From: Cryptosporangium aurantiacum
GTDB taxonomy: Bacteria > Actinomycetota > Actinomycetes > Mycobacteriales > Cryptosporangiaceae
Assembly: GCF_900143005.1 (NCBI RefSeq)
Contig: NZ_FRCS01000003.1
Location: 682,001 to 746,000, forward strand
DNA: 64,000 nucleotides
Direction: 5' to 3'
A program made the translations under genes and the position numbers. The notes below the pieces were generated by a model, which made no database searches, was not told where the DNA came from, and saw only the letters and a program-made list of their open reading frames with translations. How positions within the stretch are numbered: position 1 is the stretch's first letter; each line of letters opens with the position of its first letter. Shown here one piece after another: positions 1-64,000 of this stretch.

Positions 1-374
1 ACGGCGGTCCGGACCGGTGCGGGCATCGTCCTCAGTGCCTCGTCGAGGTCGGTGAGCGCTCCGTGCAGATGCAGCTTCACGAACTCGTACCACAGGCTGT
101 GCGACCCGACCAGAAGCGTGTCGCGGTACTGGCTGTCGACAAGAGCGCGCAGGTGATCCCGCGGATAACTGTCGAACCTGCGCTCGCGCTCATCCCGGAC
201 GCCGAGCGGGATGGTCGCAGTAGCGGAGATGCGATTCAACGCGTCGACGAGCGGAGCTGCGGTGCTCTCTTCGTCGACGCTGGTGACGGTGACCGACGAG
301 ACACCTTCCGGCCCGACGGAGGAGGCGAGGATCTGTACCTTTCCCCGAGTTCGATGCCACGAGTAAATAGTCAT
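1..374 (-). CDS. Partial hypothetical protein, C-terminus beyond the left edge
   Basis: An uninterrupted minus-strand frame of 124 codons runs from ATG at 374 off the left edge. The N-terminus reads MTIYSWHRTRGKVQILASSV and the visible end is rich in Leu/His (KLHLHGALTDLDEALRTM). An in-frame GTG at 389 would add five residues (VDWAR). No domain was recognised. The composition looks like a real soluble protein rather than a shadow frame. It diverges from the RpiR regulator, and the 157 bases between them must carry both promoters, although no clear -10/-35 pair was seen. Its function is unknown. Confidence 0.55.
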   Translation of the reverse strand, partial: MTIYSWHRTRGKVQILASSVGPEGVSSVTVTSVDEESTAAPLVDALNRISATATIPLGVRDERERRFDSYPRDHLRALVDSQYRDTLLVGSHSLWYEFVKLHLHGALTDLDEALRTMPAPVRTA

Positions 375-531
375 CCGAGCCCAATCCACTGAAAGTCTCG
401 AAGGCGGTGGCGAGGGTGCTTTCCGACGCTCCGTGCCTGACGGGTATCGCGGCGATGGCTCAGGTCCGATCCCGAATCACCAACCGGCGGGTGGAACCGT
501 ACCATCGCGGTCAACCGGGAGAGGGGGAGGC

Positions 532-1407
532 GTGGGGGACGGAACCGGGGACAGGGCGCGGACCCCGACTGAGCGGCTCCTGGCGCTCTTCGACCAGCAC
601 CGGCTCTCCCCCACCCAGCGCCGGATCGCCCAGCACCTGCTCGACCACCTGCCCGAGGCCGCGTTCCTCTCCAGCGTCGACCTGGCCGCCGAGGTGGGGG
701 TCAGCCAGCCGTCGGTGACCCGGTTCGCGGCCGCGCTCGGCTTCTCCGGCTACCCCGACCTGCAGCGGGCGCTCCGGCCGATCGCGATGAGCGCGGTCGC
801 CGACCGCCCGGATCCGGAGACCGTCAGGCGGAACGAACTGCAGGCGGCCGTGGACGGCGAGATCCGCAACCTCGAAGCGCTCCGGCAGACCCTGGAGGAC
901 CCGTCCCGGATCGGGACGCTCGGTCGCGAGCTCGCCGCCTCGACGCCGCTCACCGTGCTCGGCGCGCGGATCTCCGCACCGCTCGCCGACTACTTCGGTT
1001 ACGCCGCCAAGCGGATCCACCCGGACGTCCGGGTGGTCACCTCCGGCGGGAGTGCGGCCTACGACGCGCTGCTCCAGTCCCGCGAGGCGGGCGGCGCCTG
1101 GGTGCTCGCGTTCGCGCTCCCCCGCTACGCGGCCGAGACGATCGTGGCACTCCGGTACGCGCGGCAGCTCGGGCTGCGGACGGCGGTGGTGACCGATGCG
1201 CCGATCGCCCCGTTCGCCGATGACGTTGACGTCCTGCTCGCGGCCGGCGTCGGCACCCGCCTCGTGTTCGACTCGTACGCGGGTCCGGTGACCCTCGCCT
1301 CGGTGGTGCTTCAAGCCATGGCGGACGCCGAGCCGGCGCGCACCCAGGCACGGCTCGAAGCGTACGAGGGCCTGGCCGAAGACGTCGGCTTCTTCACCGA
1401 CCGGTAG
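532..1407 (+). CDS. MurR/RpiR-family transcriptional regulator (HTH_6 + SIS)
   Basis: A 291-aa DNA-binding regulator. Residues about 12-88 form the RpiR helix-turn-helix (LSPTQRRIAQHLLDHLPEAA, then SQPSVTRFAAALGFSGYPDL). Residues about 135-260 form a SIS domain, which in this family binds a phosphosugar or other small ligand. The GTG at 532 is chosen because GAGGGGGAGG sits directly upstream; an ATG at 433 in the same frame has no such site and adds a junk-like leader. The gene converges on the HAL-like lyase, and with the adjacent importer it probably controls that locus. Target and ligand are inferred from position only. Confidence 0.88.
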   Translation: MGDGTGDRARTPTERLLALFDQHRLSPTQRRIAQHLLDHLPEAAFLSSVDLAAEVGVSQPSVTRFAAALGFSGYPDLQRALRPIAMSAVADRPDPETVRRNELQAAVDGEIRNLEALRQTLEDPSRIGTLGRELAASTPLTVLGARISAPLADYFGYAAKRIHPDVRVVTSGGSAAYDALLQSREAGGAWVLAFALPRYAAETIVALRYARQLGLRTAVVTDAPIAPFADDVDVLLAAGVGTRLVFDSYAGPVTLASVVLQAMADAEPARTQARLEAYEGLAEDVGFFTDR

Positions 1408-1551
1408 CCTCGAAACCCGAGCGTATTGATGGGTTGGGTGGGTCACGATTCGACGTCAAAGATGCGCGCACGGCGTGTCTGCGCAGAGGATAGGGCCCGT
1501 GAGTCGTCTCGACGCCGGTCGTCCGGATGCGCGGGCCGCTGTGCGCGCCCG

Positions 1552-1581
1552 GTCCGGCCGGGCACGTGCACCCGGCCGGAC
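1552..1581. terminator. Perfect 11-bp stem hairpin, probable (bidirectional) terminator
   Basis: GTCCGGCCGGG at 1552-1562 pairs perfectly with CCCGGCCGGAC at 1571-1581 across an 8-base loop. It lies 22 bases beyond the stop of the minus-strand lyase, between convergent genes. There is no T-tract, as is common for actinobacterial terminators. The rest of 1408-1603 holds nothing recognisable. Confidence 0.55.
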
Positions 1582-1603
1582 GTCACACACCGATACCGGA
1601 ACC

Positions 1604-3127
1604 TCACCCTTCGAATCGAGCGAGCGCCGGCAGCAGCGCCGCGGCGTCCTCGACGTCCTGGTCGAGCGGGCGGTCGTCGAGCCGATCCGGCAGCCGCTCC
1701 GCCACGTACCGGTAGGCGTCGGCGAGTGGGCCGTCGACCGGGGCCGCGCCACGCATCCGCAGCGCCCGGACGGCGGCGACCAGTTCGGTGGCGAGCACGA
1801 CCCGGTAGCTGGCGACCGCGTCGAGCGAGTTGCGGGCAGCCTGCGACGAGAACGGCGCGTGCTCCTCGACGCCGCGGGAGACCACCGCCGTGGCCAGCGA
1901 CGTCGGCGTCGCGTTGAGCCGCAGCGCACCGAGTGCCGAGTGCGCCACGTACTCCAGGATCATCAGCCCGGACGACCCGGGCGGACCGGCCGCGAGAAAC
2001 GGCGTCAAGCCGGTGAAGGCTGGTTCGAGCAGCAGGCTCAGCCGGGCGACCGACAGCGCCGCGGTCTGGTAGAGCGCGTTGCGCATCGCGTCCAGGGCCA
2101 GGCCGAGGTACGCGGTGTGGAAGTTCGCGTTGTGCAGCACGCGGTTGCCGACCGGGTCGACCAGCGGGTTCTCGGCCGGCGCGTTCAGCTCGATGCCCAG
2201 CGTGCGCTCCAGCGCGACGACGGCGTCCAAAGCCGGGCCGTGCACCTGGGGAACCGCCCGATAGCTGTACGGATCCTGGATCCGGGCCGGCTTGACGGCC
2301 TGGCCGGCGAGCAGGTCCCGCAGCCGCGCGGCCACGGTCTGCTGACCGGGATGCGGCCGGGCGAGGTGGACGACGGCCTCGTACGCCTCGCTGTTGCCGT
2401 CGCAGGCGAGGAACGCGAGCGCGGTGATCACCGTGCCCGCGCGCAGCAGCTCGGAGAGGTCCGCGCAGGCCAGCGCGGCCTCACCGATCGAGCCGGCGTT
2501 CGAGCTGATGAACGACAGCGCGTCCGCCGGGTCGAACGGGACCGGCTCCATCGAGCCACCGCGCCACGGCACCTCGCCGAGCAGGCAGAGCGCGGTGACC
2601 GCGAGCGCGGGCAGGTCGCCGGTGCCGATGCCGCCGAACGCGTGCACCGGTGGCGTCAGCCCGCGGTTCAGCGCGGTCTCGAGACCGATGAGCACGTCGG
2701 GCGCGACGCCGGACCCGCCGGCGGCGAGCTGGTTGAGCCGCACGGTGAGCATCGCCCGCACGCTGATCGGATCGAGCAGCGGACCGGCGCCGCCCGCATG
2801 GCTGCGCAGCAGGCGGAGGCCGTGCGGATCGTGGCGGACCGGCTGCTGCGGGGCGGAGTCGCCGGTCACCACGCTGCCCTCCGGGCCGAGGATCACCGGG
2901 CCGGCGGAACTCTCGTACTCGACCGCGATCAGCCGGTTGGCGCCGACGCCGGTCGTCCGACCGTAGACCCCGCCGGCCGCGCTGAGCGCCGCGACGGTCC
3001 GGTGTGCCGCGCCCGCCCGGGTCGCGCCGTCCGGATGGACCAGCACGCGGCCACCGTCCCGCGCCACGTCGCGGACCTGTTCGGCGGTCAGCGCGATGCC
3101 GTCGAGCAGCACGTCCGACATCTGCAC
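1604..3127 (-). CDS. HAL/PAL-superfamily lyase lacking the canonical MIO Ser (possible betaine-type lyase)
   Basis: A 507-aa member of the aromatic amino acid lyase superfamily. Family landmarks are present: VYGRTTGVG with Tyr55, QDPYSYRAVPQVHG from 284, NPLV at 320 and NANFH at 333-337. Classical enzymes cyclise Ala/Cys-Ser-Gly into the MIO electrophile within G-S-x-G-x-S-G-D-L. Here the segment at 165-172 reads GGIGTGDL, so Thr replaces Ser and one residue is missing. The Asn of the usual INGT motif also appears changed (FISSNAGS). Known MIO-independent relatives eliminate better leaving groups such as trimethylamine. It diverges by 82 bases from a quaternary-amine importer. A classical hutH lies 12 kb away, so this is not simply a duplicate. 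Starts at 3127 or 3121 are both possible. Confidence 0.8.
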   Translation of the reverse strand: MQMSDVLLDGIALTAEQVRDVARDGGRVLVHPDGATRAGAAHRTVAALSAAGGVYGRTTGVGANRLIAVEYESSAGPVILGPEGSVVTGDSAPQQPVRHDPHGLRLLRSHAGGAGPLLDPISVRAMLTVRLNQLAAGGSGVAPDVLIGLETALNRGLTPPVHAFGGIGTGDLPALAVTALCLLGEVPWRGGSMEPVPFDPADALSFISSNAGSIGEAALACADLSELLRAGTVITALAFLACDGNSEAYEAVVHLARPHPGQQTVAARLRDLLAGQAVKPARIQDPYSYRAVPQVHGPALDAVVALERTLGIELNAPAENPLVDPVGNRVLHNANFHTAYLGLALDAMRNALYQTAALSVARLSLLLEPAFTGLTPFLAAGPPGSSGLMILEYVAHSALGALRLNATPTSLATAVVSRGVEEHAPFSSQAARNSLDAVASYRVVLATELVAAVRALRMRGAAPVDGPLADAYRYVAERLPDRLDDRPLDQDVEDAAALLPALARFEG

Positions 3128-3167
3128 CTCACTTTCGACCTGACCCTATCTTCAGACATCAGACTCA

Positions 3168-3183
3168 TGAATGAAGCCATTCA
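3168..3183. promoter_or_regulatory. Inverted repeat in the divergent lyase/importer promoter region
   Basis: TGAATG-AAGC-CATTCA is a perfect 6-bp dyad in the short AT-richer region between the divergent lyase (start 3127) and ATPase gene (start 3210). RpiR-family proteins bind dyads, so this is a candidate operator for the regulator at 532-1407. That assignment is inference. Confidence 0.4.
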
Positions 3184-3209
3184 CAACCGGCGGGAGCGCT
3201 GAGTATCGG

Positions 3210-4322
3210 GTGATCACCTTCGAGAGCGTGACCAAACGGTTTCCGGACGGCACCGTCGCCGTCGACGACCTCAGCCTGGAGATCCCGGCGGGCAAGATCA
3301 CGGTGCTGGTCGGTCCGTCCGGGTGCGGCAAGACGACGACGCTGCGGATGATCAACCGCATGATCGACCCGACGTCCGGGACGATCACGGTGGACGGCCA
3401 GAACGTGCTGGACGTCGACCCGCCGACGCTCCGCCGCCGGATCGGTTACGTGATCCAGCAGGCGGGGCTGCTCCCCCACCGGACGATCGTCGACAACGTG
3501 GCCACGGTGCCGTTCCTGCTCGGCCGCGACAAGAAGGCGGCCAGGGCGGCCGCGCTGGAACTGCTGGAGCGCGTGGGGCTACCCACCGCGTTCGCGAAGC
3601 GGTATCCGCACCAGCTCTCCGGCGGTCAGCAGCAGCGCGTCGGGGTGGCCCGGGCGCTGGCCGCCGACCCGCCGGTGATGCTGATGGACGAGCCGTTCAG
3701 CGCCGTCGACCCGGTGGTCCGGAAGGGTCTGCAGGACGAGTTCCTGCGCCTGCAGACCGAGCTGCACAAGACGATCGTGCTGGTCACGCACGATATCGAC
3801 GAGGCCGTGAAACTCGGTGACCTGGTCTGCGTCTTGGAGGTCGGCGGCCGGATCGGGCAGTTCGACACCCCCGAGCGGCTGCTGGCGGCGCCGTCGGACG
3901 GGTTCGTCGAGGAGTTCCTCGGCGACGACCGCGGCGTCCGGCGGCTGTCGTTCGTCGGGTCGGAGGGCCTGGACCTGGACACCACACGGGTCGTGACCTC
4001 GGCCGGCTCGTCCGAGGTCTGGCGGCTGCTGGTGGATTCCTCCGGGAAGCCTTCGGGGTGGCTGGCCCCCGGTGCCGAGGGTGACCCGCTGCCGATCGGC
4101 CGCGTTTTCACGGTCGGACGCGACTCGCTGCGGGCCGCGCTCGACAGCGCGGTGCTCAATCCTTCGGGGGACGCGATCGGCGTGGACGCCGACGGGAAGG
4201 TCGTCGGCCTCGCCGGGCAGGAGCAGATCACCGGGGCGTTGCGCGGACGGACGCCCGCTCCGGTGTCGGCCGGGGCAGCCTCCGCGGCGGTCTCCGGGAC
4301 GGCCTCCGGGGCGGCCGAATGA
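3210..4322 (+). CDS. OpuCA/EgtV-type ABC transporter ATPase
   Basis: The 370-aa ATPase of a quaternary-amine (QAT) importer. The Walker A GPSGCGKTT lies near residue 35, the signature LSGGQQQR near 136, the Walker B VMLMDEPF near 155-162, and the switch His follows in LVTHD. The C-terminal about 100 residues resemble a single degenerate CBS module rather than the tandem pair used for ionic-strength sensing in OpuA, and it ends in an Ala/Ser/Gly tail. GTG at 3210 starts directly at the conserved VITFESVTKRF; an ATG at 3171 would add 13 residues. Its stop overlaps the first permease start (ATGA). Confidence 0.88.
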   Translation: MITFESVTKRFPDGTVAVDDLSLEIPAGKITVLVGPSGCGKTTTLRMINRMIDPTSGTITVDGQNVLDVDPPTLRRRIGYVIQQAGLLPHRTIVDNVATVPFLLGRDKKAARAAALELLERVGLPTAFAKRYPHQLSGGQQQRVGVARALAADPPVMLMDEPFSAVDPVVRKGLQDEFLRLQTELHKTIVLVTHDIDEAVKLGDLVCVLEVGGRIGQFDTPERLLAAPSDGFVEEFLGDDRGVRRLSFVGSEGLDLDTTRVVTSAGSSEVWRLLVDSSGKPSGWLAPGAEGDPLPIGRVFTVGRDSLRAALDSAVLNPSGDAIGVDADGKVVGLAGQEQITGALRGRTPAPVSAGAASAAVSGTASGAAE

Positions 4323-5023
4323 CCTGGGATTGGCGCTGGTCCTGGATCCCTGACCACTACGACCTGCTCGGGGAGTTGCTCGCCCAGCACCTCTACCTCT
4401 CGGTCGTGCCGGTGATCCTCGGGCTGCTGATCGCGCTGCCGCTGGGCATCGTCTGCGTCCGGCTACGCCGGCTGTACGCGCCGGTGCTGGCGCTGACCAG
4501 CATCTTCTACGCGCTGCCGTCGCTGGCGCTGTTCGTGGTGCTGATCGACTACACCGGCTTCACCGGCTGGACCGTGATCATCCCGCTGACGATCTACACG
4601 CTCTCGGTGCTGGTACGGAACGTCGTCGACGGGCTGCGCTCGGTGCCCGAGCACGTCAGCCAGGCGGCGACCGCGATGGGCTTCGGTGGCGTGCGCCGCC
4701 TGATCCAGGTCGACCTGCCGATCGCGGTGCCGGTCGTGATCGCCGGTCTGCGGGTCGCCACGGTCTCGAACGTGAGCCTGGTGAGCGTCGGTTCGCTGAT
4801 CGGGATCAGCGGCCTCGGCCAGCTGTTCGTCGACGGCATCCAGCGCAGCTTCATCACGCCGATCATCGTCGGCATCGTGCTCACGGTCGCGCTGGCCGTG
4901 ATCCTGGACGCCGTCCTCGTCGGCGTGCAGTGGCTGCTCACACCGTGGACGCGGGGCGGCGGGTCGGTGCTGACGGTCGAGGAACCCGTCGCCGACCCCG
5001 CCACGACGGGAGTTGCCGCATGA
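4319..5023 (+). CDS. OpuCB-type ABC transporter permease
   Basis: A 234-aa inner-membrane subunit with about five to six hydrophobic segments and the binding-protein-dependent permease signature. The cytoplasmic loop VPEHVSQAATAMGFGGVRRL (EAA-like) docks on the ATPase. ATG at 4319 overlaps the ATPase stop and its own TGA overlaps the next permease, so the three are translationally coupled. It forms a heterodimeric channel with the protein at 5020. Substrates of the family are glycine betaine, choline, carnitine or, in EgtU-like members, ergothioneine. Confidence 0.88.
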   Translation: MTWDWRWSWIPDHYDLLGELLAQHLYLSVVPVILGLLIALPLGIVCVRLRRLYAPVLALTSIFYALPSLALFVVLIDYTGFTGWTVIIPLTIYTLSVLVRNVVDGLRSVPEHVSQAATAMGFGGVRRLIQVDLPIAVPVVIAGLRVATVSNVSLVSVGSLIGISGLGQLFVDGIQRSFITPIIVGIVLTVALAVILDAVLVGVQWLLTPWTRGGGSVLTVEEPVADPATTGVAA

Positions 5024-5697
5024 ACATCGTGACCAGGGCCGCCGAATGGTTCAGTGACCCGGCGAATTGGTCCGGCGACGACGGGATCCCCAACCGCGTC
5101 CTCGAACACCTCTACTACTCCGGGCTCGCGCTGCTGATCGCCGCACTGATCGCGCTGCCGCTGGGGCTGTTCGTCGGGCACACCGGGCGCGGCGCGTTCC
5201 TCGCGGTGAACTCGGCCGGCGCGGCCCGCGCGCTGCCGACCGTCGGCCTGGTCGGCCTCACGGTCGTCGTCTTCGGGATCGGCCTGACCCCGACGCTGCT
5301 GCCGCTGGTCGCCCTGGCCATCCCGCCGATCCTGGTGAATACCTACGCCGGGGTGCGGCAGGTGGACGCGCAACTCCGGGACGCCGCCAACGGCATGGGC
5401 ATGACCGGCCCGCAGGTCCTGTTCCAAGTGGAACTCCCGGTCGCGCTCCCGCTCCTCATCCTGGGGCTGCGGACCGCCGCGGTGCAGATCGTCTCGACCG
5501 CGACGATCGCCGCGTACGTCGGTCTCGGTGGCCTCGGCCGCTACATCTTCGACGGGTTGGCCCGCCGGGAGTACGAGGTGATGGTCGGCGGCGCGGTGCT
5601 GTCCGTGCTGCTCGCGCTCGGTACCGAAGCGCTGTTCGTCGGTGTCCAGCGGCTGATCGTCTCGCCCGGCGTCCAGCAGCGAGCGCTGGTCAAGTGA
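5020..5697 (+). CDS. OpuCD-type ABC transporter permease
   Basis: The 225-aa second permease subunit. It has an EAA-like loop (VDAQLRDAANGMGMTGPQVL), several membrane spans and a conserved GLGGLGRYIFDGL near the C-terminus. ATG at 5020 overlaps the previous stop at 5023. Upstream in-frame codons belong to the preceding gene and would give a non-membrane Arg-rich leader, so they are rejected. It is separated by 64 bases from the binding protein, which may allow extra expression of the latter. Confidence 0.88.
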   Translation: MNIVTRAAEWFSDPANWSGDDGIPNRVLEHLYYSGLALLIAALIALPLGLFVGHTGRGAFLAVNSAGAARALPTVGLVGLTVVVFGIGLTPTLLPLVALAIPPILVNTYAGVRQVDAQLRDAANGMGMTGPQVLFQVELPVALPLLILGLRTAAVQIVSTATIAAYVGLGGLGRYIFDGLARREYEVMVGGAVLSVLLALGTEALFVGVQRLIVSPGVQQRALVK

Positions 5698-5761
5698 AAC
5701 CCCGAACTGTCGGACCCCGTTCGTACCATCCAACCGCCACGTGCCGTTCGAGAGGGAAATC

Positions 5762-6685
5762 ATGAGAAAGAATCTCCGGATGCTGTTCGCGCTGAGCAGT
5801 GCCGCCGCGCTGCTGGCGCTCTCCGCCTGTGGCGGGGGCGACGACGACTCCGGCGACGACCCGCTCGGCTCCTCCGCCAACGGCGGCGAGGTCGTTGTCG
5901 GCTCCGCGAACTTCCAGGAGAACGTCCTGCTGGGCGAGATCTACGCCCAGGCGCTGGAGGCGAAGGACGTCAAGGTCAAGCGCCAGCTGAACATCGGCGC
6001 GCGCGAGGTCATCTACTCGCAGATCGAGAAGGGCAGCCTGACCGTGCTGCCCGAGTACAACGGCGCGCTGCTCGCCTACCTCGACAAGACCGCGACGGCG
6101 ACGACCAGCGAGGAAGTCGACGCCGCGCTCAAGACCAAGCTGCCGAGCGGGCTGGAGCTGCTGAACCCGTCCGAGGCCGAGGACAAGGACTCGGTCGTGG
6201 TCACCAAGGAGACCGCGGCCAAGTACAACCTGAAGTCGCTCGAGGACCTGGCGCCGGTCGCGAAGGACCTGGTCATCGGTGGTCCGCCGGAGTTCAAGAC
6301 CCGTGTCCAGGGCATCGTCGGCCTGAAGGACAAGTACGGCGCCGAATTCAAGTCGTTCAAGTCGCTCGACGTGGCGGGCCCGATCACCGTGTCGGCGCTG
6401 AAGAAGGGTGACGTCCAGGCGGCCAACCTCTTCACCACCGACCCGGCGGTGCCGGCGAACGAGTTCGTCGTGCTGGAGGACCCGAAGGGGCTGTTCAGCG
6501 CCCAGAACGTGACGCCGCTGGTCAACAAGGAGGGCGTCAACGACACGGTGCGCGACGCGCTGAACGCGGTGTCCGCGAAGCTCGACACGGCGACGCTGGC
6601 TGAGCTCGTGAAGAAGGTCGTGTCCGACAAGCAGGACGTCGACACGGTGGCCAAGGAGTGGCTCAGCTCGGCTGGGCTCGTCTGA
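5762..6685 (+). CDS. OpuCC/OsmX-type substrate-binding lipoprotein
   Basis: A 307-aa lipoprotein: a basic N-terminus, a hydrophobic core and the lipobox LSAC at residues 19-22, then the QAT-family fold beginning VVVGSANFQENVLLGEIYAQ. It would capture the ligand outside the membrane and deliver it to the two permeases. The ATG at 5762 has a good ribosome site (GAGAGGG); the ATG at 5741 would place extra charged residues before the signal peptide. Betaine-type members cage trimethylammonium with aromatic residues. Exact specificity cannot be read here, although the neighbouring HAL-like lyase argues for an aromatic or imidazole betaine. Confidence 0.88.
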   Translation: MRKNLRMLFALSSAAALLALSACGGGDDDSGDDPLGSSANGGEVVVGSANFQENVLLGEIYAQALEAKDVKVKRQLNIGAREVIYSQIEKGSLTVLPEYNGALLAYLDKTATATTSEEVDAALKTKLPSGLELLNPSEAEDKDSVVVTKETAAKYNLKSLEDLAPVAKDLVIGGPPEFKTRVQGIVGLKDKYGAEFKSFKSLDVAGPITVSALKKGDVQAANLFTTDPAVPANEFVVLEDPKGLFSAQNVTPLVNKEGVNDTVRDALNAVSAKLDTATLAELVKKVVSDKQDVDTVAKEWLSSAGLV

Positions 6686-6723
6686 GTGCACGGGCTCGCC
6701 CACGGGTGAGCCTGACGGCCGCA

Positions 6724-6763
6724 CGCAAGGCCTCGAGACCACACCGGTCGAGGTGGCCTTGCG
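6724..6763. terminator. Hairpin between convergent genes
   Basis: CGCAAGGCC at 6724-6732 pairs with GGCCTTGCG at 6755-6763, with additional inner pairing of CCTCGA and TCGAGG. It lies 38 bases after the binding-protein stop and 56 bases before the stop of the convergent penicillin-binding protein. A bidirectional terminator is the simplest reading. Confidence 0.6.
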
Positions 6764-6819
6764 CGCGGACGTCGACCTCGTCTCGGGCGGGCTCCACGTC
6801 GGAGCGATGAAAGCGTGCG

Positions 6820-9237
6820 TCAGGGCTGGCCGGGCGCCTCGGGGAAGCCGGGCTCGCCGGGTTTGATGGCGCAGATCGGCAGTTTCGGATCGAGCCGGCA
6901 CAGCTGGTCGATCCGGGGATCCCGCGTCGTCTTCTTGCCGTTGCTCACGTTGATCCGGATGCTGCTGCCCTTGCTGACGTAGCTCCCTGCGGGTGGTTCG
7001 GTCCGGGAGACCCGGCCGGCCGGTTGGTCGGAATCCTCCGGCTTGTAGTTGATCGAGACGGTGAAACCCGCTGCCCGCAACCGGTAGATCGCCTCGTCCT
7101 GCGTCGCGCCCTTGACGTCGGGAACGAGGTGCATCGTGCCCCAGGACAATCGTCGTGGCGCCCGGACGAACTGTTTGACCGGCAGGCCTTGCAACGCGAT
7201 CTCGAACGTCTCCCGGACGATCTGGATCGGGAGCTGACTGTTCGGAACCGTGTCGTAGTACTTGTCGGGGTTGGCGATGAACGACGCCGCAGCGAGGTTC
7301 GGTGTGTAGCCGACGAACCACCCCGCGTTGTTGTTGTCGGTGGTACCGGTCTTCCCGGCGATCGGCCGGTCGATCGACCCGCCGACACTCGTCGCAGTCG
7401 CACCACCGCCGGGATGCGTGCACGACATCCCGGACTGCGTCCCGTCGCCCACCGGGCAGCGGGCGGCGTCGTTGGCCGCGTCGGCGACCTGCGGGCTGAA
7501 CGCCTGTTTGCACGACGTCGGCACGATCGACATCTCGCGGCCCTGCTGATCGGTGACCGATCTGATCGGCGTCGGGCGGCAGAACTTCCCCCGCGCGGCC
7601 ACCGTCGCATAGGCGTTCGCCATGTCCAGCGGGGTCACCTGCGCGGTTCCGAGCGTGAACGAGCCCCAGGCCTGGTTACTGTCCTGCGCCCACTTGATGT
7701 TCTTCTGGTCCGTCGACCCGCGGAACACCACGCCGGCCGACTGCGCGGCGGCGACCGCGGCCTTCACGCTGGTTTCCTGTTGCAGCTGGATGAAGTACGT
7801 GTTGGCGGATTCGCCGAAGCCACTCGACATCGTATGAACGCCGGTCATCGAGCCGGACGCGTTGCGCGGGCAGTAGTACCGGCCGGTCCGGCAGCCGCCG
7901 ACGTATTGCGACACGAATTGCCGCGGCGCGTAGAGCGTGTGGCTCAGCGGAATGCCCTGCTGGAGCGCGGCCAGCATCGTGAACATCTTGAACGTCGAGC
8001 CGGCCTGATAGCCCGGGGAGACCGTCGACCCGGACAGCAACGGGTTCTCCGTGTAGGGGTATGTCTTCCCGCCCGGATTTTTCTTGATCCCGTACTTCCG
8101 GTTGATCGCCATCGCCAGCACCCGGCCGCTGCCCGGCTGGACCATGACGATCCCGGTGGCGAACCGGCTGTAAGCGGACAACCGCCGGTCGACCTGCTTC
8201 TGCGCCGTCGACTGCATCCGGACGTCGATCGAGGAGACGATCCGGTAGCCGCCCCGCCGCAGTGCGGCCAGTCGCTCGGTCGTGGTGTTGCCGAACGTCG
8301 GGTTGGCCTTCCACCAGTCGAGGAACCAGCCGCAGAAGAACCCGTAACTCGCCCGTCCGTGCTCGCAGCCCTGCACGTTGTCCTTCGGACGCAGCCCGAT
8401 CGGCGCTTTCTCGGCTGCCTCGGCCTCCTCCGGCGAGATGTACTTCATCTTCACCATCTGACGCAGCACGTACGTCCGCCGATCGAGGGCCGGTTTCGTG
8501 CCGTACCGCTTGTTGTTGACCGGGTTGTACCGCGTCGGGTCCTGCGCCAACCCGGCGATCATCGCGGCCTCGGCGAGCGTCAGCTGCGAGGGTTTCTTGC
8601 TGAAGTAGACCTGCGACGCCGTGTAGATCCCGTACCCGCCATTGCCGAAGTACGTGATGTTCAGATAGTTCTCCAAGATCTGATTCTTGGAGTACTCCTT
8701 CTCCAACGCCATGGCATAGCGGATCTCGCGTAACTTCCGAGCCGCCGTCTCCTCGGTGGCGGCCCGGAATTGAGAGGGGTTCGTGGCGCTGTATTTCAGG
8801 ACCGACCGGACATATTGCTGCGTGAGTGTCGAGGCACCCTGGGTCACCTCACCCGACGTCTGATTCCGGACGAGTGCGCGGAGGATTCCCTTGGCGTCGA
8901 CTCCCTGGTGCGTGTAGAAGCGGGTGTCCTCGGCCGCGACGATCGCCTGGCGCATCACCGGCGCGACGTCCCGGAGCGCAGCGTTGCGCCGATCTTCCTC
9001 GAAGAACGTGGCGAGCACGGTCTTCCCGTCGCTGGCGAGCAACGTCGAGGCCGCCGGAAGAGGCGGGATCTTGATCGATGCCGGAAGATCGCGGAACGAG
9101 TCCGAAGCCGACTTCGCGGTCAAGCCGGAGGCGCCGACGATGGGAAATGCGACCGCCGCGAGCACGACCCCGGCGAGAATGCCGCAGAAAAGTAACGTGA
9201 TGACGTTTGCCAGCCTGCGCTCGCGGCTCGATTCCAC
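6820..9237 (-). CDS. Class A penicillin-binding protein (transglycosylase/transpeptidase) with PASTA domain
   Basis: An 805-aa bifunctional peptidoglycan synthase. After a short cytoplasmic tail and one N-terminal membrane anchor, the GT51 transglycosylase carries EDTRFYTHQGVD and QGASTLTQQYV. The transpeptidase carries STFK (in PGYQAGSTFKMF), SAN (GFGESANTYF) and KTGT. One PASTA domain (about 705-770, VPDVKGATQDEAIYRLRAAG) follows, then a Pro-rich tail. This is the usual actinobacterial ponA-like architecture and length. GTG at 9237 is the start. It is monocistronic, 51 bases downstream of hutI but functionally unrelated. Confidence 0.93.
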   Translation of the reverse strand: MESSRERRLANVITLLFCGILAGVVLAAVAFPIVGASGLTAKSASDSFRDLPASIKIPPLPAASTLLASDGKTVLATFFEEDRRNAALRDVAPVMRQAIVAAEDTRFYTHQGVDAKGILRALVRNQTSGEVTQGASTLTQQYVRSVLKYSATNPSQFRAATEETAARKLREIRYAMALEKEYSKNQILENYLNITYFGNGGYGIYTASQVYFSKKPSQLTLAEAAMIAGLAQDPTRYNPVNNKRYGTKPALDRRTYVLRQMVKMKYISPEEAEAAEKAPIGLRPKDNVQGCEHGRASYGFFCGWFLDWWKANPTFGNTTTERLAALRRGGYRIVSSIDVRMQSTAQKQVDRRLSAYSRFATGIVMVQPGSGRVLAMAINRKYGIKKNPGGKTYPYTENPLLSGSTVSPGYQAGSTFKMFTMLAALQQGIPLSHTLYAPRQFVSQYVGGCRTGRYYCPRNASGSMTGVHTMSSGFGESANTYFIQLQQETSVKAAVAAAQSAGVVFRGSTDQKNIKWAQDSNQAWGSFTLGTAQVTPLDMANAYATVAARGKFCRPTPIRSVTDQQGREMSIVPTSCKQAFSPQVADAANDAARCPVGDGTQSGMSCTHPGGGATATSVGGSIDRPIAGKTGTTDNNNAGWFVGYTPNLAAASFIANPDKYYDTVPNSQLPIQIVRETFEIALQGLPVKQFVRAPRRLSWGTMHLVPDVKGATQDEAIYRLRAAGFTVSINYKPEDSDQPAGRVSRTEPPAGSYVSKGSSIRINVSNGKKTTRDPRIDQLCRLDPKLPICAIKPGEPGFPEAPGQP

Positions 9238-9288
9238 AGCGTCAGCGTATGGACGCGTCGCTCGTACCGGCGTTAGTTAATGCAGGTT

Positions 9289-10566
9289 TTAGCCAACGCC
9301 CGGTGGTTGTGAAACCGAAACGCCCTCTTTCCAGACACCGGCGATCAGCGGGACGCCGGGGCGGTAGGCGAGGTAGACCGGGTCCGGAGCGTCGAGCAGC
9401 ACCACGTCCGCGCGGGCCCCGACGCCGAGATGGCCGACGTCGTCGCGGCGCAGCGCCGCCGCCCCACCCCGGGTGACCGCCCACAGCGCCTCCGCCGGCG
9501 TCATCCGCATCTCCCGGACGGCCAGGGCCACGCAGAACGGGATGCTCGACGTGAAACACGACCCGGGATTGCAGTCGGTGGCCACCGCGACCGTCACACC
9601 GGCGTCCAGCAGCCGCCGGGCGTCCGGGTACGGCGACCGGGTCGAGAACTCGACGCCCGGCAGCAGCGTCGCGGCCGTGCCGGACGAGGCCAGCGCGTCG
9701 ACGTCCGCATCGGTCAGGAACGTGCAGTGGTCCGCCGACGCGGCGCCGAACTCGACGGCGAGCTGCACGCCTGGACCGGGCCCGAGCTGGTTCGCGTGCA
9801 GCCGGGGCACGAGGCCGCGCGCGACCCCGGCGGTGAGCACCGCGCGGGTGGCGTCCGCGTCGAACGCGCCCCGCTCGCAGAACACGTCGACCCAGCGTGC
9901 ATGCGGCGCGCAGGCCTCGAGCATCGGCCCGCACACCAGCGCGAGGTACTCCGACGGGTCGGCGTCCGGCGCCACCACGTGCGCGCCGAGATAGGTCGTC
10001 TCCGGCGTGACCTCGGCGGCCAGCCGCAGCGACCGCTCCTCGTCGCGCACCGACAGGCCGTAGCCGGACTTGATCTCAAGCGTCGTGCTGCCCTGCCGGT
10101 ACGCCTGGTCGACGAGCGTCCGAAGACGGGCGCGTAGCTCGTCGTCGGTCGCGGCACGGGTCGCGGCGACCGTGGTCCGGATGCCCCCGGCGGCGTACGG
10201 CGTCCCGGCCATCCGGGCCGCGAATTCGGCCGAGCGGTCGCCGGCGAAGACGAGGTGGTTGTGGCTGTCGACGAAGCCGGGGATCACGGCGCGGCCGGCG
10301 GCGTCGACCGCGGTGTCGGCGGCGGGCGCTGCCGCGGACGGGCCCACCCAGGCGACCCGTCCCTGATCGAGGACGAGGGCGGCGTCGGAGAGCGTGCCGA
10401 GCTCTGACTGCGTGACGAGCATCCCGATGCCGGTGATGACCGTGCTGCGGGTCGATGCCCCGAAGGCCGGGCTCGCCGCGGCCGGCCTCGGCGGAGCTGC
10501 GGGCGGAGCCGCCGAGGGCGGCGCCGCGGAGGCCGGCGGCGGGGTGGGATCTGGCGCGGCCGTCAT
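9289..10566 (-). CDS. hutI: Imidazolonepropionase
   Basis: A 425-aa metal-dependent amidohydrolase that opens imidazolone-5-propionate to N-formimino-L-glutamate, the third step of histidine breakdown. The metal-binding HNHLVF motif follows VIPGFVDS, and further His/Asp ligands appear in LHANQLG and ATDCNPGS. It is the last gene of the hut operon. ATG at 10566 overlaps the hutF stop (ATGA). The first about 40 residues are an Ala/Pro-rich extension with no counterpart in typical HutI, so a later start remains possible, but the coupling favours this one. Confidence 0.92.
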
Positions 10567-12182
10567 TGGGCGCTCCGTAGGGCGTCGGTCAGGGCGCGGC
10601 CCGCGTCGATCGTCGTGTGCGCGCCGTCGGCGACGACGACCCGGCCGTCCACCACCACCGATCGCACATCCGCGGCGCCTGCGGCGAACACCGCGGTCTC
10701 GGCGGCCGTGCCGGGCGCGAAGCCCGCGGTGCGGACGGTGTCGGTCGCGAGCGTCACCAGGTCGGCCCTGGCGCCGGGCGCCAAAATACCGGCGTCGTCC
10801 CAGCCCAGCGAGCTGTGGGCGAACGTCGCTTCGAGCAACTCCGCTGCGCCCCAGTGGCCGCGTTCGCGCGTCCGCAGCCGCTCGTCCAGCTCCACCGCCC
10901 TGGCCTCCTCGAACAGGTCGATCACCGCGTGGCTGTCGCTGCCGAGCGAGAGCGGCGACCCGGCGTCGAACAGCGTCCGGATCGGACCGATGCCGTCGGC
11001 CAGGTCGCGTTCCGTGGTCGGGCAGGCGCAGGTGACGGCCCGCGCCGACCCGATCAGCTCGATATCTTCGCCGGTCAGATGGGTCGCGTGCACGACCGTC
11101 GTGCGAGGACCGAGCGCGCCTGCGTCGGCCAGCAGCCGGGTCGGGGTGACCCCGTACGCGGCGAGGCAGGCCTCGTTCTCGGCCGGTTGCTCGGAGAGGT
11201 GGGTGTGCAGCGGGGCTGCACTCGCTGCGGCCCACCGCACGATCGGGCCGATCTGCTCCGGCGGAACGCCCCGCACCGAGTGCAGCGCCGCACCAACCAG
11301 CGCATGCCCCCCGCCGCCGAAACCGGCGCGATCGCCGCGAGTCGCGCGCCCGCCGCCGTCGGACCCGGCGTGGACCTGTGCGGCTAGCGCGGTGACCCGG
11401 GAGGCCCAGCGCTCGGCGTCGCCGTCGCCGAAGCGGAGCTGCGGACCCTCGAGCGGCCGACCGATGCCGCCGGTGAGGTAACAGGTGTCGAGCAGCGTGA
11501 TCCGGATCCCGGCATCGGCCGCCGCCGCGATCAGCGCCGCACCCATCGCGTTCGGGTCCGCGTAGGGGCGTCCGCCGGGCGCGTGGTGCAGGTAGTGGAA
11601 CTCGCCGACGCAGGTGATCCCGGCCAGCGCCATCTCGGCGTAGACCGCACGGGCCAGCGCGTAGTAGCTGTCCGGGGTGAGCGTGGCGGCCAGCGCGTAC
11701 ATCTGTTCGCGCCAGGTCCAGAACGTGCCGCGGTCGGCCTGGGTGCGTCCGCGCAACGCCCGGTGGAACGCGTGCGAATGCGCGTTCGCCAGCCCCGGCA
11801 GCGTCAGGCCGGCCAGCCGGACCGCGCCCACCGGCGCTGCCACGTCCGGCGTCACCGCGGCGATCCGCCCGTCAGCTACGTCTATGCGGACGCTCGACGC
11901 CGCGCCACCCGGCAGCCAGGCGTGCTCGGCCCAGTAGACCTGGCTCACCGGCCGCCCACCGGTCACCCCCTCCAAGGCACCGCCCCCAGCAGTCTCCGCC
12001 CCGTCGGCTGCCGCCACCGCGTGGGCCGGCCCCGCCGGGTCGGCCGCACCGGCGTGGGCCGCAACCGCGTGGCCCGCCACCGCCGGGTGAGCCGGGCCCG
12101 CTGAGTGGGCGGCGTGGGCCGCGTGGGCCGCGTGCGCCGAGTCGGTCGCGGCCGACGGGTGGGCGGCGTCGGGCGGGGTCAT
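10563..12182 (-). CDS. hutF: Formimidoylglutamate deiminase
   Basis: It converts N-formimino-L-glutamate to N-formyl-L-glutamate plus ammonia. Amidohydrolase motifs are clear: [14 protein letters not shown] near the N-terminus of the catalytic domain, [10 protein letters not shown], and [16 protein letters not shown]. The 539-aa reading frame carries about 78 Ala/His-rich residues (repeats of AHA) before [13 protein letters not shown], where the family normally begins. ATG at 12182 overlaps the upstream stop, which supports it. GTG at 11966 preceded by GGAGGG, or GTG at 11948, would remove the extension. The enzyme assignment is firm; the start is not. Confidence 0.9.
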
Positions 12183-13432
12183 CGGGTTGCCAGGTGTTCG
12201 AGGACGGTGGCCAGCGCGTCGACTCCGGCCAGGCAGTCGTCCTCACCCGCGTACTCGCCCGGCGCGTGCGAGACACCGGTCGGGTTGCGCACGAACAGCA
12301 TCGCGGTCGGCACGTGCGCGGACAGCACCCCGGCGTCGTGGCCCGCTCCGGTGGGCAGGATCGGCGCGGTCCCGTCCGAGCCCGCCCCGCCGAGCAACGA
12401 GCGCGCGGCGTCGGCGGTGGAGCGCGCGCCGATCAGCGCGGCCAGCGAATCCCGCAGGTCGGCGTTGAACTCCACCACCGGGGTTTCCGACTCCGCGGTG
12501 ATCGTCACCTTCACCCCGTCCCGATCGCCCCGGTCGGCCGCCGCGGCGGTCACCGCCTCGACCACGGTGCGCAGCGCGGACTCGTCCGGCGCCCGCGAAT
12601 CGAGCCACGCCCGCACCAGCGACGCGATCGCGTTGGTGCCGTTCGGCTCGACCGCGACCCGTCCGAACGTGGCCAGCGCTCCGGCCGCAGCCGCGTGCTC
12701 CCGGGCGGCCAGAACGGTCTGCGCGAACGTCAGCATCGGATCACGCCGGTCGGCCAGCCGCGTCGTCCCCGCGTGGTTGGCCTCACCGGCGAACTCGAAG
12801 CGCCAGCGCCCGTGCGGCCAGATCGCGCTCGCGACGCCGACCGGCGCCCCGCTGTCCACCAGCGAACGACCCTGCTCGACGTGCAACTCGACGAACGTCC
12901 CGATCCGCGCCAGCCTCTCGGGGTCGGCGCCCAGCTCAGTAGCGTCCACCTTGGCGTTGTTCATGGCTTGTAGCCACGTGACGCCGTCCGCATCGCGCAA
13001 GTCTCGCGCGCGCTCCGGGGCGATAGCCCCGGTCAACAGCCGTGACCCCAGGCACGGGACGCCGAACCGGGCGCCCTCCTCCTCGACGAAGTTCACGACG
13101 GCGATCGGGCGGCCCGGGACAACGCCCCGGGCGCGCAGCGAGGCGACCGCCGCCAGCGACGACACCACGCCGAGCGGACCGTCGAACGCGCCGCCGTCGG
13201 GCACCGAGTCCAGGTGCGACCCGGTGACGACCGCATCGTCACCGGTCCCCCACCACGCCCACTGGTTGCCGTTCCGGTCGGTCTCGACGTCCAGCCCGAG
13301 GTCGCCGGCGCTGGAAGCGAACCAGGCCCGGCACTCGGTGTCGGCAGGGGTCCAGGAGAAGCGCCGGTAGCCGCCGGAGTCCGCCCGGCCGATCGGCAGC
13401 AGGTCGGCCCACAACCCTTCGAAGGAGGTCAC
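12179..13432 (-). CDS. M20-family amidohydrolase (allantoate amidohydrolase-like), likely N-formylglutamate step
   Basis: A 417-aa zinc hydrolase of the AllC/N-carbamoylase group: [19 protein letters not shown] with metal His/Asp ligands, the Glu pair in [19 protein letters not shown], and ELHVEQG. In actinobacterial hut clusters this gene habitually sits between hutU and hutF while no hutG is present, so it probably releases formate or a formyl group from the N-formylglutamate made by HutF. That role is inference from context. GTG at 13432 overlaps the hutU stop (GTGA) and begins [15 protein letters not shown]; longer in-frame extensions are Arg-rich junk. Confidence 0.87.
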
Positions 13433-15087
13433 GCACCCTCCTGCATGGGGATCCGCACCCCACGGGAAACCGCCACCTCGGCGGCGTCCTCGTAACCGGC
13501 GTCCACGTGCCGGATCACGCCCATGCCGGGGTCGTTGGTCAGCACCCGCTCGATCTTCTGCCCGGCCAGCGGCGTGCCGTCGGCGACCGTGACCTGCCCG
13601 GCGTGGATCGACCGTCCGATGCCGACCCCACCGCCGTGGTGGATCGACACCCACGACGCGCCGGAGGCGGTGTTGACCAGCGCGTTGAGCAGCGGCCAGT
13701 CGGCGATCGCGTCCGAGCCGTCGGCCATCGCCTCGGTCTCCCGGTACGGGGAGGCGACGCTGCCACAGTCCAGGTGGTCACGCCCGATCACGATCGGCGC
13801 ACTCAGCTCGCCCGAAGCCACCATCTCGTTGAAGCGGACGCCCGCCTTGTCGCGCTCGCCGTACCCGAGCCAGCAGATCCGGGCAGGCAGACCCTGGAAC
13901 GCGACCCGGTCCTGGGCGGCGCGGATCCAGCGGTGCAGGTGGTCGTTGTCCGGGAACAGGCTGAGCACCGCCTCGTCGGTGGCGCGGATGTCCCGCGGAT
14001 CGCCGGAGAGCGCCGCCCACCGGAACGGCCCCTTGCCCTCGCTGAACAGCGGCCGGATGTACGCGGGCACAAAGCCGGGGAACGCGAACGCCCGCTCGAA
14101 CCCGCCCTGCCGGGCCTCGTCCCGGATCGAGTTGCCGTAGTCAAAAACCTCGGCGCCGGCGTCCAGGAAACCGACCATCGCCTCGACGTGCTTGGCCATC
14201 GAGGCGCGGGCCCGCGCGGTGAAGTCCACCGGGTCCTTGTCGGCCCTGGTCTGCCAGTCCGCGAGGTCGATGTCGTCCGGCAGGTAGGAGAGCGGGTCGT
14301 GCGCGCTGGTCTGATCGGTGACGACGTCCACGGCGACGCCACGGCGCAGCAACTCGGGCAGCACGGTCGCGCAGTTGCCGACGACGCCGATCGACAGTGC
14401 CCGGCGGTCGCTCTTCGCTTCGAGGGCGCGGGACACGGCCTCGTCCAGCGACGGCGCGACCTCGTCCAGGTAACGCTGGTCGACGCGCCGCTGCAGGCGG
14501 GTCGGGTCGACGTCGATCACCAGGCAGACGCCGCCGTTGAGCGTCACCGCCAGCGGCTGGGCGCCGCCCATGCCGCCGCAGCCGCCGGTGACCGTGAGCG
14601 TCCCGGCCAGCGTCCCGGCGAATTTCCGGGCCGCCACCGCGGCGAACGTCTCGTAGGTGCCCTGGAGGATGCCCTGGGTGCCGATGTAGATCCAGGATCC
14701 GGCGGTCATCTGGCCGTACATGGTCAGGCCGAGGTGCTCCAGGCGGCGGAACTCCGGCCAGGTCGCCCAGTCGCCGACCAGGTTGGAGTTGGCGAGCAGG
14801 ACGCGCGGGGCCCACTCGTGCGTCCGCATCACGCCGACCGGCTTGCCGGACTGGACGAGCATCGTCTCGTCGTCCTTCAGCGTGGTCAGCGTCCGGACCA
14901 TCGCGTCGAAGCTGGCCCAGTTCCGGGCGGCCCGGCCGGTGCCGCCGTAGACGACGAGGTCGTCCGGGCGTTCGGCGACCTCGGGGTCGAGGTTGTTCAT
15001 CAGCATCCGCAGCGGGGCCTCGGTCTGCCACGAGCGGGCGGTGAGCGTGGTGCCGCGCGCGGCACGTACCGGACGAGCGCCTTGCAT
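13429..15087 (-). CDS. hutU: Urocanate hydratase
   Basis: A 552-aa NAD-dependent urocanase that hydrates urocanate to imidazolonepropionate. Conserved blocks include [12 protein letters not shown], the nucleotide-binding [12 protein letters not shown], and [17 protein letters not shown] with the catalytic Cys. Length matches the family. The start is supported by GAGAGGAGA eight bases upstream of ATG at 15087. It follows hutH by 67 bases and is coupled to the next gene by a 4-base overlap. Confidence 0.96.
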
Positions 15088-15154
15088 GGCGTCTCCTCTC
15101 AGATTCGGGGTCGAGCGGGCCGGAGACGGCCTCGGCTCGCGGCGCTGCTGACGG

Positions 15155-16699
15155 TCATGCGAGCGGACCGGCCACGGATTCGGCGGCGGCGACCGCTGCG
15201 CCGGTGCGGACGAGGTCGACGGCGGCGTCGATCTCGGGTGCCAGGAAACGGTCGGGGCCCGGTCCCGGCGCGGACTCGCGGAGGCGGGCGACCACCGCCG
15301 CGGTGGCGGGTGCCGGGGTGAGCGGCGCCCGGAGGTCGAGCGCCCTGGCCGCGGTGAGCAGTTCCACCGCGAGGACCCGGGTCAGGCCGTCGAGCGCGCG
15401 TCGCAGCTTGCGGGCGGCCGACCACCCCATCGAGACGTGGTCCTCCTGCATCGCCGAAGACGGGATCGAGTCGACGCTCGCCGGAGCGGCGAGTCGCTTG
15501 AGCTCGGACACGATCGCGGCCTGGGTGTACTGGGCGATCATGTAGCCGCTGTCCACCCCGGCGTCGTGCGAGAGGAACGGTGGGAGCCCGTGGCTGCGGG
15601 CGACGTCCAGCATCCGGTCGGTGCGGCGCTCGGCCATCGACGCGAGGTCGGCGACTGCGATCGCGAGGAAGTCCAGCACGTAGCCGACCGGAGCGCCGTG
15701 GAAGTTGCCGTTGCTCTCCACCCGGCCGTCGACGGTCACCACCGGGTTGTCGACCGCGCTGGCCAGTTCCCGGGACGCCACCGATTCCGCGTGCGCCAAC
15801 GTGTCCCGCGCCGCGCCGTGCACCTGCGGGGCGCAGCGCAGCGAGTACGCGTCCTGGACCCGGGTGCACGCGTACGGCTCACGGTGGCTGGCCATGATGT
15901 TCGAGTTCGCCAAGACGCTGCGAAGGTTGGCCGCGCTGGCGGCCTGGCCCGGGTGCGGACGCAACGCCTGCAGGTCCGCGGCGAACACCGCGTCGGTGCC
16001 GAGCAGCGCTTCGACGCTCATCGCGGCGGTGAGGTCGGCGGTGCGCAACAGCCGGCGCAGGTCAGCGGCGGCGAGCAGCAGCTGACCGAGCATGCCGTCG
16101 GTGCCGTTGATCAGCGCCAGGCCCTCCTTCTCCCGGAGCTCGACCGGGGTGAGACCGGCGTCGGCCAGCGCCTCGGCGGCGGGGCGGCGGGCACCGAGCG
16201 CGTCGGTCACGAGCCCTTCCCCGGTGAGGGCCAGCGCGCAGTGGGCGAGCGGCGCGAGGTCGCCGGAACACCCCAGGGATCCGTACTCGTGGACGACCGG
16301 CGTGATCCCGGCGTTGAGCAGCCCCGCGTACGCCTGGGCGGTCGAGAGCCGGACGCCGGTGCGGCCGGTGGCGAGTGTGGCGAGCCGCAGCAGCATCAGC
16401 GCGCGGACCACCTCGCGCTCGACCTCCGGGCCGGAGCCGGCCGCGTGCGAGCGGATCAAGCTGCGCTGGAGCGCGGTGCGGCTCTCGGGTGGGATGTGCC
16501 GGGTGGCGAGCGCGCCGAAACCGGTCGAGACGCCGTAGTGCGGCGTGTCGTCACCGGCCAGTTCCTCGATCACCCGGCGGCTCGCGACGATCGCGTGTTC
16601 TGCCGACGGCGCCAGCGCGACCGGCGCGTCGAAGCGAGCCACCGCCAGGACGTCGTCCGGACCGAGCGGACCCGCACCCACCTGTACCGCATCACCCAT
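15155..16699 (-). CDS. hutH: Histidine ammonia-lyase
   Basis: A 514-aa MIO enzyme deaminating histidine to trans-urocanate. The MIO triad is Cys144-Ser145-Gly146 in [16 protein letters not shown], the Cys variant common in actinobacteria, and the catalytic Tyr lies in HYGVSTGFG (55-62). [14 protein letters not shown] and NGNFHG complete the site. It is the first gene of the operon and diverges from the IclR regulator across a 93-base region holding a perfect palindrome. ATG at 16699 has no good ribosome site, so leaderless or weak initiation is possible; an upstream frame extension to 16744 crosses the promoter region and is rejected. Confidence 0.96.
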
Positions 16700-16752
16700 G
16701 CGTCCATGGGACACCACCGACCGCGCCAGGTGACAGCACGACACCGCCGGTG

Positions 16753-16772
16753 GTGTCTGGGATCCCAGACAC
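16753..16772. promoter_or_regulatory. Perfect 20-bp palindrome, candidate operator of the hut regulator
   Basis: GTGTCTGGGATCCCAGACAC is a perfect dyad in the 93-base gap between divergent hutH and the IclR gene. IclR proteins bind palindromes of about 12-20 bp near such divergent promoters. The centre lies about 63 bases from the hutH start and 30 from the regulator start, well placed for control of both. Confidence 0.7.
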
Positions 16773-16792
16773 TGCGCCGGTAGCGTCGCTGC

Positions 16793-17668
16793 GTGAGCCC
16801 TCGTCCGTCATCCGTGCCCGGTGCGCCGCGGCCGGCGCGCGCGCCGGTGACAGCGCAGGTGCCGGCGGCGGCGCAGGTGCCGGGAGCGCAGCCGCCGGCG
16901 GCGCACCGGCCGGTGACAGCGCAGGTGCCGGCGGCGGCGCAGGTGCTGGCGATCTTGCGGTATCTGGCCCGCCAGGCCGGGCCGGTCGCGGCGGCCTCGA
17001 TCGCCCGTGACCTCGACCTCCCCCGCTCGACCACCTACCACCTGCTGGCGACGCTCAGCGACGCCGGGTTCGTCGTCCACCTACCGGAGGAGCGGCGGTA
17101 CGCGCTCGGGGTCAGCGCGTACGAGCTGGGCACCGGCTACACCCGGCAGGCGCCGCTGCAGCGGCTGGCCCGGGTGCCGCTCGCGACGCTCGTCGACCGC
17201 GTGGGGCAGAGCGCTCACCTCGCCGTCCTGCACGGTCGCGAGGTGATCTACGTGATCGAGGAGCGGGCGCCGGGTCGGCCACCGCTGGTCACGGACGTCG
17301 GGGTGCGGCTTCCCGCGCAGCTCACCGCGAGCGGACGGGCGATGCTGGCCGCGCTGCCCGCGGCGGCGGTGCGCGCGCTGTTCCCGGACGCGGCGGCGTT
17401 CGTCCGGCGCCACGACAGCGGGCCGCGGACCTACGCCGAGCTGCGGCGCCTGCTGAGCGCGACGCAGCGCGCCGGGTACGCCAGTGAGAACGGCGAGGTA
17501 ACCCCCGGGTTCGCGTCGGTGGCGGCGCCCGTGCGCGACCACGCGGGCCACCCGGTCGCCGCCGTAGCGGTCACGTTCCCGGTCGCCGAGGGCGACCCGG
17601 AGCGGCTCGCACCTCCGGTACTCCGCACCGCCGCCGAGATCAGCCGCCGCGTCGGCGGCGCCCCCTGA
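16793..17668 (+). CDS. IclR-family transcriptional regulator of the hut cluster
   Basis: A 291-aa protein with an N-terminal winged helix (AILRYLARQAGPVAAASIARDL then PRSTTYHLLATLSDAGFV) and a C-terminal effector domain (about 115-285; LAVLHGREVIYVIEE, ASVAAPVRDHAGHPVAAVAV). Divergence from hutH makes it the probable histidine-utilisation regulator responding to urocanate or a related compound; the ligand is inferred. The first about 45 residues are Ala/Pro/Gln-rich and contain an in-frame duplication, and GTG at 16793 is not the only possible start. It converges with the P450, with 15 bases between stops. Confidence 0.88.
   Translation: MSPRPSSVPGAPRPARAPVTAQVPAAAQVPGAQPPAAHRPVTAQVPAAAQVLAILRYLARQAGPVAAASIARDLDLPRSTTYHLLATLSDAGFVVHLPEERRYALGVSAYELGTGYTRQAPLQRLARVPLATLVDRVGQSAHLAVLHGREVIYVIEERAPGRPPLVTDVGVRLPAQLTASGRAMLAALPAAAVRALFPDAAAFVRRHDSGPRTYAELRRLLSATQRAGYASENGEVTPGFASVAAPVRDHAGHPVAAVAVTFPVAEGDPERLAPPVLRTAAEISRRVGGAP
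16843..16946 (+). repeat. Two identical 38-bp direct repeats, 66-bp period, inside the IclR gene
   Basis: Bases 16843-16880 and 16909-16946 are identical over 38 positions with a 66-bp (22-codon) offset. Both copies encode PVTAQVPAAAQV, the second leading directly into the helix-turn-helix. This is a recent in-frame tandem duplication of the N-terminal segment. Confidence 0.85.
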
Positions 17669-17683
17669 GAAAGCCGGCTTTCT
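17668..17683. terminator. 16-bp palindrome between convergent stops
   Basis: AGAAAGCCGGCTTTCT fills the whole gap between the IclR stop and the P450 stop. A 6-bp stem with a CCGG loop could act as a weak bidirectional terminator, but it is short. Confidence 0.35.
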
Positions 17684-18892
17684 TCAGCGCAAGCGGACGG
17701 GCAGGCGCTCCAGGCCTCGGATCAGGGTGGACGGGCGCCAGGTCAGTTCGGCCGGGTCGGCGTCCAGCGCGAGCCCGGGGAAACGCGAGAGCAATTGCGT
17801 GAACGCCACCTCGCCCTCCAGCCGCGCCAACGGTGCGCCGAGGCAGTGGTGGATGCCGTGCCCGAACGCCAGGTGGCTGTTCGCCTGCCGACGGACGTCG
17901 AGCGCGTCGGCGTCCGGATAGCGTTTCGGATCGCGGTTGGCCGCGCTCAACGAGACGAGCACGATCTCGCCGGGCGGGATCTCCACCCCGCCGATCACGG
18001 TCGGCTCGACCGTGAACCGGATCGTGGCCAGGTGCACCGGCCCGTCCCACCGCAGGAACTCCTCCACCGCGCTGGGCACCAGGCTCGGGTCCGACCGCAG
18101 GATCTCGAACTGCGACGGGTGGCGCAGCAGCGCGAATGTGCCGGTACCGATCAGGTTGACGGTGGTCTCGTGCCCGGCGACCAGCAGCAGGAACGCCATC
18201 GAGATCGCTTCGAGCCGGGACAGCTGGTCGCTGTCCTCGCTGGCGGCCACGATCGCGCCGAGCATGTCGTCGGTCGGATGCTCGCGCCGCGCGTCCACCA
18301 GGTCGGTGAGGTACTGCACCATCGACAGGCCCGCGGCGGCGTGCACCTCGGCGTCCCCCGACTGCAGGAGCGTGTTCGACCACCGGCGGAAGTCGTCCCG
18401 GTCGTCCATCGGCACGCCGAGCAGTTCGCAGATCACGGTGATCGGCAGCGGGAACGCGAACGTGTCGAGCAGATCGACGCGGTCCGGGCCGGCCTCCATC
18501 GCGTCGAGCAGCTCGGTGGTGATCTCCTCGATCCGGGGACGCAGCGCGGCGATCGCCCGGCCGGTGAACGCCTTGCTCACCAGCTTGCGCAGCCGGGTGT
18601 GGTCCGGCGGGTCGGCGCTGAGCATGTGAGCGGTCAACGCGTCCTCGGAGATGGTCCGGTCCTCGCTGGGGCGCGCCTCCAGCAGCTCACGCAGCTCCCG
18701 GTTGCTCTTGTGCAGCCGGGGGTGGGCGAGCGCGGCGCGGACGTCGTCGTACCGGGTGACCAGCCAGACCGGGTTGCCGAGCGGCGTGATCACTCTGGAG
18801 GTCGGCCGTTCCTCGCGCATCCACGCGTAATCGGCGTGTGGATCGGCGTAGAAGTCCGGGCCGAGCCTCAGATACTGATCACTGGTCGTCAT
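17684..18892 (-). CDS. Cytochrome P450
   Basis: A 402-aa soluble bacterial P450. The I-helix oxygen-activation motif is AGHETT, the EFLR of VEEFLRWDG is the K-helix ExxR, and the haem-thiolate loop is FGHGIHHCLGAPLAR. Length is typical of CYP105/107-like hydroxylases. ATG at 18892 is preceded by GGGGAGG, which decides the start. No ferredoxin partner is adjacent; the nearest is the ferredoxin-fusion protein at 59.2 kb, and pairing with it is only speculation. The substrate is unknown. Confidence 0.93.
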   Translation of the reverse strand: MTTSDQYLRLGPDFYADPHADYAWMREERPTSRVITPLGNPVWLVTRYDDVRAALAHPRLHKSNRELRELLEARPSEDRTISEDALTAHMLSADPPDHTRLRKLVSKAFTGRAIAALRPRIEEITTELLDAMEAGPDRVDLLDTFAFPLPITVICELLGVPMDDRDDFRRWSNTLLQSGDAEVHAAAGLSMVQYLTDLVDARREHPTDDMLGAIVAASEDSDQLSRLEAISMAFLLLVAGHETTVNLIGTGTFALLRHPSQFEILRSDPSLVPSAVEEFLRWDGPVHLATIRFTVEPTVIGGVEIPPGEIVLVSLSAANRDPKRYPDADALDVRRQANSHLAFGHGIHHCLGAPLARLEGEVAFTQLLSRFPGLALDADPAELTWRPSTLIRGLERLPVRLR

Positions 18893-18982
18893 CGCTCGCC
18901 TCCCCGCGGGCTGGAAAATCCCACCGTACAGATCGGGGTAAAACCGAGGGATCCACCGCGAGTTCCCGTGCGTCGTACTGAC

Positions 18983-19786
18983 ATGACCAGGATCGCGCTG
19001 CTGTTCCTGCTGGTGTTCGCCGCCGCCGCGTGCGGGCCCGCGCAGGGTGAATCGACGACACCGGGCGACCCGGCCCCGACGCAGGCCCGGGAGAAGGATC
19101 CGCTCACCGATACCGCGTACCGATCCGTCGCGGTGACCGAGGACGGCGAGGATCGGCCGCCGGCCGTGGAGGACAAGCCCGTCGAAGTGCGGTTCGGCGC
19201 CAACGGCACGCTCGTGTTCAGAGCCGCCTGCAACCGGATCGAGGCCCCGTACACGCTGGAAGGCAACCGCGTGCGGGTCGGGCAAACGATGACCACCGAC
19301 ATGGCCTGCGCCGGTCCGCGGATGGCCGAGGACCAGTGGTTCACGGAGTTCTTCCAGGCCGAGCCGGTCTGGAAGACCGAGGGGCGCACCCTGGTGCTGA
19401 CCACCGAACGCGCGGAGATCCGGCTGGAGCCGCTCGTGGTCCCCTCACCGCCGATACTCGGCGCACGGTGGAACGTCACGGGACTGGTCAGCGGCGACAG
19501 CGTGAGCAGCGTCCCGCAGGGCGTCGAGGCGTACCTCGCTTTCGGCCACGAGCGGGTCACCGGCTCGACCGGCTGCAACCGGCTCAGCGGACCGATGGAG
19601 CCCGGGATCTCCGACTTCCGGTTCGGCGCGATCGTCACCACGAAGATGGCCTGCGGCGACGCCGCGAACGCGGTGGAACGGGCGGTGCTGGAGGTGCTCA
19701 ACGCGGGCACTGTCCGGTTCACCCAGGAAGGCCGGACGATGCGTCTCACCGCCGGCGAGAAAGGTTTGGTTCTGGAAGGCAGCTGA
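18983..19786 (+). CDS. META-domain lipoprotein (HslJ-like, two repeats)
   Basis: A 267-aa secreted protein. The N-terminal signal LFLLVFAAAACG gives a lipobox-like site at Cys17. Two META/HslJ repeats follow, about 40-150 and 155-265, each with the family pattern of a Cys-Asn turn (RAACNRIEAPY; STGCNRLSGPM) and a second Cys in TMTTDMACAG or IVTTKMACGD. Such proteins sit on the outer face of the membrane; their molecular role is poorly known. It is divergent from the P450 (90-base gap). Confidence 0.82.
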   Translation: MTRIALLFLLVFAAAACGPAQGESTTPGDPAPTQAREKDPLTDTAYRSVAVTEDGEDRPPAVEDKPVEVRFGANGTLVFRAACNRIEAPYTLEGNRVRVGQTMTTDMACAGPRMAEDQWFTEFFQAEPVWKTEGRTLVLTTERAEIRLEPLVVPSPPILGARWNVTGLVSGDSVSSVPQGVEAYLAFGHERVTGSTGCNRLSGPMEPGISDFRFGAIVTTKMACGDAANAVERAVLEVLNAGTVRFTQEGRTMRLTAGEKGLVLEGS

Positions 19787-19865
19787 GTGCATTTTTACGT
19801 GGATCAGCTGGGCGAACGGGCGAACGATACGAGGATCACCCGGCCCTTCGAGGGAGCAGCTGACC

Positions 19866-20324
19866 ATGTGGAGAACCCGCCGTAGGCACCTGGCCGAAGA
19901 CGCCACCCGGCACCGCGCCAGGGCCACGCTGGCCTACGCCGACGGACGCTTCGCCGACGCGGAGACGGCCGCCAGGACGGCGCTCGCGCGGCGGGAACGG
20001 GCGGACGGCGCCGACAGCCCCGCAGCCGCCGAAGACGCGGTGGCGCTCGCCGCCGTCCTCGCCGCGCTCGACCGGCGGGCCGAGGCCAACGCGCTCTACC
20101 AGCGGGCGCTGGCCACGTACCGCAGGCGCCGCGGCCCCGAGCACTACGACGTCGCGGTCTGCCTGCACGGGCTGGCGCTGCTGCACGCCGACACCGAACC
20201 CGCGGTGAGCCGCCGCAGGCTGCAGGCCGCGCTGCGGATCAAGCGGTCCGCGCTCGGTGGGATCCACCCCGAGGTGGTGGAGATCCTGGACGACATGGCG
20301 AGCCTCTCCAGGGTGCCCGCCTGA
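19866..20324 (+). CDS. Small TPR-repeat protein
   Basis: A 152-aa all-helical protein with about two to three tetratricopeptide-like units (ATLAYADGRFADAETAARTA; AAVLAALDRRAEANALYQRA; ALRIKRSALGGIHPEVVEIL). There is no signal peptide or membrane span; it is Arg-rich at the N-terminus. It lies 67 bases upstream of pilB on the same strand, so it may be the first gene of the pilus operon or a separate adaptor. GGGAG precedes ATG at 19866. Function is unknown. Confidence 0.65.
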   Translation: MWRTRRRHLAEDATRHRARATLAYADGRFADAETAARTALARRERADGADSPAAAEDAVALAAVLAALDRRAEANALYQRALATYRRRRGPEHYDVAVCLHGLALLHADTEPAVSRRRLQAALRIKRSALGGIHPEVVEILDDMASLSRVPA

Positions 20325-20391
20325 CCTCAGGAAACCCCCGCGTCTGCCGATGGGTGTACACGGCACCCGAACCGCCGGCGCGAAGGACACC

Positions 20392-22071
20392 ATGTACCAG
20401 ACGTTCCGCCCCCTGATCGACGCGCTCAAGGGGCGCGGCGCCGACCCCGCGGCCCTGGACCGGGCCGCCGAGGAGGCGGAGCGGTCGGGGCGGTCGCTGC
20501 GCGGCATCCTGATCAACGACCACGTGGTCACCGAGTCCGAGCTCACCGCCGCGTCCGCGGACGTCTACGGCATGAACAGCGTCGACCTCGTCAACTACCC
20601 GATCGACCCGGTCGCGCTGGCGAAGATCCCGATCGGGCTGGTCGTCCGCCACCGCGTCCTCGGCTTGTCGATCGACGGCGACGAGATCATGGTCGGCATC
20701 ACCGATCCCAGCGACATCGTCGCGCTCGACGACGTCCGCGCCGCGACCGGCATGGTCGTCCGCCCGGTCATGGTCGCCCGCACCGAGCTGCGCAAGATCA
20801 TCTCGAAGCTGCAGCGGGAGGAGAACGACCTCGGCGAGGTGGCCGATTCGCTCCGCGCCGAGGCCCCTACACCGGCGAGCGTCTCCAGCCTGACCAGCAG
20901 CGACCAGGACGCGCCGATCGTCCGGTACGTGAACTCGATGATCGGGCAGGCGATCCAGAACCGCGCGTCCGACCTGCACCTGGAGCCCACCGAGCACGAC
21001 ATGCGCGTGCGGTTCCGGATCGACGGCGTGTTGCACGAGATCGACAACGTCCCGCAGAACGTCCAGGCCGCGCTGGTGTCCCGGCTGAAGATCATGTCCG
21101 GCGTCGACATCACCGAGAAGCGCGTGCCGCAGAACGGCCGCATCACGGTCGAGATCAACAATCGCGCGGTCGACCTGCGGACCGCGACGCTGCCGACGGT
21201 CTGGGGCGAGAAGGTCGTGCTCCGGGTGCTCGACACCGGCGGCGGCATGGAGCTCGAGCTCGGCACGCTCGGGTTCAGCGAGGCGAACATGGACCGCTTC
21301 GCGACCGCGTTCCGCAAGCCGCACGGCATGGTGCTGGTCACCGGTCCCACCGGTTCCGGCAAGTCGACGACGCTCTACGCGACGCTGGCCGAGATCAGCA
21401 CGCCGACCGTCAACATCATCACGGTGGAGGACCCGGTCGAGTACCGGCTGCCCGGCGTCAACCAGATCCAGGTCAACCTGAAGGCGGGCCTGACGTTCGC
21501 CGCGGTGCTGCCGGCCATCCTGCGGTCCGACCCGGACGTCATCCTGATCGGCGAGATCCGCGACCGGGTGACGGCCCAGCTGGCCGTCGAGGCCGCGCTC
21601 ACCGGTCACCTCGTGCTGTCCACGCTGCACACGAACGACGCGCCGAGCGCGGTGACCCGGCTGACCGAGATGGGCATCGAGCCGTTCCTGGTGGGCTCGT
21701 CGGTGGACTGCGTGGTCGCCCAGCGGCTGGCGCGCCGGCTCTGCGACTGGTGCAAGGAGACGTACGAGCCGACCGAGGCCGAACTGGCCGCGGCGAACTG
21801 GCCGATCGACGAGCTGGGGCAGCCGCGGATGCTCTGGAAGCCGATCGGCTGCCGGAACTGCGCCGGTACCGGCTTCCGCAGCCGGATCGCGGTGCACGAG
21901 GTCATGCCGGTGTCCGAGGAGATCGAGCGGCTGACCGTCAACCACGCCTCGGCCCGCGAGATCCACCGCGTCGCGCAGGCCGAGGGCATGCGTGACCTGC
22001 GGATCGACGGGTTCAGCAAGGCGTGCGCCGGCCAGACGTCCCTCCCCGAGGTGCTCCGCGTGACCGTGTGA
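20392..22071 (+). CDS. pilB: Type IV pilus assembly ATPase PilB
   Basis: A 559-aa extension ATPase of the GspE/PilB family powering pilin polymerisation at the inner face of the membrane. An MshEN-type N-terminal domain covers about residues 1-150. Walker A GPTGSGKS starts at 318, the Asp box and Walker B ILIGEIRD follow, and a zinc site is formed by Cys451/Cys454 and Cys487/Cys490. ATG at 20392 has AAGGA five bases upstream. It heads an 11-gene run with overlaps or very short gaps ending at 32229. Confidence 0.94.
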   Translation: MYQTFRPLIDALKGRGADPAALDRAAEEAERSGRSLRGILINDHVVTESELTAASADVYGMNSVDLVNYPIDPVALAKIPIGLVVRHRVLGLSIDGDEIMVGITDPSDIVALDDVRAATGMVVRPVMVARTELRKIISKLQREENDLGEVADSLRAEAPTPASVSSLTSSDQDAPIVRYVNSMIGQAIQNRASDLHLEPTEHDMRVRFRIDGVLHEIDNVPQNVQAALVSRLKIMSGVDITEKRVPQNGRITVEINNRAVDLRTATLPTVWGEKVVLRVLDTGGGMELELGTLGFSEANMDRFATAFRKPHGMVLVTGPTGSGKSTTLYATLAEISTPTVNIITVEDPVEYRLPGVNQIQVNLKAGLTFAAVLPAILRSDPDVILIGEIRDRVTAQLAVEAALTGHLVLSTLHTNDAPSAVTRLTEMGIEPFLVGSSVDCVVAQRLARRLCDWCKETYEPTEAELAAANWPIDELGQPRMLWKPIGCRNCAGTGFRSRIAVHEVMPVSEEIERLTVNHASAREIHRVAQAEGMRDLRIDGFSKACAGQTSLPEVLRVTV

Positions 22072-23234
22072 GATTCCTCAGCTCTCCGGTCCGGACGCCG
22101 ATCAGGCCTGGCGTGGACGCTCTCGGCACGCTGCGGCGGGACTTCGCGCCGACCGCGGCCGACCGAGACCGCGAGTCCCTCAACTCGATGCTCGTGGCGG
22201 TCGTCAACGCGGGCGGGTCCGACCTCCACCTGACCGCCGGGGCACCGCCGACCGGGCGGATCAACGGCACACTGCACCCGCTTCCCGACTACGACCAGCT
22301 GACCCCGGCCGACACCGTGGCGCTGGCCAGGGCCGCCACCGACGACACCCAGTGGGAGCGCTACGAGCGCGAACACGAGCTCGACCTGGCGTACAGCGTC
22401 GAGGGTGCCTCCCGGTTCCGGGTGAACCTCTACACGCAACGCGGCTCGTGTGCGGCGGCGTTCCGGACGATCCCGCACGTCATCAAGCCCCTGGAGGATC
22501 TCGGTGTGCCGGATTCGGTGGCCCGGTTCGCCGGGCTGCCGCGCGGTCTGGTGCTGGTCACCGGTCCTACCGGTTCCGGTAAGACGACGACGCTCGCCGC
22601 GCTGGTAGACCTGGCGAACCGGACCAGGTCGTCCCACATCGTCACGATCGAGGATCCGATCGAGTTCCTCCACTCGCACCGCCGCAGCCTGGTCAACCAG
22701 CGCGAGATCGGTGGCGACACCCACTCGTTCGCGGGCGCGCTCAAGGCCGCGCTGCGACAGGACCCGGACATCATCCTGGTCGGGGAGCTCCGTGACCTGG
22801 AGACGACGTCCACCGCGCTGACCGCGGCCGAGACCGGGCACCTGGTGCTCGCCACGCTGCACACGCAGAGCGCGACGCAGACGATCGACCGGATCATCGA
22901 CGTGTTCCCGGCGCACCAGCAGGCGCAGGTCCGGACTCAGCTGTCGACCGCGCTGCAGGGTGTGGTGAGCCAGGCTCTCTGCGCCCGCGCGGACGGCCGC
23001 GGCCGGGCGATCATCACCGAGATCATGTCGCTCACCCCGGCCATCCGGAACCTGATCCGCGAGGGCAAGACCCACCAGATCCCGTCGTTCATGCAGGCGG
23101 GCGCCGGTGAGGGGATGCTCGCGTTCGACCAGCACCTGGCCGAGCGCGTGCGGCAGCAGATGATCACGTTCGAGCAGGGGCTGACGCTCTGCCACTCGGT
23201 CGAGGAGTACGCACGCCTGGCGGGCCGCCGATGA
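22068..23234 (+). CDS. pilT: Twitching motility retraction ATPase PilT
   Basis: A 388-aa retraction ATPase: GSDLHLTAG near the N-terminus, Walker A GPTGSGKTTT at 166, Walker B IILVGELRD, and the PilT-typical AIRNLIREGKTHQIPSFMQ segment in place of the PilB zinc domain. GTG at 22068 overlaps the pilB stop (GTGA); GTG at 22113 is an alternative. Presence of PilT implies a retractable type IVa-like pilus rather than a simple competence pseudopilus. Confidence 0.93.
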   Translation: MRFLSSPVRTPIRPGVDALGTLRRDFAPTAADRDRESLNSMLVAVVNAGGSDLHLTAGAPPTGRINGTLHPLPDYDQLTPADTVALARAATDDTQWERYEREHELDLAYSVEGASRFRVNLYTQRGSCAAAFRTIPHVIKPLEDLGVPDSVARFAGLPRGLVLVTGPTGSGKTTTLAALVDLANRTRSSHIVTIEDPIEFLHSHRRSLVNQREIGGDTHSFAGALKAALRQDPDIILVGELRDLETTSTALTAAETGHLVLATLHTQSATQTIDRIIDVFPAHQQAQVRTQLSTALQGVVSQALCARADGRGRAIITEIMSLTPAIRNLIREGKTHQIPSFMQAGAGEGMLAFDQHLAERVRQQMITFEQGLTLCHSVEEYARLAGRR

Positions 23235-24505
23235 CGACGTACCCGGGACTCGGAGTCGCCGCCGGGCGTCCCAGCGGGCAGAAGATGTTCGCGTACCAGA
23301 GCGTCGACCACTCCGGCCGCCGCACGCGGGGCACGATCGCGGCCCCGAACACCAACGCCGCGATCCAGTTGCTGCGCCAGCAGGGCATCGTCCCGCTCTC
23401 GGTGACCGAGGCGGGTACCGGGCTCAACCGCGACGTCCGGATCCCCGGGCTGACCGGCCGGATCACGCAACGCGACCTGGCGGTGTTCGCCCGCCAGTTC
23501 GCGACGATGACGGCGTCCGGCATGTCGTTGTTGCGGTCGCTGGCCGTCCTCGAGGACCAGACGGCGAAGCCGGCGCTGCGCCGCGCGATCGCCGAGGTTC
23601 GCATCGACGTCGAGGGCGGTGTTGCGCTGTCGGCCGCGATGGAGCGCCAACCGAAGGCGTTCCCGGTGCTGCTCGTCGCGATGGTGCGCGCGGGTGAGAC
23701 CGGCGGTTTTCTGGACGCCGCCCTGGAGCGCATCGCGGCGAACTTCGAGAAGGACGACGCGCTGCGCGGGAAGATCAAGGGCGCGCTGACGTACCCCGTG
23801 GTCGTGCTGCTGTTCGCGATCCTGATGATCGCGGCGGTGCTGATCTTCATCGTCCCGGTGTTCGAGCGGATGTTCGCGCAGCTCGGCGGCAAGCTCCCGG
23901 TGCCGACGCAGATCATCGTCAACGTCAGCCACACGCTGGTCTGGTCGGCGCCGCTGACGCTCGGCGTCCTCGTCGTCGGAACCGTGATCATCCGTCGTGA
24001 GCTGCGCAGACGTCCGTCCCTCCAGCTGACGTTCGACCGGGCGAAGATGCGCATGCCGGTGTTCGGGGGCCTGTTCACGAAGATCGCGATCAGCCGCTTC
24101 TCCCGCAACCTCGGGACGCTGCTCGGCGCGGGCGTCCCGGTGCTGCAGGCGCTGAACGTCGTCGGCGCCACGACCGGCAGCGCGGTGGTCAGCGCGGCGA
24201 TGTCCGACCTGCAGGACGCGGTGCGGGACGGCCAGCCGATGTCCAGCCGGCTGAGCCAGCACGCGATCTTCCCCCGCATGGTCGCCCAAATGGTGGAGGT
24301 CGGAGAAGAAAGCGGTCAGATAAGTCAGATGTTGGACAAAGTTGCCGATTTCTACGATCGCGAGGTGGATAGCACGGCCGAGTCACTGACCGCGTCCATC
24401 GAACCGATCATGGTGCTGCTCATGGGCGTCATCGTCGGCGCGATGATCATCTGCCTCTACCTGCCGATGTTCACGATCTACCAGAACATCCAGGGCGCCC
24501 AATGA
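23231..24505 (+). CDS. pilC: Type IV pilus inner-membrane platform protein PilC
   Basis: A 424-aa polytopic protein with two T2SSF domains (about 90-210 and 290-415) separated by membrane spans; the last hydrophobic segment is MVLLMGVIVGAMIICLYLPM. Motifs such as MTASGMSLLRSL and GAGVPVLQAL are family hallmarks. It links the cytoplasmic ATPases to the pilin polymer. Its start overlaps the pilT stop (ATGA). Confidence 0.94.
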   Translation: MTTYPGLGVAAGRPSGQKMFAYQSVDHSGRRTRGTIAAPNTNAAIQLLRQQGIVPLSVTEAGTGLNRDVRIPGLTGRITQRDLAVFARQFATMTASGMSLLRSLAVLEDQTAKPALRRAIAEVRIDVEGGVALSAAMERQPKAFPVLLVAMVRAGETGGFLDAALERIAANFEKDDALRGKIKGALTYPVVVLLFAILMIAAVLIFIVPVFERMFAQLGGKLPVPTQIIVNVSHTLVWSAPLTLGVLVVGTVIIRRELRRRPSLQLTFDRAKMRMPVFGGLFTKIAISRFSRNLGTLLGAGVPVLQALNVVGATTGSAVVSAAMSDLQDAVRDGQPMSSRLSQHAIFPRMVAQMVEVGEESGQISQMLDKVADFYDREVDSTAESLTASIEPIMVLLMGVIVGAMIICLYLPMFTIYQNIQGAQ

Positions 24506-24533
24506 TGACGTCGCACCGCAGGAGGACACCCGC

Positions 24534-25013
24534 ATGACCGCACTGCTCCGCCGTCTTCCGGGCCGGGAGAACGACCGCGACGAGCGCGGTTTCACCCTGA
24601 TCGAGCTGCTGGTCGTCGTCGTCATCATCGGCGTCCTGATCGCGATCGCCGTACCGCTGTACTCGAACTACAAGAAGGGCGCCGCGAACACGTCGGCGTC
24701 CTCGGACGTTCGCGGTGCGATCAGCGCGGTCGAGCAGTTCTACACCGCGAACGGCAACACGTACCCGAAGACCAAGGTCGGCGACAAGAGCCAGAACGTG
24801 ACGCTCGAGCCGGAGACCGGCACCGGGACGAACGGCACGATCACGGTGTCGGAAGGCAACACGATCTCGTTCAAGAACAACGGGTCCAGTTACCTGATCT
24901 GCGGGCAGAACACGGACGGCGGAACCGTCTACTTCTACAACTCGGCGAGCAGCAAGTCGGTCAGCAAATCCAGCCAGACGACGCTCGCAGCCTGCATCAC
25001 GAGCGGCAACTGA
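24534..25013 (+). CDS. pilA: Major type IV pilin (prepilin)
   Basis: A 159-aa class III-signal prepilin. The peptidase site is Gly19/Phe20 in RGFTLIELLVVVVIIGVLIA, with Glu at mature position 5. The leader is short and charged, and the mature globular part contains one Cys pair (LICGQ and LAACITSGN) positioned like the C-terminal D-loop disulphide. It has a strong GGAGGA ribosome site, the best in the operon, consistent with high expression. It is Ser/Thr/Asn-rich, unlike its neighbours. Confidence 0.93.
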   Translation: MTALLRRLPGRENDRDERGFTLIELLVVVVIIGVLIAIAVPLYSNYKKGAANTSASSDVRGAISAVEQFYTANGNTYPKTKVGDKSQNVTLEPETGTGTNGTITVSEGNTISFKNNGSSYLICGQNTDGGTVYFYNSASSKSVSKSSQTTLAACITSGN

Positions 25014-25020
25014 GTCACCG

Positions 25021-25800
25021 ATGGTCCTGGTCCTGGCCGGAGTGCTCGGGCTGGCGGTCGGTTCGTTCCTGAACGTCGTGGTGCACCGGGTACCACGGGA
25101 CGAGTCGCTGCTCCGCCCGCGGTCGCACTGCCCGGCCTGCGCGGCGCCGATCCGCCACCGGCACAACGTGCCGGTGGTGGGGTGGCTCGTGCTCGGCGGG
25201 CGGTGCGCCGACTGCCGGACCAGGGTCAGCGTCCGCTACCCGCTCGTCGAGCTCGGCACCGCGCTGCTGTTCGTCGCGATCACGGCCCGGTTCGGCGTCA
25301 CCTGGGCGCTGCCCGCCTACCTGTACCTGGCCGCGATCGCGGTGCCGCTGGCGTTGATCGATCTGGACGTCCAGCGGTTGCCGAACCGGATCGTCCTGCC
25401 GTCGTACCTGGTCGGCGCCGTCCTGCTGCTGGGCGCCGCCGCACTGGGCTCCGACCACGCCGCGGCCATCCGGGCCATCCTCGCGATGACCGTGCTCTAC
25501 GGCGGCTACTGGCTGCTGGCGTTCGCCTATCCCGGCGGCATGGGGTTCGGCGACGTCAAACTCGCCGGCCTGCTCGGGCTCTACCTGGGCTGGCTGGGGT
25601 GGAGCTCGGTCTGGGTCGGGACGTTCACCGCGTTCCTGCTCGGCGGCACGGTCGGCGTCGTCCTGCTCGCCACCCGGCGGGCCACCGGAAAGACCCCGAT
25701 CCCGTTCGGACCGTCGATGTTGGCCGGTGGGCTGCTGGCGGTGTTCGCCGCCGCACCGCTGGCGAACTGGTACGCGTCCGTCGTCTATCCGGCCGGGTAA
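25021..25800 (+). CDS. pilD: Prepilin peptidase/N-methyltransferase
   Basis: A 259-aa membrane aspartyl protease that cleaves and N-methylates prepilins. The N-terminal DiS_P_DiS domain has two Cys pairs (CPAC at about 40-43, CADC at about 61-64). The two catalytic Asp residues lie in ALIDLDVQRLPN and in GGMGFGDVKLAG. About seven hydrophobic segments are present. It starts 8 bases after pilA and would process PilA and at least two of the minor pilins below. Confidence 0.94.
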   Translation: MVLVLAGVLGLAVGSFLNVVVHRVPRDESLLRPRSHCPACAAPIRHRHNVPVVGWLVLGGRCADCRTRVSVRYPLVELGTALLFVAITARFGVTWALPAYLYLAAIAVPLALIDLDVQRLPNRIVLPSYLVGAVLLLGAAALGSDHAAAIRAILAMTVLYGGYWLLAFAYPGGMGFGDVKLAGLLGLYLGWLGWSSVWVGTFTAFLLGGTVGVVLLATRRATGKTPIPFGPSMLAGGLLAVFAAAPLANWYASVVYPAG

Positions 25801-25811
25801 AGGAGCGAGGG

Positions 25812-26834
25812 ATGGCGGTCACCAGCCTCATCGGCCTGGACATCGGCTCGACGTCGATCCGGGCGGTGGAAGCCGGTCTCGGCCGGGAAGGCCCGGCGGT
25901 GACCAACTACGCCGAGGTGCTGCTGCCGCCGGGGGCCGTGCAGAGCGGCGTCGTCCAGGATCCGAAGGCCGTCACGCTCGCCGTCCGGCAGTTGCGCACC
26001 GCGGCGCCGTTCAAGAGCAAACAGACGGTGCTCGGCGTCACGAACATGCAGGCGGTCGTCCGCGAGATGGCAGTGGCCAACCTGCCGCCCAAGGACCTGC
26101 GCGCGTCGCTGCCGTTCCAGGTCCGCGACCTGCTGCCGCTGCCGGTCGAGCGGTCGGTCCTGGACTTCCTGCCGCTCGAGGACCCAGGTCACGCCGAAAC
26201 CGTCCGCGGCCTGCTGGTGGCCGCGCCGAAGGAGCCGATCCTCGCCGCGGTGGACGCGGTCGAGCGCGCGGGGCTGACCGTCCTGCGCGTCGACCTCTCG
26301 TCGCTGGCGCTGCTGCGAGCCGCCGCCCGGCTGGACGACCAGGTCGAGGCGATCGTCGACGTCGGCACCCAGATGACGACGGTCGTCGTGCACGCCGACG
26401 GGGTGCCGCTGATCGTCCGCACGATCCCCCGCGGCGGTGCGGAGATCACCGCTGCGCTGGCGACCCGGCTCGGCGTCCCGCTGCCGGAGGCCGAGGCGCT
26501 GAAGTGCCGGATCGGGCTGTGGGCCGAGAACGGCCCGGAGGTCGCCGACACCGTACGGGAGGCGATCCGGCCGCTGTTCAACGAGATCCGCGGCTCGTTC
26601 GCCTACCTGAGCACCTCGGGACGGCACAGCCAGGTCGCCCGGCTGATCCTCGCCGGCGGCGGCGGACAACTGCCCGGCCTGCCGGACACGCTGGCCGGGC
26701 AGCTGGACCTCCAGGTCGAACACGCCGATCCGATGTCGCGGCTCCGACGGACCCGCCGGGCACGGCACGACGGTATGGAGGCGCTCCCGCTCGCCGCGAC
26801 GGTCTCGCTCGGACTGACGCTGGGGGCCGCGTGA
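25812..26834 (+). CDS. pilM: Type IV pilus assembly protein PilM (actin-like)
   Basis: A 340-aa FtsA/actin-fold cytoplasmic ATPase. It begins LIGLDIGSTSIRAVE (phosphate-1 loop), with IVDVGTQMTTVVVH and LILAGGGGQLPGL as further nucleotide-binding motifs. PilM binds the cytoplasmic tail of PilN and completes the alignment subcomplex. ATG at 25812 has a GGAG-type site; the open frame extends far upstream but only through pilD shadow sequence. Confidence 0.92.
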   Translation: MAVTSLIGLDIGSTSIRAVEAGLGREGPAVTNYAEVLLPPGAVQSGVVQDPKAVTLAVRQLRTAAPFKSKQTVLGVTNMQAVVREMAVANLPPKDLRASLPFQVRDLLPLPVERSVLDFLPLEDPGHAETVRGLLVAAPKEPILAAVDAVERAGLTVLRVDLSSLALLRAAARLDDQVEAIVDVGTQMTTVVVHADGVPLIVRTIPRGGAEITAALATRLGVPLPEAEALKCRIGLWAENGPEVADTVREAIRPLFNEIRGSFAYLSTSGRHSQVARLILAGGGGQLPGLPDTLAGQLDLQVEHADPMSRLRRTRRARHDGMEALPLAATVSLGLTLGAA

Positions 26835-27538
26835 TGACCACCGCAGTCAGCCCCCCGGTACCGGACGGCTCGACGCACCGGCTGCTCGCGCTGAGCGCCA
26901 ACCTGCTGCCGCCGGAGGTCGTGCAGCAGCGCAGGCTCGTCCGGATCCGGCTGGTCGTGCTGGCCTCTCTCGGCACCGTGATCGTCCTGCTGGCCGCCGG
27001 CTACGCGGTCGCGCACTGGCAGTCGACGCGGCAGGAACAGAAGCTCGCCGACGCCCAGACCGAGGCGATCGTGCTCCACCAGCAGATGCGCGCCTACGAC
27101 GAGCTGGTCACCGCGCAGACCCAGACGACGAAGATCGACACCCAGCTGGCGAAGCTGCTCGCCACCGACGTCCAGTGGGCGACGCTGTTCGGCAAGCTCC
27201 GCGCGGCTGCTCCCCGCGGCCTGGACCTCACCGGCGTCTCGGTCGCGCTCACCGACCCGACCACCCAGGGCACCTCCGGCGGTTCCTCGTCCACGACCAC
27301 CGCGTCCGGGCTGCCCAGCGCCGACGGCAAGACACCGATCGGGTCGCTGACGATCAACGGCACCAGCACCACGAAGACCGCGATCGCCGGCTACGTGGAC
27401 TCGATCGGCAAGGTCACCGGGGTCGGCAACGTGCTGCTCGCCGGCGTCACCGACCAGGACGACGGAACCGACTTCACGCTCCGCGCCGATCTGGCCCCCA
27501 CCCTGCTCAGCCACCACTACACGTCCGCGAGCGACTGA
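26834..27538 (+). CDS. pilN: PilN-like alignment subcomplex protein
   Basis: A 234-aa bitopic protein. The cytoplasmic tail contains SANLLPPEVVQQRR, equivalent to the INLLP motif that binds PilM. One membrane helix (IRLVVLASLGTVIVLLAAGY) and a short coiled coil follow, then an outside ferredoxin-like domain interrupted by a Ser/Thr/Gly-rich insert. ATG at 26834 overlaps the pilM stop; a GTG one codon earlier is possible. Confidence 0.85.
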   Translation: MTTAVSPPVPDGSTHRLLALSANLLPPEVVQQRRLVRIRLVVLASLGTVIVLLAAGYAVAHWQSTRQEQKLADAQTEAIVLHQQMRAYDELVTAQTQTTKIDTQLAKLLATDVQWATLFGKLRAAAPRGLDLTGVSVALTDPTTQGTSGGSSSTTTASGLPSADGKTPIGSLTINGTSTTKTAIAGYVDSIGKVTGVGNVLLAGVTDQDDGTDFTLRADLAPTLLSHHYTSASD

Positions 27539-27549
27539 GCGAGGCGACG

Positions 27550-28188
27550 ATGGCTCTCAGCCAGATGACCACCCGGGTGCCGAGCGGCCTGCTGGACACG
27601 TCCGCGCTACGCGGCAACGTCCTCGGGCTCTGGGTGATCGGCGGCGTCGTGGGCACGCTGCTGGTGCTCGCGCTCGGCGGGTTCCTGCTGATCCGCCCGC
27701 AGCAGGCACACACCGCCGAGGTCCGCGCCCAGACCGAGACCGCCCAGGCGTCCGTCGACGCGCTCCGGTCCCGGCTGGCCCAGGTCCGCGCCCAGAACAG
27801 CCGCATCGCCGAGTACCGCAGCGCGTACCAGACCGCCAGGGCCGCGCTCCCCACGACCGCCGCGCTCTCGACGTTCCTGCGCAGCGTCCAGAGCTCCGGG
27901 AGCCGGGCGGGCGTCGCCGTCAGCGGCCTGATCGTCGGCGCGCCGAGCCAGGTCAACGGCCTCGGCGCGACGATCTACGCGCTGCCGATCACGATCACCG
28001 CCACCGGGACGGCGTCCAAGCTGGACGGGTTTCTCAACCAGCTGCAGCGGGTCCAGCCGCGGGCGGTGCTGGTCAGCACCGCCAACGCCACCCCCAACGA
28101 GAGCAGCAACTCGCTCCGCGGTTCGGTGTTGCTGACGCTGGGGCTGCAGATGTACGTCGCACCGGCGGCCGCGGCCTCCACGGACTGA
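27550..28188 (+). CDS. pilO: PilO-like alignment subcomplex protein
   Basis: A 212-aa bitopic protein: a short tail, a membrane helix (VIGGVVGTLLVLALGGFLLI), a coiled coil rich in Gln/Ala/Arg, and a C-terminal ferredoxin-like fold with PITITATGTASKLDGFLNQL. It pairs with PilN. There is no pilP or pilQ in the operon, as expected for a single-membrane envelope lacking a secretin. Confidence 0.85.
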   Translation: MALSQMTTRVPSGLLDTSALRGNVLGLWVIGGVVGTLLVLALGGFLLIRPQQAHTAEVRAQTETAQASVDALRSRLAQVRAQNSRIAEYRSAYQTARAALPTTAALSTFLRSVQSSGSRAGVAVSGLIVGAPSQVNGLGATIYALPITITATGTASKLDGFLNQLQRVQPRAVLVSTANATPNESSNSLRGSVLLTLGLQMYVAPAAAASTD

Positions 28189-30119
28189 TGCGCGCTTCGG
28201 ACCGCTACTCCGACAGCGAGGCCGGGTTCAGCCTGATCGAGCTGATGACCGCGATGACGCTGATCGGCGTCGTGATGGCCGCGCTCACCGCGTTCTTCAC
28301 GAACACGCTGCGCGCCACGAACCTGCAGAGCAACACCCAGACGGCGGTGCAACTGGTCGGCGACGCGCTGGAGCGGGTCCGCGCGCTGAAGAGCTCGTCG
28401 GTGGTGACCCGCCGCGACCGGGCCAGCGCGGACGCCCAGTGGTCGGCGGTGACCAGCGACTCCCCCGTCTATCCGTACCTGAGCACGATGCAGCAGGCCT
28501 GGGACGACACCGCCGCCTACCCGGCCGGGGCGAGCGCGCCGCTGCCGACCGGTTCCACCACCGTGACGCTCAACGGCGTCGCGTTCACCCGGAGCTGGTA
28601 CGTCGGGCGCTGCTGGCAGCCGGTGCTCGGCGGCGACTGCGCGGCCACCGCGGCCTCGACCAGCGTGCTGTTCTACCGGGTCGTGGCGCTGGTCAGCTGG
28701 CCGGGCCGGGGATGCCCGGACAGCGGCTGCACCCAGCTCGCCGCGACGCTGGTCAGCGCCGCCTCGACCGACCCGGTGTTCAGCGAGAACGAGACCGCGC
28801 AGGCGCCGCAGGTCGTCAACCCCGGACGCCAGAACGGCGAGCTGACGGTCCCGGTCCGGCTGGAGGCCACCGCGATCGGCGGCGCGTCGCCGCTGACCTG
28901 GAGCGCGTCCGGTCTGCCCGCCGGGCTCACGATGAGTTCGGACGGAATCGTGACCGGCACCCCGACGACGGCGGCCACGTACTCGGTCGTCCTCAGCGCC
29001 ACCGACGGGTTCGGCCTGATCGGCTCGGCGGCCTTCGACTGGGTGATCGCCGCGCTGCCCGCGCTGACCAACCCCGGCACGAGGTCCAGCGTCGCCGGGA
29101 CCGCGCTGACGTTCACCCCGACGCTGACCGGCGGAACGTCGCCGATGACCTGGGTGGCCGCGAACCTGCCCGCCGGGCTGTCGATCGACGCTACCACCGG
29201 CGTGATCACCGGCACCCCGACGACGGTCGGCACCAAGACCGTGACGCTGACCGTCACCGACACGTTCGCCAAGACCGCGAGCACGACGTTCTCCTGGGTG
29301 GTCACCCCGGCGTTGAGCGTCGCTACCCCGGCGACGCAGGCCACGCTCACGAACAAACCGGCCACCGCGGTGCAGATCGTCGCCAGCGGTGGCGTTCCGC
29401 CGTACAAGTACTCGGCGACCGACGTCCCCACCGGGCTGCAGTCCTGGCAGACAGCCGGCCTGCCGCCGGGGCTGACGCTGAACGCGACCAGCGGCGTGAT
29501 CAGCGGGACGCCCACCCTGGCCGGCGAGTACCTGGTGAAGGTGACGGTCACCGACGCGGCGAGCAAGACCGCGAGCACCCAGTTCATCTGGGCCGTCGGT
29601 CCGTACATCAAGTGGCCGCGGACGGACCAGAGCGGCGGCCTGAACACCGCGTTCAACGTCCCGGCCGAAGCGACCGGCGGTACGAAGCCGTACACCTGGT
29701 CGGCCGACAACCTGCCGGACGGCGTCACGCTGACGCCGTCGACCGGCCAGATCTCCGGCAAGCTCACGGTGTCGGGCCGCTTCGTCGTCACGATCGGCGT
29801 CACCGACAAGGCCGGAAACACCGAGAAGCTGCAGCTGATCTGCACGGTCACCACGACCAGCGGCCTGCGGTTCACCACCGCCCCGACCACCGTGTCGTCG
29901 GCACGGAACAAGGCCACCTCGGTCGCGCCGGTGACCGCGGGCGGCACCGGGACGAAAAAGTGGACGGCCACGAACCTCCCCACCGGGATGTCGATCAACG
30001 CCAGTTCCGGCGCGGTGTCCGGCACCCCGACCGTCGCCGGGTCGTACCTGCCGACGCTGACCGTCACCGACGGCGCGGGCACGCAGTCGCGCTGGATGTT
30101 CGTCTGGACGGTCACATGA
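28188..30119 (+). CDS. Minor pilin with five Ig-like (He_PIG-type) domains
   Basis: A 643-aa protein. The N-terminus is a true prepilin signal, Gly13/Phe14 in EAGFSLIELMTAMTLIGVVM with Glu at mature position 5, followed by a pseudopilin head to about 200 containing four Cys. Five tandem Ig-like repeats follow, each carrying a W/Y-x-A-x-x-LP-x-G-(L/V/M)-x-(I/L)-x-x-x-(S/T)-G-x-(I/V)-(S/T)-G motif (for example LPAGLSIDATTGVITGTP). The architecture suggests a tip or shaft-associated adhesin displayed by the pilus. It overlaps pilO by one base. Confidence 0.85.
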   Translation: MRASDRYSDSEAGFSLIELMTAMTLIGVVMAALTAFFTNTLRATNLQSNTQTAVQLVGDALERVRALKSSSVVTRRDRASADAQWSAVTSDSPVYPYLSTMQQAWDDTAAYPAGASAPLPTGSTTVTLNGVAFTRSWYVGRCWQPVLGGDCAATAASTSVLFYRVVALVSWPGRGCPDSGCTQLAATLVSAASTDPVFSENETAQAPQVVNPGRQNGELTVPVRLEATAIGGASPLTWSASGLPAGLTMSSDGIVTGTPTTAATYSVVLSATDGFGLIGSAAFDWVIAALPALTNPGTRSSVAGTALTFTPTLTGGTSPMTWVAANLPAGLSIDATTGVITGTPTTVGTKTVTLTVTDTFAKTASTTFSWVVTPALSVATPATQATLTNKPATAVQIVASGGVPPYKYSATDVPTGLQSWQTAGLPPGLTLNATSGVISGTPTLAGEYLVKVTVTDAASKTASTQFIWAVGPYIKWPRTDQSGGLNTAFNVPAEATGGTKPYTWSADNLPDGVTLTPSTGQISGKLTVSGRFVVTIGVTDKAGNTEKLQLICTVTTTSGLRFTTAPTTVSSARNKATSVAPVTAGGTGTKKWTATNLPTGMSINASSGAVSGTPTVAGSYLPTLTVTDGAGTQSRWMFVWTVT

Positions 30120-30697
30120 ACGACGACGACTCCGGATACACGCTCGCCGAGGCCGTGGTCACGATGGTGCTGACCGCGGCGTTCATGGCGATCTCGACGA
30201 CGGCCATCCTCGCGCTCTACTCGTCCACCAACCGCTCGCAGGCGATCGCGGACGCCCAGCAGCAGCTCGGCATCGCGTTCGGACGGCTGGACCGGCAGAT
30301 TCGGTACGCGTCCGGCGTCAGCAAGCCGGGCACCGTGAACGGCGAGCCGTACGTCGAGTTCCTCACCACCTACACCGGGACGCCGGTCTGCACCCAGCTG
30401 CGGGTGCGGCCGTCCAGCGGTGAGTTCCAGCAGCGCACCTGGGTCCAGGGCACCGGCGCGGTCACCCCGACGCCGTGGACCCAGCTGGCGAACGGGGTCA
30501 CCGCCGCCACGCCGTTCACGTTCCACGCCGCCGACGCCACCTACAACTTCCAGCAGCTCGGCGTCGTGCTGACCGCGGTGGCCGGTGGCCCGGCGGCGTC
30601 CACGACCCGGCAGTTCACCGCGACGTTCACCGCGTTGAACACGTCGCTGAGCACGCAGAGCAGCACCGCGTGCGCGGAAGGGAGGTCGATCGCGTGA
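30116..30697 (+). CDS. Minor pilin / pseudopilin
   Basis: A 193-aa prepilin-like protein with Gly7/Tyr8 in DDDSGYTLAEAVVTMVLTAA and Glu at mature position 5. The head domain has GIAFGRLDRQIRYASGV, typical of PilW/PulJ-like minor pilins, and two Cys (PVCTQ, STACAEG). It overlaps both neighbours by four bases. It probably forms part of a tip-priming complex with the flanking minor pilins. Confidence 0.84.
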   Translation: MNDDDSGYTLAEAVVTMVLTAAFMAISTTAILALYSSTNRSQAIADAQQQLGIAFGRLDRQIRYASGVSKPGTVNGEPYVEFLTTYTGTPVCTQLRVRPSSGEFQQRTWVQGTGAVTPTPWTQLANGVTAATPFTFHAADATYNFQQLGVVLTAVAGGPAASTTRQFTATFTALNTSLSTQSSTACAEGRSIA

Positions 30698-32225
30698 GGA
30701 CGCTCCGCGACGAGCGCGGTTCGCTCCCGGTCGCGCTGCTGGTGACGATGGTCGGCGTTCTGCTGTCGACGCTGCTCGTCAGCACGGTGATCGCACAGAA
30801 CACGAACACCCGGACGCAGATCGCCAGGGTCGCCGCGCTCAACGCCGCCCAGACCGGTCTGGACGTCGCGCTGGCGCACATCCGGGCCTCGACCGACAGC
30901 GACGGCGACGGGGTCCTCTCCAAGTTGCCGTGCGTCAACCTGTCCGGCGCGGTCGCCGCCGTGGCCGGCGGCACGCGATCCACGTACAAGGTGACGATCG
31001 ACTACTACCCGGTCGACCCGCAGAACCGGTCGGATGCCTGGCTCGCGGCGAACACGATCCGCTGCATCATCGGCGCCGGCGCGTTCAGCACGCCGGGGTA
31101 CGCGCTGCTGCGGTCGACCGGCACGTACACGCCGAACACCGCGAACACGGCGCCGACGACCGTCCGCACGCTGCAGGGCACGTACACGTTCCAGACCAGC
31201 GACGAGAACATCTCCGGCGGCCTGATCCACGTCTACAAGACCAGCACCACCACCGACCTCTGCTTCGACGCCGGGTCGGGCTCGCCCACCGCCGGTACCC
31301 CGCTCACGATGAAGCCGTGCAGCGCGGGCAGCGTCGCGCAGACCTGGACGTACAACGCGAACCTGACGCTCAGCCTGGTGTCGTCGAAGACCCCGACGAT
31401 GTCGCTCGGCATGTGCCTGGACGCCGGGACGTCCCCGAAGGCGGGCGCCATCGTCTACCTGCAGCCGTGTGCGAAGACCACGAGCCCGCAGCAGCAGTGG
31501 AGCTACAACGACAGCGCGAACTTCGAGGGGACGTCGAACGGCTCGACGCTCAACGGCACCTGCTTCAACGTCCAGCAGCCGAACGTCGCGGGCAGTTTTG
31601 TCATCCTCGGGTCCGGGGCGAACTGCCGGAAGTCCTACAACAACGTGCAGAACTTCTTCCCGGAGGCCACCGCGGGCGCCGGCGCAGCCGGTGCGGCCGC
31701 CGGTCAGCTGGTCAACTTCGAACAGTTCGGACGCTGCCTGGACGTCACCGGGCAGAAGACCGACGCGGACTTCCTGATCTCCTGGCAGTGCAAGCAGGCG
31801 CCGAATCCGGCCAACGTCGCGTGGAACCAGAAGTGGACGACGCCGACGCTCGCCGACGGAACGGCCGGGGTGAAGTCGCTGGTCACCACCAACAGGAGCG
31901 GTCTGTACTGCCTGCGCAGCCCGCGCTCGGCCGCCCGCGGGCAGTACGTGCGGATCGTGAGCTGCAGCGCGTCGTCCACCAGCCTGGAGCTGCTCTGGAC
32001 GTTCTACGGCAACACCGGGGCCTACGCGACGAGCTACACGGTCGTGGACTCCTCCGGCTACTGCCTATCCCCCACCGATCCGGACGCGGCGAGCCCGGAC
32101 CTGTACTCCACCGGCCAGTCGATCTCCAAGATCGTCGTCGCGGTCTGCGACGGCTCGACGTTGCAGAAGTGGAACGCGCCGACCAGCATCCTGCAGGCGC
32201 TGCCGCTCAAGGACATCAAGGAGAG

Positions 32226-32229
<4 letters not shown>
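30694..32229 (+). CDS. PilX-like minor pilin fused to ricin-type lectin repeats
   Basis: A 511-aa protein. The N-terminus resembles PilX (RDERGSLPVALLVTMVGVLL), with Gly9 before the hydrophobic helix but Ala rather than Glu at mature position 5. From about residue 175 the sequence is Cys-rich with QxW-type beta-trefoil units ending AQTWTYN, QQQWSYN, NQKWTT, LLWTFYG and LQKWNAP, and LCFDAGSGS, MCLDAGTSP and RCLDVTGQK openings. This predicts sugar binding. GTG at 30694 follows GGGAGG. It is the last gene of the pilus operon. Confidence 0.85.
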
Positions 32230-33863
<1,634 letters not shown>

Positions 33864-33891
33864 CGGCGCCAGCGTAGTGGGGCGTCCGCGG

Positions 33892-35190
33892 TCAGACGCC
33901 GACCGGGAAGGTCTCCAGCTCGCGGCCGGCCGGGACCGCGGCGAGCGGCCGCAGCGCGGTGGTTTCCGGGAGCCAGACGAACGCGTCGTACCGATCACCC
34001 AGGCGGGTCGGCACGTAGTTGCCGTACGACTCGCGCGACGGCCGGTAGACGACGCCGATCGCCCGGTGGGGCAGCTCGTCGGCGATCCAGGCCGGGCGCG
34101 CGCCGGTGTGCCCGGACGCGTAGCGGCCGGGTGGGAACACGAACAGCGCGGGCTCGGGCAGCGTCGCCATCAGCACGGCTTCCAGCGAACCGGCCCTGGC
34201 CGGCGGGACCGGCATCACCTCCATCGGATCACCCCAGGCCGGTCCGGCCAGCACCTCACCGTGGTGGCAGCCGAAACCGACCAGCGCGACCGCGTCGGCG
34301 CCCCAGCGTTCCCGGCCGAGCTGTCCGAGGTTGACCATGCCGACGTCGGCCATGTCGGTGGCGCGAGCGTCGCCGATGTGCGTGTTGTGCGCCCACACCA
34401 CGGCCTTCGCGGACGGTCCGTAGTACCGGAGCAGCCGGTCGAGCGTGTTGACCATGTGGATGTCGCGGACGTTCCACGAGTCCGGGCCGTTGCTCACCAT
34501 CGCGCGGTAGTAGTTCTCGGCGCCGACGGCGGCCTCGGCGTTCTGCTGTGCGGCCAGAGCGCGGAAAGGGTCGTCGCCGGTCGGCAGATCACCGACGGCG
34601 GCGCGCTGCCGGACGGTCGTGAGCAGCTCGACCAGCGCCGGAGCGCAGCTCGACCCCATCACGGTGGCGAACGCGTACTGCTGGGGGTCTTCGCCGTACG
34701 GGCCGAGGCAGCGCAACGCCGCGAGTGCGGCCGGTACGCCCTCCGGGTCGTGTTCACGCAGGTAGACGAGGACCTCGCCGACCGACTCCCACAGCGAATA
34801 CACGTCCAATCCGTGGAAGCCCACGCCCCGGTTGCGCCGGTGGAGCCAGGTCACGAAGTCGCTGACCTCCTCGTTGGCCCACATCCAGGTCGGCCACCGG
34901 TCGAACGCGAGCAGGGCGTCCCGTGGATCACCACCACCGGAGCGGGAGCGCACTGCCCGGTCCACCCGGTCGCAGTCCGGCCAGTCCCCCTCCACCGCGA
35001 CGAACGAGAACCCGTGTTCGTCGATCAGTCGCCGGGTCAGGTCCGCGCGCCATCGGTAGTAGTCGTGGGTGCCGTGGCTGGCCTCACCGAGCATCACCAC
35101 CGTGGCGTCGCCGATCCGGTCGAGCAACGGGTCGAAGTCGCCCGCGTCGCGCAGCGGCGTTGCCAGGGCGTGGACGTCGTCCCCGTGCAT
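33892..35190 (-). CDS. Erythromycin-esterase-family protein
   Basis: A 432-aa member of the Ere/EreA-like superfamily. The catalytic signature GEASHGTHDYYRWR lies at about residues 34-47, with VAVEGDWPDC, WAHNTHIGDARATDM and GFGCHHGEV as further active-site blocks. Characterised relatives hydrolyse macrolide lactones, but most genomic members have unknown substrates. ATG at 35190 has GAGAGGGG upstream; ATG at 35256 is possible. It sits 28 bases upstream of the ABC-F gene on the same strand, an arrangement suggesting an antibiotic-tolerance pair. Confidence 0.85.
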   Translation of the reverse strand: MHGDDVHALATPLRDAGDFDPLLDRIGDATVVMLGEASHGTHDYYRWRADLTRRLIDEHGFSFVAVEGDWPDCDRVDRAVRSRSGGGDPRDALLAFDRWPTWMWANEEVSDFVTWLHRRNRGVGFHGLDVYSLWESVGEVLVYLREHDPEGVPAALAALRCLGPYGEDPQQYAFATVMGSSCAPALVELLTTVRQRAAVGDLPTGDDPFRALAAQQNAEAAVGAENYYRAMVSNGPDSWNVRDIHMVNTLDRLLRYYGPSAKAVVWAHNTHIGDARATDMADVGMVNLGQLGRERWGADAVALVGFGCHHGEVLAGPAWGDPMEVMPVPPARAGSLEAVLMATLPEPALFVFPPGRYASGHTGARPAWIADELPHRAIGVVYRPSRESYGNYVPTRLGDRYDAFVWLPETTALRPLAAVPAGRELETFPVGV

Positions 35191-35397
35191 GCCGCGCCCC
35201 CTCTCCGTTCTTGGCGGATTGTCGGATTTCGGGATACCCGGCGCTGCGTCCGTCATGCCTGGTAGCGAGAGCTCCGGGCCCCGGCCGCCAGGATTCGGGC
35301 GGCAATTCGCGATAGATAGTATTTGCGCTCGGGCTTGTGAATCACAGTTTGAACAGGCGTATGGTGGAAAGCAGTCCGTGTCAAGAAGGAAGGCCCG

Positions 35398-35643
35398 GTG
35401 ACGTTCATGAGCGGCATGCAGCAATATCAGAACGATCGAGCGACCGACCTGTTCCACGCACAATGGCGCAAAGCCACAAGAAGCACCGGCGCGAACACCG
35501 GATGCGTCGAGGTCGCCGCCAACCTGCCCGACGTAACCGCAGTTCGTGACAGCAAGCGTCCGGAAGGCGGCGCGCACGTCGTCAGCCGGGACGCGTTCGC
35601 CGCGTTCTTGTCCGACGTGAAGGCAGGTCGGTTCGACCTCTGA
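35398..35643 (+). CDS. DUF397 protein (copy a)
   Basis: An 81-aa small protein of the actinobacterial DUF397 family: a Trp-containing N-terminal half (QWRKATRS), the CVEVAANLPDVTAVRDSK core, and an F-x-x-F-x-x-x-V-K-x-G-R-F-D ending. DUF397 proteins usually accompany XRE/DUF5753 regulators and are sometimes described as Scr1-like toxin-antitoxin partners; the activity is not settled. GTG at 35398 follows AAGAAGGAAGG. The upstream DNA (35290-35397) is visibly richer in A/T than the surroundings. Confidence 0.85.
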   Translation: MTFMSGMQQYQNDRATDLFHAQWRKATRSTGANTGCVEVAANLPDVTAVRDSKRPEGGAHVVSRDAFAAFLSDVKAGRFDL

Positions 35644-35661
35644 ATCATCTCTGCCTCAAAT

Positions 35662-35693
35662 CGCGGCGACACCGTTCTTTCGGTGTCGCCGCG
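35662..35693 (+). terminator. Perfect 13-bp stem rho-independent terminator
   Basis: CGCGGCGACACCG (35662-35674), loop TTCTTT, CGGTGTCGCCGCG (35681-35693), then TGCATTTTG. It lies 18 bases after the DUF397 stop. It is a textbook intrinsic terminator for that gene. Confidence 0.85.
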
Positions 35694-35868
35694 TGCATTT
35701 TGACGTCGATTGAGGGGTCGCATTCCGACGTGCGGAGTGGATGACCCATAGAGCGTCGTCTGCGCAATTCGCGTCGCCGATCACCCTCGTTCCAACCTGA
35801 GGTAATCCGGTTCCGAAAATTTCGAAGAACTCGTGCGCAGGGTGTTGCCCAGCGGACGCGCCCTTCAT

Positions 35869-35887
35869 AATCTGTGCTTCACAGATT
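35869..35887. promoter_or_regulatory. Perfect 8-bp inverted repeat upstream of methyltransferase a
   Basis: AATCTGTG-CTT-CACAGATT is an AT-rich dyad about 93 bases before the methyltransferase start, typical of an XRE or other dimeric-repressor site. Apart from this and the terminator at 35662, the 336 bases between copy a of DUF397 and the methyltransferase hold no convincing gene; a GGAGGAGG at 35903 has no well-spaced start. Confidence 0.4.
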
Positions 35888-35979
35888 TGGAGTCACGAGC
35901 TCGGAGGAGGTGAGTCAACTGGCTGTTCTCCGGTCGAGCTGGCCGCACCGGCGCTGGACTCACACCAGGGCGGGCCGCC

Positions 35980-36864
35980 ATGCCTGACGCCGCCCTTCGT
36001 GACTCCCGGCCCCGGACGCCGAGCGAGGTCGACAGCTTCCGCCCGAGCGCGGCCCGGATGTACGACTACTACCTGGGCGGCTCCAACCACCTCGCCGCCG
36101 ACCGCGAGGCCGCCGACGCGCTGCTCGACGCCGTTCCGCAGGTCGCGGAGGTCGCCAGGCAGAACCGTGAGTTCCTCCATCGCGTCGTCGAATACGCCGT
36201 CCAGCACGGGGTCACCCAGTTCCTCGACCTCGGATCGGGTTACGCGTCGCCCGGCGGGCTGCCGGAGGTCGCGCTGGCCCACGATCCGAGCTGCCGCGTC
36301 GTCGCGGTGGACATCGATCCCGCGGTCGTCGCACAGGTCCAGACGATCGTCCGCACGTCCCGGCTGAGCGGCCAGGTCGGCGCGGTGCACTCCGACCTGC
36401 GTGACCTGACCGCGATCCTGGAGCACCCGGTCACCCAGCGGCTGATCGACTTCGATCGGCCGGTGGCGATTCTCTGCCTGGCGGTCCTGCACTTCGTGCC
36501 GGGCGACCTGCAGCACCGGGTCCTCGCGCCACTGCGTCGGACCGCGGCGCGGGGCAGCCTGCTCGCGCTGTCCCATGCGACGGCCGCCGCACCCACACCC
36601 ACGGACGCGCCGGTGCCACCCGGCCGCGCGCAATCGATCGGGGTGTCCCGGCCGGATCCGTCGACGATCGTGCGGCTGATCTACGACTGCACGCTGACGC
36701 CGCTCACCCTGCGCACCGAGAGCGAGTTGCGCCGGGCGATCGGCGACCTCGACCTGGTCAGCCCGGGGCTGGTTCCGGTCGACCGGTGGCATCCGCCGTC
36801 GTCCGGCCCGGAGACCGTCGTACCACCGATCTCCAGCCTGCTCGCCGCGGTAGCGCAGCTCTGA
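35980..36864 (+). CDS. SAM-dependent methyltransferase, DUF574 family (copy a)
   Basis: A 294-aa class I methyltransferase-like protein. It carries the DUF574 opening ARMYDYYLGGSNHLAADREA, the SAM-binding FLDLGSGYASPG and VVAVDIDPAVV, and LAVLHFVPGD after strand 4. The family is expanded in actinomycetes and its substrates are unknown. Its N-terminal about 20 residues are variable. ATG at 35980 has only a weak ribosome site (AGGG). It ends in the symmetrical hairpin shared with the convergent XRE gene. Confidence 0.85.
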   Translation: MPDAALRDSRPRTPSEVDSFRPSAARMYDYYLGGSNHLAADREAADALLDAVPQVAEVARQNREFLHRVVEYAVQHGVTQFLDLGSGYASPGGLPEVALAHDPSCRVVAVDIDPAVVAQVQTIVRTSRLSGQVGAVHSDLRDLTAILEHPVTQRLIDFDRPVAILCLAVLHFVPGDLQHRVLAPLRRTAARGSLLALSHATAAAPTPTDAPVPPGRAQSIGVSRPDPSTIVRLIYDCTLTPLTLRTESELRRAIGDLDLVSPGLVPVDRWHPPSSGPETVVPPISSLLAAVAQL

Positions 36865-36910
36865 CGGTGCGGCCGCTCCCGCGTGGGGGTCGGGGGCGGC
36901 CGCGCCGTCA
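36862..36910. terminator. Symmetrical bidirectional terminator enclosing both stop codons
   Basis: TGACGG-T-GCGGCCGCTCCC (36862-36880) pairs with the complementary arm ending GCGGCCGC-G-CCGTCA (36892-36910). It forms an 18-19 bp stem with one internal mismatch, G-T pairing near the loop and an 11-base loop. The outermost bases are the stop codons of the two convergent genes. Confidence 0.75.
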
Positions 36911-37762
36911 GTCGAGTGTGTCCGCGAGCTTCTCGAGATACTCGGTCGTCGCCCCGGGCTCCAGGGCCGCGGACCGGATCTCGGCGAAGATCTTCTTGTA
37001 GACCTCGACGTCGGCGACCGCGTCGAGCTGTTGCACCGCGGCGTCGTTCTCCAGGTAGACGATTCCTGGTTCGTCGCCGGGGAAGTCGAAGATGCTGATC
37101 AGGCTGCTCATGCCCGGGTGCGGACCGTCGGCGAACCGCAGCAGGCGGATCTCGACGTTCGGGCGTTGGCTCATCGCCACCAAATGGGTGATCTGCGCCC
37201 GCCGCTGCTCCTGGGTGCCCCAGTGGTACAGCAGCGAGGCCTCGGTCAGTACCGCGACGAGTTCGACCCCGGGTCCGTCGTCGCTCGGCTCGAGCACCTG
37301 CTGACGCCGCTGGCGGGCCTCCAGCGCCCGGGCGCGCCACTGTGCCGACTTGGTCCCGACGTGCATGTGCGCCTCGGTGTAGGCGGTGGTCTGGAGCAGG
37401 CCGGGCAGGATCAGCGGCATGTAGAGGGAGATGCGGACGGCGTCCGACTCGAAGCCGGCGTACTCGCCGTCCTCGAACACGTCGCTGTACTCGCGCCACC
37501 AGGACCGGCCGCGGGCGAGCATCGCGAGCGCCTCCAGGTCCTCACGATCGGCGTCCGGCACCCCGTAGATCCGCAGCAGGTCGCGGACGTCGCTCATCTC
37601 GGGGCGCTTCCAGACGTTCGCCTCGAACCGCCCCACCTTGCCGCGGCCCCAGTTCAGCTTGTCGCAAACCTGATTGGCGGTGTAGCCGTTCTCCACCCGC
37701 AGTTCGACCAGTCGGCGAGCCAACCGTCGTTTAGCGACGGTGGCGCCGTACGTGGTTCTCAC
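36908..37762 (-). CDS. XRE-family regulator with DUF5753 domain
   Basis: A 284-aa protein. An N-terminal helix-turn-helix (residues about 12-65; RLVELRVENGYTANQVCDKL and WGRGKVGRFEANVWKRP) is followed by the DUF5753 domain (about 95-275; YMPLILPGLLQTTAYTEAHM, LYHWGTQEQRRAQITHL, GIVYLEND). Such regulators are normally partnered with DUF397 proteins, here copy b 66 bases upstream on the same strand. GTG at 37762 is preceded by GGAGGAG. Confidence 0.9.
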   Translation of the reverse strand: MRTTYGATVAKRRLARRLVELRVENGYTANQVCDKLNWGRGKVGRFEANVWKRPEMSDVRDLLRIYGVPDADREDLEALAMLARGRSWWREYSDVFEDGEYAGFESDAVRISLYMPLILPGLLQTTAYTEAHMHVGTKSAQWRARALEARQRRQQVLEPSDDGPGVELVAVLTEASLLYHWGTQEQRRAQITHLVAMSQRPNVEIRLLRFADGPHPGMSSLISIFDFPGDEPGIVYLENDAAVQQLDAVADVEVYKKIFAEIRSAALEPGATTEYLEKLADTLD

Positions 37763-37828
37763 TCCGCTCCTCCACAGGTCAGCATCGCGCGCTCACCGGG
37801 GGTTACTGCCGTGTTGTTGTCGGGTCGG

Positions 37829-38071
37829 TCAGACCGCGTCGTCGAACTCGCCGTTCCGCACTCCGTCGACGAAGCACTCCCACTCGAACTGGTCGTAGAC
37901 CAGCACCCGCTCATCCGGGTCCCCGGCGACCCGCATCAACACCCACCGTTCACCGATGGCCTCGGTGAACGCCACCTCGATCGACCCGTCACCGGCGCCC
38001 GAGCGCTGCCAGTTCTGCGCAGCGACGTCGATACGCAGATCATGCACTGTGGGCTTTCTCGGTACGGACAC
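37829..38071 (-). CDS. DUF397 protein (copy b)
   Basis: An 80-aa protein from GTG at 38071 (a shorter start at 38047 is possible; a longer frame to 38152 overlaps the methyltransferase). The pattern matches DUF397, with NWQRSGAGDGSIEVAF, RVAGDPDERVLVYDQFEWECF and VRNGEFDD, though the family Cys is replaced by Ile-Glu (SIEVAF). It lies 10 bases after the methyltransferase b stop and 66 bases before the XRE gene. Confidence 0.75.
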   Translation of the reverse strand: MSVPRKPTVHDLRIDVAAQNWQRSGAGDGSIEVAFTEAIGERWVLMRVAGDPDERVLVYDQFEWECFVDGVRNGEFDDAV

Positions 38072-38081
38072 GCTATTCAGG

Positions 38082-38903
38082 CTATCGCTCGTCACTCGGC
38101 TTGCGCGCAACAGCCGCGTACCACCAACGTGATCCGTCGTCGTCCGCCGCAACCGGGTCCTCCGCGCCCCACTGTCCGATGTGCGCCACGGCCGGCTCCG
38201 CGCCGGGGTAGGGCGGGACGATCTCCAGGCCGTCCAGGAAGCGGCTGAACTCCTCCAGGCTCCGCTCGACGGCCGGCGTCGGTGTCTTGGCGAGGCCGGC
38301 CAGCATCGCGTCCCGGATCCGGGCGGACTGCTTGTCGGCGGTCGGCGCGGAGATCGCGAGGTACGAGCCGGGCGGAACCGCGTCGACGTAACGCCGCACG
38401 AGGCCCCAGGGGTCGTCCTTGTCCAGCACGAAGTGGGTGATCGCCACCATGAGCAGCCCGACCGGCTGGTCGAAGTCGATCAGCGCACGGGTTTCCGGAG
38501 CCGTCAGCACCCGTTCGGCGTCCCGGACGTCCGCCTCGAGGACATCGGTGCCGGCCTCGTCGGCCAGCAAGGTCCTCCCGCGCTCAATCACCATGGGGTC
38601 GATGTCGACGTAGACCACGCGGCCGTCCGGGCGTAGCTCACGCACCACCTCATGGGTGTGGCGCTGGGTCGGTAACCCGGCGCCGAGATCGATGAACTGG
38701 TTGATGTTCCACTCGCCGGCCATGCGCGCGACCGCACGCTGGAGGAAACCACGGTTCGCCCAGGCTCCCTGCCGCATCTCCGGGAGGACCGTGAGCATCT
38801 GCTCGACGGTCGCCCGATCGACGGCGGTGTTCGCCGTCCCACCGAGTAAGTAGTCGTACATCCCGGCCGCGAAGGGACGATCGGGCGCCGTTGCCTCATT
38901 CAT
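38082..38903 (-). CDS. SAM-dependent methyltransferase, DUF574 family (copy b)
   Basis: A 273-aa paralogue of the protein at 35980: AGMYDYLLGGTANTAVDRAT, the SAM site FIDLGAGLPTQRHTHEV, VVYVDIDPMVIERG, MVAITHFVLDKDDP. ATG at 38903 has GGAGA six bases upstream. It is the first gene of a three-gene minus-strand run (methyltransferase-DUF397-XRE). Divergence between the two copies is large, so they are not a recent duplication. Confidence 0.87.
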   Translation of the reverse strand: MNEATAPDRPFAAGMYDYLLGGTANTAVDRATVEQMLTVLPEMRQGAWANRGFLQRAVARMAGEWNINQFIDLGAGLPTQRHTHEVVRELRPDGRVVYVDIDPMVIERGRTLLADEAGTDVLEADVRDAERVLTAPETRALIDFDQPVGLLMVAITHFVLDKDDPWGLVRRYVDAVPPGSYLAISAPTADKQSARIRDAMLAGLAKTPTPAVERSLEEFSRFLDGLEIVPPYPGAEPAVAHIGQWGAEDPVAADDDGSRWWYAAVARKPSDER

Positions 38904-39024
38904 CGGCGTCTCCACAGGACAGAGGATCGGGTCATCCCAGCAGTCTGTCATCCGAGTGGGACAGGTCACATCCGTCGGGCCGCCAAGGATGCTCCCCGGG
39001 GCGGACGGCCGTGACCAGGGAGGG

Positions 39025-39037
39025 TAAAGAGTCTTTA
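39025..39037. promoter_or_regulatory. TAAAGA-G-TCTTTA dyad in AT-rich promoter region
   Basis: A perfect 6-bp inverted repeat lies 92 bases before the metalloprotease start, in a short AT-rich island (39024-39058) between divergent genes. It is a candidate operator or promoter element; no confident -10/-35 pair is claimed. Confidence 0.3.
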
Positions 39038-39128
39038 TGCCTGATTAATGCGTTATGTTCCCTCTGTTCGCCACTGTGCCTCAGTGGGGCGCACCCGGCG
39101 CTACGAACAGGAAACGGGGAACCGGGAC

Positions 39129-41105
39129 ATGACACATCGTCGGATACTGACCGCCCTCGGCACCGCGAGCGCGCTGGCCGGGCTGTTGCTCCTCAGCGGG
39201 CCGACTGCCGCGGTCCCACGCTCCCCTACCGGGCCGCACGCCGCCCAGGAACTGGGCCTGGCGCAGGTGACCAAGGCACAGGCGCCCCACCGCGTCCACG
39301 GCGTGAACCCGTACCTGGGTCTGATGTCCGCGCCGCAGAAGGCCGACTGGGCCTACTGGCGGGCCAAGCTCGCCGCCGACGGCAAACGCCGGGCCGCCGC
39401 GCTGAAGGAGACCCCTGCCACCGATCCGCGGGCGCTCGAGGTGCAGAACACCGAGCCGGTGTTCGTCGACGAGCAGGAGCCGGTCCGCACGCTGGGCGGC
39501 AACGACCGGATCGGCGCCGCGGAAGAACTCGCCCGCTTCGGGACGTCCGGCGGCCGGGCTCCGTCCGCGCGGGTCGTCGGCACGCTCGCCGAGGGACCGG
39601 CCCCGATCCAGTTCGACGCCGGGCCGGAGGACAACGGGTCGATCCGCAAGGCCACGCTCGTCACGCTGCCCGGCCCGCAGACCCGGCGCACGACGACCGC
39701 GAAGATCGGCGACGGACCGCACGGCTCCGGCGGCGACAAGAAGGGCGACTTCGACTTCTACCGGATCAACTCGGCGAAGGCCGGCCAGCGGTTGCTCGTC
39801 GACCTCACCACGCCGGCCAGCGCCGACGCCACCATCCCGAAACTGGACTCGGTCGTCGTCCTCTGGGACAAGACCGGTGACGCGATCGCGCTCAACGACG
39901 ACGACGGCGAGACGCTCGACAGCATGCTGGCCGTGAACATCCCGGCCGACGGCGAGTACTACGTCTCGGTCGGCGCGTACGACTCCCAGATGCCGGAGGA
40001 CCCGTTCAACTCCGGCAGCGGGCCCGGGGTCGGCTCCGAGGGCGCGTACTCGATCACGTTCGGCCTCGACGCGGACGACGTCGACTTCTACCGCCTCGAC
40101 CTGCGTCCGGGGGATGTGCTCGGCGCCTCGGTCTCCGGTTCCGCGCGGGAGATCTCGGTCCGCGATCCCGGCCACCACCTCCGGATCACGTCCCGGCAGG
40201 ATCAATCCGGGATCTACCCGCCCACGTCCCCGCTGCCCGGTGGGGGCAACGCGGTGCTCGCGCACGTCGTCGACGACGGTGGGCCGCACACGATCGCGAT
40301 CAGCAGCGGCGCCGGACGCTACGACCTGACCTTGCAGGTGTACCGGCCGGGGCCGGAGGCACGCGGCGCCAGCACCGTCCAGACGATCTTCCTCGACTTC
40401 GACGGCGCGCAGGTCAACACCCGGATCTGGGGCGGCACCGGGGTGCGGACGCTCAGCCCGTTCCGTGCGTTCCTCGGCCGCTGGGGACTGCGCAGCGAGC
40501 AGGAGAAGGCGGCGATCGACGCGATCGTCCGCAGCGTCCGGGAGAACCTCGAACACGACTTCGGTGGCCGGGTCGCGATCCGGGTGCTGAACAGCCGGGA
40601 CAACCGGGATCCGTGGGGCGAGCCGAACGTCAGCCGGGTCGTCATCGGCGGTACCGCGGACGAGTCCGGGCTCTCCACCGTCGGCATCTCACAGTCCGTC
40701 GACCCGGGCAACTTCGACACCGAGGAGTCCGCGCTCATCCTGCTCGACGAGTTGTCGAACCCGGCGGGCGCGCGCATCACGACGAACCCGTCGCTGGTCG
40801 CGTACTTCGCCACGGAGAGCGACCGGGTCCGGTTCGTCGGACAGGCCGTCGGGAACGCGGTCTCGCACGAGGCGGGCCACTTCTTCGGCAGCTGGCACAC
40901 GGCGGCGTACGACGAGACCGCGGACATCATGGACCAGGGCGGAAACTTCGTGATGCTCTGGGGAGTCGGGCCCGACGGGCACGGCGGAACCGACGATGAC
41001 CTGGACGTCGACTTCGGCAAGGACGTGTTCAACCCCGCTGAGGGCTTCGTGGGCTCGCAGGCCACCGCGGCGAACACCGAATGGGGGCTCTCCGCTCAGC
41101 GATGA
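39129..41105 (+). CDS. Secreted metzincin-type zinc metalloprotease with PPC-like domains
   Basis: A 658-aa exported protein. A signal peptide covers residues 1-28 (LAGLLLLSGPTAA). Two pre-peptidase-like beta domains (about 190-330, DFDFYRINSAKAGQRLLVDL; about 315-425, DVDFYRLDLRPGDVLGA) precede the catalytic region. The zinc site HEAGHFFGSWH (His580) is HExxHxxGxxH, and DIMDQGG downstream resembles a Met-turn. ATG at 39129 gives a clean signal peptide; the upstream in-frame ATG at 39048 does not. The substrate is unknown. Confidence 0.83.
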   Translation: MTHRRILTALGTASALAGLLLLSGPTAAVPRSPTGPHAAQELGLAQVTKAQAPHRVHGVNPYLGLMSAPQKADWAYWRAKLAADGKRRAAALKETPATDPRALEVQNTEPVFVDEQEPVRTLGGNDRIGAAEELARFGTSGGRAPSARVVGTLAEGPAPIQFDAGPEDNGSIRKATLVTLPGPQTRRTTTAKIGDGPHGSGGDKKGDFDFYRINSAKAGQRLLVDLTTPASADATIPKLDSVVVLWDKTGDAIALNDDDGETLDSMLAVNIPADGEYYVSVGAYDSQMPEDPFNSGSGPGVGSEGAYSITFGLDADDVDFYRLDLRPGDVLGASVSGSAREISVRDPGHHLRITSRQDQSGIYPPTSPLPGGGNAVLAHVVDDGGPHTIAISSGAGRYDLTLQVYRPGPEARGASTVQTIFLDFDGAQVNTRIWGGTGVRTLSPFRAFLGRWGLRSEQEKAAIDAIVRSVRENLEHDFGGRVAIRVLNSRDNRDPWGEPNVSRVVIGGTADESGLSTVGISQSVDPGNFDTEESALILLDELSNPAGARITTNPSLVAYFATESDRVRFVGQAVGNAVSHEAGHFFGSWHTAAYDETADIMDQGGNFVMLWGVGPDGHGGTDDDLDVDFGKDVFNPAEGFVGSQATAANTEWGLSAQR

Positions 41106-41122
41106 GCCGTTCGGAGCGGCAA

Positions 41123-41239
41123 TCAGTCGTTCCGGTCGCGGCGCCGCCGCGACCGGAACCAGCCCGCCACGAAGAGCATCAGCACCCCGAACGCCGACAG
41201 GCCTTCCAGCCACGACGTGCCGCCCGACGACCAGTTCAC
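41123..41239 (-). CDS. Small single-span membrane protein (38 aa)
   Basis: A GTG-initiated frame reads MNWSSGGTSWLEGLSAFGVL, then a hydrophobic continuation and a basic tail RSRRRRDRND. It has one predicted membrane helix (about 12-27) and a strongly positive cytoplasmic end. It lies 40 bases downstream of the WD40 kinase on the same strand. It overlaps a 14-bp hairpin at its 3' end, so a non-coding explanation is possible. No homologue was recognised. Confidence 0.45.
   Translation of the reverse strand: MNWSSGGTSWLEGLSAFGVLMLFVAGWFRSRRRRDRND
41129..41159. terminator. Perfect 14-bp stem hairpin after the metalloprotease
   Basis: GTTCCGGTCGCGGC (41129-41142), loop GCC, GCCGCGACCGGAAC (41146-41159). 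It begins 24 bases after the metalloprotease stop and is the likely terminator of that gene. It also encodes the Arg-rich tail of the small opposite-strand protein. Confidence 0.65.
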
Positions 41240-41279
41240 GTGTCCACTCTCGCACCCGGCAGCACCCGGGCACGCCCGG

Positions 41280-44123
41280 TCAGTCGTTGGTGGGCGTCGG
41301 CACCGGCCGGGCGTCCAGGTCCCAGAGGCGGACGACCTTCTCGTCGCCGCCGTCGACCAGCGTCCGGCCGTCCGGGCTGAACGCGACCGCGTCCACGTCC
41401 CCAGGAGCCTTCAGCGGCTGCCCGATCTGCTTGCCGGATGCCACGTCCCACAGGCGGGTCGTGTCGTCGATGCTGGCGGTGGCCAGCGTCCGGCCGTCCG
41501 GGCTGAACGCCAGGCTGTAGATGTTGTCGGTGTGGCCGCGCAGCGCCGACGGGCCGTCGGCCCGCAGCGACCTCGTCTCCACGTCCCAGAGCCGGACGAC
41601 CTTGTCCGAGCCGCCGCCCGCCACCAGCGTGCCGTCCGGGCTGAACGCGACCGAGTCGATGTCGCCCGCCGTCGCCTTCAGCGGATCGCCGATCTGCTTC
41701 TTCGAGGCGACGTCCCAGAGCCGGATCGTGTCGTCCGCGCCGCTGCTGACCACGGTCTTGCCGTCCGGCGAGAACGCGACGCTGTAGACCTCGTCGGTGT
41801 GGCCGGTGAGCCGTGCGATCTCCTTCTGGGACGCGACGTCCCACAGCCGGACCGTGCGGTCACCACCGGAGGAGACGATCGTCCGTCCGTCCGGGGAGAA
41901 CGCCAGCCCGTACGTATCGCCGGCGTGCCCGGTGAGGACGCCGACCTTGGTGCCGGTGTCGGCGTTCCAGAGCCGCACCGCGCCGTCGCCGCCGACCGAA
42001 GCCAGCAGGTTGTTCGTGCTGAATTTGACCCGGTAGACGGTGCCGGTGTGGCCCTTCAGCGGGTCGCCGATCTGGCTGCGGAACTCGGCGTCCCAGAGCC
42101 GCACCGTGCTGTCGCCGCTGCCGGACGCGATCCGGGTCCCGTCCGGGCTGAACGCGACCGCGTTGATCCACTGGGTGTGGCCGGTGAACTTGTGCTGGAC
42201 GGCCGGGGAGGGGCCGATCGCCAGCGGCGTCGCGCTGATGCGCGGGCCCGCGGTGTCGCCGTTCTCGCCGTCGTCGCCGGTGCCGCGGAACCAGTACGCG
42301 CCTGCGCCGATCACCGCGAGCACCAGCAGCACGGCAAGGCCGGCGAGCAGCGGCGTGCGCTTGCGGGCGGGCGGGTCCGGCGGAGCGGCGGGGCGCGCCG
42401 GGCCGTTGCCCGCGGGCGGGTACGGGGCGCCGTAGACCGGGCCGCCGGACGCATTGCCTCGCCACGACGCGTACGGGCTCCCCGAGATCGGGTGCCCCGA
42501 CGCCGGATGCCCGGAGACCGGATGGCCGGAAACGGGGTGACCGGAAACGGGGTGACCCGATACCGGATGACCCGATACCGGGTGGCCGGAGACGGGGTGA
42601 CCGGAGACGGGATACGAGCCGGAGACCGGCGCTGCGCCGGACACCGGGGCCGCGCCGGACACCGGGGCCGCACCGGAGACGGGCGCCGCACCCGAGACCG
42701 GCGCCGCTCCTGAGACGGGCGCCGCACCCGAGACCGGGGTTGCGCCGGGGAGCGGTGGTGCCGACACGACCGGCGGGGCGGACAAGACGGCCGGGGACGT
42801 CCGGTGCCAGTGCTGGACCCGGGTCGGCCCGTCGGTCGTCGCCTCCACCGGCGTCGGCCCGCCCTCGGCGAGCGCCGCCTGGATCCGCCGCGCCCGCTCC
42901 AGGTAGTCCTTGGCCGCGGTCGGCCGCCCCTCCTCCATCATCCCGGCCGCCGACGCGACCAGCGTCGCGGCCAGCCGCTCGGCAGCCGACCGGGTGATCG
43001 GGTGCTGGTCGCCGTAGAGGCCGAGCGCCGACACCGCCACCACGTCCAGCGCCGCCACCGTGTCGAACGCGACCAGCTCGTGCAGCCGCAGCTGCTCGTC
43101 GGCCACCAGCAGCGGCAACAGCTCGTCCCGCGCCTCGACTGCGGTCGGGCGGCCGTGCGGGTCGGGATCCGTGCAGCGCCGCACCAGGCTCGCGACCACC
43201 CGGCCGCGCTCCGGCCCGACCTCGGCGGCCAGCAACTCGTCCAGGTCGGGGCGCAGGCTGTGGCGCAGGTGCGCTTGCAGGTAGGCCAGCGGCGTCTTCT
43301 CCGCCACGTCGTGCGGACGCCGCGCGGTGAGCAGCTCGGCCAGCACCACGCCGAAGCTGAACATGTCCCAGGCCGGGGTCGGGCTGGTGCCCTCGTCCGG
43401 CGGCATGTACGGGATCGTGCCGACCCCACCGGTCGGGTTACCGGTCTGCGGGTCGCGGAGCGTCCCGAGGTCGCCGAGGACGCTGCGCCGGTCCCACCGC
43501 AGGATGTTCGCCGGCTTGACGTCCCGGTGCACGAGGACACCGCGCTGGCCGGTGGGCGTGTGCAGGTGGTGCAGCGCGTCCGCGATGCCGACCAGGTCGA
43601 ACAGGATCTGGTCGGCGGTCAGCCGCGGCGGGTTGGACTTGACCACCTGGTCTTCCAGGTCTTCCCCGCACAGCGGCATGACCTGGACGAGCGCGAGGCA
43701 GACCCCGTCGAACTCGCGACGGAACTCCGGCATCTCGGCCTGCGCGAACACCGGGAGCAGGAACGGGTGGCGCAGCGCGGTCGCGTACCGCTGCTCGCGG
43801 CGCATCCGCTGCAGGACGTCCGGGCGGCCGCGCCGCTCCAGCACGACCCGGATCGCGACCGGGTCACCGGGCTCCCCCGCCTCGGGCAGCGGGTCGAGCA
43901 ACTCGGCGATGAACACCGTGGCCTGCCCGGTGTTCTTGGAGATTCGCTCGCGCAGCAGCACCCGGACGTCCGGCCCGGTGCCGACCGGTAACCGGATCGA
44001 GCGGCCGGTGACCAGCTGGGGCTCGGTGAGCGTCGGGCCGCCCCCACCGCCGCTGACGGGCTCGCCTCCACTGGGGTAGCCGCCGGACGGTGTCTGCCCC
44101 GGGTCGCTCGACCAGCCGCTCAT
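41280..44123 (-). CDS. Membrane Ser/Thr kinase-like protein with WD40 repeats
   Basis: A 947-aa protein. The kinase-like domain (about 45-320) has HRDVKPANIL (His199), DLG at 218-220 in place of DFG, and PPDE at 241-244 in place of APE. The beta-3 VAIK position reads VAIR with Arg92, and no glycine-rich loop is visible. A PVSG repeat linker (about 465-545), a membrane helix (LLAGLAVLLVLAVIGAGAYW) and about seven WD40 repeats (for example LTGHTDEVYSVAFSPDGKTV) follow, forming an external propeller. Either an atypical kinase or a signalling scaffold is possible. Confidence 0.88.
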   Translation of the reverse strand: MSGWSSDPGQTPSGGYPSGGEPVSGGGGGPTLTEPQLVTGRSIRLPVGTGPDVRVLLRERISKNTGQATVFIAELLDPLPEAGEPGDPVAIRVVLERRGRPDVLQRMRREQRYATALRHPFLLPVFAQAEMPEFRREFDGVCLALVQVMPLCGEDLEDQVVKSNPPRLTADQILFDLVGIADALHHLHTPTGQRGVLVHRDVKPANILRWDRRSVLGDLGTLRDPQTGNPTGGVGTIPYMPPDEGTSPTPAWDMFSFGVVLAELLTARRPHDVAEKTPLAYLQAHLRHSLRPDLDELLAAEVGPERGRVVASLVRRCTDPDPHGRPTAVEARDELLPLLVADEQLRLHELVAFDTVAALDVVAVSALGLYGDQHPITRSAAERLAATLVASAAGMMEEGRPTAAKDYLERARRIQAALAEGGPTPVEATTDGPTRVQHWHRTSPAVLSAPPVVSAPPLPGATPVSGAAPVSGAAPVSGAAPVSGAAPVSGAAPVSGAAPVSGSYPVSGHPVSGHPVSGHPVSGHPVSGHPVSGHPVSGHPASGHPISGSPYASWRGNASGGPVYGAPYPPAGNGPARPAAPPDPPARKRTPLLAGLAVLLVLAVIGAGAYWFRGTGDDGENGDTAGPRISATPLAIGPSPAVQHKFTGHTQWINAVAFSPDGTRIASGSGDSTVRLWDAEFRSQIGDPLKGHTGTVYRVKFSTNNLLASVGGDGAVRLWNADTGTKVGVLTGHAGDTYGLAFSPDGRTIVSSGGDRTVRLWDVASQKEIARLTGHTDEVYSVAFSPDGKTVVSSGADDTIRLWDVASKKQIGDPLKATAGDIDSVAFSPDGTLVAGGGSDKVVRLWDVETRSLRADGPSALRGHTDNIYSLAFSPDGRTLATASIDDTTRLWDVASGKQIGQPLKAPGDVDAVAFSPDGRTLVDGGDEKVVRLWDLDARPVPTPTND
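42482..42745 (-). repeat. PVSG coding minisatellite (18-bp and 15-bp units)
   Basis: Inside the kinase linker, one GATPVS and six GAAPVS units (18 bp each) are followed by six GHPVS units and the variants GHPAS and GHPIS (15 bp each). Copies differ mainly at synonymous positions, so the array is old enough to have drifted but is kept in frame. Confidence 0.8.
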
Positions 44124-44318
44124 GGTGGGCTGCGCTCCCCTTCCCCGATCGTTCCGTCAGCCGGGCGTTCCTGCCCAGTCGTCCGCCGCTGGAGTGTATA
44201 GCGCCGGGTCCCGCCGGGATCCGTTCCGAGACGGGTTACCGACAGGGCGCGGCCAGGACGCGCCGGAACCGGGCCGAACTCCCTGGCAGCGTGGCCGCCG
44301 TTCCCTATTGTTCCGGCT

Positions 44319-45476
44319 GTGGAGACCGGGAAACAGCGCCGGTGGATCGCGACCGGCGCCGCCGTCGCGCTGCTCGCCCTGCTCGCCCTGCTCGTCGGCG
44401 TGACGTCCGTCCCCGGCGGCCCGGACGAGGGATCGTTCCTGCGGATGGCCGCTCCGGCAGCCCCGGACGCTCCACGGGAACCGACGGTCCGGATCGCCGC
44501 GGTGGGCGACATCATCCTCGGTTCGACACCCCGGCTGCCGCCCCAGGGTGGCCGCACGTTCTTCGACGACGTCCGCCCCGCGCTGACCGGCGACGTCGTG
44601 TCCGGGAACCTGGAGTCGCCGCTGACCGACCGGTCGTACTCGGCGAAGTGCGCGACCCCGCCCGCGGCGAAGGAGAAGAAGCGGCCGAGCGAGCCCCCGA
44701 ACCGCTGTTTCGCGTTCCGGGTCCCGCCGGGATACGCCCGGTGGATCGCGGACGCCGGCTTCACCGTGATGAACGTCGCCAACAACCACGCACGCGACTA
44801 CGGCAACGCCGGGCTGGACGACACCGTCGGGGCGCTGCGCCGGCATCGTGTCGACCACACCGGGTTCGCCGGGCAGATCACCCGGGCGTCGGTGAACGGC
44901 ATCCGGGTCGCGGTGCTCGGGTTCTCCCCCTACGGCTGGACGAACAGCGTCCTCGACATCCCGGCCGCCGCCGCGCTGGTCCGGCGCGCCGCCGCCGATG
45001 CCGACGTCGTCGTCGTCAACACGCACATCGGCGCGGAGGGGTCGGACGCGACACACGTCCGGCCGGGCCCGGAGAACTTCCTGGGCGAGGAGCGCGGTGA
45101 CCCGATCCGGTTCGCTCACGCGGTGGTGGACGCCGGAGCCGACCTGGTCGTGGGACACAGCCCGCACGTGCTGCGCGGGATGGAGTTTTACCGTGGGCGC
45201 CTGATCGCGTACAGCATGGGAAACTTCGCCGGATACCGGACGCTGTCGACGGCCGGTCCGCTCGGCGTCGGCGCCGTGGTGCGCGTCGAACTGCGCGCGG
45301 ACGGCAGCTGGGTCGGCGGGACGCTGGTCGGCACCCGGATGGTCAACGGGGGGCTGCCCGCCCGCGACCCGGGAAATGAGGCGCTGACGCTGGTTCGGCG
45401 GCTGTCCGCTGCCGACTTCGGCCGCACCGCCGTCCAGGTCGAACCCTCCGGCGCCCTCTCCCCGCCCGGAACCTGA
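44319..45476 (+). CDS. CapA-family (PGA_cap) membrane-anchored metallophosphoesterase-like protein
   Basis: A 385-aa protein with one N-terminal membrane anchor (GAAVALLALLALLVGV) and an external calcineurin-like fold. Metal-ligand motifs are VGDIILGS, NLESPLTD, NVANNHARDYG, VNTHIGAEG and VGHSPHVLRG. Named for poly-gamma-glutamate capsule synthesis, but with no capB or capC nearby, so a different envelope role is likely. GTG at 44319 is the start. The 195 bases to the divergent kinase gene show no clear motif. Confidence 0.87.
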   Translation: METGKQRRWIATGAAVALLALLALLVGVTSVPGGPDEGSFLRMAAPAAPDAPREPTVRIAAVGDIILGSTPRLPPQGGRTFFDDVRPALTGDVVSGNLESPLTDRSYSAKCATPPAAKEKKRPSEPPNRCFAFRVPPGYARWIADAGFTVMNVANNHARDYGNAGLDDTVGALRRHRVDHTGFAGQITRASVNGIRVAVLGFSPYGWTNSVLDIPAAAALVRRAAADADVVVVNTHIGAEGSDATHVRPGPENFLGEERGDPIRFAHAVVDAGADLVVGHSPHVLRGMEFYRGRLIAYSMGNFAGYRTLSTAGPLGVGAVVRVELRADGSWVGGTLVGTRMVNGGLPARDPGNEALTLVRRLSAADFGRTAVQVEPSGALSPPGT

Positions 45477-45477
45477 C

Positions 45478-45524
45478 CGCTGTCAAAACGCTGGTGCTAT
45501 CACGTCTACGATTTGCCACCGCTC
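45478..45524. repeat. 47-bp direct repeat, copy A
   Basis: Identical to copy B (46515-46561) at 44 of 47 positions, including 30 consecutive bases beginning CGCTGTCAAAACGCTGGTGC. It contains the stop codon of the AbiEi-like gene (TAG, minus strand, 45506-45508). Confidence 0.85.
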
Positions 45525-46504
45525 GCCTGCGCGCCCCGGAAGCCACGCGGCCGTTCGCGGTAGGTCTGCTCGATGGTCGCGAGCACCTTCTCCGGATGCT
45601 CCCGGATTTCCCGCGGTGTGAAATGCAGCGTCATGATCCCGTACCGAGCGAGCAGATTGTGACGCTCCAACGTGCGCTGCCAGTCAACCGGAGAAGTGTG
45701 GAACTCCTTCGAGTCGGTCTCCAGAGCGAGCCCGACGTCCTGGATCCAGCCGTCCGGCGTTGGCAGCACGGTGCCGTCCGCCGCGATCAGGCGCGGGTTC
45801 CACTGCACCGGCGGCAACACCGAGCTCAGCGCGACCACGTCCCGCATTTCGGCCTCCGGCGCCGACCGCACGCCGTCCTTCAGCTCGGCCACCACTCGAC
45901 GCAACACCGCGCTGTGTGCCGTCGAGCCCTCGGCAAGCTCCCTCTCGAACGCGGACAGGGGCGCGAGTCGCCGCTGAACGATCTCGGCGAGAAAAGCGCG
46001 AATTTCCGTCAGCGGATAGCCGGCCCGTGCCGCATCTGCCCCGGCGCGCGCCACCGAGCAGATTTCCATCGCCGGGAGCAGCCGCGGATGCTGATCAGGC
46101 CGGGCGGTTCGCGTGACGATCACGAAGCCTCGGTGGGATCGGCGCCTCTCGAGCGGGACGAGGATGTGGACGCGGCGATCGTCCGGCGCGTAGCGGACAC
46201 CGTGCCTGCGCAGGGCCGCAGCGCCGGTGATCTGCGTTCCCTCGCCGCCGTACAGCGTCGCCGCGATCAACCGGTGCTCCTCGGTGGGCGGCCCGCTGAA
46301 CGTCGCATAAAGCCCTTTGAGAACCCGTTGCCACTCGCCGCGCGCTATGTGCCAGCGAATAGCGTCATCGGTCACGCCCGCCGCGTTCGCCTGGCTTCGC
46401 AGGAGTAAGCCGGACTGCCGCTCGATCAGTCCCGAGAGATCCACCGCCCTACCGTCGGGCACCGAAAGCCCCGACGCGAGGATGCATCCGCCACCTGTGG
46501 ACAA
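45506..46504 (-). CDS. AbiEi-like antitoxin-domain protein with DUF559-type C-terminus
   Basis: A 332-aa protein. The N-terminal AbiEi-type helix-turn-helix (LLLRSQANAAGVTDDAIRWH, RGEWQRVLKGLYATFSGPP) is followed by a middle region and a nuclease-like C-terminal segment (PDGWIQDVGLALETDSKEFH, RHNLLARYGIMTLHFTPREI) resembling DUF559/Vsr folds. These actinobacterial proteins occur as many solo copies per genome; no AbiEii toxin is present here. TTG at 46504 is the longest start; GTG at 46462 is a good alternative. The whole gene is framed by a 47-bp direct repeat. Confidence 0.75.
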   Translation of the reverse strand: MSTGGGCILASGLSVPDGRAVDLSGLIERQSGLLLRSQANAAGVTDDAIRWHIARGEWQRVLKGLYATFSGPPTEEHRLIAATLYGGEGTQITGAAALRRHGVRYAPDDRRVHILVPLERRRSHRGFVIVTRTARPDQHPRLLPAMEICSVARAGADAARAGYPLTEIRAFLAEIVQRRLAPLSAFERELAEGSTAHSAVLRRVVAELKDGVRSAPEAEMRDVVALSSVLPPVQWNPRLIAADGTVLPTPDGWIQDVGLALETDSKEFHTSPVDWQRTLERHNLLARYGIMTLHFTPREIREHPEKVLATIEQTYRERPRGFRGAQASGGKS

Positions 46505-46514
46505 CCGCGGCGAG

Positions 46515-46561
46515 CGCTGTCAAAACGCTGGTGCTATCACGTCTGCGATTTGACACTGCTC
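46515..46561. repeat. 47-bp direct repeat, copy B
   Basis: The second copy lies 1037 bp from copy A, ending three bases before the peptidase start codon. It is itself an imperfect dyad: TGTCAAAACGC and GCGATTTGACA flank a 16-base centre. Read on the minus strand it contains closely spaced TGA and TAG codons. Confidence 0.85.
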
Positions 46562-46563
46562 CC

Positions 46564-47136
46564 ATGGACGCCTGGTTCGACGCGCACAAACCCGGGCCGG
46601 TCACCGTCGCCGGGCGACCGTTCGCGCAGACCGACGGCACCACCTGCGGCACCACCGCGATCATGCTCGCCCGGGTGCTGGCCGATCCGCAGTACGCCCA
46701 GGAGCTGGCCGACGGCGGCCCGGACGCGTTCACCCAGCGCCTCGTCGCCGAGCAGCGGCGGCTGCACCGGTGGACGAACCGGCTCTGGCCGCAGGCGCTC
46801 GGCACCACTCCGTGGGGTGTGCGGCGCGGGCTGGCCGAGCAGGCGGGCCACCGGTACCGCATCCGATGGACCCGCAGTGCCGACAAAATCGTCGCCGCCG
46901 TCGACGCCGGCTATCCGGTTCCGCTACTGGTCGGCAACTGCTACCCCGCCCACTACCTGCTGGTCGTCGCCCACGAAGCCGACCAGCTGCTCGTTTACAA
47001 CCCGGCAGGTGGGCGCCTGGTGCCGCTCACCGTTGACGACCTGCGCACCGGCCGGCTCTCCGGCGTCACCGCGTACCGCCGGACGTTCGCCGTGCTGCTG
47101 CCGACGCTCAGCCGGTCAGCGGGCCCACGGCCGTGA
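46564..47136 (+). CDS. C39/papain-like cysteine peptidase domain protein
   Basis: A 190-aa soluble protein. The QTDGTTCGTTAIMLA segment places the nucleophile Cys28 after the oxyanion Gln22. His130 in NCYPAHYLLVV and Asn146 in LLVYNPAGG complete a papain-like triad arrangement. There is no signal peptide and no adjacent ABC transporter, unlike bacteriocin-processing C39 proteins, so the substrate is open. ATG at 46564 directly follows direct-repeat copy B, so its native promoter may have been displaced. It overlaps the convergent helicase by 29 bases. Confidence 0.72.
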   Translation: MDAWFDAHKPGPVTVAGRPFAQTDGTTCGTTAIMLARVLADPQYAQELADGGPDAFTQRLVAEQRRLHRWTNRLWPQALGTTPWGVRRGLAEQAGHRYRIRWTRSADKIVAAVDAGYPVPLLVGNCYPAHYLLVVAHEADQLLVYNPAGGRLVPLTVDDLRTGRLSGVTAYRRTFAVLLPTLSRSAGPRP

Positions 47137-49615
47137 TCTCGACAACGGCCACGCCCGCCTCGTCGGAGGCCTCCAAGTCGACGGTCGCCGAGATGCCCCA
47201 GTCGCGGTCACCCGCCGGGTCCTCGAACGTCTGCCGCACCGACCAGTAACCGGGCTCGACCTCGATGTGCAGGAACGCGGGCCCCCGGGCGTCCGGCCCG
47301 GTCCCCAGCGACGAGTACTCCTCGAAGTACGGCGTCAGCGCGGATTCCCAGGCTTCGGCGTCCCACCCGGAAGCACCGTCCAGCTCACCGAGCTCCCAGT
47401 AGTTCCGCAGCGCGGCCAGCTCGACCCGGCGGAACAGCGCGTTGCGCACCAGCACCCGGAACGCCCGCGTGTTGCGGGTGACCGCGGGCGGCCGCTCGTC
47501 GATCGGAGCGACGTCGACGATCTCGGACGGGTTGGTCAGCCGCTCCCACTCGTCGATCAGGCTGGAGTCGACCTGGCGGACCAGCTCCCCGAGCCACTCG
47601 ATCAGGTCGGACAGGTCCTCGGTGCGGGCTTCCTCCGGCACGGTCTGCCGCATCGCCCGGTAGGCGTCGGCCAGGTACCGCAGCACCAACCCCTCCGACC
47701 GCGCCAGCGAGTAGAACGACACGTATTCGGTGAACGTCATCGCCCGCTCGTACATGTCGCGCACGACCGACTTCGGCGACAGCTCGTGGTCGGCCACCCA
47801 CGGATGCCCACGCCGGTAGGTCTGGTACGCCGCGTCTAGCAGCTCGAGAAGCGGCTTGGGGTACGTGACCTCCTCGAGCGCGTCCATCCGGGCGTCGTAC
47901 TCGAGCCCGTCGGCCTTCATCTGCGCGACCGCCTCGCCCCGCGCCTTGAACTGCTGGGCGGAGAGGACCTGACGCGGGTCGTCGAGCGTGGACTCGATCA
48001 CCGACAGCACGTCCAGCGCGTAGCTCGGCGACTCCCGGTCGAGCAACTCGATCGCGGCCAGCGCCAGCGGCGACAGCGGCTGGTTGAGCGCGAAGTCGAG
48101 CTGCAGGTCCACCGTCAACCGCACGGTCCGCCCGGAATCGTCCGGCGTGGAGAGCTTCTCCACCACCCCACCGGCCAGCAGCGCGCGGTAGATCGCGATC
48201 GCGCGCCGGATGTGCTTGCGCTGCGCGGCGCGGTCCTCGTGGTTGTCGGTCAGCAGGTGCCGCATCGCCGCGAACGCGTCGCCCGGCCGCCCGATGACGT
48301 TCAGCAGCATCGCGTGCGAGACCTGGAACGACGACGTCAGCGGCTCCGGCTCGGCGACGATGAGCCGCTCGTAGGTCGGGCGGCCCCACCCGATCGAGCC
48401 CTCCGGCGGCTTCTTCTTCACGACCTTGCGGCGTTTTTTCGGGTCGTCGCCCGCCTTCGCCAGCGCACGCTCGTTCTCGACCACGTGCTCCGGTGCCTGC
48501 ACGATGACCGTGCCGACCGTGTCGTACCCGGCGCGCCCGGCCCGGCCGGCGATCTGGTGGAACTCCCTGGCCTTGAGCAGCCGGACCTTGACCCCGTCGT
48601 ACTTCGACAGACCGGTGAAGACGACGGTCCGGATCGGCACGTTGATCCCGACGCCGAGCGTGTCCGTCCCGCAGATCACCTTCAGCAGCCCGGCCTGCGC
48701 GAGCGTCTCCACCAGCCGCCGGTACTTCGGCAGCATCCCGGCGTGGTGGACGCCGATCCCGTGCCGCACCAGCCGGGACAGCGTCTTGCCGAAGCCGGTG
48801 CTGAACCGGAAGTTGCCGATCGCACCGGCGATCGCCTCCTTCTCCGCCTTGGTGCAGACATTGATGCTCATCAGCGCCTGCGCCCGCTCCAGCGCCGCCG
48901 CCTGGGTGAAGTGCACGACGTAGATCGGCGCCTGCCGGGTCTCCAACAGCTCTGTCAGGGTCTCGTGCAGCGGCGTCGTCACGTACTCGTAGAACAGCGG
49001 CACCGGCCGCTCGGCGGAGCTGACCACCGCGGTCGTGCGTCCGGTCCGCCGAGTCAGGTCGTCGACGAACCGCGTGACGTCGCCGAGCGTCGCGGACATC
49101 AGCAGGAACTGGGCCTGCGGCAGCTCGATCAGCGGCACCTGCCAGGCCCAGCCGCGGTCGGGCTCCGCGTAGAAGTGGAACTCGTCCATCACGACCTGGC
49201 CGACGTCGGCCCGGTCACCGTCGCGCAGGGCGATGTTCGCCAGGATCTCGGCCGTGCAGCAGATGATCGGCGCGTCCGCGTTGACCGCGGCGTCGCCGGT
49301 GAGCATGCCGACCTGCTCGGGGCTGAAGACGTCGCACAGCGCGAAGAACTTCTCCGAGACCAGCGCCTTGATCGGTGCGGTGTAGTACGTGCGCTTGCCG
49401 GTGGCCAGCGCCGCGAAGTGGGCGCCGGTGGCGACCATGCTCTTCCCGGAGCCGGTCGGCGTCGACAGGATGACGTTCGCGCCGGAGACGATCTCGATCA
49501 GCGCCTCCTCCTGATGCGGATACAGGGTCAGGCCCTGTTTGTCCGCCCACGTGGAGAAGGCATCGAATACGGCGTCGGGGTCGGCGGTGGCCGGGAGCAG
49601 ATCAGTGAGCGTCAT
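47108..49615 (-). CDS. DEAD/DEAH-box RNA helicase with DUF3516 C-terminus
   Basis: An 835-aa Ski2/Mtr4-like helicase of actinobacteria. Motif I is STPTGSGKS (about 43-51), motif II MDEFHFY (a DEFH variant), motif III SATL, and motif VI HQIAGRAGRAGYD. The C-terminal about 400 residues match DUF3516. It probably acts in RNA turnover or structured-RNA remodelling. ATG at 49615 (MTLTDLLPATADPD) is preferred; ATG at 49654 adds 13 residues. Its 258-base upstream region carries no recognisable gene. Confidence 0.9.
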   Translation of the reverse strand: MTLTDLLPATADPDAVFDAFSTWADKQGLTLYPHQEEALIEIVSGANVILSTPTGSGKSMVATGAHFAALATGKRTYYTAPIKALVSEKFFALCDVFSPEQVGMLTGDAAVNADAPIICCTAEILANIALRDGDRADVGQVVMDEFHFYAEPDRGWAWQVPLIELPQAQFLLMSATLGDVTRFVDDLTRRTGRTTAVVSSAERPVPLFYEYVTTPLHETLTELLETRQAPIYVVHFTQAAALERAQALMSINVCTKAEKEAIAGAIGNFRFSTGFGKTLSRLVRHGIGVHHAGMLPKYRRLVETLAQAGLLKVICGTDTLGVGINVPIRTVVFTGLSKYDGVKVRLLKAREFHQIAGRAGRAGYDTVGTVIVQAPEHVVENERALAKAGDDPKKRRKVVKKKPPEGSIGWGRPTYERLIVAEPEPLTSSFQVSHAMLLNVIGRPGDAFAAMRHLLTDNHEDRAAQRKHIRRAIAIYRALLAGGVVEKLSTPDDSGRTVRLTVDLQLDFALNQPLSPLALAAIELLDRESPSYALDVLSVIESTLDDPRQVLSAQQFKARGEAVAQMKADGLEYDARMDALEEVTYPKPLLELLDAAYQTYRRGHPWVADHELSPKSVVRDMYERAMTFTEYVSFYSLARSEGLVLRYLADAYRAMRQTVPEEARTEDLSDLIEWLGELVRQVDSSLIDEWERLTNPSEIVDVAPIDERPPAVTRNTRAFRVLVRNALFRRVELAALRNYWELGELDGASGWDAEAWESALTPYFEEYSSLGTGPDARGPAFLHIEVEPGYWSVRQTFEDPAGDRDWGISATVDLEASDEAGVAVVEITAVGPLTG

Positions 49616-49873
49616 CGCAGGCCTATCGTGCCCGGTCGCGCCAGGGATGGCCATCCGGGGGGCACTCCTGGCACATCCGTCACAAGAGCCCCTCCCAAAA
49701 CATCGTCAACCTCGTTCGTCGGGCGTTGAACCATCCTCCGCGGCGAGCCGTCATTGCAACAGGAACACACAAGCCGAACTTAAGGTCAGCCGCCGCAGGG
49801 CTCGTCCGACGGTCCGAGAGCGCTGACAGCTCCACCCGGTGCCCAACTCGTATTACCTGGACAGGAGACGGCC

Positions 49874-50893
49874 ATGCGCCCAGCAGTGAGCCCGGCCCCC
49901 GCCGAGACCCGCGGACCGGTATCGGTCCATCCGTGGGCCTATCCGCACGAAGAGGTCCTCCGCCGGTTCGACGTCAACCCGCTGACCGGGCTGACCGTGG
50001 AGGAGGCCGCCCGCCGCCGCGGCGCGCTCGGCCCGAACCTGGTCGAGACCGACGCCGACAAGACCGTCGACGGTGCCGCCACGCAGCCCTGGTGGGCCGC
50101 GGTGGCCGAGTGGACCGGTGTTCAGGCCATGGTCGACGCGGTGCGCGGCCGCCGGATCGCGCCGGACCACACGCTGACCGACGTCGAGGCCGGGCGTCAG
50201 CAGTTCCAGGCCCGCGTGCTCCGCTCCGACCGGGTGCTGTCGGTCCCCGCCGTCGACCTGGTCCCCGGCGACATCGTGCTACTCGCCCAGGGCGACCTGG
50301 TCCCGGCCGACGCGCGCCTGCTGGACGTCGTCGAAATGCGGGTGGACGAGGAGCCGCTGACCGGCGGTGAGCTGGCTTCCTCGCGCTGCGTCGCCCCGGT
50401 GGGCAACGGCTGGACGCCGGTCGCCGACCGCCGCTCGATGATCCACGCGGGCAGCCGGGTCGTGCACGGCGCCGGAACCGCGGTCGTCGTGGCCACCGGC
50501 CCGCTGACCGTCCTCGGGCGCGCGACGATGCTGCGCGCGACGCCGCTCCGCAGCTCGGTGGGCCGGGGCAACCTCGGGCGCGCCGCGCTCCGTCCGGGTC
50601 GGCTCGGTCGCCGCGGCGGACTGGGCGCCGGTGCCTCGCGCCGCACCGCGGGCGGGCCGCGCGCCACCGAATCGGCCGCCCCCGCCGGCCTACCCTGGCT
50701 CCCGTCGGCCGCTCCGCCATCTCGGCGCCCGGCCCCGGTAGCGGCACCCCCGGTGGCGGTCGAGCCGGCTCCGTGCGTGACCGAACCCGTCGTCGCTCGT
50801 CGTCCCGCCGGACCTCGTCCGCTCGTGCTGGGCTCGCGCCCCGCGCGCGCTGCGCGCAGCGCGCGTCGTTGGACCCGCAGCTGCGGCTACTGA
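49874..50893 (+). CDS. Orphan P-type ATPase N-terminal/actuator-domain protein
   Basis: A 339-aa protein. The cation-ATPase N-terminal segment (about 22-58, FDVNPLTGLTVEEAARRRGA) and an E1-E2 actuator domain (about 105-235; VPAVDLVPGDIVLLAQGDLV, then RSMIHAGSRVVHGAGTAVVV) are clear. The dephosphorylation loop TGES reads TGGE (163-166). Membrane helices, the phosphorylated DKTGT domain and the nucleotide domain are absent. The last about 110 residues are low-complexity Ala/Pro/Arg, containing a 22-bp GC palindrome at 50844-50865. AGGAGA five bases before ATG shows it is set up for translation. It is either a domesticated fragment or a decaying pseudogene. Confidence 0.65.
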   Translation: MRPAVSPAPAETRGPVSVHPWAYPHEEVLRRFDVNPLTGLTVEEAARRRGALGPNLVETDADKTVDGAATQPWWAAVAEWTGVQAMVDAVRGRRIAPDHTLTDVEAGRQQFQARVLRSDRVLSVPAVDLVPGDIVLLAQGDLVPADARLLDVVEMRVDEEPLTGGELASSRCVAPVGNGWTPVADRRSMIHAGSRVVHGAGTAVVVATGPLTVLGRATMLRATPLRSSVGRGNLGRAALRPGRLGRRGGLGAGASRRTAGGPRATESAAPAGLPWLPSAAPPSRRPAPVAAPPVAVEPAPCVTEPVVARRPAGPRPLVLGSRPARAARSARRWTRSCGY

Positions 50894-51003
50894 CCCTCAA
50901 CCCTCATTCTGGACGCTACGCGGGCACTGGTTGCCCGCGCGTTCAGCTGTCCGGCCCCGTTTGAGCTCCTCGTCACCACCGCCCGGCTTCGTTGAGACAA
51001 CAC

Positions 51004-51038
51004 AAAAAACCCGCGCCGCCGGGGAACGGCGACGCGGG
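51004..51038 (-). terminator. Rho-independent terminator for the 51056-51622 gene
   Basis: On the minus strand a 12-bp stem (CCCGCGTCGCCG / CGGCGGCGCGGG, one mismatch) with a five-base loop is followed by TTTTTT. It lies 18 bases past the stop. Confidence 0.85.
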
Positions 51039-51055
51039 AAGTCCGACCGGGATTC

Positions 51056-51622
51056 TCAGTAGTGCGAGTCGAGCATGATCTGACCGCCGAGATCGTCGAC
51101 CAGCGGGTCGAGCGTCTCCGCCTTGGTCGAGGTCACCAGCCACTTGGTACCGACCAGGTAGGCACCGCCGTAGCCCTCGGCCTCCTTGATCCAGTCGTAC
51201 ATCTTCTGGTTCGAGACGAACGTCAGGATCGTCATCCGCTTGCCGCCCGTCACGCAGGCCGCCTGCTGGAACTCGCTGTTCTTGTGGAGGTCCGTCGGCT
51301 TGCAGCCGATCTTCTCCGCGATCTCCGGCAGCGACCGCTCCGGCGCTGCCACCGGCTCCGAGTTCCGGCTGCTGTACCACTCCGCGCCGGCCAGACCCAG
51401 AACCGAGCCGCCGACCACCGCGGCAGCGACGGTCGCGATCACGATGCCGCGCCGGGAGCGGCGAGGAGCGCCAGGACCACCGGAGCCACCGCCCGGATAC
51501 CGGCCGGGCGGGTCCCGGTCGTCGGAGTCGAACGTCTCGTAGCGGTCTGACGGGTAGGAGCTGGCGGCACCGCCGGGGCGGCGGCCGGCCTGATGGGGGT
51601 ACGTGGATTGCGGTCGGCTCAT
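51056..51622 (-). CDS. Single-span membrane protein, function unknown
   Basis: A 188-aa protein. A Pro/Gly/Ser/Arg-rich cytoplasmic N-terminus (1-58), one membrane helix (IVIATVAAAVVGGSVLGLAG) and an external domain of about 105 residues with two Cys (IGCKPTDL, AACVTGGKR), probably disulphide-linked. No family was recognised. It is monocistronic with its own terminator, downstream of a hairpin closing the sigma/anti-sigma operon. Confidence 0.75.
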   Translation of the reverse strand: MSRPQSTYPHQAGRRPGGAASSYPSDRYETFDSDDRDPPGRYPGGGSGGPGAPRRSRRGIVIATVAAAVVGGSVLGLAGAEWYSSRNSEPVAAPERSLPEIAEKIGCKPTDLHKNSEFQQAACVTGGKRMTILTFVSNQKMYDWIKEAEGYGGAYLVGTKWLVTSTKAETLDPLVDDLGGQIMLDSHY

Positions 51623-51686
51623 ACTCTCCAGACGGTTCCCGGCGGCGTCCGGTTCAACCGGGAATGCGGTGAGCAGGACGGAAACG

Positions 51687-51726
51687 GGTCGGGCCCCGCA
51701 CCGTCGAAACGGTGCGGGGCCCGACC
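51687..51726. terminator. Perfect 18-bp stem hairpin after the anti-sigma gene
   Basis: GGTCGGGCCCCGCACCGT (51687-51704), tetraloop CGAA, and the exact complement at 51709-51726. It lies 60 bases past the anti-sigma stop and has no T-tract. Confidence 0.7.
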
Positions 51727-51785
51727 GGGGTGCGACAGCCCACCGATCCCCACAACCCGAGGAGTGCCGCAGCCCGGCAACCGGG

Positions 51786-52676
51786 TTATTGAACTGCGGT
51801 CACCAGCGTTGCGCCGGCAGGCGTCCGGATCGACACCGCGGCCAACCGGCCTCCGTCGGCCGACGGCTTCAGGTTCACCGAGTCGTCGAGGACTCCGGAC
51901 CCGTTGACCTTCAAGCGCCGATCGCCGACGACCGGGTCACCCAGGCTGGTCGCCGCGGTGACCTCGACCTCGATGCCCGGCGGCAGGTCGGTGCCTTCGA
52001 GATCCAGGCGCAAGAAGCCGCCGTCCACCTCGGTGACCATGACACTCAGCTGGGCGCCACCGGTGGTGACGTCGCTCTCGAGGGGGTAGGTCACCTCGCC
52101 GAGGGTCGGCGTGGGTTCGCCGGTCGCTTCCGCGGTTCGCTCGGCCACCGGCGCGGTACGGGTTTTCCCGCCGTCGTCGGAGTCGGACAGGTTCGACCCG
52201 AGCAGCACCCCACCGCCGAGGACCAGTACCGCGGCCGCAGCCGCTCCGGCCCACGCCAGGTGACGACGCTGTGCGCTGGCGCTGGACGCCCGCGGACGCG
52301 CGCGGTGGGACCGTGCCGTCCGCCCGGACCAGCCCGGGAAGCCGGCGTCCGGTGCCGGGGTAGCGGCCGGACGTTCGTTCCCCCGCACGGACCGCAGCTG
52401 CGGCGGCGGAGTAGCGGCCTGGCTCGTGGTTGCGGCTTCGAGACGGATCGCGTGCAGCGTCCGCATCATCAGCGCGTCGTTCGGGTCGGCGGGCTCGTTG
52501 ATGAACGCCTCCGGCGGCACGGCGGCCAGCGCGGCGGCGGTCTGCTCGGCTTCGTCCAACTCGTGGCGGCACCGGGTGCAGGTCAGCAGGTGGTCGGCGA
52601 GCATCGCCGCCTCGGGCGGTTCGAGCGCCCCGACCGCGTATGCGCCGACGAGTTCGCGGCAGCGTATTTCGCTCAT
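51786..52676 (-). CDS. RskA-like zinc anti-sigma factor
   Basis: A 296-aa bitopic protein. The N-terminal ZAS domain has HLLTCTRC with His29, Cys33 and Cys36 (HxxxCxxC), which would clamp the cognate ECF sigma factor. A basic linker, one membrane helix (LAWAGAAAAAVLVLGGGVLL) and an external RskA-type beta domain (about 180-296) follow. ATG at 52676 overlaps the sigma stop, the standard coupling for sigma/anti-sigma pairs. Release probably involves regulated proteolysis, by analogy with RskA. Confidence 0.9.
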   Translation of the reverse strand: MSEIRCRELVGAYAVGALEPPEAAMLADHLLTCTRCRHELDEAEQTAAALAAVPPEAFINEPADPNDALMMRTLHAIRLEAATTSQAATPPPQLRSVRGNERPAATPAPDAGFPGWSGRTARSHRARPRASSASAQRRHLAWAGAAAAAVLVLGGGVLLGSNLSDSDDGGKTRTAPVAERTAEATGEPTPTLGEVTYPLESDVTTGGAQLSVMVTEVDGGFLRLDLEGTDLPPGIEVEVTAATSLGDPVVGDRRLKVNGSGVLDDSVNLKPSADGGRLAAVSIRTPAGATLVTAVQ

Positions 52677-53374
52677 CGTGTCACCCCGACCACATCCCCC
52701 AGCGCCGCTCTGAGAGCTCGCAGCGCGTAGTACGTCCGTGACTTGACGGTGCCGGCTGGCACGCCGAGCACCTCGGCAGCCTCGGCAGTCGTCCGTCCAC
52801 GGTAATAAACCTCGATCAGTACTCGTCGGTGCTCGGTCGACAAGGCTCCTAGCCCGTCGAGCACCACCATCGTGTCGACCACCCCGTCGGAGTGGTCCCG
52901 TTCCATCGGCGGGGTCGCGGGGTTCTCCGCGACCTCGGTGGGGCGAGCCCGGCGAGCTCGTGCCCGGTCGGTCACGATGTTCCTCGCGACCGTCAGCAAC
53001 CAGCCCCGGACTGACCGGGATCCGTCAGAAAGCGCTTCACTGTGTTTCCACGCCCGGACGAGCGTCTCCTGGACGACGTCCTCGGCCGCGGCGGCGTCGC
53101 CGGTGAGCCGGGTCGCGTACGCCAGCAGCGCACGGCCGTGCTCCACGTAGATCTGCCGGATCAGCTCCTCACCCTGGGCGGGTGGCAGCTGACGGGGGGT
53201 CGACGGCCGGTCGGCCCCCACGACGCCGTTGAGCGGCGGCGCGTGGCCGGCACCGCTCCCCACGCCGTCCCGTGGTCCGGACGCAGTGCGTTGCCGAACG
53301 TCGGGACCTATCGACGTCCGGCCTGGCGGAACAGCCGCTCCGGGTAACCGGGGAGCGGGAACAGCTATGTGCAC
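52673..53374 (-). CDS. ECF RNA polymerase sigma factor
   Basis: A 233-aa sigma-70 family protein. Region 2 covers about 70-140 (RALLAYATRLTGDAAAAEDVVQ, then WLLTVARNIVTD) and region 4 about 175-228 (ALSTEHRRVLIEVYYRGRTT, GVPAGTVKSRTYYALRAL). GTG at 53374 is chosen for its GGAGG site; an upstream frame to 53434 lacks one. The first about 60 residues are a Pro/Arg-rich extension. Partner: the anti-sigma factor overlapping it. The regulon may include the surrounding envelope genes, which is inference. Confidence 0.9.
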   Translation of the reverse strand: MHIAVPAPRLPGAAVPPGRTSIGPDVRQRTASGPRDGVGSGAGHAPPLNGVVGADRPSTPRQLPPAQGEELIRQIYVEHGRALLAYATRLTGDAAAAEDVVQETLVRAWKHSEALSDGSRSVRGWLLTVARNIVTDRARARRARPTEVAENPATPPMERDHSDGVVDTMVVLDGLGALSTEHRRVLIEVYYRGRTTAEAAEVLGVPAGTVKSRTYYALRALRAALGDVVGVTR

Positions 53375-53591
53375 TGACGCCTCCGACCGTGATCCTTTAT
53401 CGGGTCGCACACGAGCCCCAACTCTCACACGCACGCCTGCAGAAGCCGGTTCAGCACGAACCGAAAACTTTCTCGGGCGCTAACGGTCAATGGCACGAAT
53501 CCGGTGAACCGGGTGCACAACGTAGTGCGATCCGGGTCCGGGGTGAAGGTCTTCTCCTCATCTGTTCGGTCCACCCGGGCGGTGTCCGGGT

Positions 53592-54920
53592 CTATTGACC
53601 CAGGACGATCGACCAGTAGGCGACGCTCCGGTTGTTCATCCGAGCCTCGGCACCGACCGCGGTCCAGCCGCAGCTGAGATTTCCGCCGGAGACGACCTTC
53701 ACGGTGGCGGGGACGGTCGCGGTCCCGCCCGGTGTCGGGAACGCTGCCCGCGCCGCCTCGGCCGGGCTGCCCGCGCCCGAGACGACCGATTCGACCACCT
53801 TTTGTCCCTGGTAGCCGGCGCTCTTGGCGCGGGTCAGCGTATCGCCACCGTCCGGGGACGCGGTGTCGAGGTATCCGCGGGACAGCATGTCGTCGACGTG
53901 GTCACCGGCGGCCGCGACGAGCGACTGGTCGACCTCGACCCGGCCGCAGCCGAGGAGGTCGAGCTCCTTGTTGATCGCCGCGGCGACGGCTTCGGCGGCG
54001 GGCGCCTCGGCCTTCCGGCTCGGCTGGTCGGAGGATTTGGCGCCGGACGGCGCGCTCGCGCTGCCGGTCGGCGGGCTCGCGGACGCGCTGTTCAACGCCG
54101 AGCTGGACGATCCGGTGTACCGGTCGGCCTCGGCCAGCATCGTGGCGCCGAGCACCAGCACGAGCATCAGGACGCCGCCCGCGAGCGGCGCCCAGGTGGA
54201 GAACTTGCGGCGCGATCCGGTGTAGCGCATCGGGCGGGACGCTTTGCGCCGGGAGCCGGTCCGTGGCCGCTTGCCCGCGGCCCCCGCCGCGTGGCTCCCG
54301 CCCACGCCTGCCCGCGAGCCGGACGTCGGCCGCCCGGGGGACGTCGGCCGCCCGGCGTCGTAGGGGCTCGTGTCGTAGGCCTGGGTGCCGTAGGCGCGGG
54401 CGTCGTAGGCCTGCGCGTCGTAAGCCTGCGCGTCGTAAGCCTGCGCGTCGTAAGCCTGCGCGTCGTAAGCCTGCGCGTCGTAAGCCTGCGCGTCGTAAGC
54501 CTGCGCGTCGTAGGCGGAAGGCCCGGTGCCGTAGGCGGCCGGGTCGGCGTCGTAGGCGCCGGGGCCGCGGTCGTACCCCGACGGAACTCCGCCCGGCTGG
54601 ACTCCGCCCGGCTGGCGGCGCTCGTCGGGGTGGAGCAGCGGGGACGGGCGTGGGACCGTCGGCTGATCGTCCGGCCAGATGCTCGTCCACTCGTCGGTGC
54701 GGTCGCGGTCCTTGGGCTTCTTCGCTCCCTTGCCGCCGCGTTCGCTGCGCCGGTGAGCACCCCCGAGGCGTCCGACCGTGTAGACGTTGGACGAGGGACG
54801 CGGCAGCGCCCTCGGCAGCTCCATCGTGCCGTCGATCTCAGGCGCGTACCCCTCCGGAACTCCCCGGAGTTCGGCGTCGCCCACCGCTGCGGTGGCCGAC
54901 CACATATTCTTCCGCGCCAT
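53592..54920 (-). CDS. Membrane-anchored CAP/SCP-like domain protein with YDAQA repeats
   Basis: A 442-aa protein. A long disordered cytoplasmic N-terminus contains seven YDAQA pentapeptides (about 139-173), then a basic stretch and one membrane helix (LAGGVLMLVLVLGATMLAEA). The external C-terminal domain (about 310-442; INKELDLLGCGRVEVDQSLV, HVDDMLSRGYLD, SVAYWSIVLGQ) matches the CAP superfamily, although the usual His/Glu pocket is incomplete. Such proteins act at the cell wall; the role here is unknown. Confidence 0.78.
   Translation of the reverse strand: MARKNMWSATAAVGDAELRGVPEGYAPEIDGTMELPRALPRPSSNVYTVGRLGGAHRRSERGGKGAKKPKDRDRTDEWTSIWPDDQPTVPRPSPLLHPDERRQPGGVQPGGVPSGYDRGPGAYDADPAAYGTGPSAYDAQAYDAQAYDAQAYDAQAYDAQAYDAQAYDAQAYDARAYGTQAYDTSPYDAGRPTSPGRPTSGSRAGVGGSHAAGAAGKRPRTGSRRKASRPMRYTGSRRKFSTWAPLAGGVLMLVLVLGATMLAEADRYTGSSSSALNSASASPPTGSASAPSGAKSSDQPSRKAEAPAAEAVAAAINKELDLLGCGRVEVDQSLVAAAGDHVDDMLSRGYLDTASPDGGDTLTRAKSAGYQGQKVVESVVSGAGSPAEAARAAFPTPGGTATVPATVKVVSGGNLSCGWTAVGAEARMNNRSVAYWSIVLGQ
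54401..54505 (-). repeat. Seven tandem 15-bp units encoding YDAQA
   Basis: CGTCGTAAGCCTGCG repeats seven times; six copies are identical and the first (54401-54415) has one substitution. Near-perfect identity indicates recent slippage expansion, so copy number is likely to vary between strains. Confidence 0.9.
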
Positions 54921-54980
54921 TCACTATCCCCTTCGGACAATCACCTGACCACGGCCGGTGGTGGCGGCACCGGTCCAGCG

Positions 54981-55020
54981 GCCCACCCGACCGCGAGCCG
55001 ACTCGGGCGATCGGGTGGGC
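54981..55020. terminator. 10-bp stem hairpin downstream of the lipoprotein gene
   Basis: GCCCACCCGA (54981-54990) pairs with TCGGGTGGGC (55011-55020); the 20-base interior can pair further through CGAG/CTCG. It lies about 70 bases after the lipoprotein stop. Confidence 0.5.
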
Positions 55021-55091
55021 TGGGCCGGAGTTCGCGCCAGCACCGGGTGCGAGCCGCCAGGGCGAACTCCGACAGTGGTGGGGTGGCCCAC

Positions 55092-55799
55092 TCAGTAGGT
55101 GTAACCACCGTCGCCGGCGGCAGCGCTCGGGCTCGCGTCGTCATCGGCCGGCGGCTTCGGCGGCGCCGGCGGGTTCTCCGGAAGGCAGGTGACGTTCTTC
55201 GTGCCGTCGGGCGCGACCGCGAACCAGACCTTGCCGACGTTCTGCCCGGTCCAGGCACCGGGCTTCTTGTCGCCCAGGTAGTAGTACAGCGGCCAGCCCG
55301 CCAGCGTCACCTGCTTGGTGCCGTCGTCGCGCGTCACCTCGCCGACCTCGGAGGCGTCGAGGCCCTCGATCTCCTGGTCGTCCGCGACAACCGGCGGCCA
55401 CACCTTGGCGCAGTCACCGTTGCAGTTGGACGCCGGCGGCTTCGCGGTGTCGTTGTCGAAGCGGTAGAGGATCCACCCCTTCTCGTCGGTGACGACGTCA
55501 CCCATCTTCGCCGTGCGGACGCGCTTCAGCGTCGTCGGCTTCTTCCCCACGTCGTCCGCGGCGCCGGCGTCACCGGCGGCTTCGGAGTCGTCGGCGGCTC
55601 CGGAGTCGGAACCCCCCGCTTCCGGCGTGGGATCCGCGGCGGGAGCCGCAGCCTGCGCAGTGGCCGGAGCGCCGGTGGCGGCGGCGTTCTTGGGGTCGGC
55701 CTCGTACGTCGAGCCACACGCTGTCAACGCAAACGCCGTGAGAAGGCCTGCGGCCGCCAGGGCGGTGCGTGTCGTGACCGAGCGGATGCTCGCGTTCAT
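55092..55799 (-). CDS. Lipoprotein with COG4315-type secreted repeats
   Basis: A 235-aa lipoprotein with lipobox LTAC (TAFALTACGSTYEA), then an Ala/Asp-rich linker to about 90. Two repeats of the secreted-repeat family follow: DEKGWILYRFDNDT with NCNGDCAKVWPPV, and QVTLAGWPLYYYLGDKKPGA. Cys residues in CNGDC probably pair. The family is common in bacterial envelopes and has no assigned activity. ATG at 55799 follows GGGAGA; the longer frame to 55886 lacks a signal-like start. Confidence 0.85.
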   Translation of the reverse strand: MNASIRSVTTRTALAAAGLLTAFALTACGSTYEADPKNAAATGAPATAQAAAPAADPTPEAGGSDSGAADDSEAAGDAGAADDVGKKPTTLKRVRTAKMGDVVTDEKGWILYRFDNDTAKPPASNCNGDCAKVWPPVVADDQEIEGLDASEVGEVTRDDGTKQVTLAGWPLYYYLGDKKPGAWTGQNVGKVWFAVAPDGTKNVTCLPENPPAPPKPPADDDASPSAAAGDGGYTY

Positions 55800-56104
55800 G
55801 ATCTGGTCTCCCGTGTTTCGGAGGCTAGAGCGGCGACCGGTGAGCCGCGCGACCGGGAACACGGACGGTGCACACAGCCGGTTCATAATCGACGGAGAAA
55901 GTTCCCCGGCACCTGCAGGCCTTTAACCGCGGGTGAGCCGATCTTTATCTGTGGCTTAACGATTGCCGGGCGGTGAACTCCCCCGCACTGCGCTCCGTCG
56001 CGCTGATCGAGTCCCGGTAACTCCCTCCGGCCCCTCCCGTAGCGGGGCGGTGGCGTCCACCGGGTCAGACGGAATCCTTTCTTCGCGACGTTCGGGAGCG
56101 GTCG
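55800..56104. other. Divergent intergenic region, no gene
   Basis: 305 bases between the lipoprotein and the DUF4142 gene. It contains an AT-richer centre (TTTAACC, TTTATCTG around 55921-55953) suitable for divergent promoters, but no confident -10/-35 pair, dyad or small reading frame was found. Confidence 0.5.
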
Positions 56105-57121
56105 ATGACCGGTCGGAAAGCAAACGCTCCGGGTGAGCGGCGGGTGCTGAGCACTGTCGCCGAGGCGCTGCCGGGGCAATCACTCACCGTGTTCCTCGCG
56201 CTGATCGCCGCGGGTGCGATCGCGATCGGAGCCACCGCGTTCGGCGGATGGCCGGGTAGCAGTTCGCCCGCGATCGCGGGCGAGCTCGGCGTGAACGACC
56301 CCGCACTGCGGACGAACACCGGCAACCTCGGGGCCGTTCCGGCGGCGGAGTCCAGCGAGGGAACGGACAGCGGCGAGAACGCCGACACCGGTGAAGCCGG
56401 CGAGGGCAACGAGGCCGGCACGGTGCGGGACACCCAGAAGGACAGCCCGGAGGACCCGGTTGTCACGAGCGCGAGCCCGGAGCCGTCCCCGCCGCTGCCG
56501 GACCTGACCACCGCGCGGTCGATCCCGCTCACCGAAGCGGACAAGCAGCTGCTGATCAAGGTCCGGCAGGCCGGTCTGTGGGAGATCCCCACCGGTGAGC
56601 AGGCGCAGCAGAAGGCGGAGAGCCCGATCGTCAAGGCGGTCGGCAGGCAGCTCGCCGCCGACCACCGCAAGCTCGACGACTCGGTCCGCAAGCTGGCCGC
56701 CGACCTCGACGTCGTCCTTCCGAGCACGGCGTCGGAGGCGCAGCTGGGCTGGATGGCCGAGCTGTCGGCGGCGAACGGGGCCGACTACGACCGGCTGTTC
56801 GCCGACCGGCTGCGCGCCGCCCACGGAGCGGTGTTCAACGTCATCGCCCAGGTCCGCACCGGTACCCGGAACCCGATCATCCGGCAGTACGCGCAGATCG
56901 CGAACACCGTCGTCATGCGGCACATGACGCTGCTGGAGAGCACCGGCCTGGTCACGTTCGACGAACTGCCGGCCCCGGTCCTCTCGCAGGCGTCCTCGTC
57001 CGGCTCCGGCGGTGTCGAAGAGAACATGCCCGGCGTCCGGACCGTCCTGATCGTTGCGATGCTCGCCGCCGCCGCGCTCGTGGGCATGGTCAGCATCCGC
57101 CGAGTGCGGCGAGGTGAGTAA
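56105..57121 (+). CDS. DUF4142 membrane protein
   Basis: A 338-aa protein with a membrane helix near the N-terminus (LTVFLALIAAGAIAIGATAF), an acidic Ser/Glu/Gly-rich linker (60-140), and a helical DUF4142 domain (about 145-300). The domain shows LTEADKQLLIKVRQAGLWEI, QLAADHRKLDDSVRKLAADL and YAQIANTVVMRHMTLLEST, a ferritin-like bundle. A C-terminal membrane helix (VLIVAMLAAAALVGMVSI) and a basic tail end it. Function is unknown. It is the first gene of a three-gene coupled run. Confidence 0.87.
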   Translation: MTGRKANAPGERRVLSTVAEALPGQSLTVFLALIAAGAIAIGATAFGGWPGSSSPAIAGELGVNDPALRTNTGNLGAVPAAESSEGTDSGENADTGEAGEGNEAGTVRDTQKDSPEDPVVTSASPEPSPPLPDLTTARSIPLTEADKQLLIKVRQAGLWEIPTGEQAQQKAESPIVKAVGRQLAADHRKLDDSVRKLAADLDVVLPSTASEAQLGWMAELSAANGADYDRLFADRLRAAHGAVFNVIAQVRTGTRNPIIRQYAQIANTVVMRHMTLLESTGLVTFDELPAPVLSQASSSGSGGVEENMPGVRTVLIVAMLAAAALVGMVSIRRVRRGE

Positions 57122-57803
57122 CCCGTTGAACGAGATCCGAGACCCCGACGCGTGGCGGACCCGCTCGCGCATCCCGCGCGCGTCCGGCGCCTGGGTCGGC
57201 GTCGCCCGGGTACAGACGCCGCCGCCGTACGTGGCGGACGCGCCCCGGGCCGACCGGCCCGGCAGCGACCGGGCGCTCACCGAGAAAGCCTGGGCCACCG
57301 AATCAGGGGGCGCCGATTTGGGAGGCGCCGATTTGGGAGGCGCCGAATCGGGCGCTGCCGAATCGTGGGCGGAAGACGCCTGCGTCGACGAGGTCGGTGT
57401 ATCCGACCACGTCGACGCCAGGGCCTGGGCGGCGAGCATGCTCGCCGCCGAGGCCCGCAAGGCCGACGCGCCCCGCGGCCGGCACGGCGCCCCCGCTCCC
57501 CAGCAGCTCCCCCACCAGCGCGACGCTGCGTGGCTGGACAGTCCGGCGCCGGACGCCGAATGGGCCGGGGACGCGGTCTCCGGACGTGAATATTCCGCCC
57601 GCCGCACGCCTCTGAGCAGCGGTGACGGCGGTCGCCACCGAGCTCCCCGTGCACTGCGGCTGGTCTACAGCGCGGATAACGCTGAACCGGTCGAGCCTGC
57701 GGAGCGTAGTGAGGGCGAGACCAATGAGGGGCCTGTGAACCGACCTGGTGGGCACACCCGAGCATCCCTGCCCGCCCCGACCGAGGAGACAACACCCGCA
57801 TGA
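57114..57803 (+). CDS. Hypothetical protein between DUF4142 and DUF1996 genes
   Basis: A 229-aa protein from GTG at 57114, inside the DUF4142 gene by eight bases and overlapping the DUF1996 start by four. These couplings support a real gene. It has no signal peptide or membrane helix and is acidic and Ala-rich, with a short repeat GADLGGADLGGAE (about 66-78) and a Trp/Asp/Ala-rich middle. No family was recognised. A competing minus-strand frame exists but lacks this context. Confidence 0.55.
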   Translation: MSNPLNEIRDPDAWRTRSRIPRASGAWVGVARVQTPPPYVADAPRADRPGSDRALTEKAWATESGGADLGGADLGGAESGAAESWAEDACVDEVGVSDHVDARAWAASMLAAEARKADAPRGRHGAPAPQQLPHQRDAAWLDSPAPDAEWAGDAVSGREYSARRTPLSSGDGGRHRAPRALRLVYSADNAEPVEPAERSEGETNEGPVNRPGGHTRASLPAPTEETTPA

Positions 57804-59023
57804 CTGGACCGAAGAGGCACAAGCGGCCCCCCAACCAGTTCCGTCGTCGATCGCTGATCATCATGGCGGTCTTCACGACGATGGTGGTGGCCCTCGGTGT
57901 CGGCACCGCATCGGCAGGTCTCCGTGGCGACCGGGACGGCCGGGACGGCTGGCGGAATTCCTCCGGACGGCACGGGCACAACAACGGGAACAACGGCAGC
58001 CAGAGCGCGAACCCGTCGACGACGACCAGCGTTGACCCGTCGGCGACCGCGAGCGGCGACCCGGACGAGTCGGCCAGCGCCGACCCGTCGGCGACCGACC
58101 CCTCGGCGACCGACCCGGCCGAGGGCGGCGGCGAGGAGACCGAGGCCCCGGACAACGGCATCGACGAGACCGACTACATCGACATCCGTCAGGTCCCGAC
58201 CGTGCGGGCACCGCGGTTCGCCCGCAACGGCTCCCGCGGAAGCTTCAACAGCATTCGCTGCACGCTCCAGGACCGCCACAACTCCGACAACTTCATCGCC
58301 GCTCCCGGTGTCGTGAACGCCGCGCACCACGTGCACGACTACACCGGCAACACGACCACCGACGCGAACTCGACCGACGAGAGCCTCGCGGCCGGCGGCA
58401 CCACCTGCAACCAGGGCGACAAGTCGGCGTACTTCTGGCCGGTCTTCCGCGACGCGACCGTCGACACTCCGAACCGGTTCCCCGGCGAGCTCGAGGAGGA
58501 CCTGAACACCGGCCAGCTGCTGATCCCCAGGTTCACGATCCGGTTCGAGGGCAACCCGCGCAGCAAGGTCGCCGCGATGCCGCAGAACATCCGGGTTCTC
58601 GCCGGTGACGCGAAGGCACCGGTCAACGGCGGCGCGAACCAGCGGTCGGCGTTCACCTGCCAGGGCTTCACGAACCGCATCTCGGTCGACAAGTACACGC
58701 TCTGCCCGAACGGCCGTGGCTTCACCAGCATCTCCGAGTTCCCGAGCTGCTGGGACGGCCAGAACACCGACAGCGCGAACCACCGCACGCACATCGTCTA
58801 CCCGGACGCGCAGGGCAACTGCCCGGCGAGCAACCCGGTCGTGGTGCCGAAGCTCGTCATCACGTTGACCTACAACACGAAGCCCGGTCCGACGTTCCGA
58901 TTCGACAGCTTCCCCGAGTCGACCCACGAACCGAGCAGCTCGCACAACGACTTCTTCAACCTCATCCCGCAGAACGTGATGAACCGCATGGTGCAGTGCA
59001 TCAACACCGGTCGTCGCTGCTGA
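57800..59023 (+). CDS. Secreted DUF1996 protein
   Basis: A 407-aa exported protein. A twin-Arg-like basic N-terminus (KRHKRPPNQFRRRSLIIMAV) and hydrophobic core end at ASA about residue 39. A low-complexity Ser/Asp/Pro linker reaches about 115, and the DUF1996 domain fills the rest (VVNAAHHVHDYTGN, CWDGQNTDSANHRTHIVYPD, ending CINTGRRC). Six or more Cys suggest disulphides. Related proteins occur in fungi and actinomycetes with no known activity. Its start overlaps the preceding stop (ATGA). Confidence 0.88.
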   Translation: MTGPKRHKRPPNQFRRRSLIIMAVFTTMVVALGVGTASAGLRGDRDGRDGWRNSSGRHGHNNGNNGSQSANPSTTTSVDPSATASGDPDESASADPSATDPSATDPAEGGGEETEAPDNGIDETDYIDIRQVPTVRAPRFARNGSRGSFNSIRCTLQDRHNSDNFIAAPGVVNAAHHVHDYTGNTTTDANSTDESLAAGGTTCNQGDKSAYFWPVFRDATVDTPNRFPGELEEDLNTGQLLIPRFTIRFEGNPRSKVAAMPQNIRVLAGDAKAPVNGGANQRSAFTCQGFTNRISVDKYTLCPNGRGFTSISEFPSCWDGQNTDSANHRTHIVYPDAQGNCPASNPVVVPKLVITLTYNTKPGPTFRFDSFPESTHEPSSSHNDFFNLIPQNVMNRMVQCINTGRRC

Positions 59024-59102
59024 GAAAAAACCTCTGAACCGGCGCACCGCCACACCCGTCACACGGATAGGACGGTGCGCACCCCGAGCGAATCGGGACG
59101 CC

Positions 59103-59134
59103 CCGGCCGATCGGACGCCAGTCCGGTCGGCCGG
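59103..59134. terminator. 13-bp stem hairpin after the DUF1996 gene
   Basis: CCGGCCGATCGGA (59103-59115) pairs with TCCGGTCGGCCGG (59122-59134), a single G-T wobble, loop of six. A weaker dyad (GCGCACCG / CGGTGCGC) lies at 59042-59080. Confidence 0.55.
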
Positions 59135-59230
59135 AGTCGGTCCGGGACGACCGCAACATGTTGTTGCTCCGCAACGGCGACCCGGCGCTCAGGTGCTCAG
59201 CATCCGGATGGGACAACGAGGAGGACGTGA

Positions 59231-60487
59231 ATGGAACCCGCTCTGGCGGCCGCCGCTGACGACGCCGCAGCTGCGGCAGCGGTCCACGTCGTCGCGGCAG
59301 CAGTGGGCTTCGCCTCGACGCTCGCGCTGTGGCTGAGCATTTTGATCGGCATCGTGCTCGGACGCTCATGGTCGCTGCCGTGGATCAAGCACACGTCGTT
59401 GAAGAACCTTCATATGACGTTCGCGATCGGCGGCTTGGCGCTCGGCATCGTGCACGGTCTGGCCCAGCTGGCAGCGCCCGGCACGTACGTCCGCTGGATC
59501 GACCAGATCATTCCGTTCATCAACCCGACGAAGCCGATCGGCGTCGGCCTCGGCACGCTGTGCCTGGAAATGTTCCTCGCGATCGCGCTCTCGGTGCCGG
59601 TCCAGCGCAAGCTCGGCCACGCCAACTGGCGGATCGTCCACTCGACCGCCTATATGGCCTACACCGTGACCGTCGGCCACCTGATCTTCACCGGCTCGGA
59701 GGTCAAGGGCTGGGTGACGGTGGTGGTCGTCATCAGCTGGCTGATCACGATCGCCCTCTGGTTCGGGACCAGCGGCAAGTTCGGCAAGCAGGTCGGCGCC
59801 GCCGCGATGGACATCGCGGACAAGCGAGCCAGCACCACGACGGTCAACGTCAACCCGCACACCTGCGCCCGGTTCGGGTTCTGCGAGCACGAGGCGCCGG
59901 AAGTGTTCCAGCTGAAGGGCAACGGCCGACTGGCCTACCGCACCACGGTCGAGCCGCACGAGGTCGACAAGGTCTACTCGGCGATCAAGATCTGCCCGGC
60001 GCGGGCGATCTCGATGTCCGGCCCCGGCGTTCCGTTCGACCTCACGATCCCGCCCGGCGCCCAGGAGCCCGGTGCTCCGGCGAACGTCGGCCCGACCGCC
60101 GGTCCCGGCCAGCCCATCTCCCTGGCCCCCACGGCCGACACCAGGGAGACCACGGTGGTCCCGCACCTGGCGCCGGTCGCGCCGGTTTCTCCGGTCGACG
60201 CACCGCGTCCGATTCCGACGAGCCCCGCGGTGCCGCCCGCGCCTCCCGTCCCGGCCGGCGCTTCGGGCGGGCTCAGCGCTGTGGGCGGGCCGGGTGCTGC
60301 GGGCGCGCCTCGGCCTACCGGACGGCTGGGTCCGTTCCCGCCCGGTGGCCCCGGGCGCCGTCACGGTCAGCCGGTGACGCCGCCCCCGCCGCCGCTGCGG
60401 TCGGTCCCCAACCGCCCCGAAGGTCGCAAGGACAGTCCCAACCGATACGACAACGTCACCGGGCTTCGCCCACGAGGAGGTGCCTGA
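59231..60487 (+). CDS. Ferric-reductase-like haem membrane protein fused to a 3Fe-4S-type ferredoxin
   Basis: A 418-aa protein. The N-terminal domain (20-185) has five to six membrane helices and His residues placed for b-type haems (His61, His75, His137, His150). A small ferredoxin domain follows with Cys212, Cys218 and Cys255 (C-x5-C, then CPARAI), the spacing of P450-type 3Fe-4S ferredoxins. The last about 150 residues are Pro/Ala/Gly-rich. GAGGAGG precedes ATG. It is coupled to the flavoprotein below (TGATG). The predicted role is transmembrane electron transfer. Confidence 0.82.
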   Translation: MEPALAAAADDAAAAAAVHVVAAAVGFASTLALWLSILIGIVLGRSWSLPWIKHTSLKNLHMTFAIGGLALGIVHGLAQLAAPGTYVRWIDQIIPFINPTKPIGVGLGTLCLEMFLAIALSVPVQRKLGHANWRIVHSTAYMAYTVTVGHLIFTGSEVKGWVTVVVVISWLITIALWFGTSGKFGKQVGAAAMDIADKRASTTTVNVNPHTCARFGFCEHEAPEVFQLKGNGRLAYRTTVEPHEVDKVYSAIKICPARAISMSGPGVPFDLTIPPGAQEPGAPANVGPTAGPGQPISLAPTADTRETTVVPHLAPVAPVSPVDAPRPIPTSPAVPPAPPVPAGASGGLSAVGGPGAAGAPRPTGRLGPFPPGGPGRRHGQPVTPPPPPLRSVPNRPEGRKDSPNRYDNVTGLRPRGGA

Positions 60488-61839
60488 TGCAGAGGCGAGC
60501 GGAGAACATCACCCGCCTCGCGCCCCAGCGGTCTTTGGCGACGCTGGGACCAGCAGACCGGATCCTGGTCGTCGGCGGTGGCCCCGCCGGCACCGCGGCC
60601 GGTGAGGAGCTGCGGCGACTCGGTTTCCGCGGCCAGATCCAGCTGCTCTGCGCCGATCCGGGGGGTTCCTACGACCGCCCGGCCTGCTCCAAGGGCCTGA
60701 TCACCGGTGCCCAGCGCCCCAAGGACGCCCGCATCGGCGTCACCGACAAGCGCTGGGAGATCGACTGGCGTCTCGGCCGCACGGCGGTCGCCTGTGACAT
60801 GAACGAGCGGGTCGTCTGGGCCCAGACCGGCGAGGGTTTCCGGTTCGACGGTCTGGTGATCGCGAACGGTGCCCGCCCGATGCTCAACAGCATGTGGTCC
60901 GGTGCCGCGGTGCCGCACATCGTCCACGACATCAACGACGCCTGGGAGATCCGGCGCGGGCTGCGCAACGCGAACCGCGTCGCGGTCGTCGGCGGCGGTT
61001 TCACCGGCTGCGAGCTGGCCTGCAGCATCCGGGGCATGGGCAAGGACGTCACGCTGATCCACCCGCGTGACGTCGTGATGAACGGCGTCCTGGACGGCGT
61101 CGCCTCGAAGCTGATGACCGACGAGCACGCCGAGGACGGCGTCGACCTGCGGCTCGGCCGCCGGGTCAAGGCCGCCGACCGGATCGGCGAGAAGTGGACG
61201 CTGACGCTCGACGACGGCAGCCGGGTGCACGCCGACATGGTCGTGATGACCGCGGGCGAGAAACCGGACACTGCCTGGCTGGCCGGTACCGGCATCGACA
61301 TCTCCGACGGTGTGGTCTGCGACGACGCCCTGCGCGTGCTCGACGAGGAGGGCACCGTGGTGCCGGGCGTCGTGGCCGCCGGTGCGCTGGCGAAGTGGCC
61401 CAACCGCTGGATGGCCGACAAGAACGGGCGGTGCGGTCAGTGGATCGCGGCGCTGGAGCAGGGCCAGTCGGCGGCGCGTTCGCTGCTGGCCGGTGACGCT
61501 CCGACCGAGCCGGCGATCCTGCTGCCGCGGTACTGGTCGCAGCAGCTCGGCCTGCGGATCCAGGTCTGCGGCGACATCAGCAACGACACCGAGGTGCGGC
61601 GGCTCGACCGGCGGCCCGGGCACCGCAAGCCCGCCCGGACCGGCGTCCTGACCTGCCACTATCGCGGCCGGGACCTGGTCGGCGTCGTCGCGATCAACGC
61701 TCCGACCGAGTTCGTCACGGTCGCCCGTGAGCTGCTCTACAGCAAGCCGCGGTTCGAGCTCTCGTCGCCGCGTCAGCCGGTGCAGGTGCCGACCACGATC
61801 ATGTCGCGCGACCGGCGCCGCCTGGCGGCGACCGGCTGA
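60487..61839 (+). CDS. FAD/NAD(P)-dependent oxidoreductase (ferredoxin-reductase-like)
   Basis: A 450-aa flavoprotein of the pyridine-nucleotide-disulphide class without a redox-active CxxxxC. FAD binding: ILVVGGGPAGTAAGEELRRL (about 27-46) and a later GVVAAGALAKWP. NAD(P) binding: VAVVGGGFTGCELACSI. A reductase C-terminal domain ends the protein. It overlaps the haem/ferredoxin gene, so it most likely feeds electrons from NAD(P)H into that ferredoxin domain. The electron acceptor is unknown; the solitary P450 at 17.7 kb is one possibility. Confidence 0.88.
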   Translation: MQRRAENITRLAPQRSLATLGPADRILVVGGGPAGTAAGEELRRLGFRGQIQLLCADPGGSYDRPACSKGLITGAQRPKDARIGVTDKRWEIDWRLGRTAVACDMNERVVWAQTGEGFRFDGLVIANGARPMLNSMWSGAAVPHIVHDINDAWEIRRGLRNANRVAVVGGGFTGCELACSIRGMGKDVTLIHPRDVVMNGVLDGVASKLMTDEHAEDGVDLRLGRRVKAADRIGEKWTLTLDDGSRVHADMVVMTAGEKPDTAWLAGTGIDISDGVVCDDALRVLDEEGTVVPGVVAAGALAKWPNRWMADKNGRCGQWIAALEQGQSAARSLLAGDAPTEPAILLPRYWSQQLGLRIQVCGDISNDTEVRRLDRRPGHRKPARTGVLTCHYRGRDLVGVVAINAPTEFVTVARELLYSKPRFELSSPRQPVQVPTTIMSRDRRRLAATG

Positions 61840-61926
61840 ACCCGGACAGCCGGCCGAGGTACGGCCGGCACGCGCGTCGATGGGGCTCGTGCCGACGGGC
61901 ACCCGGCACGGCTCCATCGATGCGTC

Positions 61927-61954
61927 CGGCCCGCCCGGTATTCCGGGCGGGCCG
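61927..61954. terminator. Perfect 12-bp stem terminator
   Basis: CGGCCCGCCCGG, loop TATT, CCGGGCGGGCCG, then TTTCGGTTT on the plus strand. It lies between the oxidoreductase and the convergent membrane-protein gene, and probably terminates the plus-strand operon. Confidence 0.82.
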
Positions 61955-61990
61955 TTTCGGTTTGTGCTCGTCCGCCCGGCGCGGGCGGGC

Positions 61991-63526
61991 TCAGAAGATC
62001 TGCGCGAGGGTGTCCAGGACGTTCGCGTAGAAGCTGCCTTCCAGGTCGCGGAAGAGCTGGAAGGGGTGGCTGGGCTCACCGATGAACGGGCGGAGCGTCC
62101 AGGCGAGCTGAGTGCCGACGAACCCGAAGAGCAGCACCCAGACGTAGAGCAGCCGGGTGTTGACCGGCCGGTCGAACGCGCCCGGCACCGGGGTTTTCAG
62201 GGCTGCCTGCGGGTCGCGGGTCGCCTGCGCCTCGAGCGCGGGCTGCGCGGGGTGCACGCTGTGGCCCCCGTGACCGGGGTGGCCAGGGTGGCCGGACGCA
62301 CCAGGGTGGCCGGGGGCCGGCATCGGCGGGGGCCAGCCGTACGGCGCCAGCGGACGCGGACGTTCCTGCGGCTCGTGGCCGGACAGCCGGTTCAGGCCGC
62401 GCATCCCGTCGACCATCACGCTCAGCCCGACGAACCCGGTGAGCATCAAAATCAGCACGTTGAGCAGCTTGAAGAACGCGTAGTCGTTCGCGGTGACCAG
62501 GAAGAACAGGCTGATCGGCGCGAACGCGAGGGTCAGGGCGCCGGTGACCGTGATCGAAACCAGCACCAGCGCGAGCGCCTGCCGGATCGAGAGCCGCGCG
62601 CCGAACACGAGGTTGAACAGGTAGAGGGTCGGGAGGCAGATCCCGAGCGTCAGCAGGAACAGCAGCGGCAGCTTGACCGCCGAAGAGAGCGCCTGCAGCG
62701 GCCCGGCGGAGGCGCCGAGCACCAGCCCGTACACGGCCAGCGAGACGACCGAGCTGATCAGCATGCGGCGGAGCATGGCGTTGAGCTGCTGCTCGGCGAG
62801 GATCTCCCGCCAGACCCCTTCCCGGTCACGGAGGATCCGCTCGATGATCAACGTCCCCGGCCGAGCACCACCCGCAGCGGGCGCTGCAGCCGCAGCCGGC
62901 GCCACGGATCCCACGGCCGCGACCGGCGCAACCGACTCGGCAGGCGCTGCCACCGGTGCGGGCGCAGCCGGCCCCGCGGATGTTGCGGGCACTGCGCACG
63001 CGGCAGTCGATGCCGATACGTGCGGCCCCGCGACCGCCGCAACCGGCTCGGCAGGCGCGGCCTCCGGCGCGGCGACCGCCGCCGACTCCGCGGGCGCAGC
63101 GGACGCCGCAGGCACGGCGAGCGCGGCGACCGCGGCCGGCTCTGCGTGCGCAGCGGACGCCGCAGGCACGGCGAGCGCGGCGGGCACTGCGGGCACTGCG
63201 GGCGCGCCAGCAGGCGCGGTGAGCGCGACCGGCTCCGCGGGCGCGCCAGCAGGCGCGGTGAGCGCGACCGGCTCCGCGGGCGCGCCAGCAGGCGCGGTGA
63301 GCGCGACCGGCTCCGCGGGCGCCCCCGCGGGCGCAACGGACGCCACAGGCGCCGCAGGGGCCGCAGGAACGGCGGGCTCCGGGGACGCGGCGAGCCCTGG
63401 GGACGCGGCGGGCTCCGGGGATGCGGCGGCGGGTGTGTCGGGTGGGGGCTGGGCCACCGCGGCGGCGGGAACCTCGCTTCCGTTCAGTCCTGAATCGACC
63501 TCGTCGTCCGTTGTCGCTTGCGCCAC
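61991..63526 (-). CDS. Polytopic membrane protein with Ala/Pro-rich N-terminal arm
   Basis: A 511-aa protein. About 210 residues of Ala/Pro/Val/Glu repeats precede a membrane domain opening IERILRDREGVWREI, with five to six helices (SSVVSLAVYGLVLGASAGPL, LPLLFLLTLGICLPTLYLFN, IRQALALVLVSITVTGALTL). The membrane core resembles a cyanobacterial/actinobacterial family often labelled actin-binding WH2 or Yip1-like; neither label has functional support. A His/Pro/Gly segment (about 400-425) precedes the last helix. It begins 39 bases after the small membrane gene on the same strand. Confidence 0.75.
   Translation of the reverse strand: MAQATTDDEVDSGLNGSEVPAAAVAQPPPDTPAAASPEPAASPGLAASPEPAVPAAPAAPVASVAPAGAPAEPVALTAPAGAPAEPVALTAPAGAPAEPVALTAPAGAPAVPAVPAALAVPAASAAHAEPAAVAALAVPAASAAPAESAAVAAPEAAPAEPVAAVAGPHVSASTAACAVPATSAGPAAPAPVAAPAESVAPVAAVGSVAPAAAAAPAAGGARPGTLIIERILRDREGVWREILAEQQLNAMLRRMLISSVVSLAVYGLVLGASAGPLQALSSAVKLPLLFLLTLGICLPTLYLFNLVFGARLSIRQALALVLVSITVTGALTLAFAPISLFFLVTANDYAFFKLLNVLILMLTGFVGLSVMVDGMRGLNRLSGHEPQERPRPLAPYGWPPPMPAPGHPGASGHPGHPGHGGHSVHPAQPALEAQATRDPQAALKTPVPGAFDRPVNTRLLYVWVLLFGFVGTQLAWTLRPFIGEPSHPFQLFRDLEGSFYANVLDTLAQIF
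63203..63319 (-). repeat. Three perfect 39-bp tandem repeats
   Basis: Bases 63203-63241, 63242-63280 and 63281-63319 are identical. Each encodes 13 residues around PAGAPAEPVALTA in the Ala/Pro-rich arm of the membrane protein. Perfect identity indicates recent expansion. A second, longer-period duplication lies at about 63099-63180. Confidence 0.88.
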
Positions 63527-63565
63527 CGGTTCCTCCTGTCACATCAGCACCGATAGGCGCGGAGG

Positions 63566-63847
63566 TTAACGGAAGTCCACCACCGGCTCGTCCGGTCCCG
63601 CAGCCGCGAGATTCTGCACCACCCAGCGACGTTCGTCCTCGGTGAGCGTGGCCCACCACGGCTCGCGCTCCCACCACGGCTCCGCGCCCCCGGACGCACC
63701 CCCCGCCTCAGCCCCCGACGCAGCCGAACCGCCCGGCGGCTCCGGCGGCGCGACAACCGACCGCTCCGCACGCCGCGCCCACCACACCGTCCCGGTCGCG
63801 CAGGCCGCACCCAGGACGGTCACGACCGCGGTCGAAAGGAGGCTCAC
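63566..63847 (-). CDS. Small membrane-anchored protein
   Basis: A 93-aa protein from GTG at 63847. A hydrophobic N-terminal segment (LLSTAVVTVLGAACATGTVW) anchors it. A Gly/Ala/Glu-rich linker and a compact C-terminal part with three Trp pairs or singles (EPWWEREPWWATLTEDERRW) follow. No family was recognised. It is probably co-transcribed with the larger membrane protein downstream (39-base gap). Confidence 0.65.
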   Translation of the reverse strand: MSLLSTAVVTVLGAACATGTVWWARRAERSVVAPPEPPGGSAASGAEAGGASGGAEPWWEREPWWATLTEDERRWVVQNLAAAGPDEPVVDFR

Positions 63848-63972
63848 CGCCGCAGAATACGACCGACAACGCCCGCCTCAGAAGTGAACCGGCACCCCTC
63901 CCGGACCGTTTTCGGAGTGCACCGCTGCGAGCCGCGGAATCGTCCGCTGACCGGCCCGACGGAGGGACCTGC

Positions 63973-64000
63973 GTGAAGCACTCGATGGACCTGGGCATGT
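63973..64000 (+). CDS. Start of a gene running off the right edge
   Basis: GGAGGGA at 63961-63967 is followed after five bases by GTG at 63973, reading MKHSMDLGM before the window ends. Spacing and strength of the site support a real start. Too little is visible to suggest a product. Confidence 0.45.

Follow-up and report, generated by a model that had tools for sequence, protein, structure and literature searches.

REP palindromes are among the commonest repeats of bacteria. It is reported that in the REP/RAYT system (TnpA_REP, REPtron) palindromes present in tens to hundreds of copies follow a cognate gene, which is itself flanked by the palindrome (PMC3686654, PMC8266576). In the open-access literature, the HUH-type RAYT is the one partner enzyme of REP palindromes that we found. 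The genes of the present study, in which an AbiEi-type winged helix (wHTH) is joined to a putative Vsr/DUF559-type nuclease (AbiEi-REase genes), currently carry, in actinobacterial genomes, the label of a phage-defence antitoxin or of a DUF559 protein. We found such a gene between copies of a genome-dispersed palindrome across actinobacteria, which suggests an unrecognised selfish repeat system whose enzyme differs from the known REP one. Our search of the open-access literature gave no description of such a system and no paper linking DUF559 or AbiEi genes with palindromes.

The window, which is the whole stretch of 64,000 nucleotides that was analysed, comes from a genome of 9.58 Mb (G000). 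The features of the locus are as follows (window coordinates):

45475 to 46561, no strand: the complete palindrome-nuclease-palindrome unit (~1.09 kb), which two genomes of the same genus (G002, G003) lack at this site
45475 to 45524, no strand: palindromic repeat copy A, on the 3' side of the gene; its hairpin is partly decayed and it holds the gene's stop codon
45506 to 46444, minus strand: AbiEi-type wHTH + putative Vsr/DUF559-like (MTES_1575-like) nuclease gene, from profiles and alignment with homologues
46494 to 46504, minus strand: TTGTCCACAGG box, a conserved motif before homologues, upstream of the nuclease gene
46512 to 46561, no strand: palindromic repeat copy B, located 5' to the gene and folding imperfectly as the hairpin GAGCGCTGTCAAAACGC...GCGATTTGACACTGCTC with the apical region GGTGCTATCACG

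An earlier note on this DNA had described a pair of 47-bp repeats with a single gene between them, and sequence comparison confirmed this: the copies at 45478-45524 and 46515-46561 are identical at 44 of 47 positions and spaced by 1037 bp. The similarity of the pair extends over 61 nt at 87%, and similarity of this degree between the two flanks greatly exceeds chance, being reached by 1 of 546 control genes. The stop codon of the gene (minus strand, 45508-45506) lies inside copy A, as the note had stated, and two bases separate the end of copy B from the ATG at 46564. Copy B, which had been called a dyad, indeed folds as a hairpin of -28 kcal/mol; the arms of copy A are partly decayed, and its folding energy is -10 kcal/mol. 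A longer open reading frame of the gene with a TTG start occupies 45506-46504; judging from the alignment with homologues, the start is most likely the GTG at 46444. The neighbours of the gene encode a PGA_cap-family protein and a protein without a Pfam match, and no AbiEii nucleotidyltransferase toxin gene was found beside it when these neighbours were checked by Pfam. Next to the unit, positions 41280-44123 (minus strand) encode a serine/threonine kinase that has WD40-like repeats and, as a linker, a low-complexity (A/H)PVSG repeat.

The N-terminal region of the window protein matched AbiEi_4 with 30.7 bits, above the Pfam cut-off of 25, and the PADLOC AbiEi profile with E=7e-17, and in this respect it resembles the type IV AbiE antitoxin AbiEi. 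It differs from AbiEi in the C-terminal nuclease-like domain fused to it, in the dispersed palindromes that bracket the gene and in having no AbiEii gene alongside. The C-terminal domain, with its conserved acidic and histidine residues, is like those of Vsr-type/MTES_1575 REases and DUF559 nucleases; its MTES_1575 match of 21 bits, however, stays under the Pfam cut-off of 38.2. The residues E217, D251, E262, H269 and R281 (window numbering) are intact and invariant over 13 homologues, as expected for an active nuclease of the PD-(D/E)XK-type superfamily. For the nuclease-like C-terminus proposed in the note, the weak scores and the conserved residues together point to a putative nuclease. The MTES_1575 protein that has been described (PMC3710099) differs, as it is a large fusion with HEPN and helicase parts and not a palindrome-bracketed gene. 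A single-sequence AlphaFold model of the window protein reached a pLDDT of 33, and no solved relative was found in the PDB. Of the 158 genomes of the class, 103 had matches to the family profile, with as many as 16 in one genome, and no phage-borne homologue appeared in the phage records or viral contigs searched. The bracketed protein matched AbiEi_4/MTES_1575 and gave no match to Y1_Tnp, the RAYT-type domain; none was found in the whole window genome either, in a search that detected the positive controls. A RAYT acting in trans was therefore rejected, since the window genome is without Y1_Tnp.

The sequence TTGTCCACA at 46504-46496 (minus strand), noticed earlier as a DnaA-box-like motif at the gene's 5' end, turned out to be part of a real conserved box: TTGTCCACAGG at 46504-46494 belongs to a motif with the consensus GTCCACAG. 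Within 250 bp upstream and in sense orientation, this box precedes 50 of 63 homologues vs 62 of 1785 control genes (p = 4e-54), while downstream of homologues it is rare (2/63). The box is often doubled, in most cases at 18-21 or 28-31 bp and once each at 24, 35, 40 and 64, and such spacing suggests binding on one face of the helix. A doubled box is seen, for example, in the upstream region of homologue L156 (2280-2305). The box also precedes some homologues that have no palindrome, so it belongs to the gene and not to the palindrome, and it is probably the operator or promoter element of the nuclease gene, to which the protein or DnaA may bind.

The bracketing of the gene was compared among homologous loci with 400 bp flanks, blastn and a threshold of E<1e-8, using 546 genes of similar size as controls. 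A matching repeat pair brackets 27 of 46 homologous loci encoding the AbiEi wHTH and the Vsr/DUF559-type nuclease domain, vs 1 of the 546 controls (Fisher p = ~3e-33); of another 20 homologues, most of them more distant, nine were bracketed at the same threshold. About 40% of the homologues have no detectable bracket. The compact one-gene nuclease unit between repeats that the note had recognised is therefore general, and bracketing is a property of the nuclease gene family, not of the window locus alone. The bracket repeats are mostly palindromic, about 50-110 bp long, and each locus or lineage has its own sequence, whether in the window genome, in its genus or in other families of the order. 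The bracketed units measure 1.06-1.41 kb, and their repeat pairs occur in both relative orientations. As one-gene units of ~1.1-1.4 kb with matching ends and short non-autonomous relatives elsewhere, they resemble IS/MITE-like elements with terminal inverted repeats. Unlike in those elements, the ends are themselves palindromic and stand in either relative orientation, there is no known transposase domain, and no target duplication was seen.

The palindrome of the window was also found elsewhere in its own genome, where all copy counts are lower bounds. The arm pattern GGTGnCAAATC-N20-GATTTGnCACC, searched with up to 3 mismatches, occurs in at least 10 places, and the reversed control pattern in none. 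Each of these places is an imperfect hairpin of ~50 bp, and paired changes in the arms preserve the stem (CAAATC/GATTTG, CAATTC/GAATTG, CACATC/GATGTG), two-sided changes being present in 6 of 19 consensus pairs. A covariance model of the palindrome found at least 10 strong and 3 weak copies in the window genome and no copy in 40 relatives, three of which are in the same genus; no Rfam family matches it. When the arm pattern was scanned over 85k species, four matches were obtained (an Oscillospiraceae bacterium, Leifsonia, Singulisphaera and a deltaproteobacterium), and these were rejected as a shared repeat since their loops and flanks are unrelated to the window family. The repeat gave no match in viral contigs or in phages and one short match (E=0.5) in the plasmid search.

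Single sites elsewhere in the genome had been predicted, and at least about 8 further copies outside the window are indeed solo, for example in the gap that follows a branched-chain aminotransferase-like gene and in a gap near lepA/rpsT-like genes (identities from ORF reading). Further copies beside other AbiEi/DUF559 genes had been predicted too, but the remaining AbiEi genes of this genome carry palindromes of other sequence, and the solo copies do not adjoin them. In three other palindromes of this genome, L051 (C28:55896-55953), L101 (C1:1538545) and L112 (C6:65175), the outer arms differ and the inner core GGYGCTATSACRCC is common, as if the arms of these families diverged while the apical core was kept.

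In the same-genus genomes G002 and G003, the PGA_cap gene, a small peptidase-like gene and a helicase gene are found in the same order, with neither the nuclease gene nor the repeat between them; the gap at this empty site is ~60 bp in G002. Since these relatives have the same neighbours without the gene or the repeat, the window unit is lineage-specific here.

Dispersal of the palindromes was also observed in other genomes. Eleven bracket palindromes were searched jointly in eight genomes; as matches on both strands are possible, the following counts are not exact copy numbers: at least 81 each in G028 and G008, 60 in G030, 38 in the window genome, 30 in G013, 10 in G002 and 5 in G003. G001, which has no close homologue of the nuclease gene, had 0 matches, and among the matches listed each genome matches only its own query segments. 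In 400 kb of G030 there are at least 16 palindrome copies, and the orthologous 400 kb of two congeners have 0 (G018) and 2 weak ones (G039). In nine alignments of G030 with its congeners, the element is missing or replaced at the aligned site; no target-site signature was resolvable at these empty sites, where the relatives are ~15% diverged. A de novo census of hairpins in the 400 kb of G030 found the bracket palindrome of the nuclease gene as the commonest family. The 400 kb of G018 (L238-L256; joined positions 86368 and 214933) has a different palindrome family, GATCAAGAGGTTT...AAACCTCTTGATC, with ~5 copies, and its arms resemble a palindrome of G028 (TGATCAAGAGGGG).

A similar arrangement was found in Rhodococcus ruber MSA14 (NZ_CP145323.1), where Rruber_RS29040 (WP_029540190.1, 'hypothetical protein') at 55503-56453 lies between 55-bp palindromes:

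55439 to 55493 (NZ_CP145323.1): R. ruber bracket palindrome flanking Rruber_RS29040
56576 to 56630 (NZ_CP145323.1): R. ruber bracket palindrome flanking Rruber_RS29040

The hairpin census of this 74-kb record gave the bracket palindrome as the commonest and the sole multi-copy hairpin family. Five of its six copies are wholly intergenic, and the intergenic share of the record is 8%.

These palindromes are comparable to those of REP/RAYT in that they are short, imperfect and dispersed mainly between genes as one sequence family, in tens to hundreds of copies, that they flank their single-copy cognate gene (at the 27 of 46 loci vs 1 of 546 controls given above), and that their sequence and their abundance go with the lineage to which the gene belongs. 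On the other hand, they are longer (~50-110 bp), the gene encodes a wHTH and a putative Vsr/DUF559-like nuclease of the PD-(D/E)XK type instead of an HUH Y1 transposase, and the chemistry is predicted to act on duplex rather than single-stranded DNA. The feet of the window family are GAGCG/CGCTC, with no GTAG/CGTC tetranucleotide; the other families were compared by eye. We do not regard the unit as a member of REP/RAYT because the HUH transposase is absent and the GTAG/CGTC foot is unseen in the window family.

We suggest, with a probability of roughly 60%, that this is a REP/RAYT-like system with a PD-(D/E)XK-type nuclease in the place of the HUH transposase. The window unit would act as 'master copy' for a family of REP-like palindromes, and the protein, with its N-terminal AbiEi-type winged helix and its Vsr/DUF559-like C-terminus, is encoded there between two cognate palindromes. 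The protein would most likely recognise its own palindrome, as duplex or as extruded hairpin, and the nuclease would cut at or beside it. Cutting would lead to copying of the palindrome into new, mainly intergenic sites, and the whole palindrome-gene-palindrome unit would be copied less often than the palindrome alone. The solo palindromes would then be non-autonomous offspring. The arrangement, the dispersal and the pairing of palindrome with gene by lineage were observed directly; binding, cutting and mobilisation by the protein are our reading of them.

It is also conceivable, though unlikely, that the palindromes are older and were spread by something else, and that the nuclease gene homes in on them and ends between two copies. 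Brackets together with 'empty' solo sites would likewise arise if a nuclease duplicated the site that it recognises, and the two window copies are mutually closest (identity 0.84, vs 0.79 at most with any solo copy), the pattern expected from target duplication. However, the site without the gene in G002 and G003 has no single palindrome, which the earlier note had expected there, and the palindrome of G030 is nearly absent in its congeners, which means that this repeat is not a long-established one. Moreover, in G030, G028 and G008 each flanking copy has a closer match among the solo copies than in its partner; in G030, for example, identity is 0.98 to a solo copy vs 0.80 to the partner. The flanks are thus members of the palindrome pool of the genome and not fresh duplicates. 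On the evidence of the empty sites in G002 and G003 and of these three genomes, duplication of a target by a single insertion, as suggested in the note, was rejected as a general cause; at the window locus the copies are mutually nearest, so a local duplication may have occurred there.

Somewhat less probable still is a regulatory or structural role, with the hairpins serving as operators or terminators to which the AbiEi wHTH binds; the protein would then not be a mobiliser but would act as a repressor, as an antitoxin or in defence. AbiEi profiles match the window protein, and binding to inverted repeats and autoregulation are known properties of AbiEi antitoxins. Four of the six R. ruber copies are located between convergent genes, where terminators sit. 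On the contrary, the palindromes are found on both sides of the gene, in high copy number, with lineage-specific sequences and beside unrelated genes, and they are missing at the orthologous sites of congeners. In addition, the GTCCACAG box is a better operator candidate, and the window gene has no toxin partner alongside. Coincidence or hitchhiking, in which the gene landed by chance between two copies from an unrelated repeat family, perhaps when repeats recombined, would be enough for one locus in a genome that already has ~10 copies, but it is highly improbable and was refuted as a general explanation by the bracketing of 27/46 loci vs 1/546 controls (Fisher p ~3e-33) in many families with unrelated palindromes.

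The preferred reading, that of a REP/RAYT-like system with a different nuclease, can be extended to the AbiEi-REase genes as a whole. We consider the chances about even that they are mobilisers of a separate REP class, a second and independently evolved system with a restriction-type nuclease as its driver in place of an HUH transposase, which may explain many actinobacterial palindromic repeats. If this is true, the palindromes would have an unrelated nuclease as their partner, and bacterial genomes would be seen to evolve repeat populations of one kind by different chemistry. A very common gene family (matched in 103 of 158 genomes) would be reassigned from presumed antitoxin to repeat mobiliser, and the dispersed palindromes of actinomycetes could be traced back to the gene cognate to them. 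With the gene-palindrome pairs found here, the idea of a mobiliser can be tested directly.

Some loci of the family differ in the form of their repeats. In L159, L160, L161 and L166, AbiEi-REase genes lie between inverted repeats of 37-58 bp that are not palindromic themselves, and these are possibly an IS-like or decayed variant. In L068 (G002:C72), a tandem-repeat array (~2190-2942) follows directly downstream of an AbiEi-REase homologue split in two matches. The longest repeats of all loci were observed in L284 (G086:C23), where the homologue lies between 206-bp inverted repeats (1094-1299 and 2620-2817) of 93% identity.
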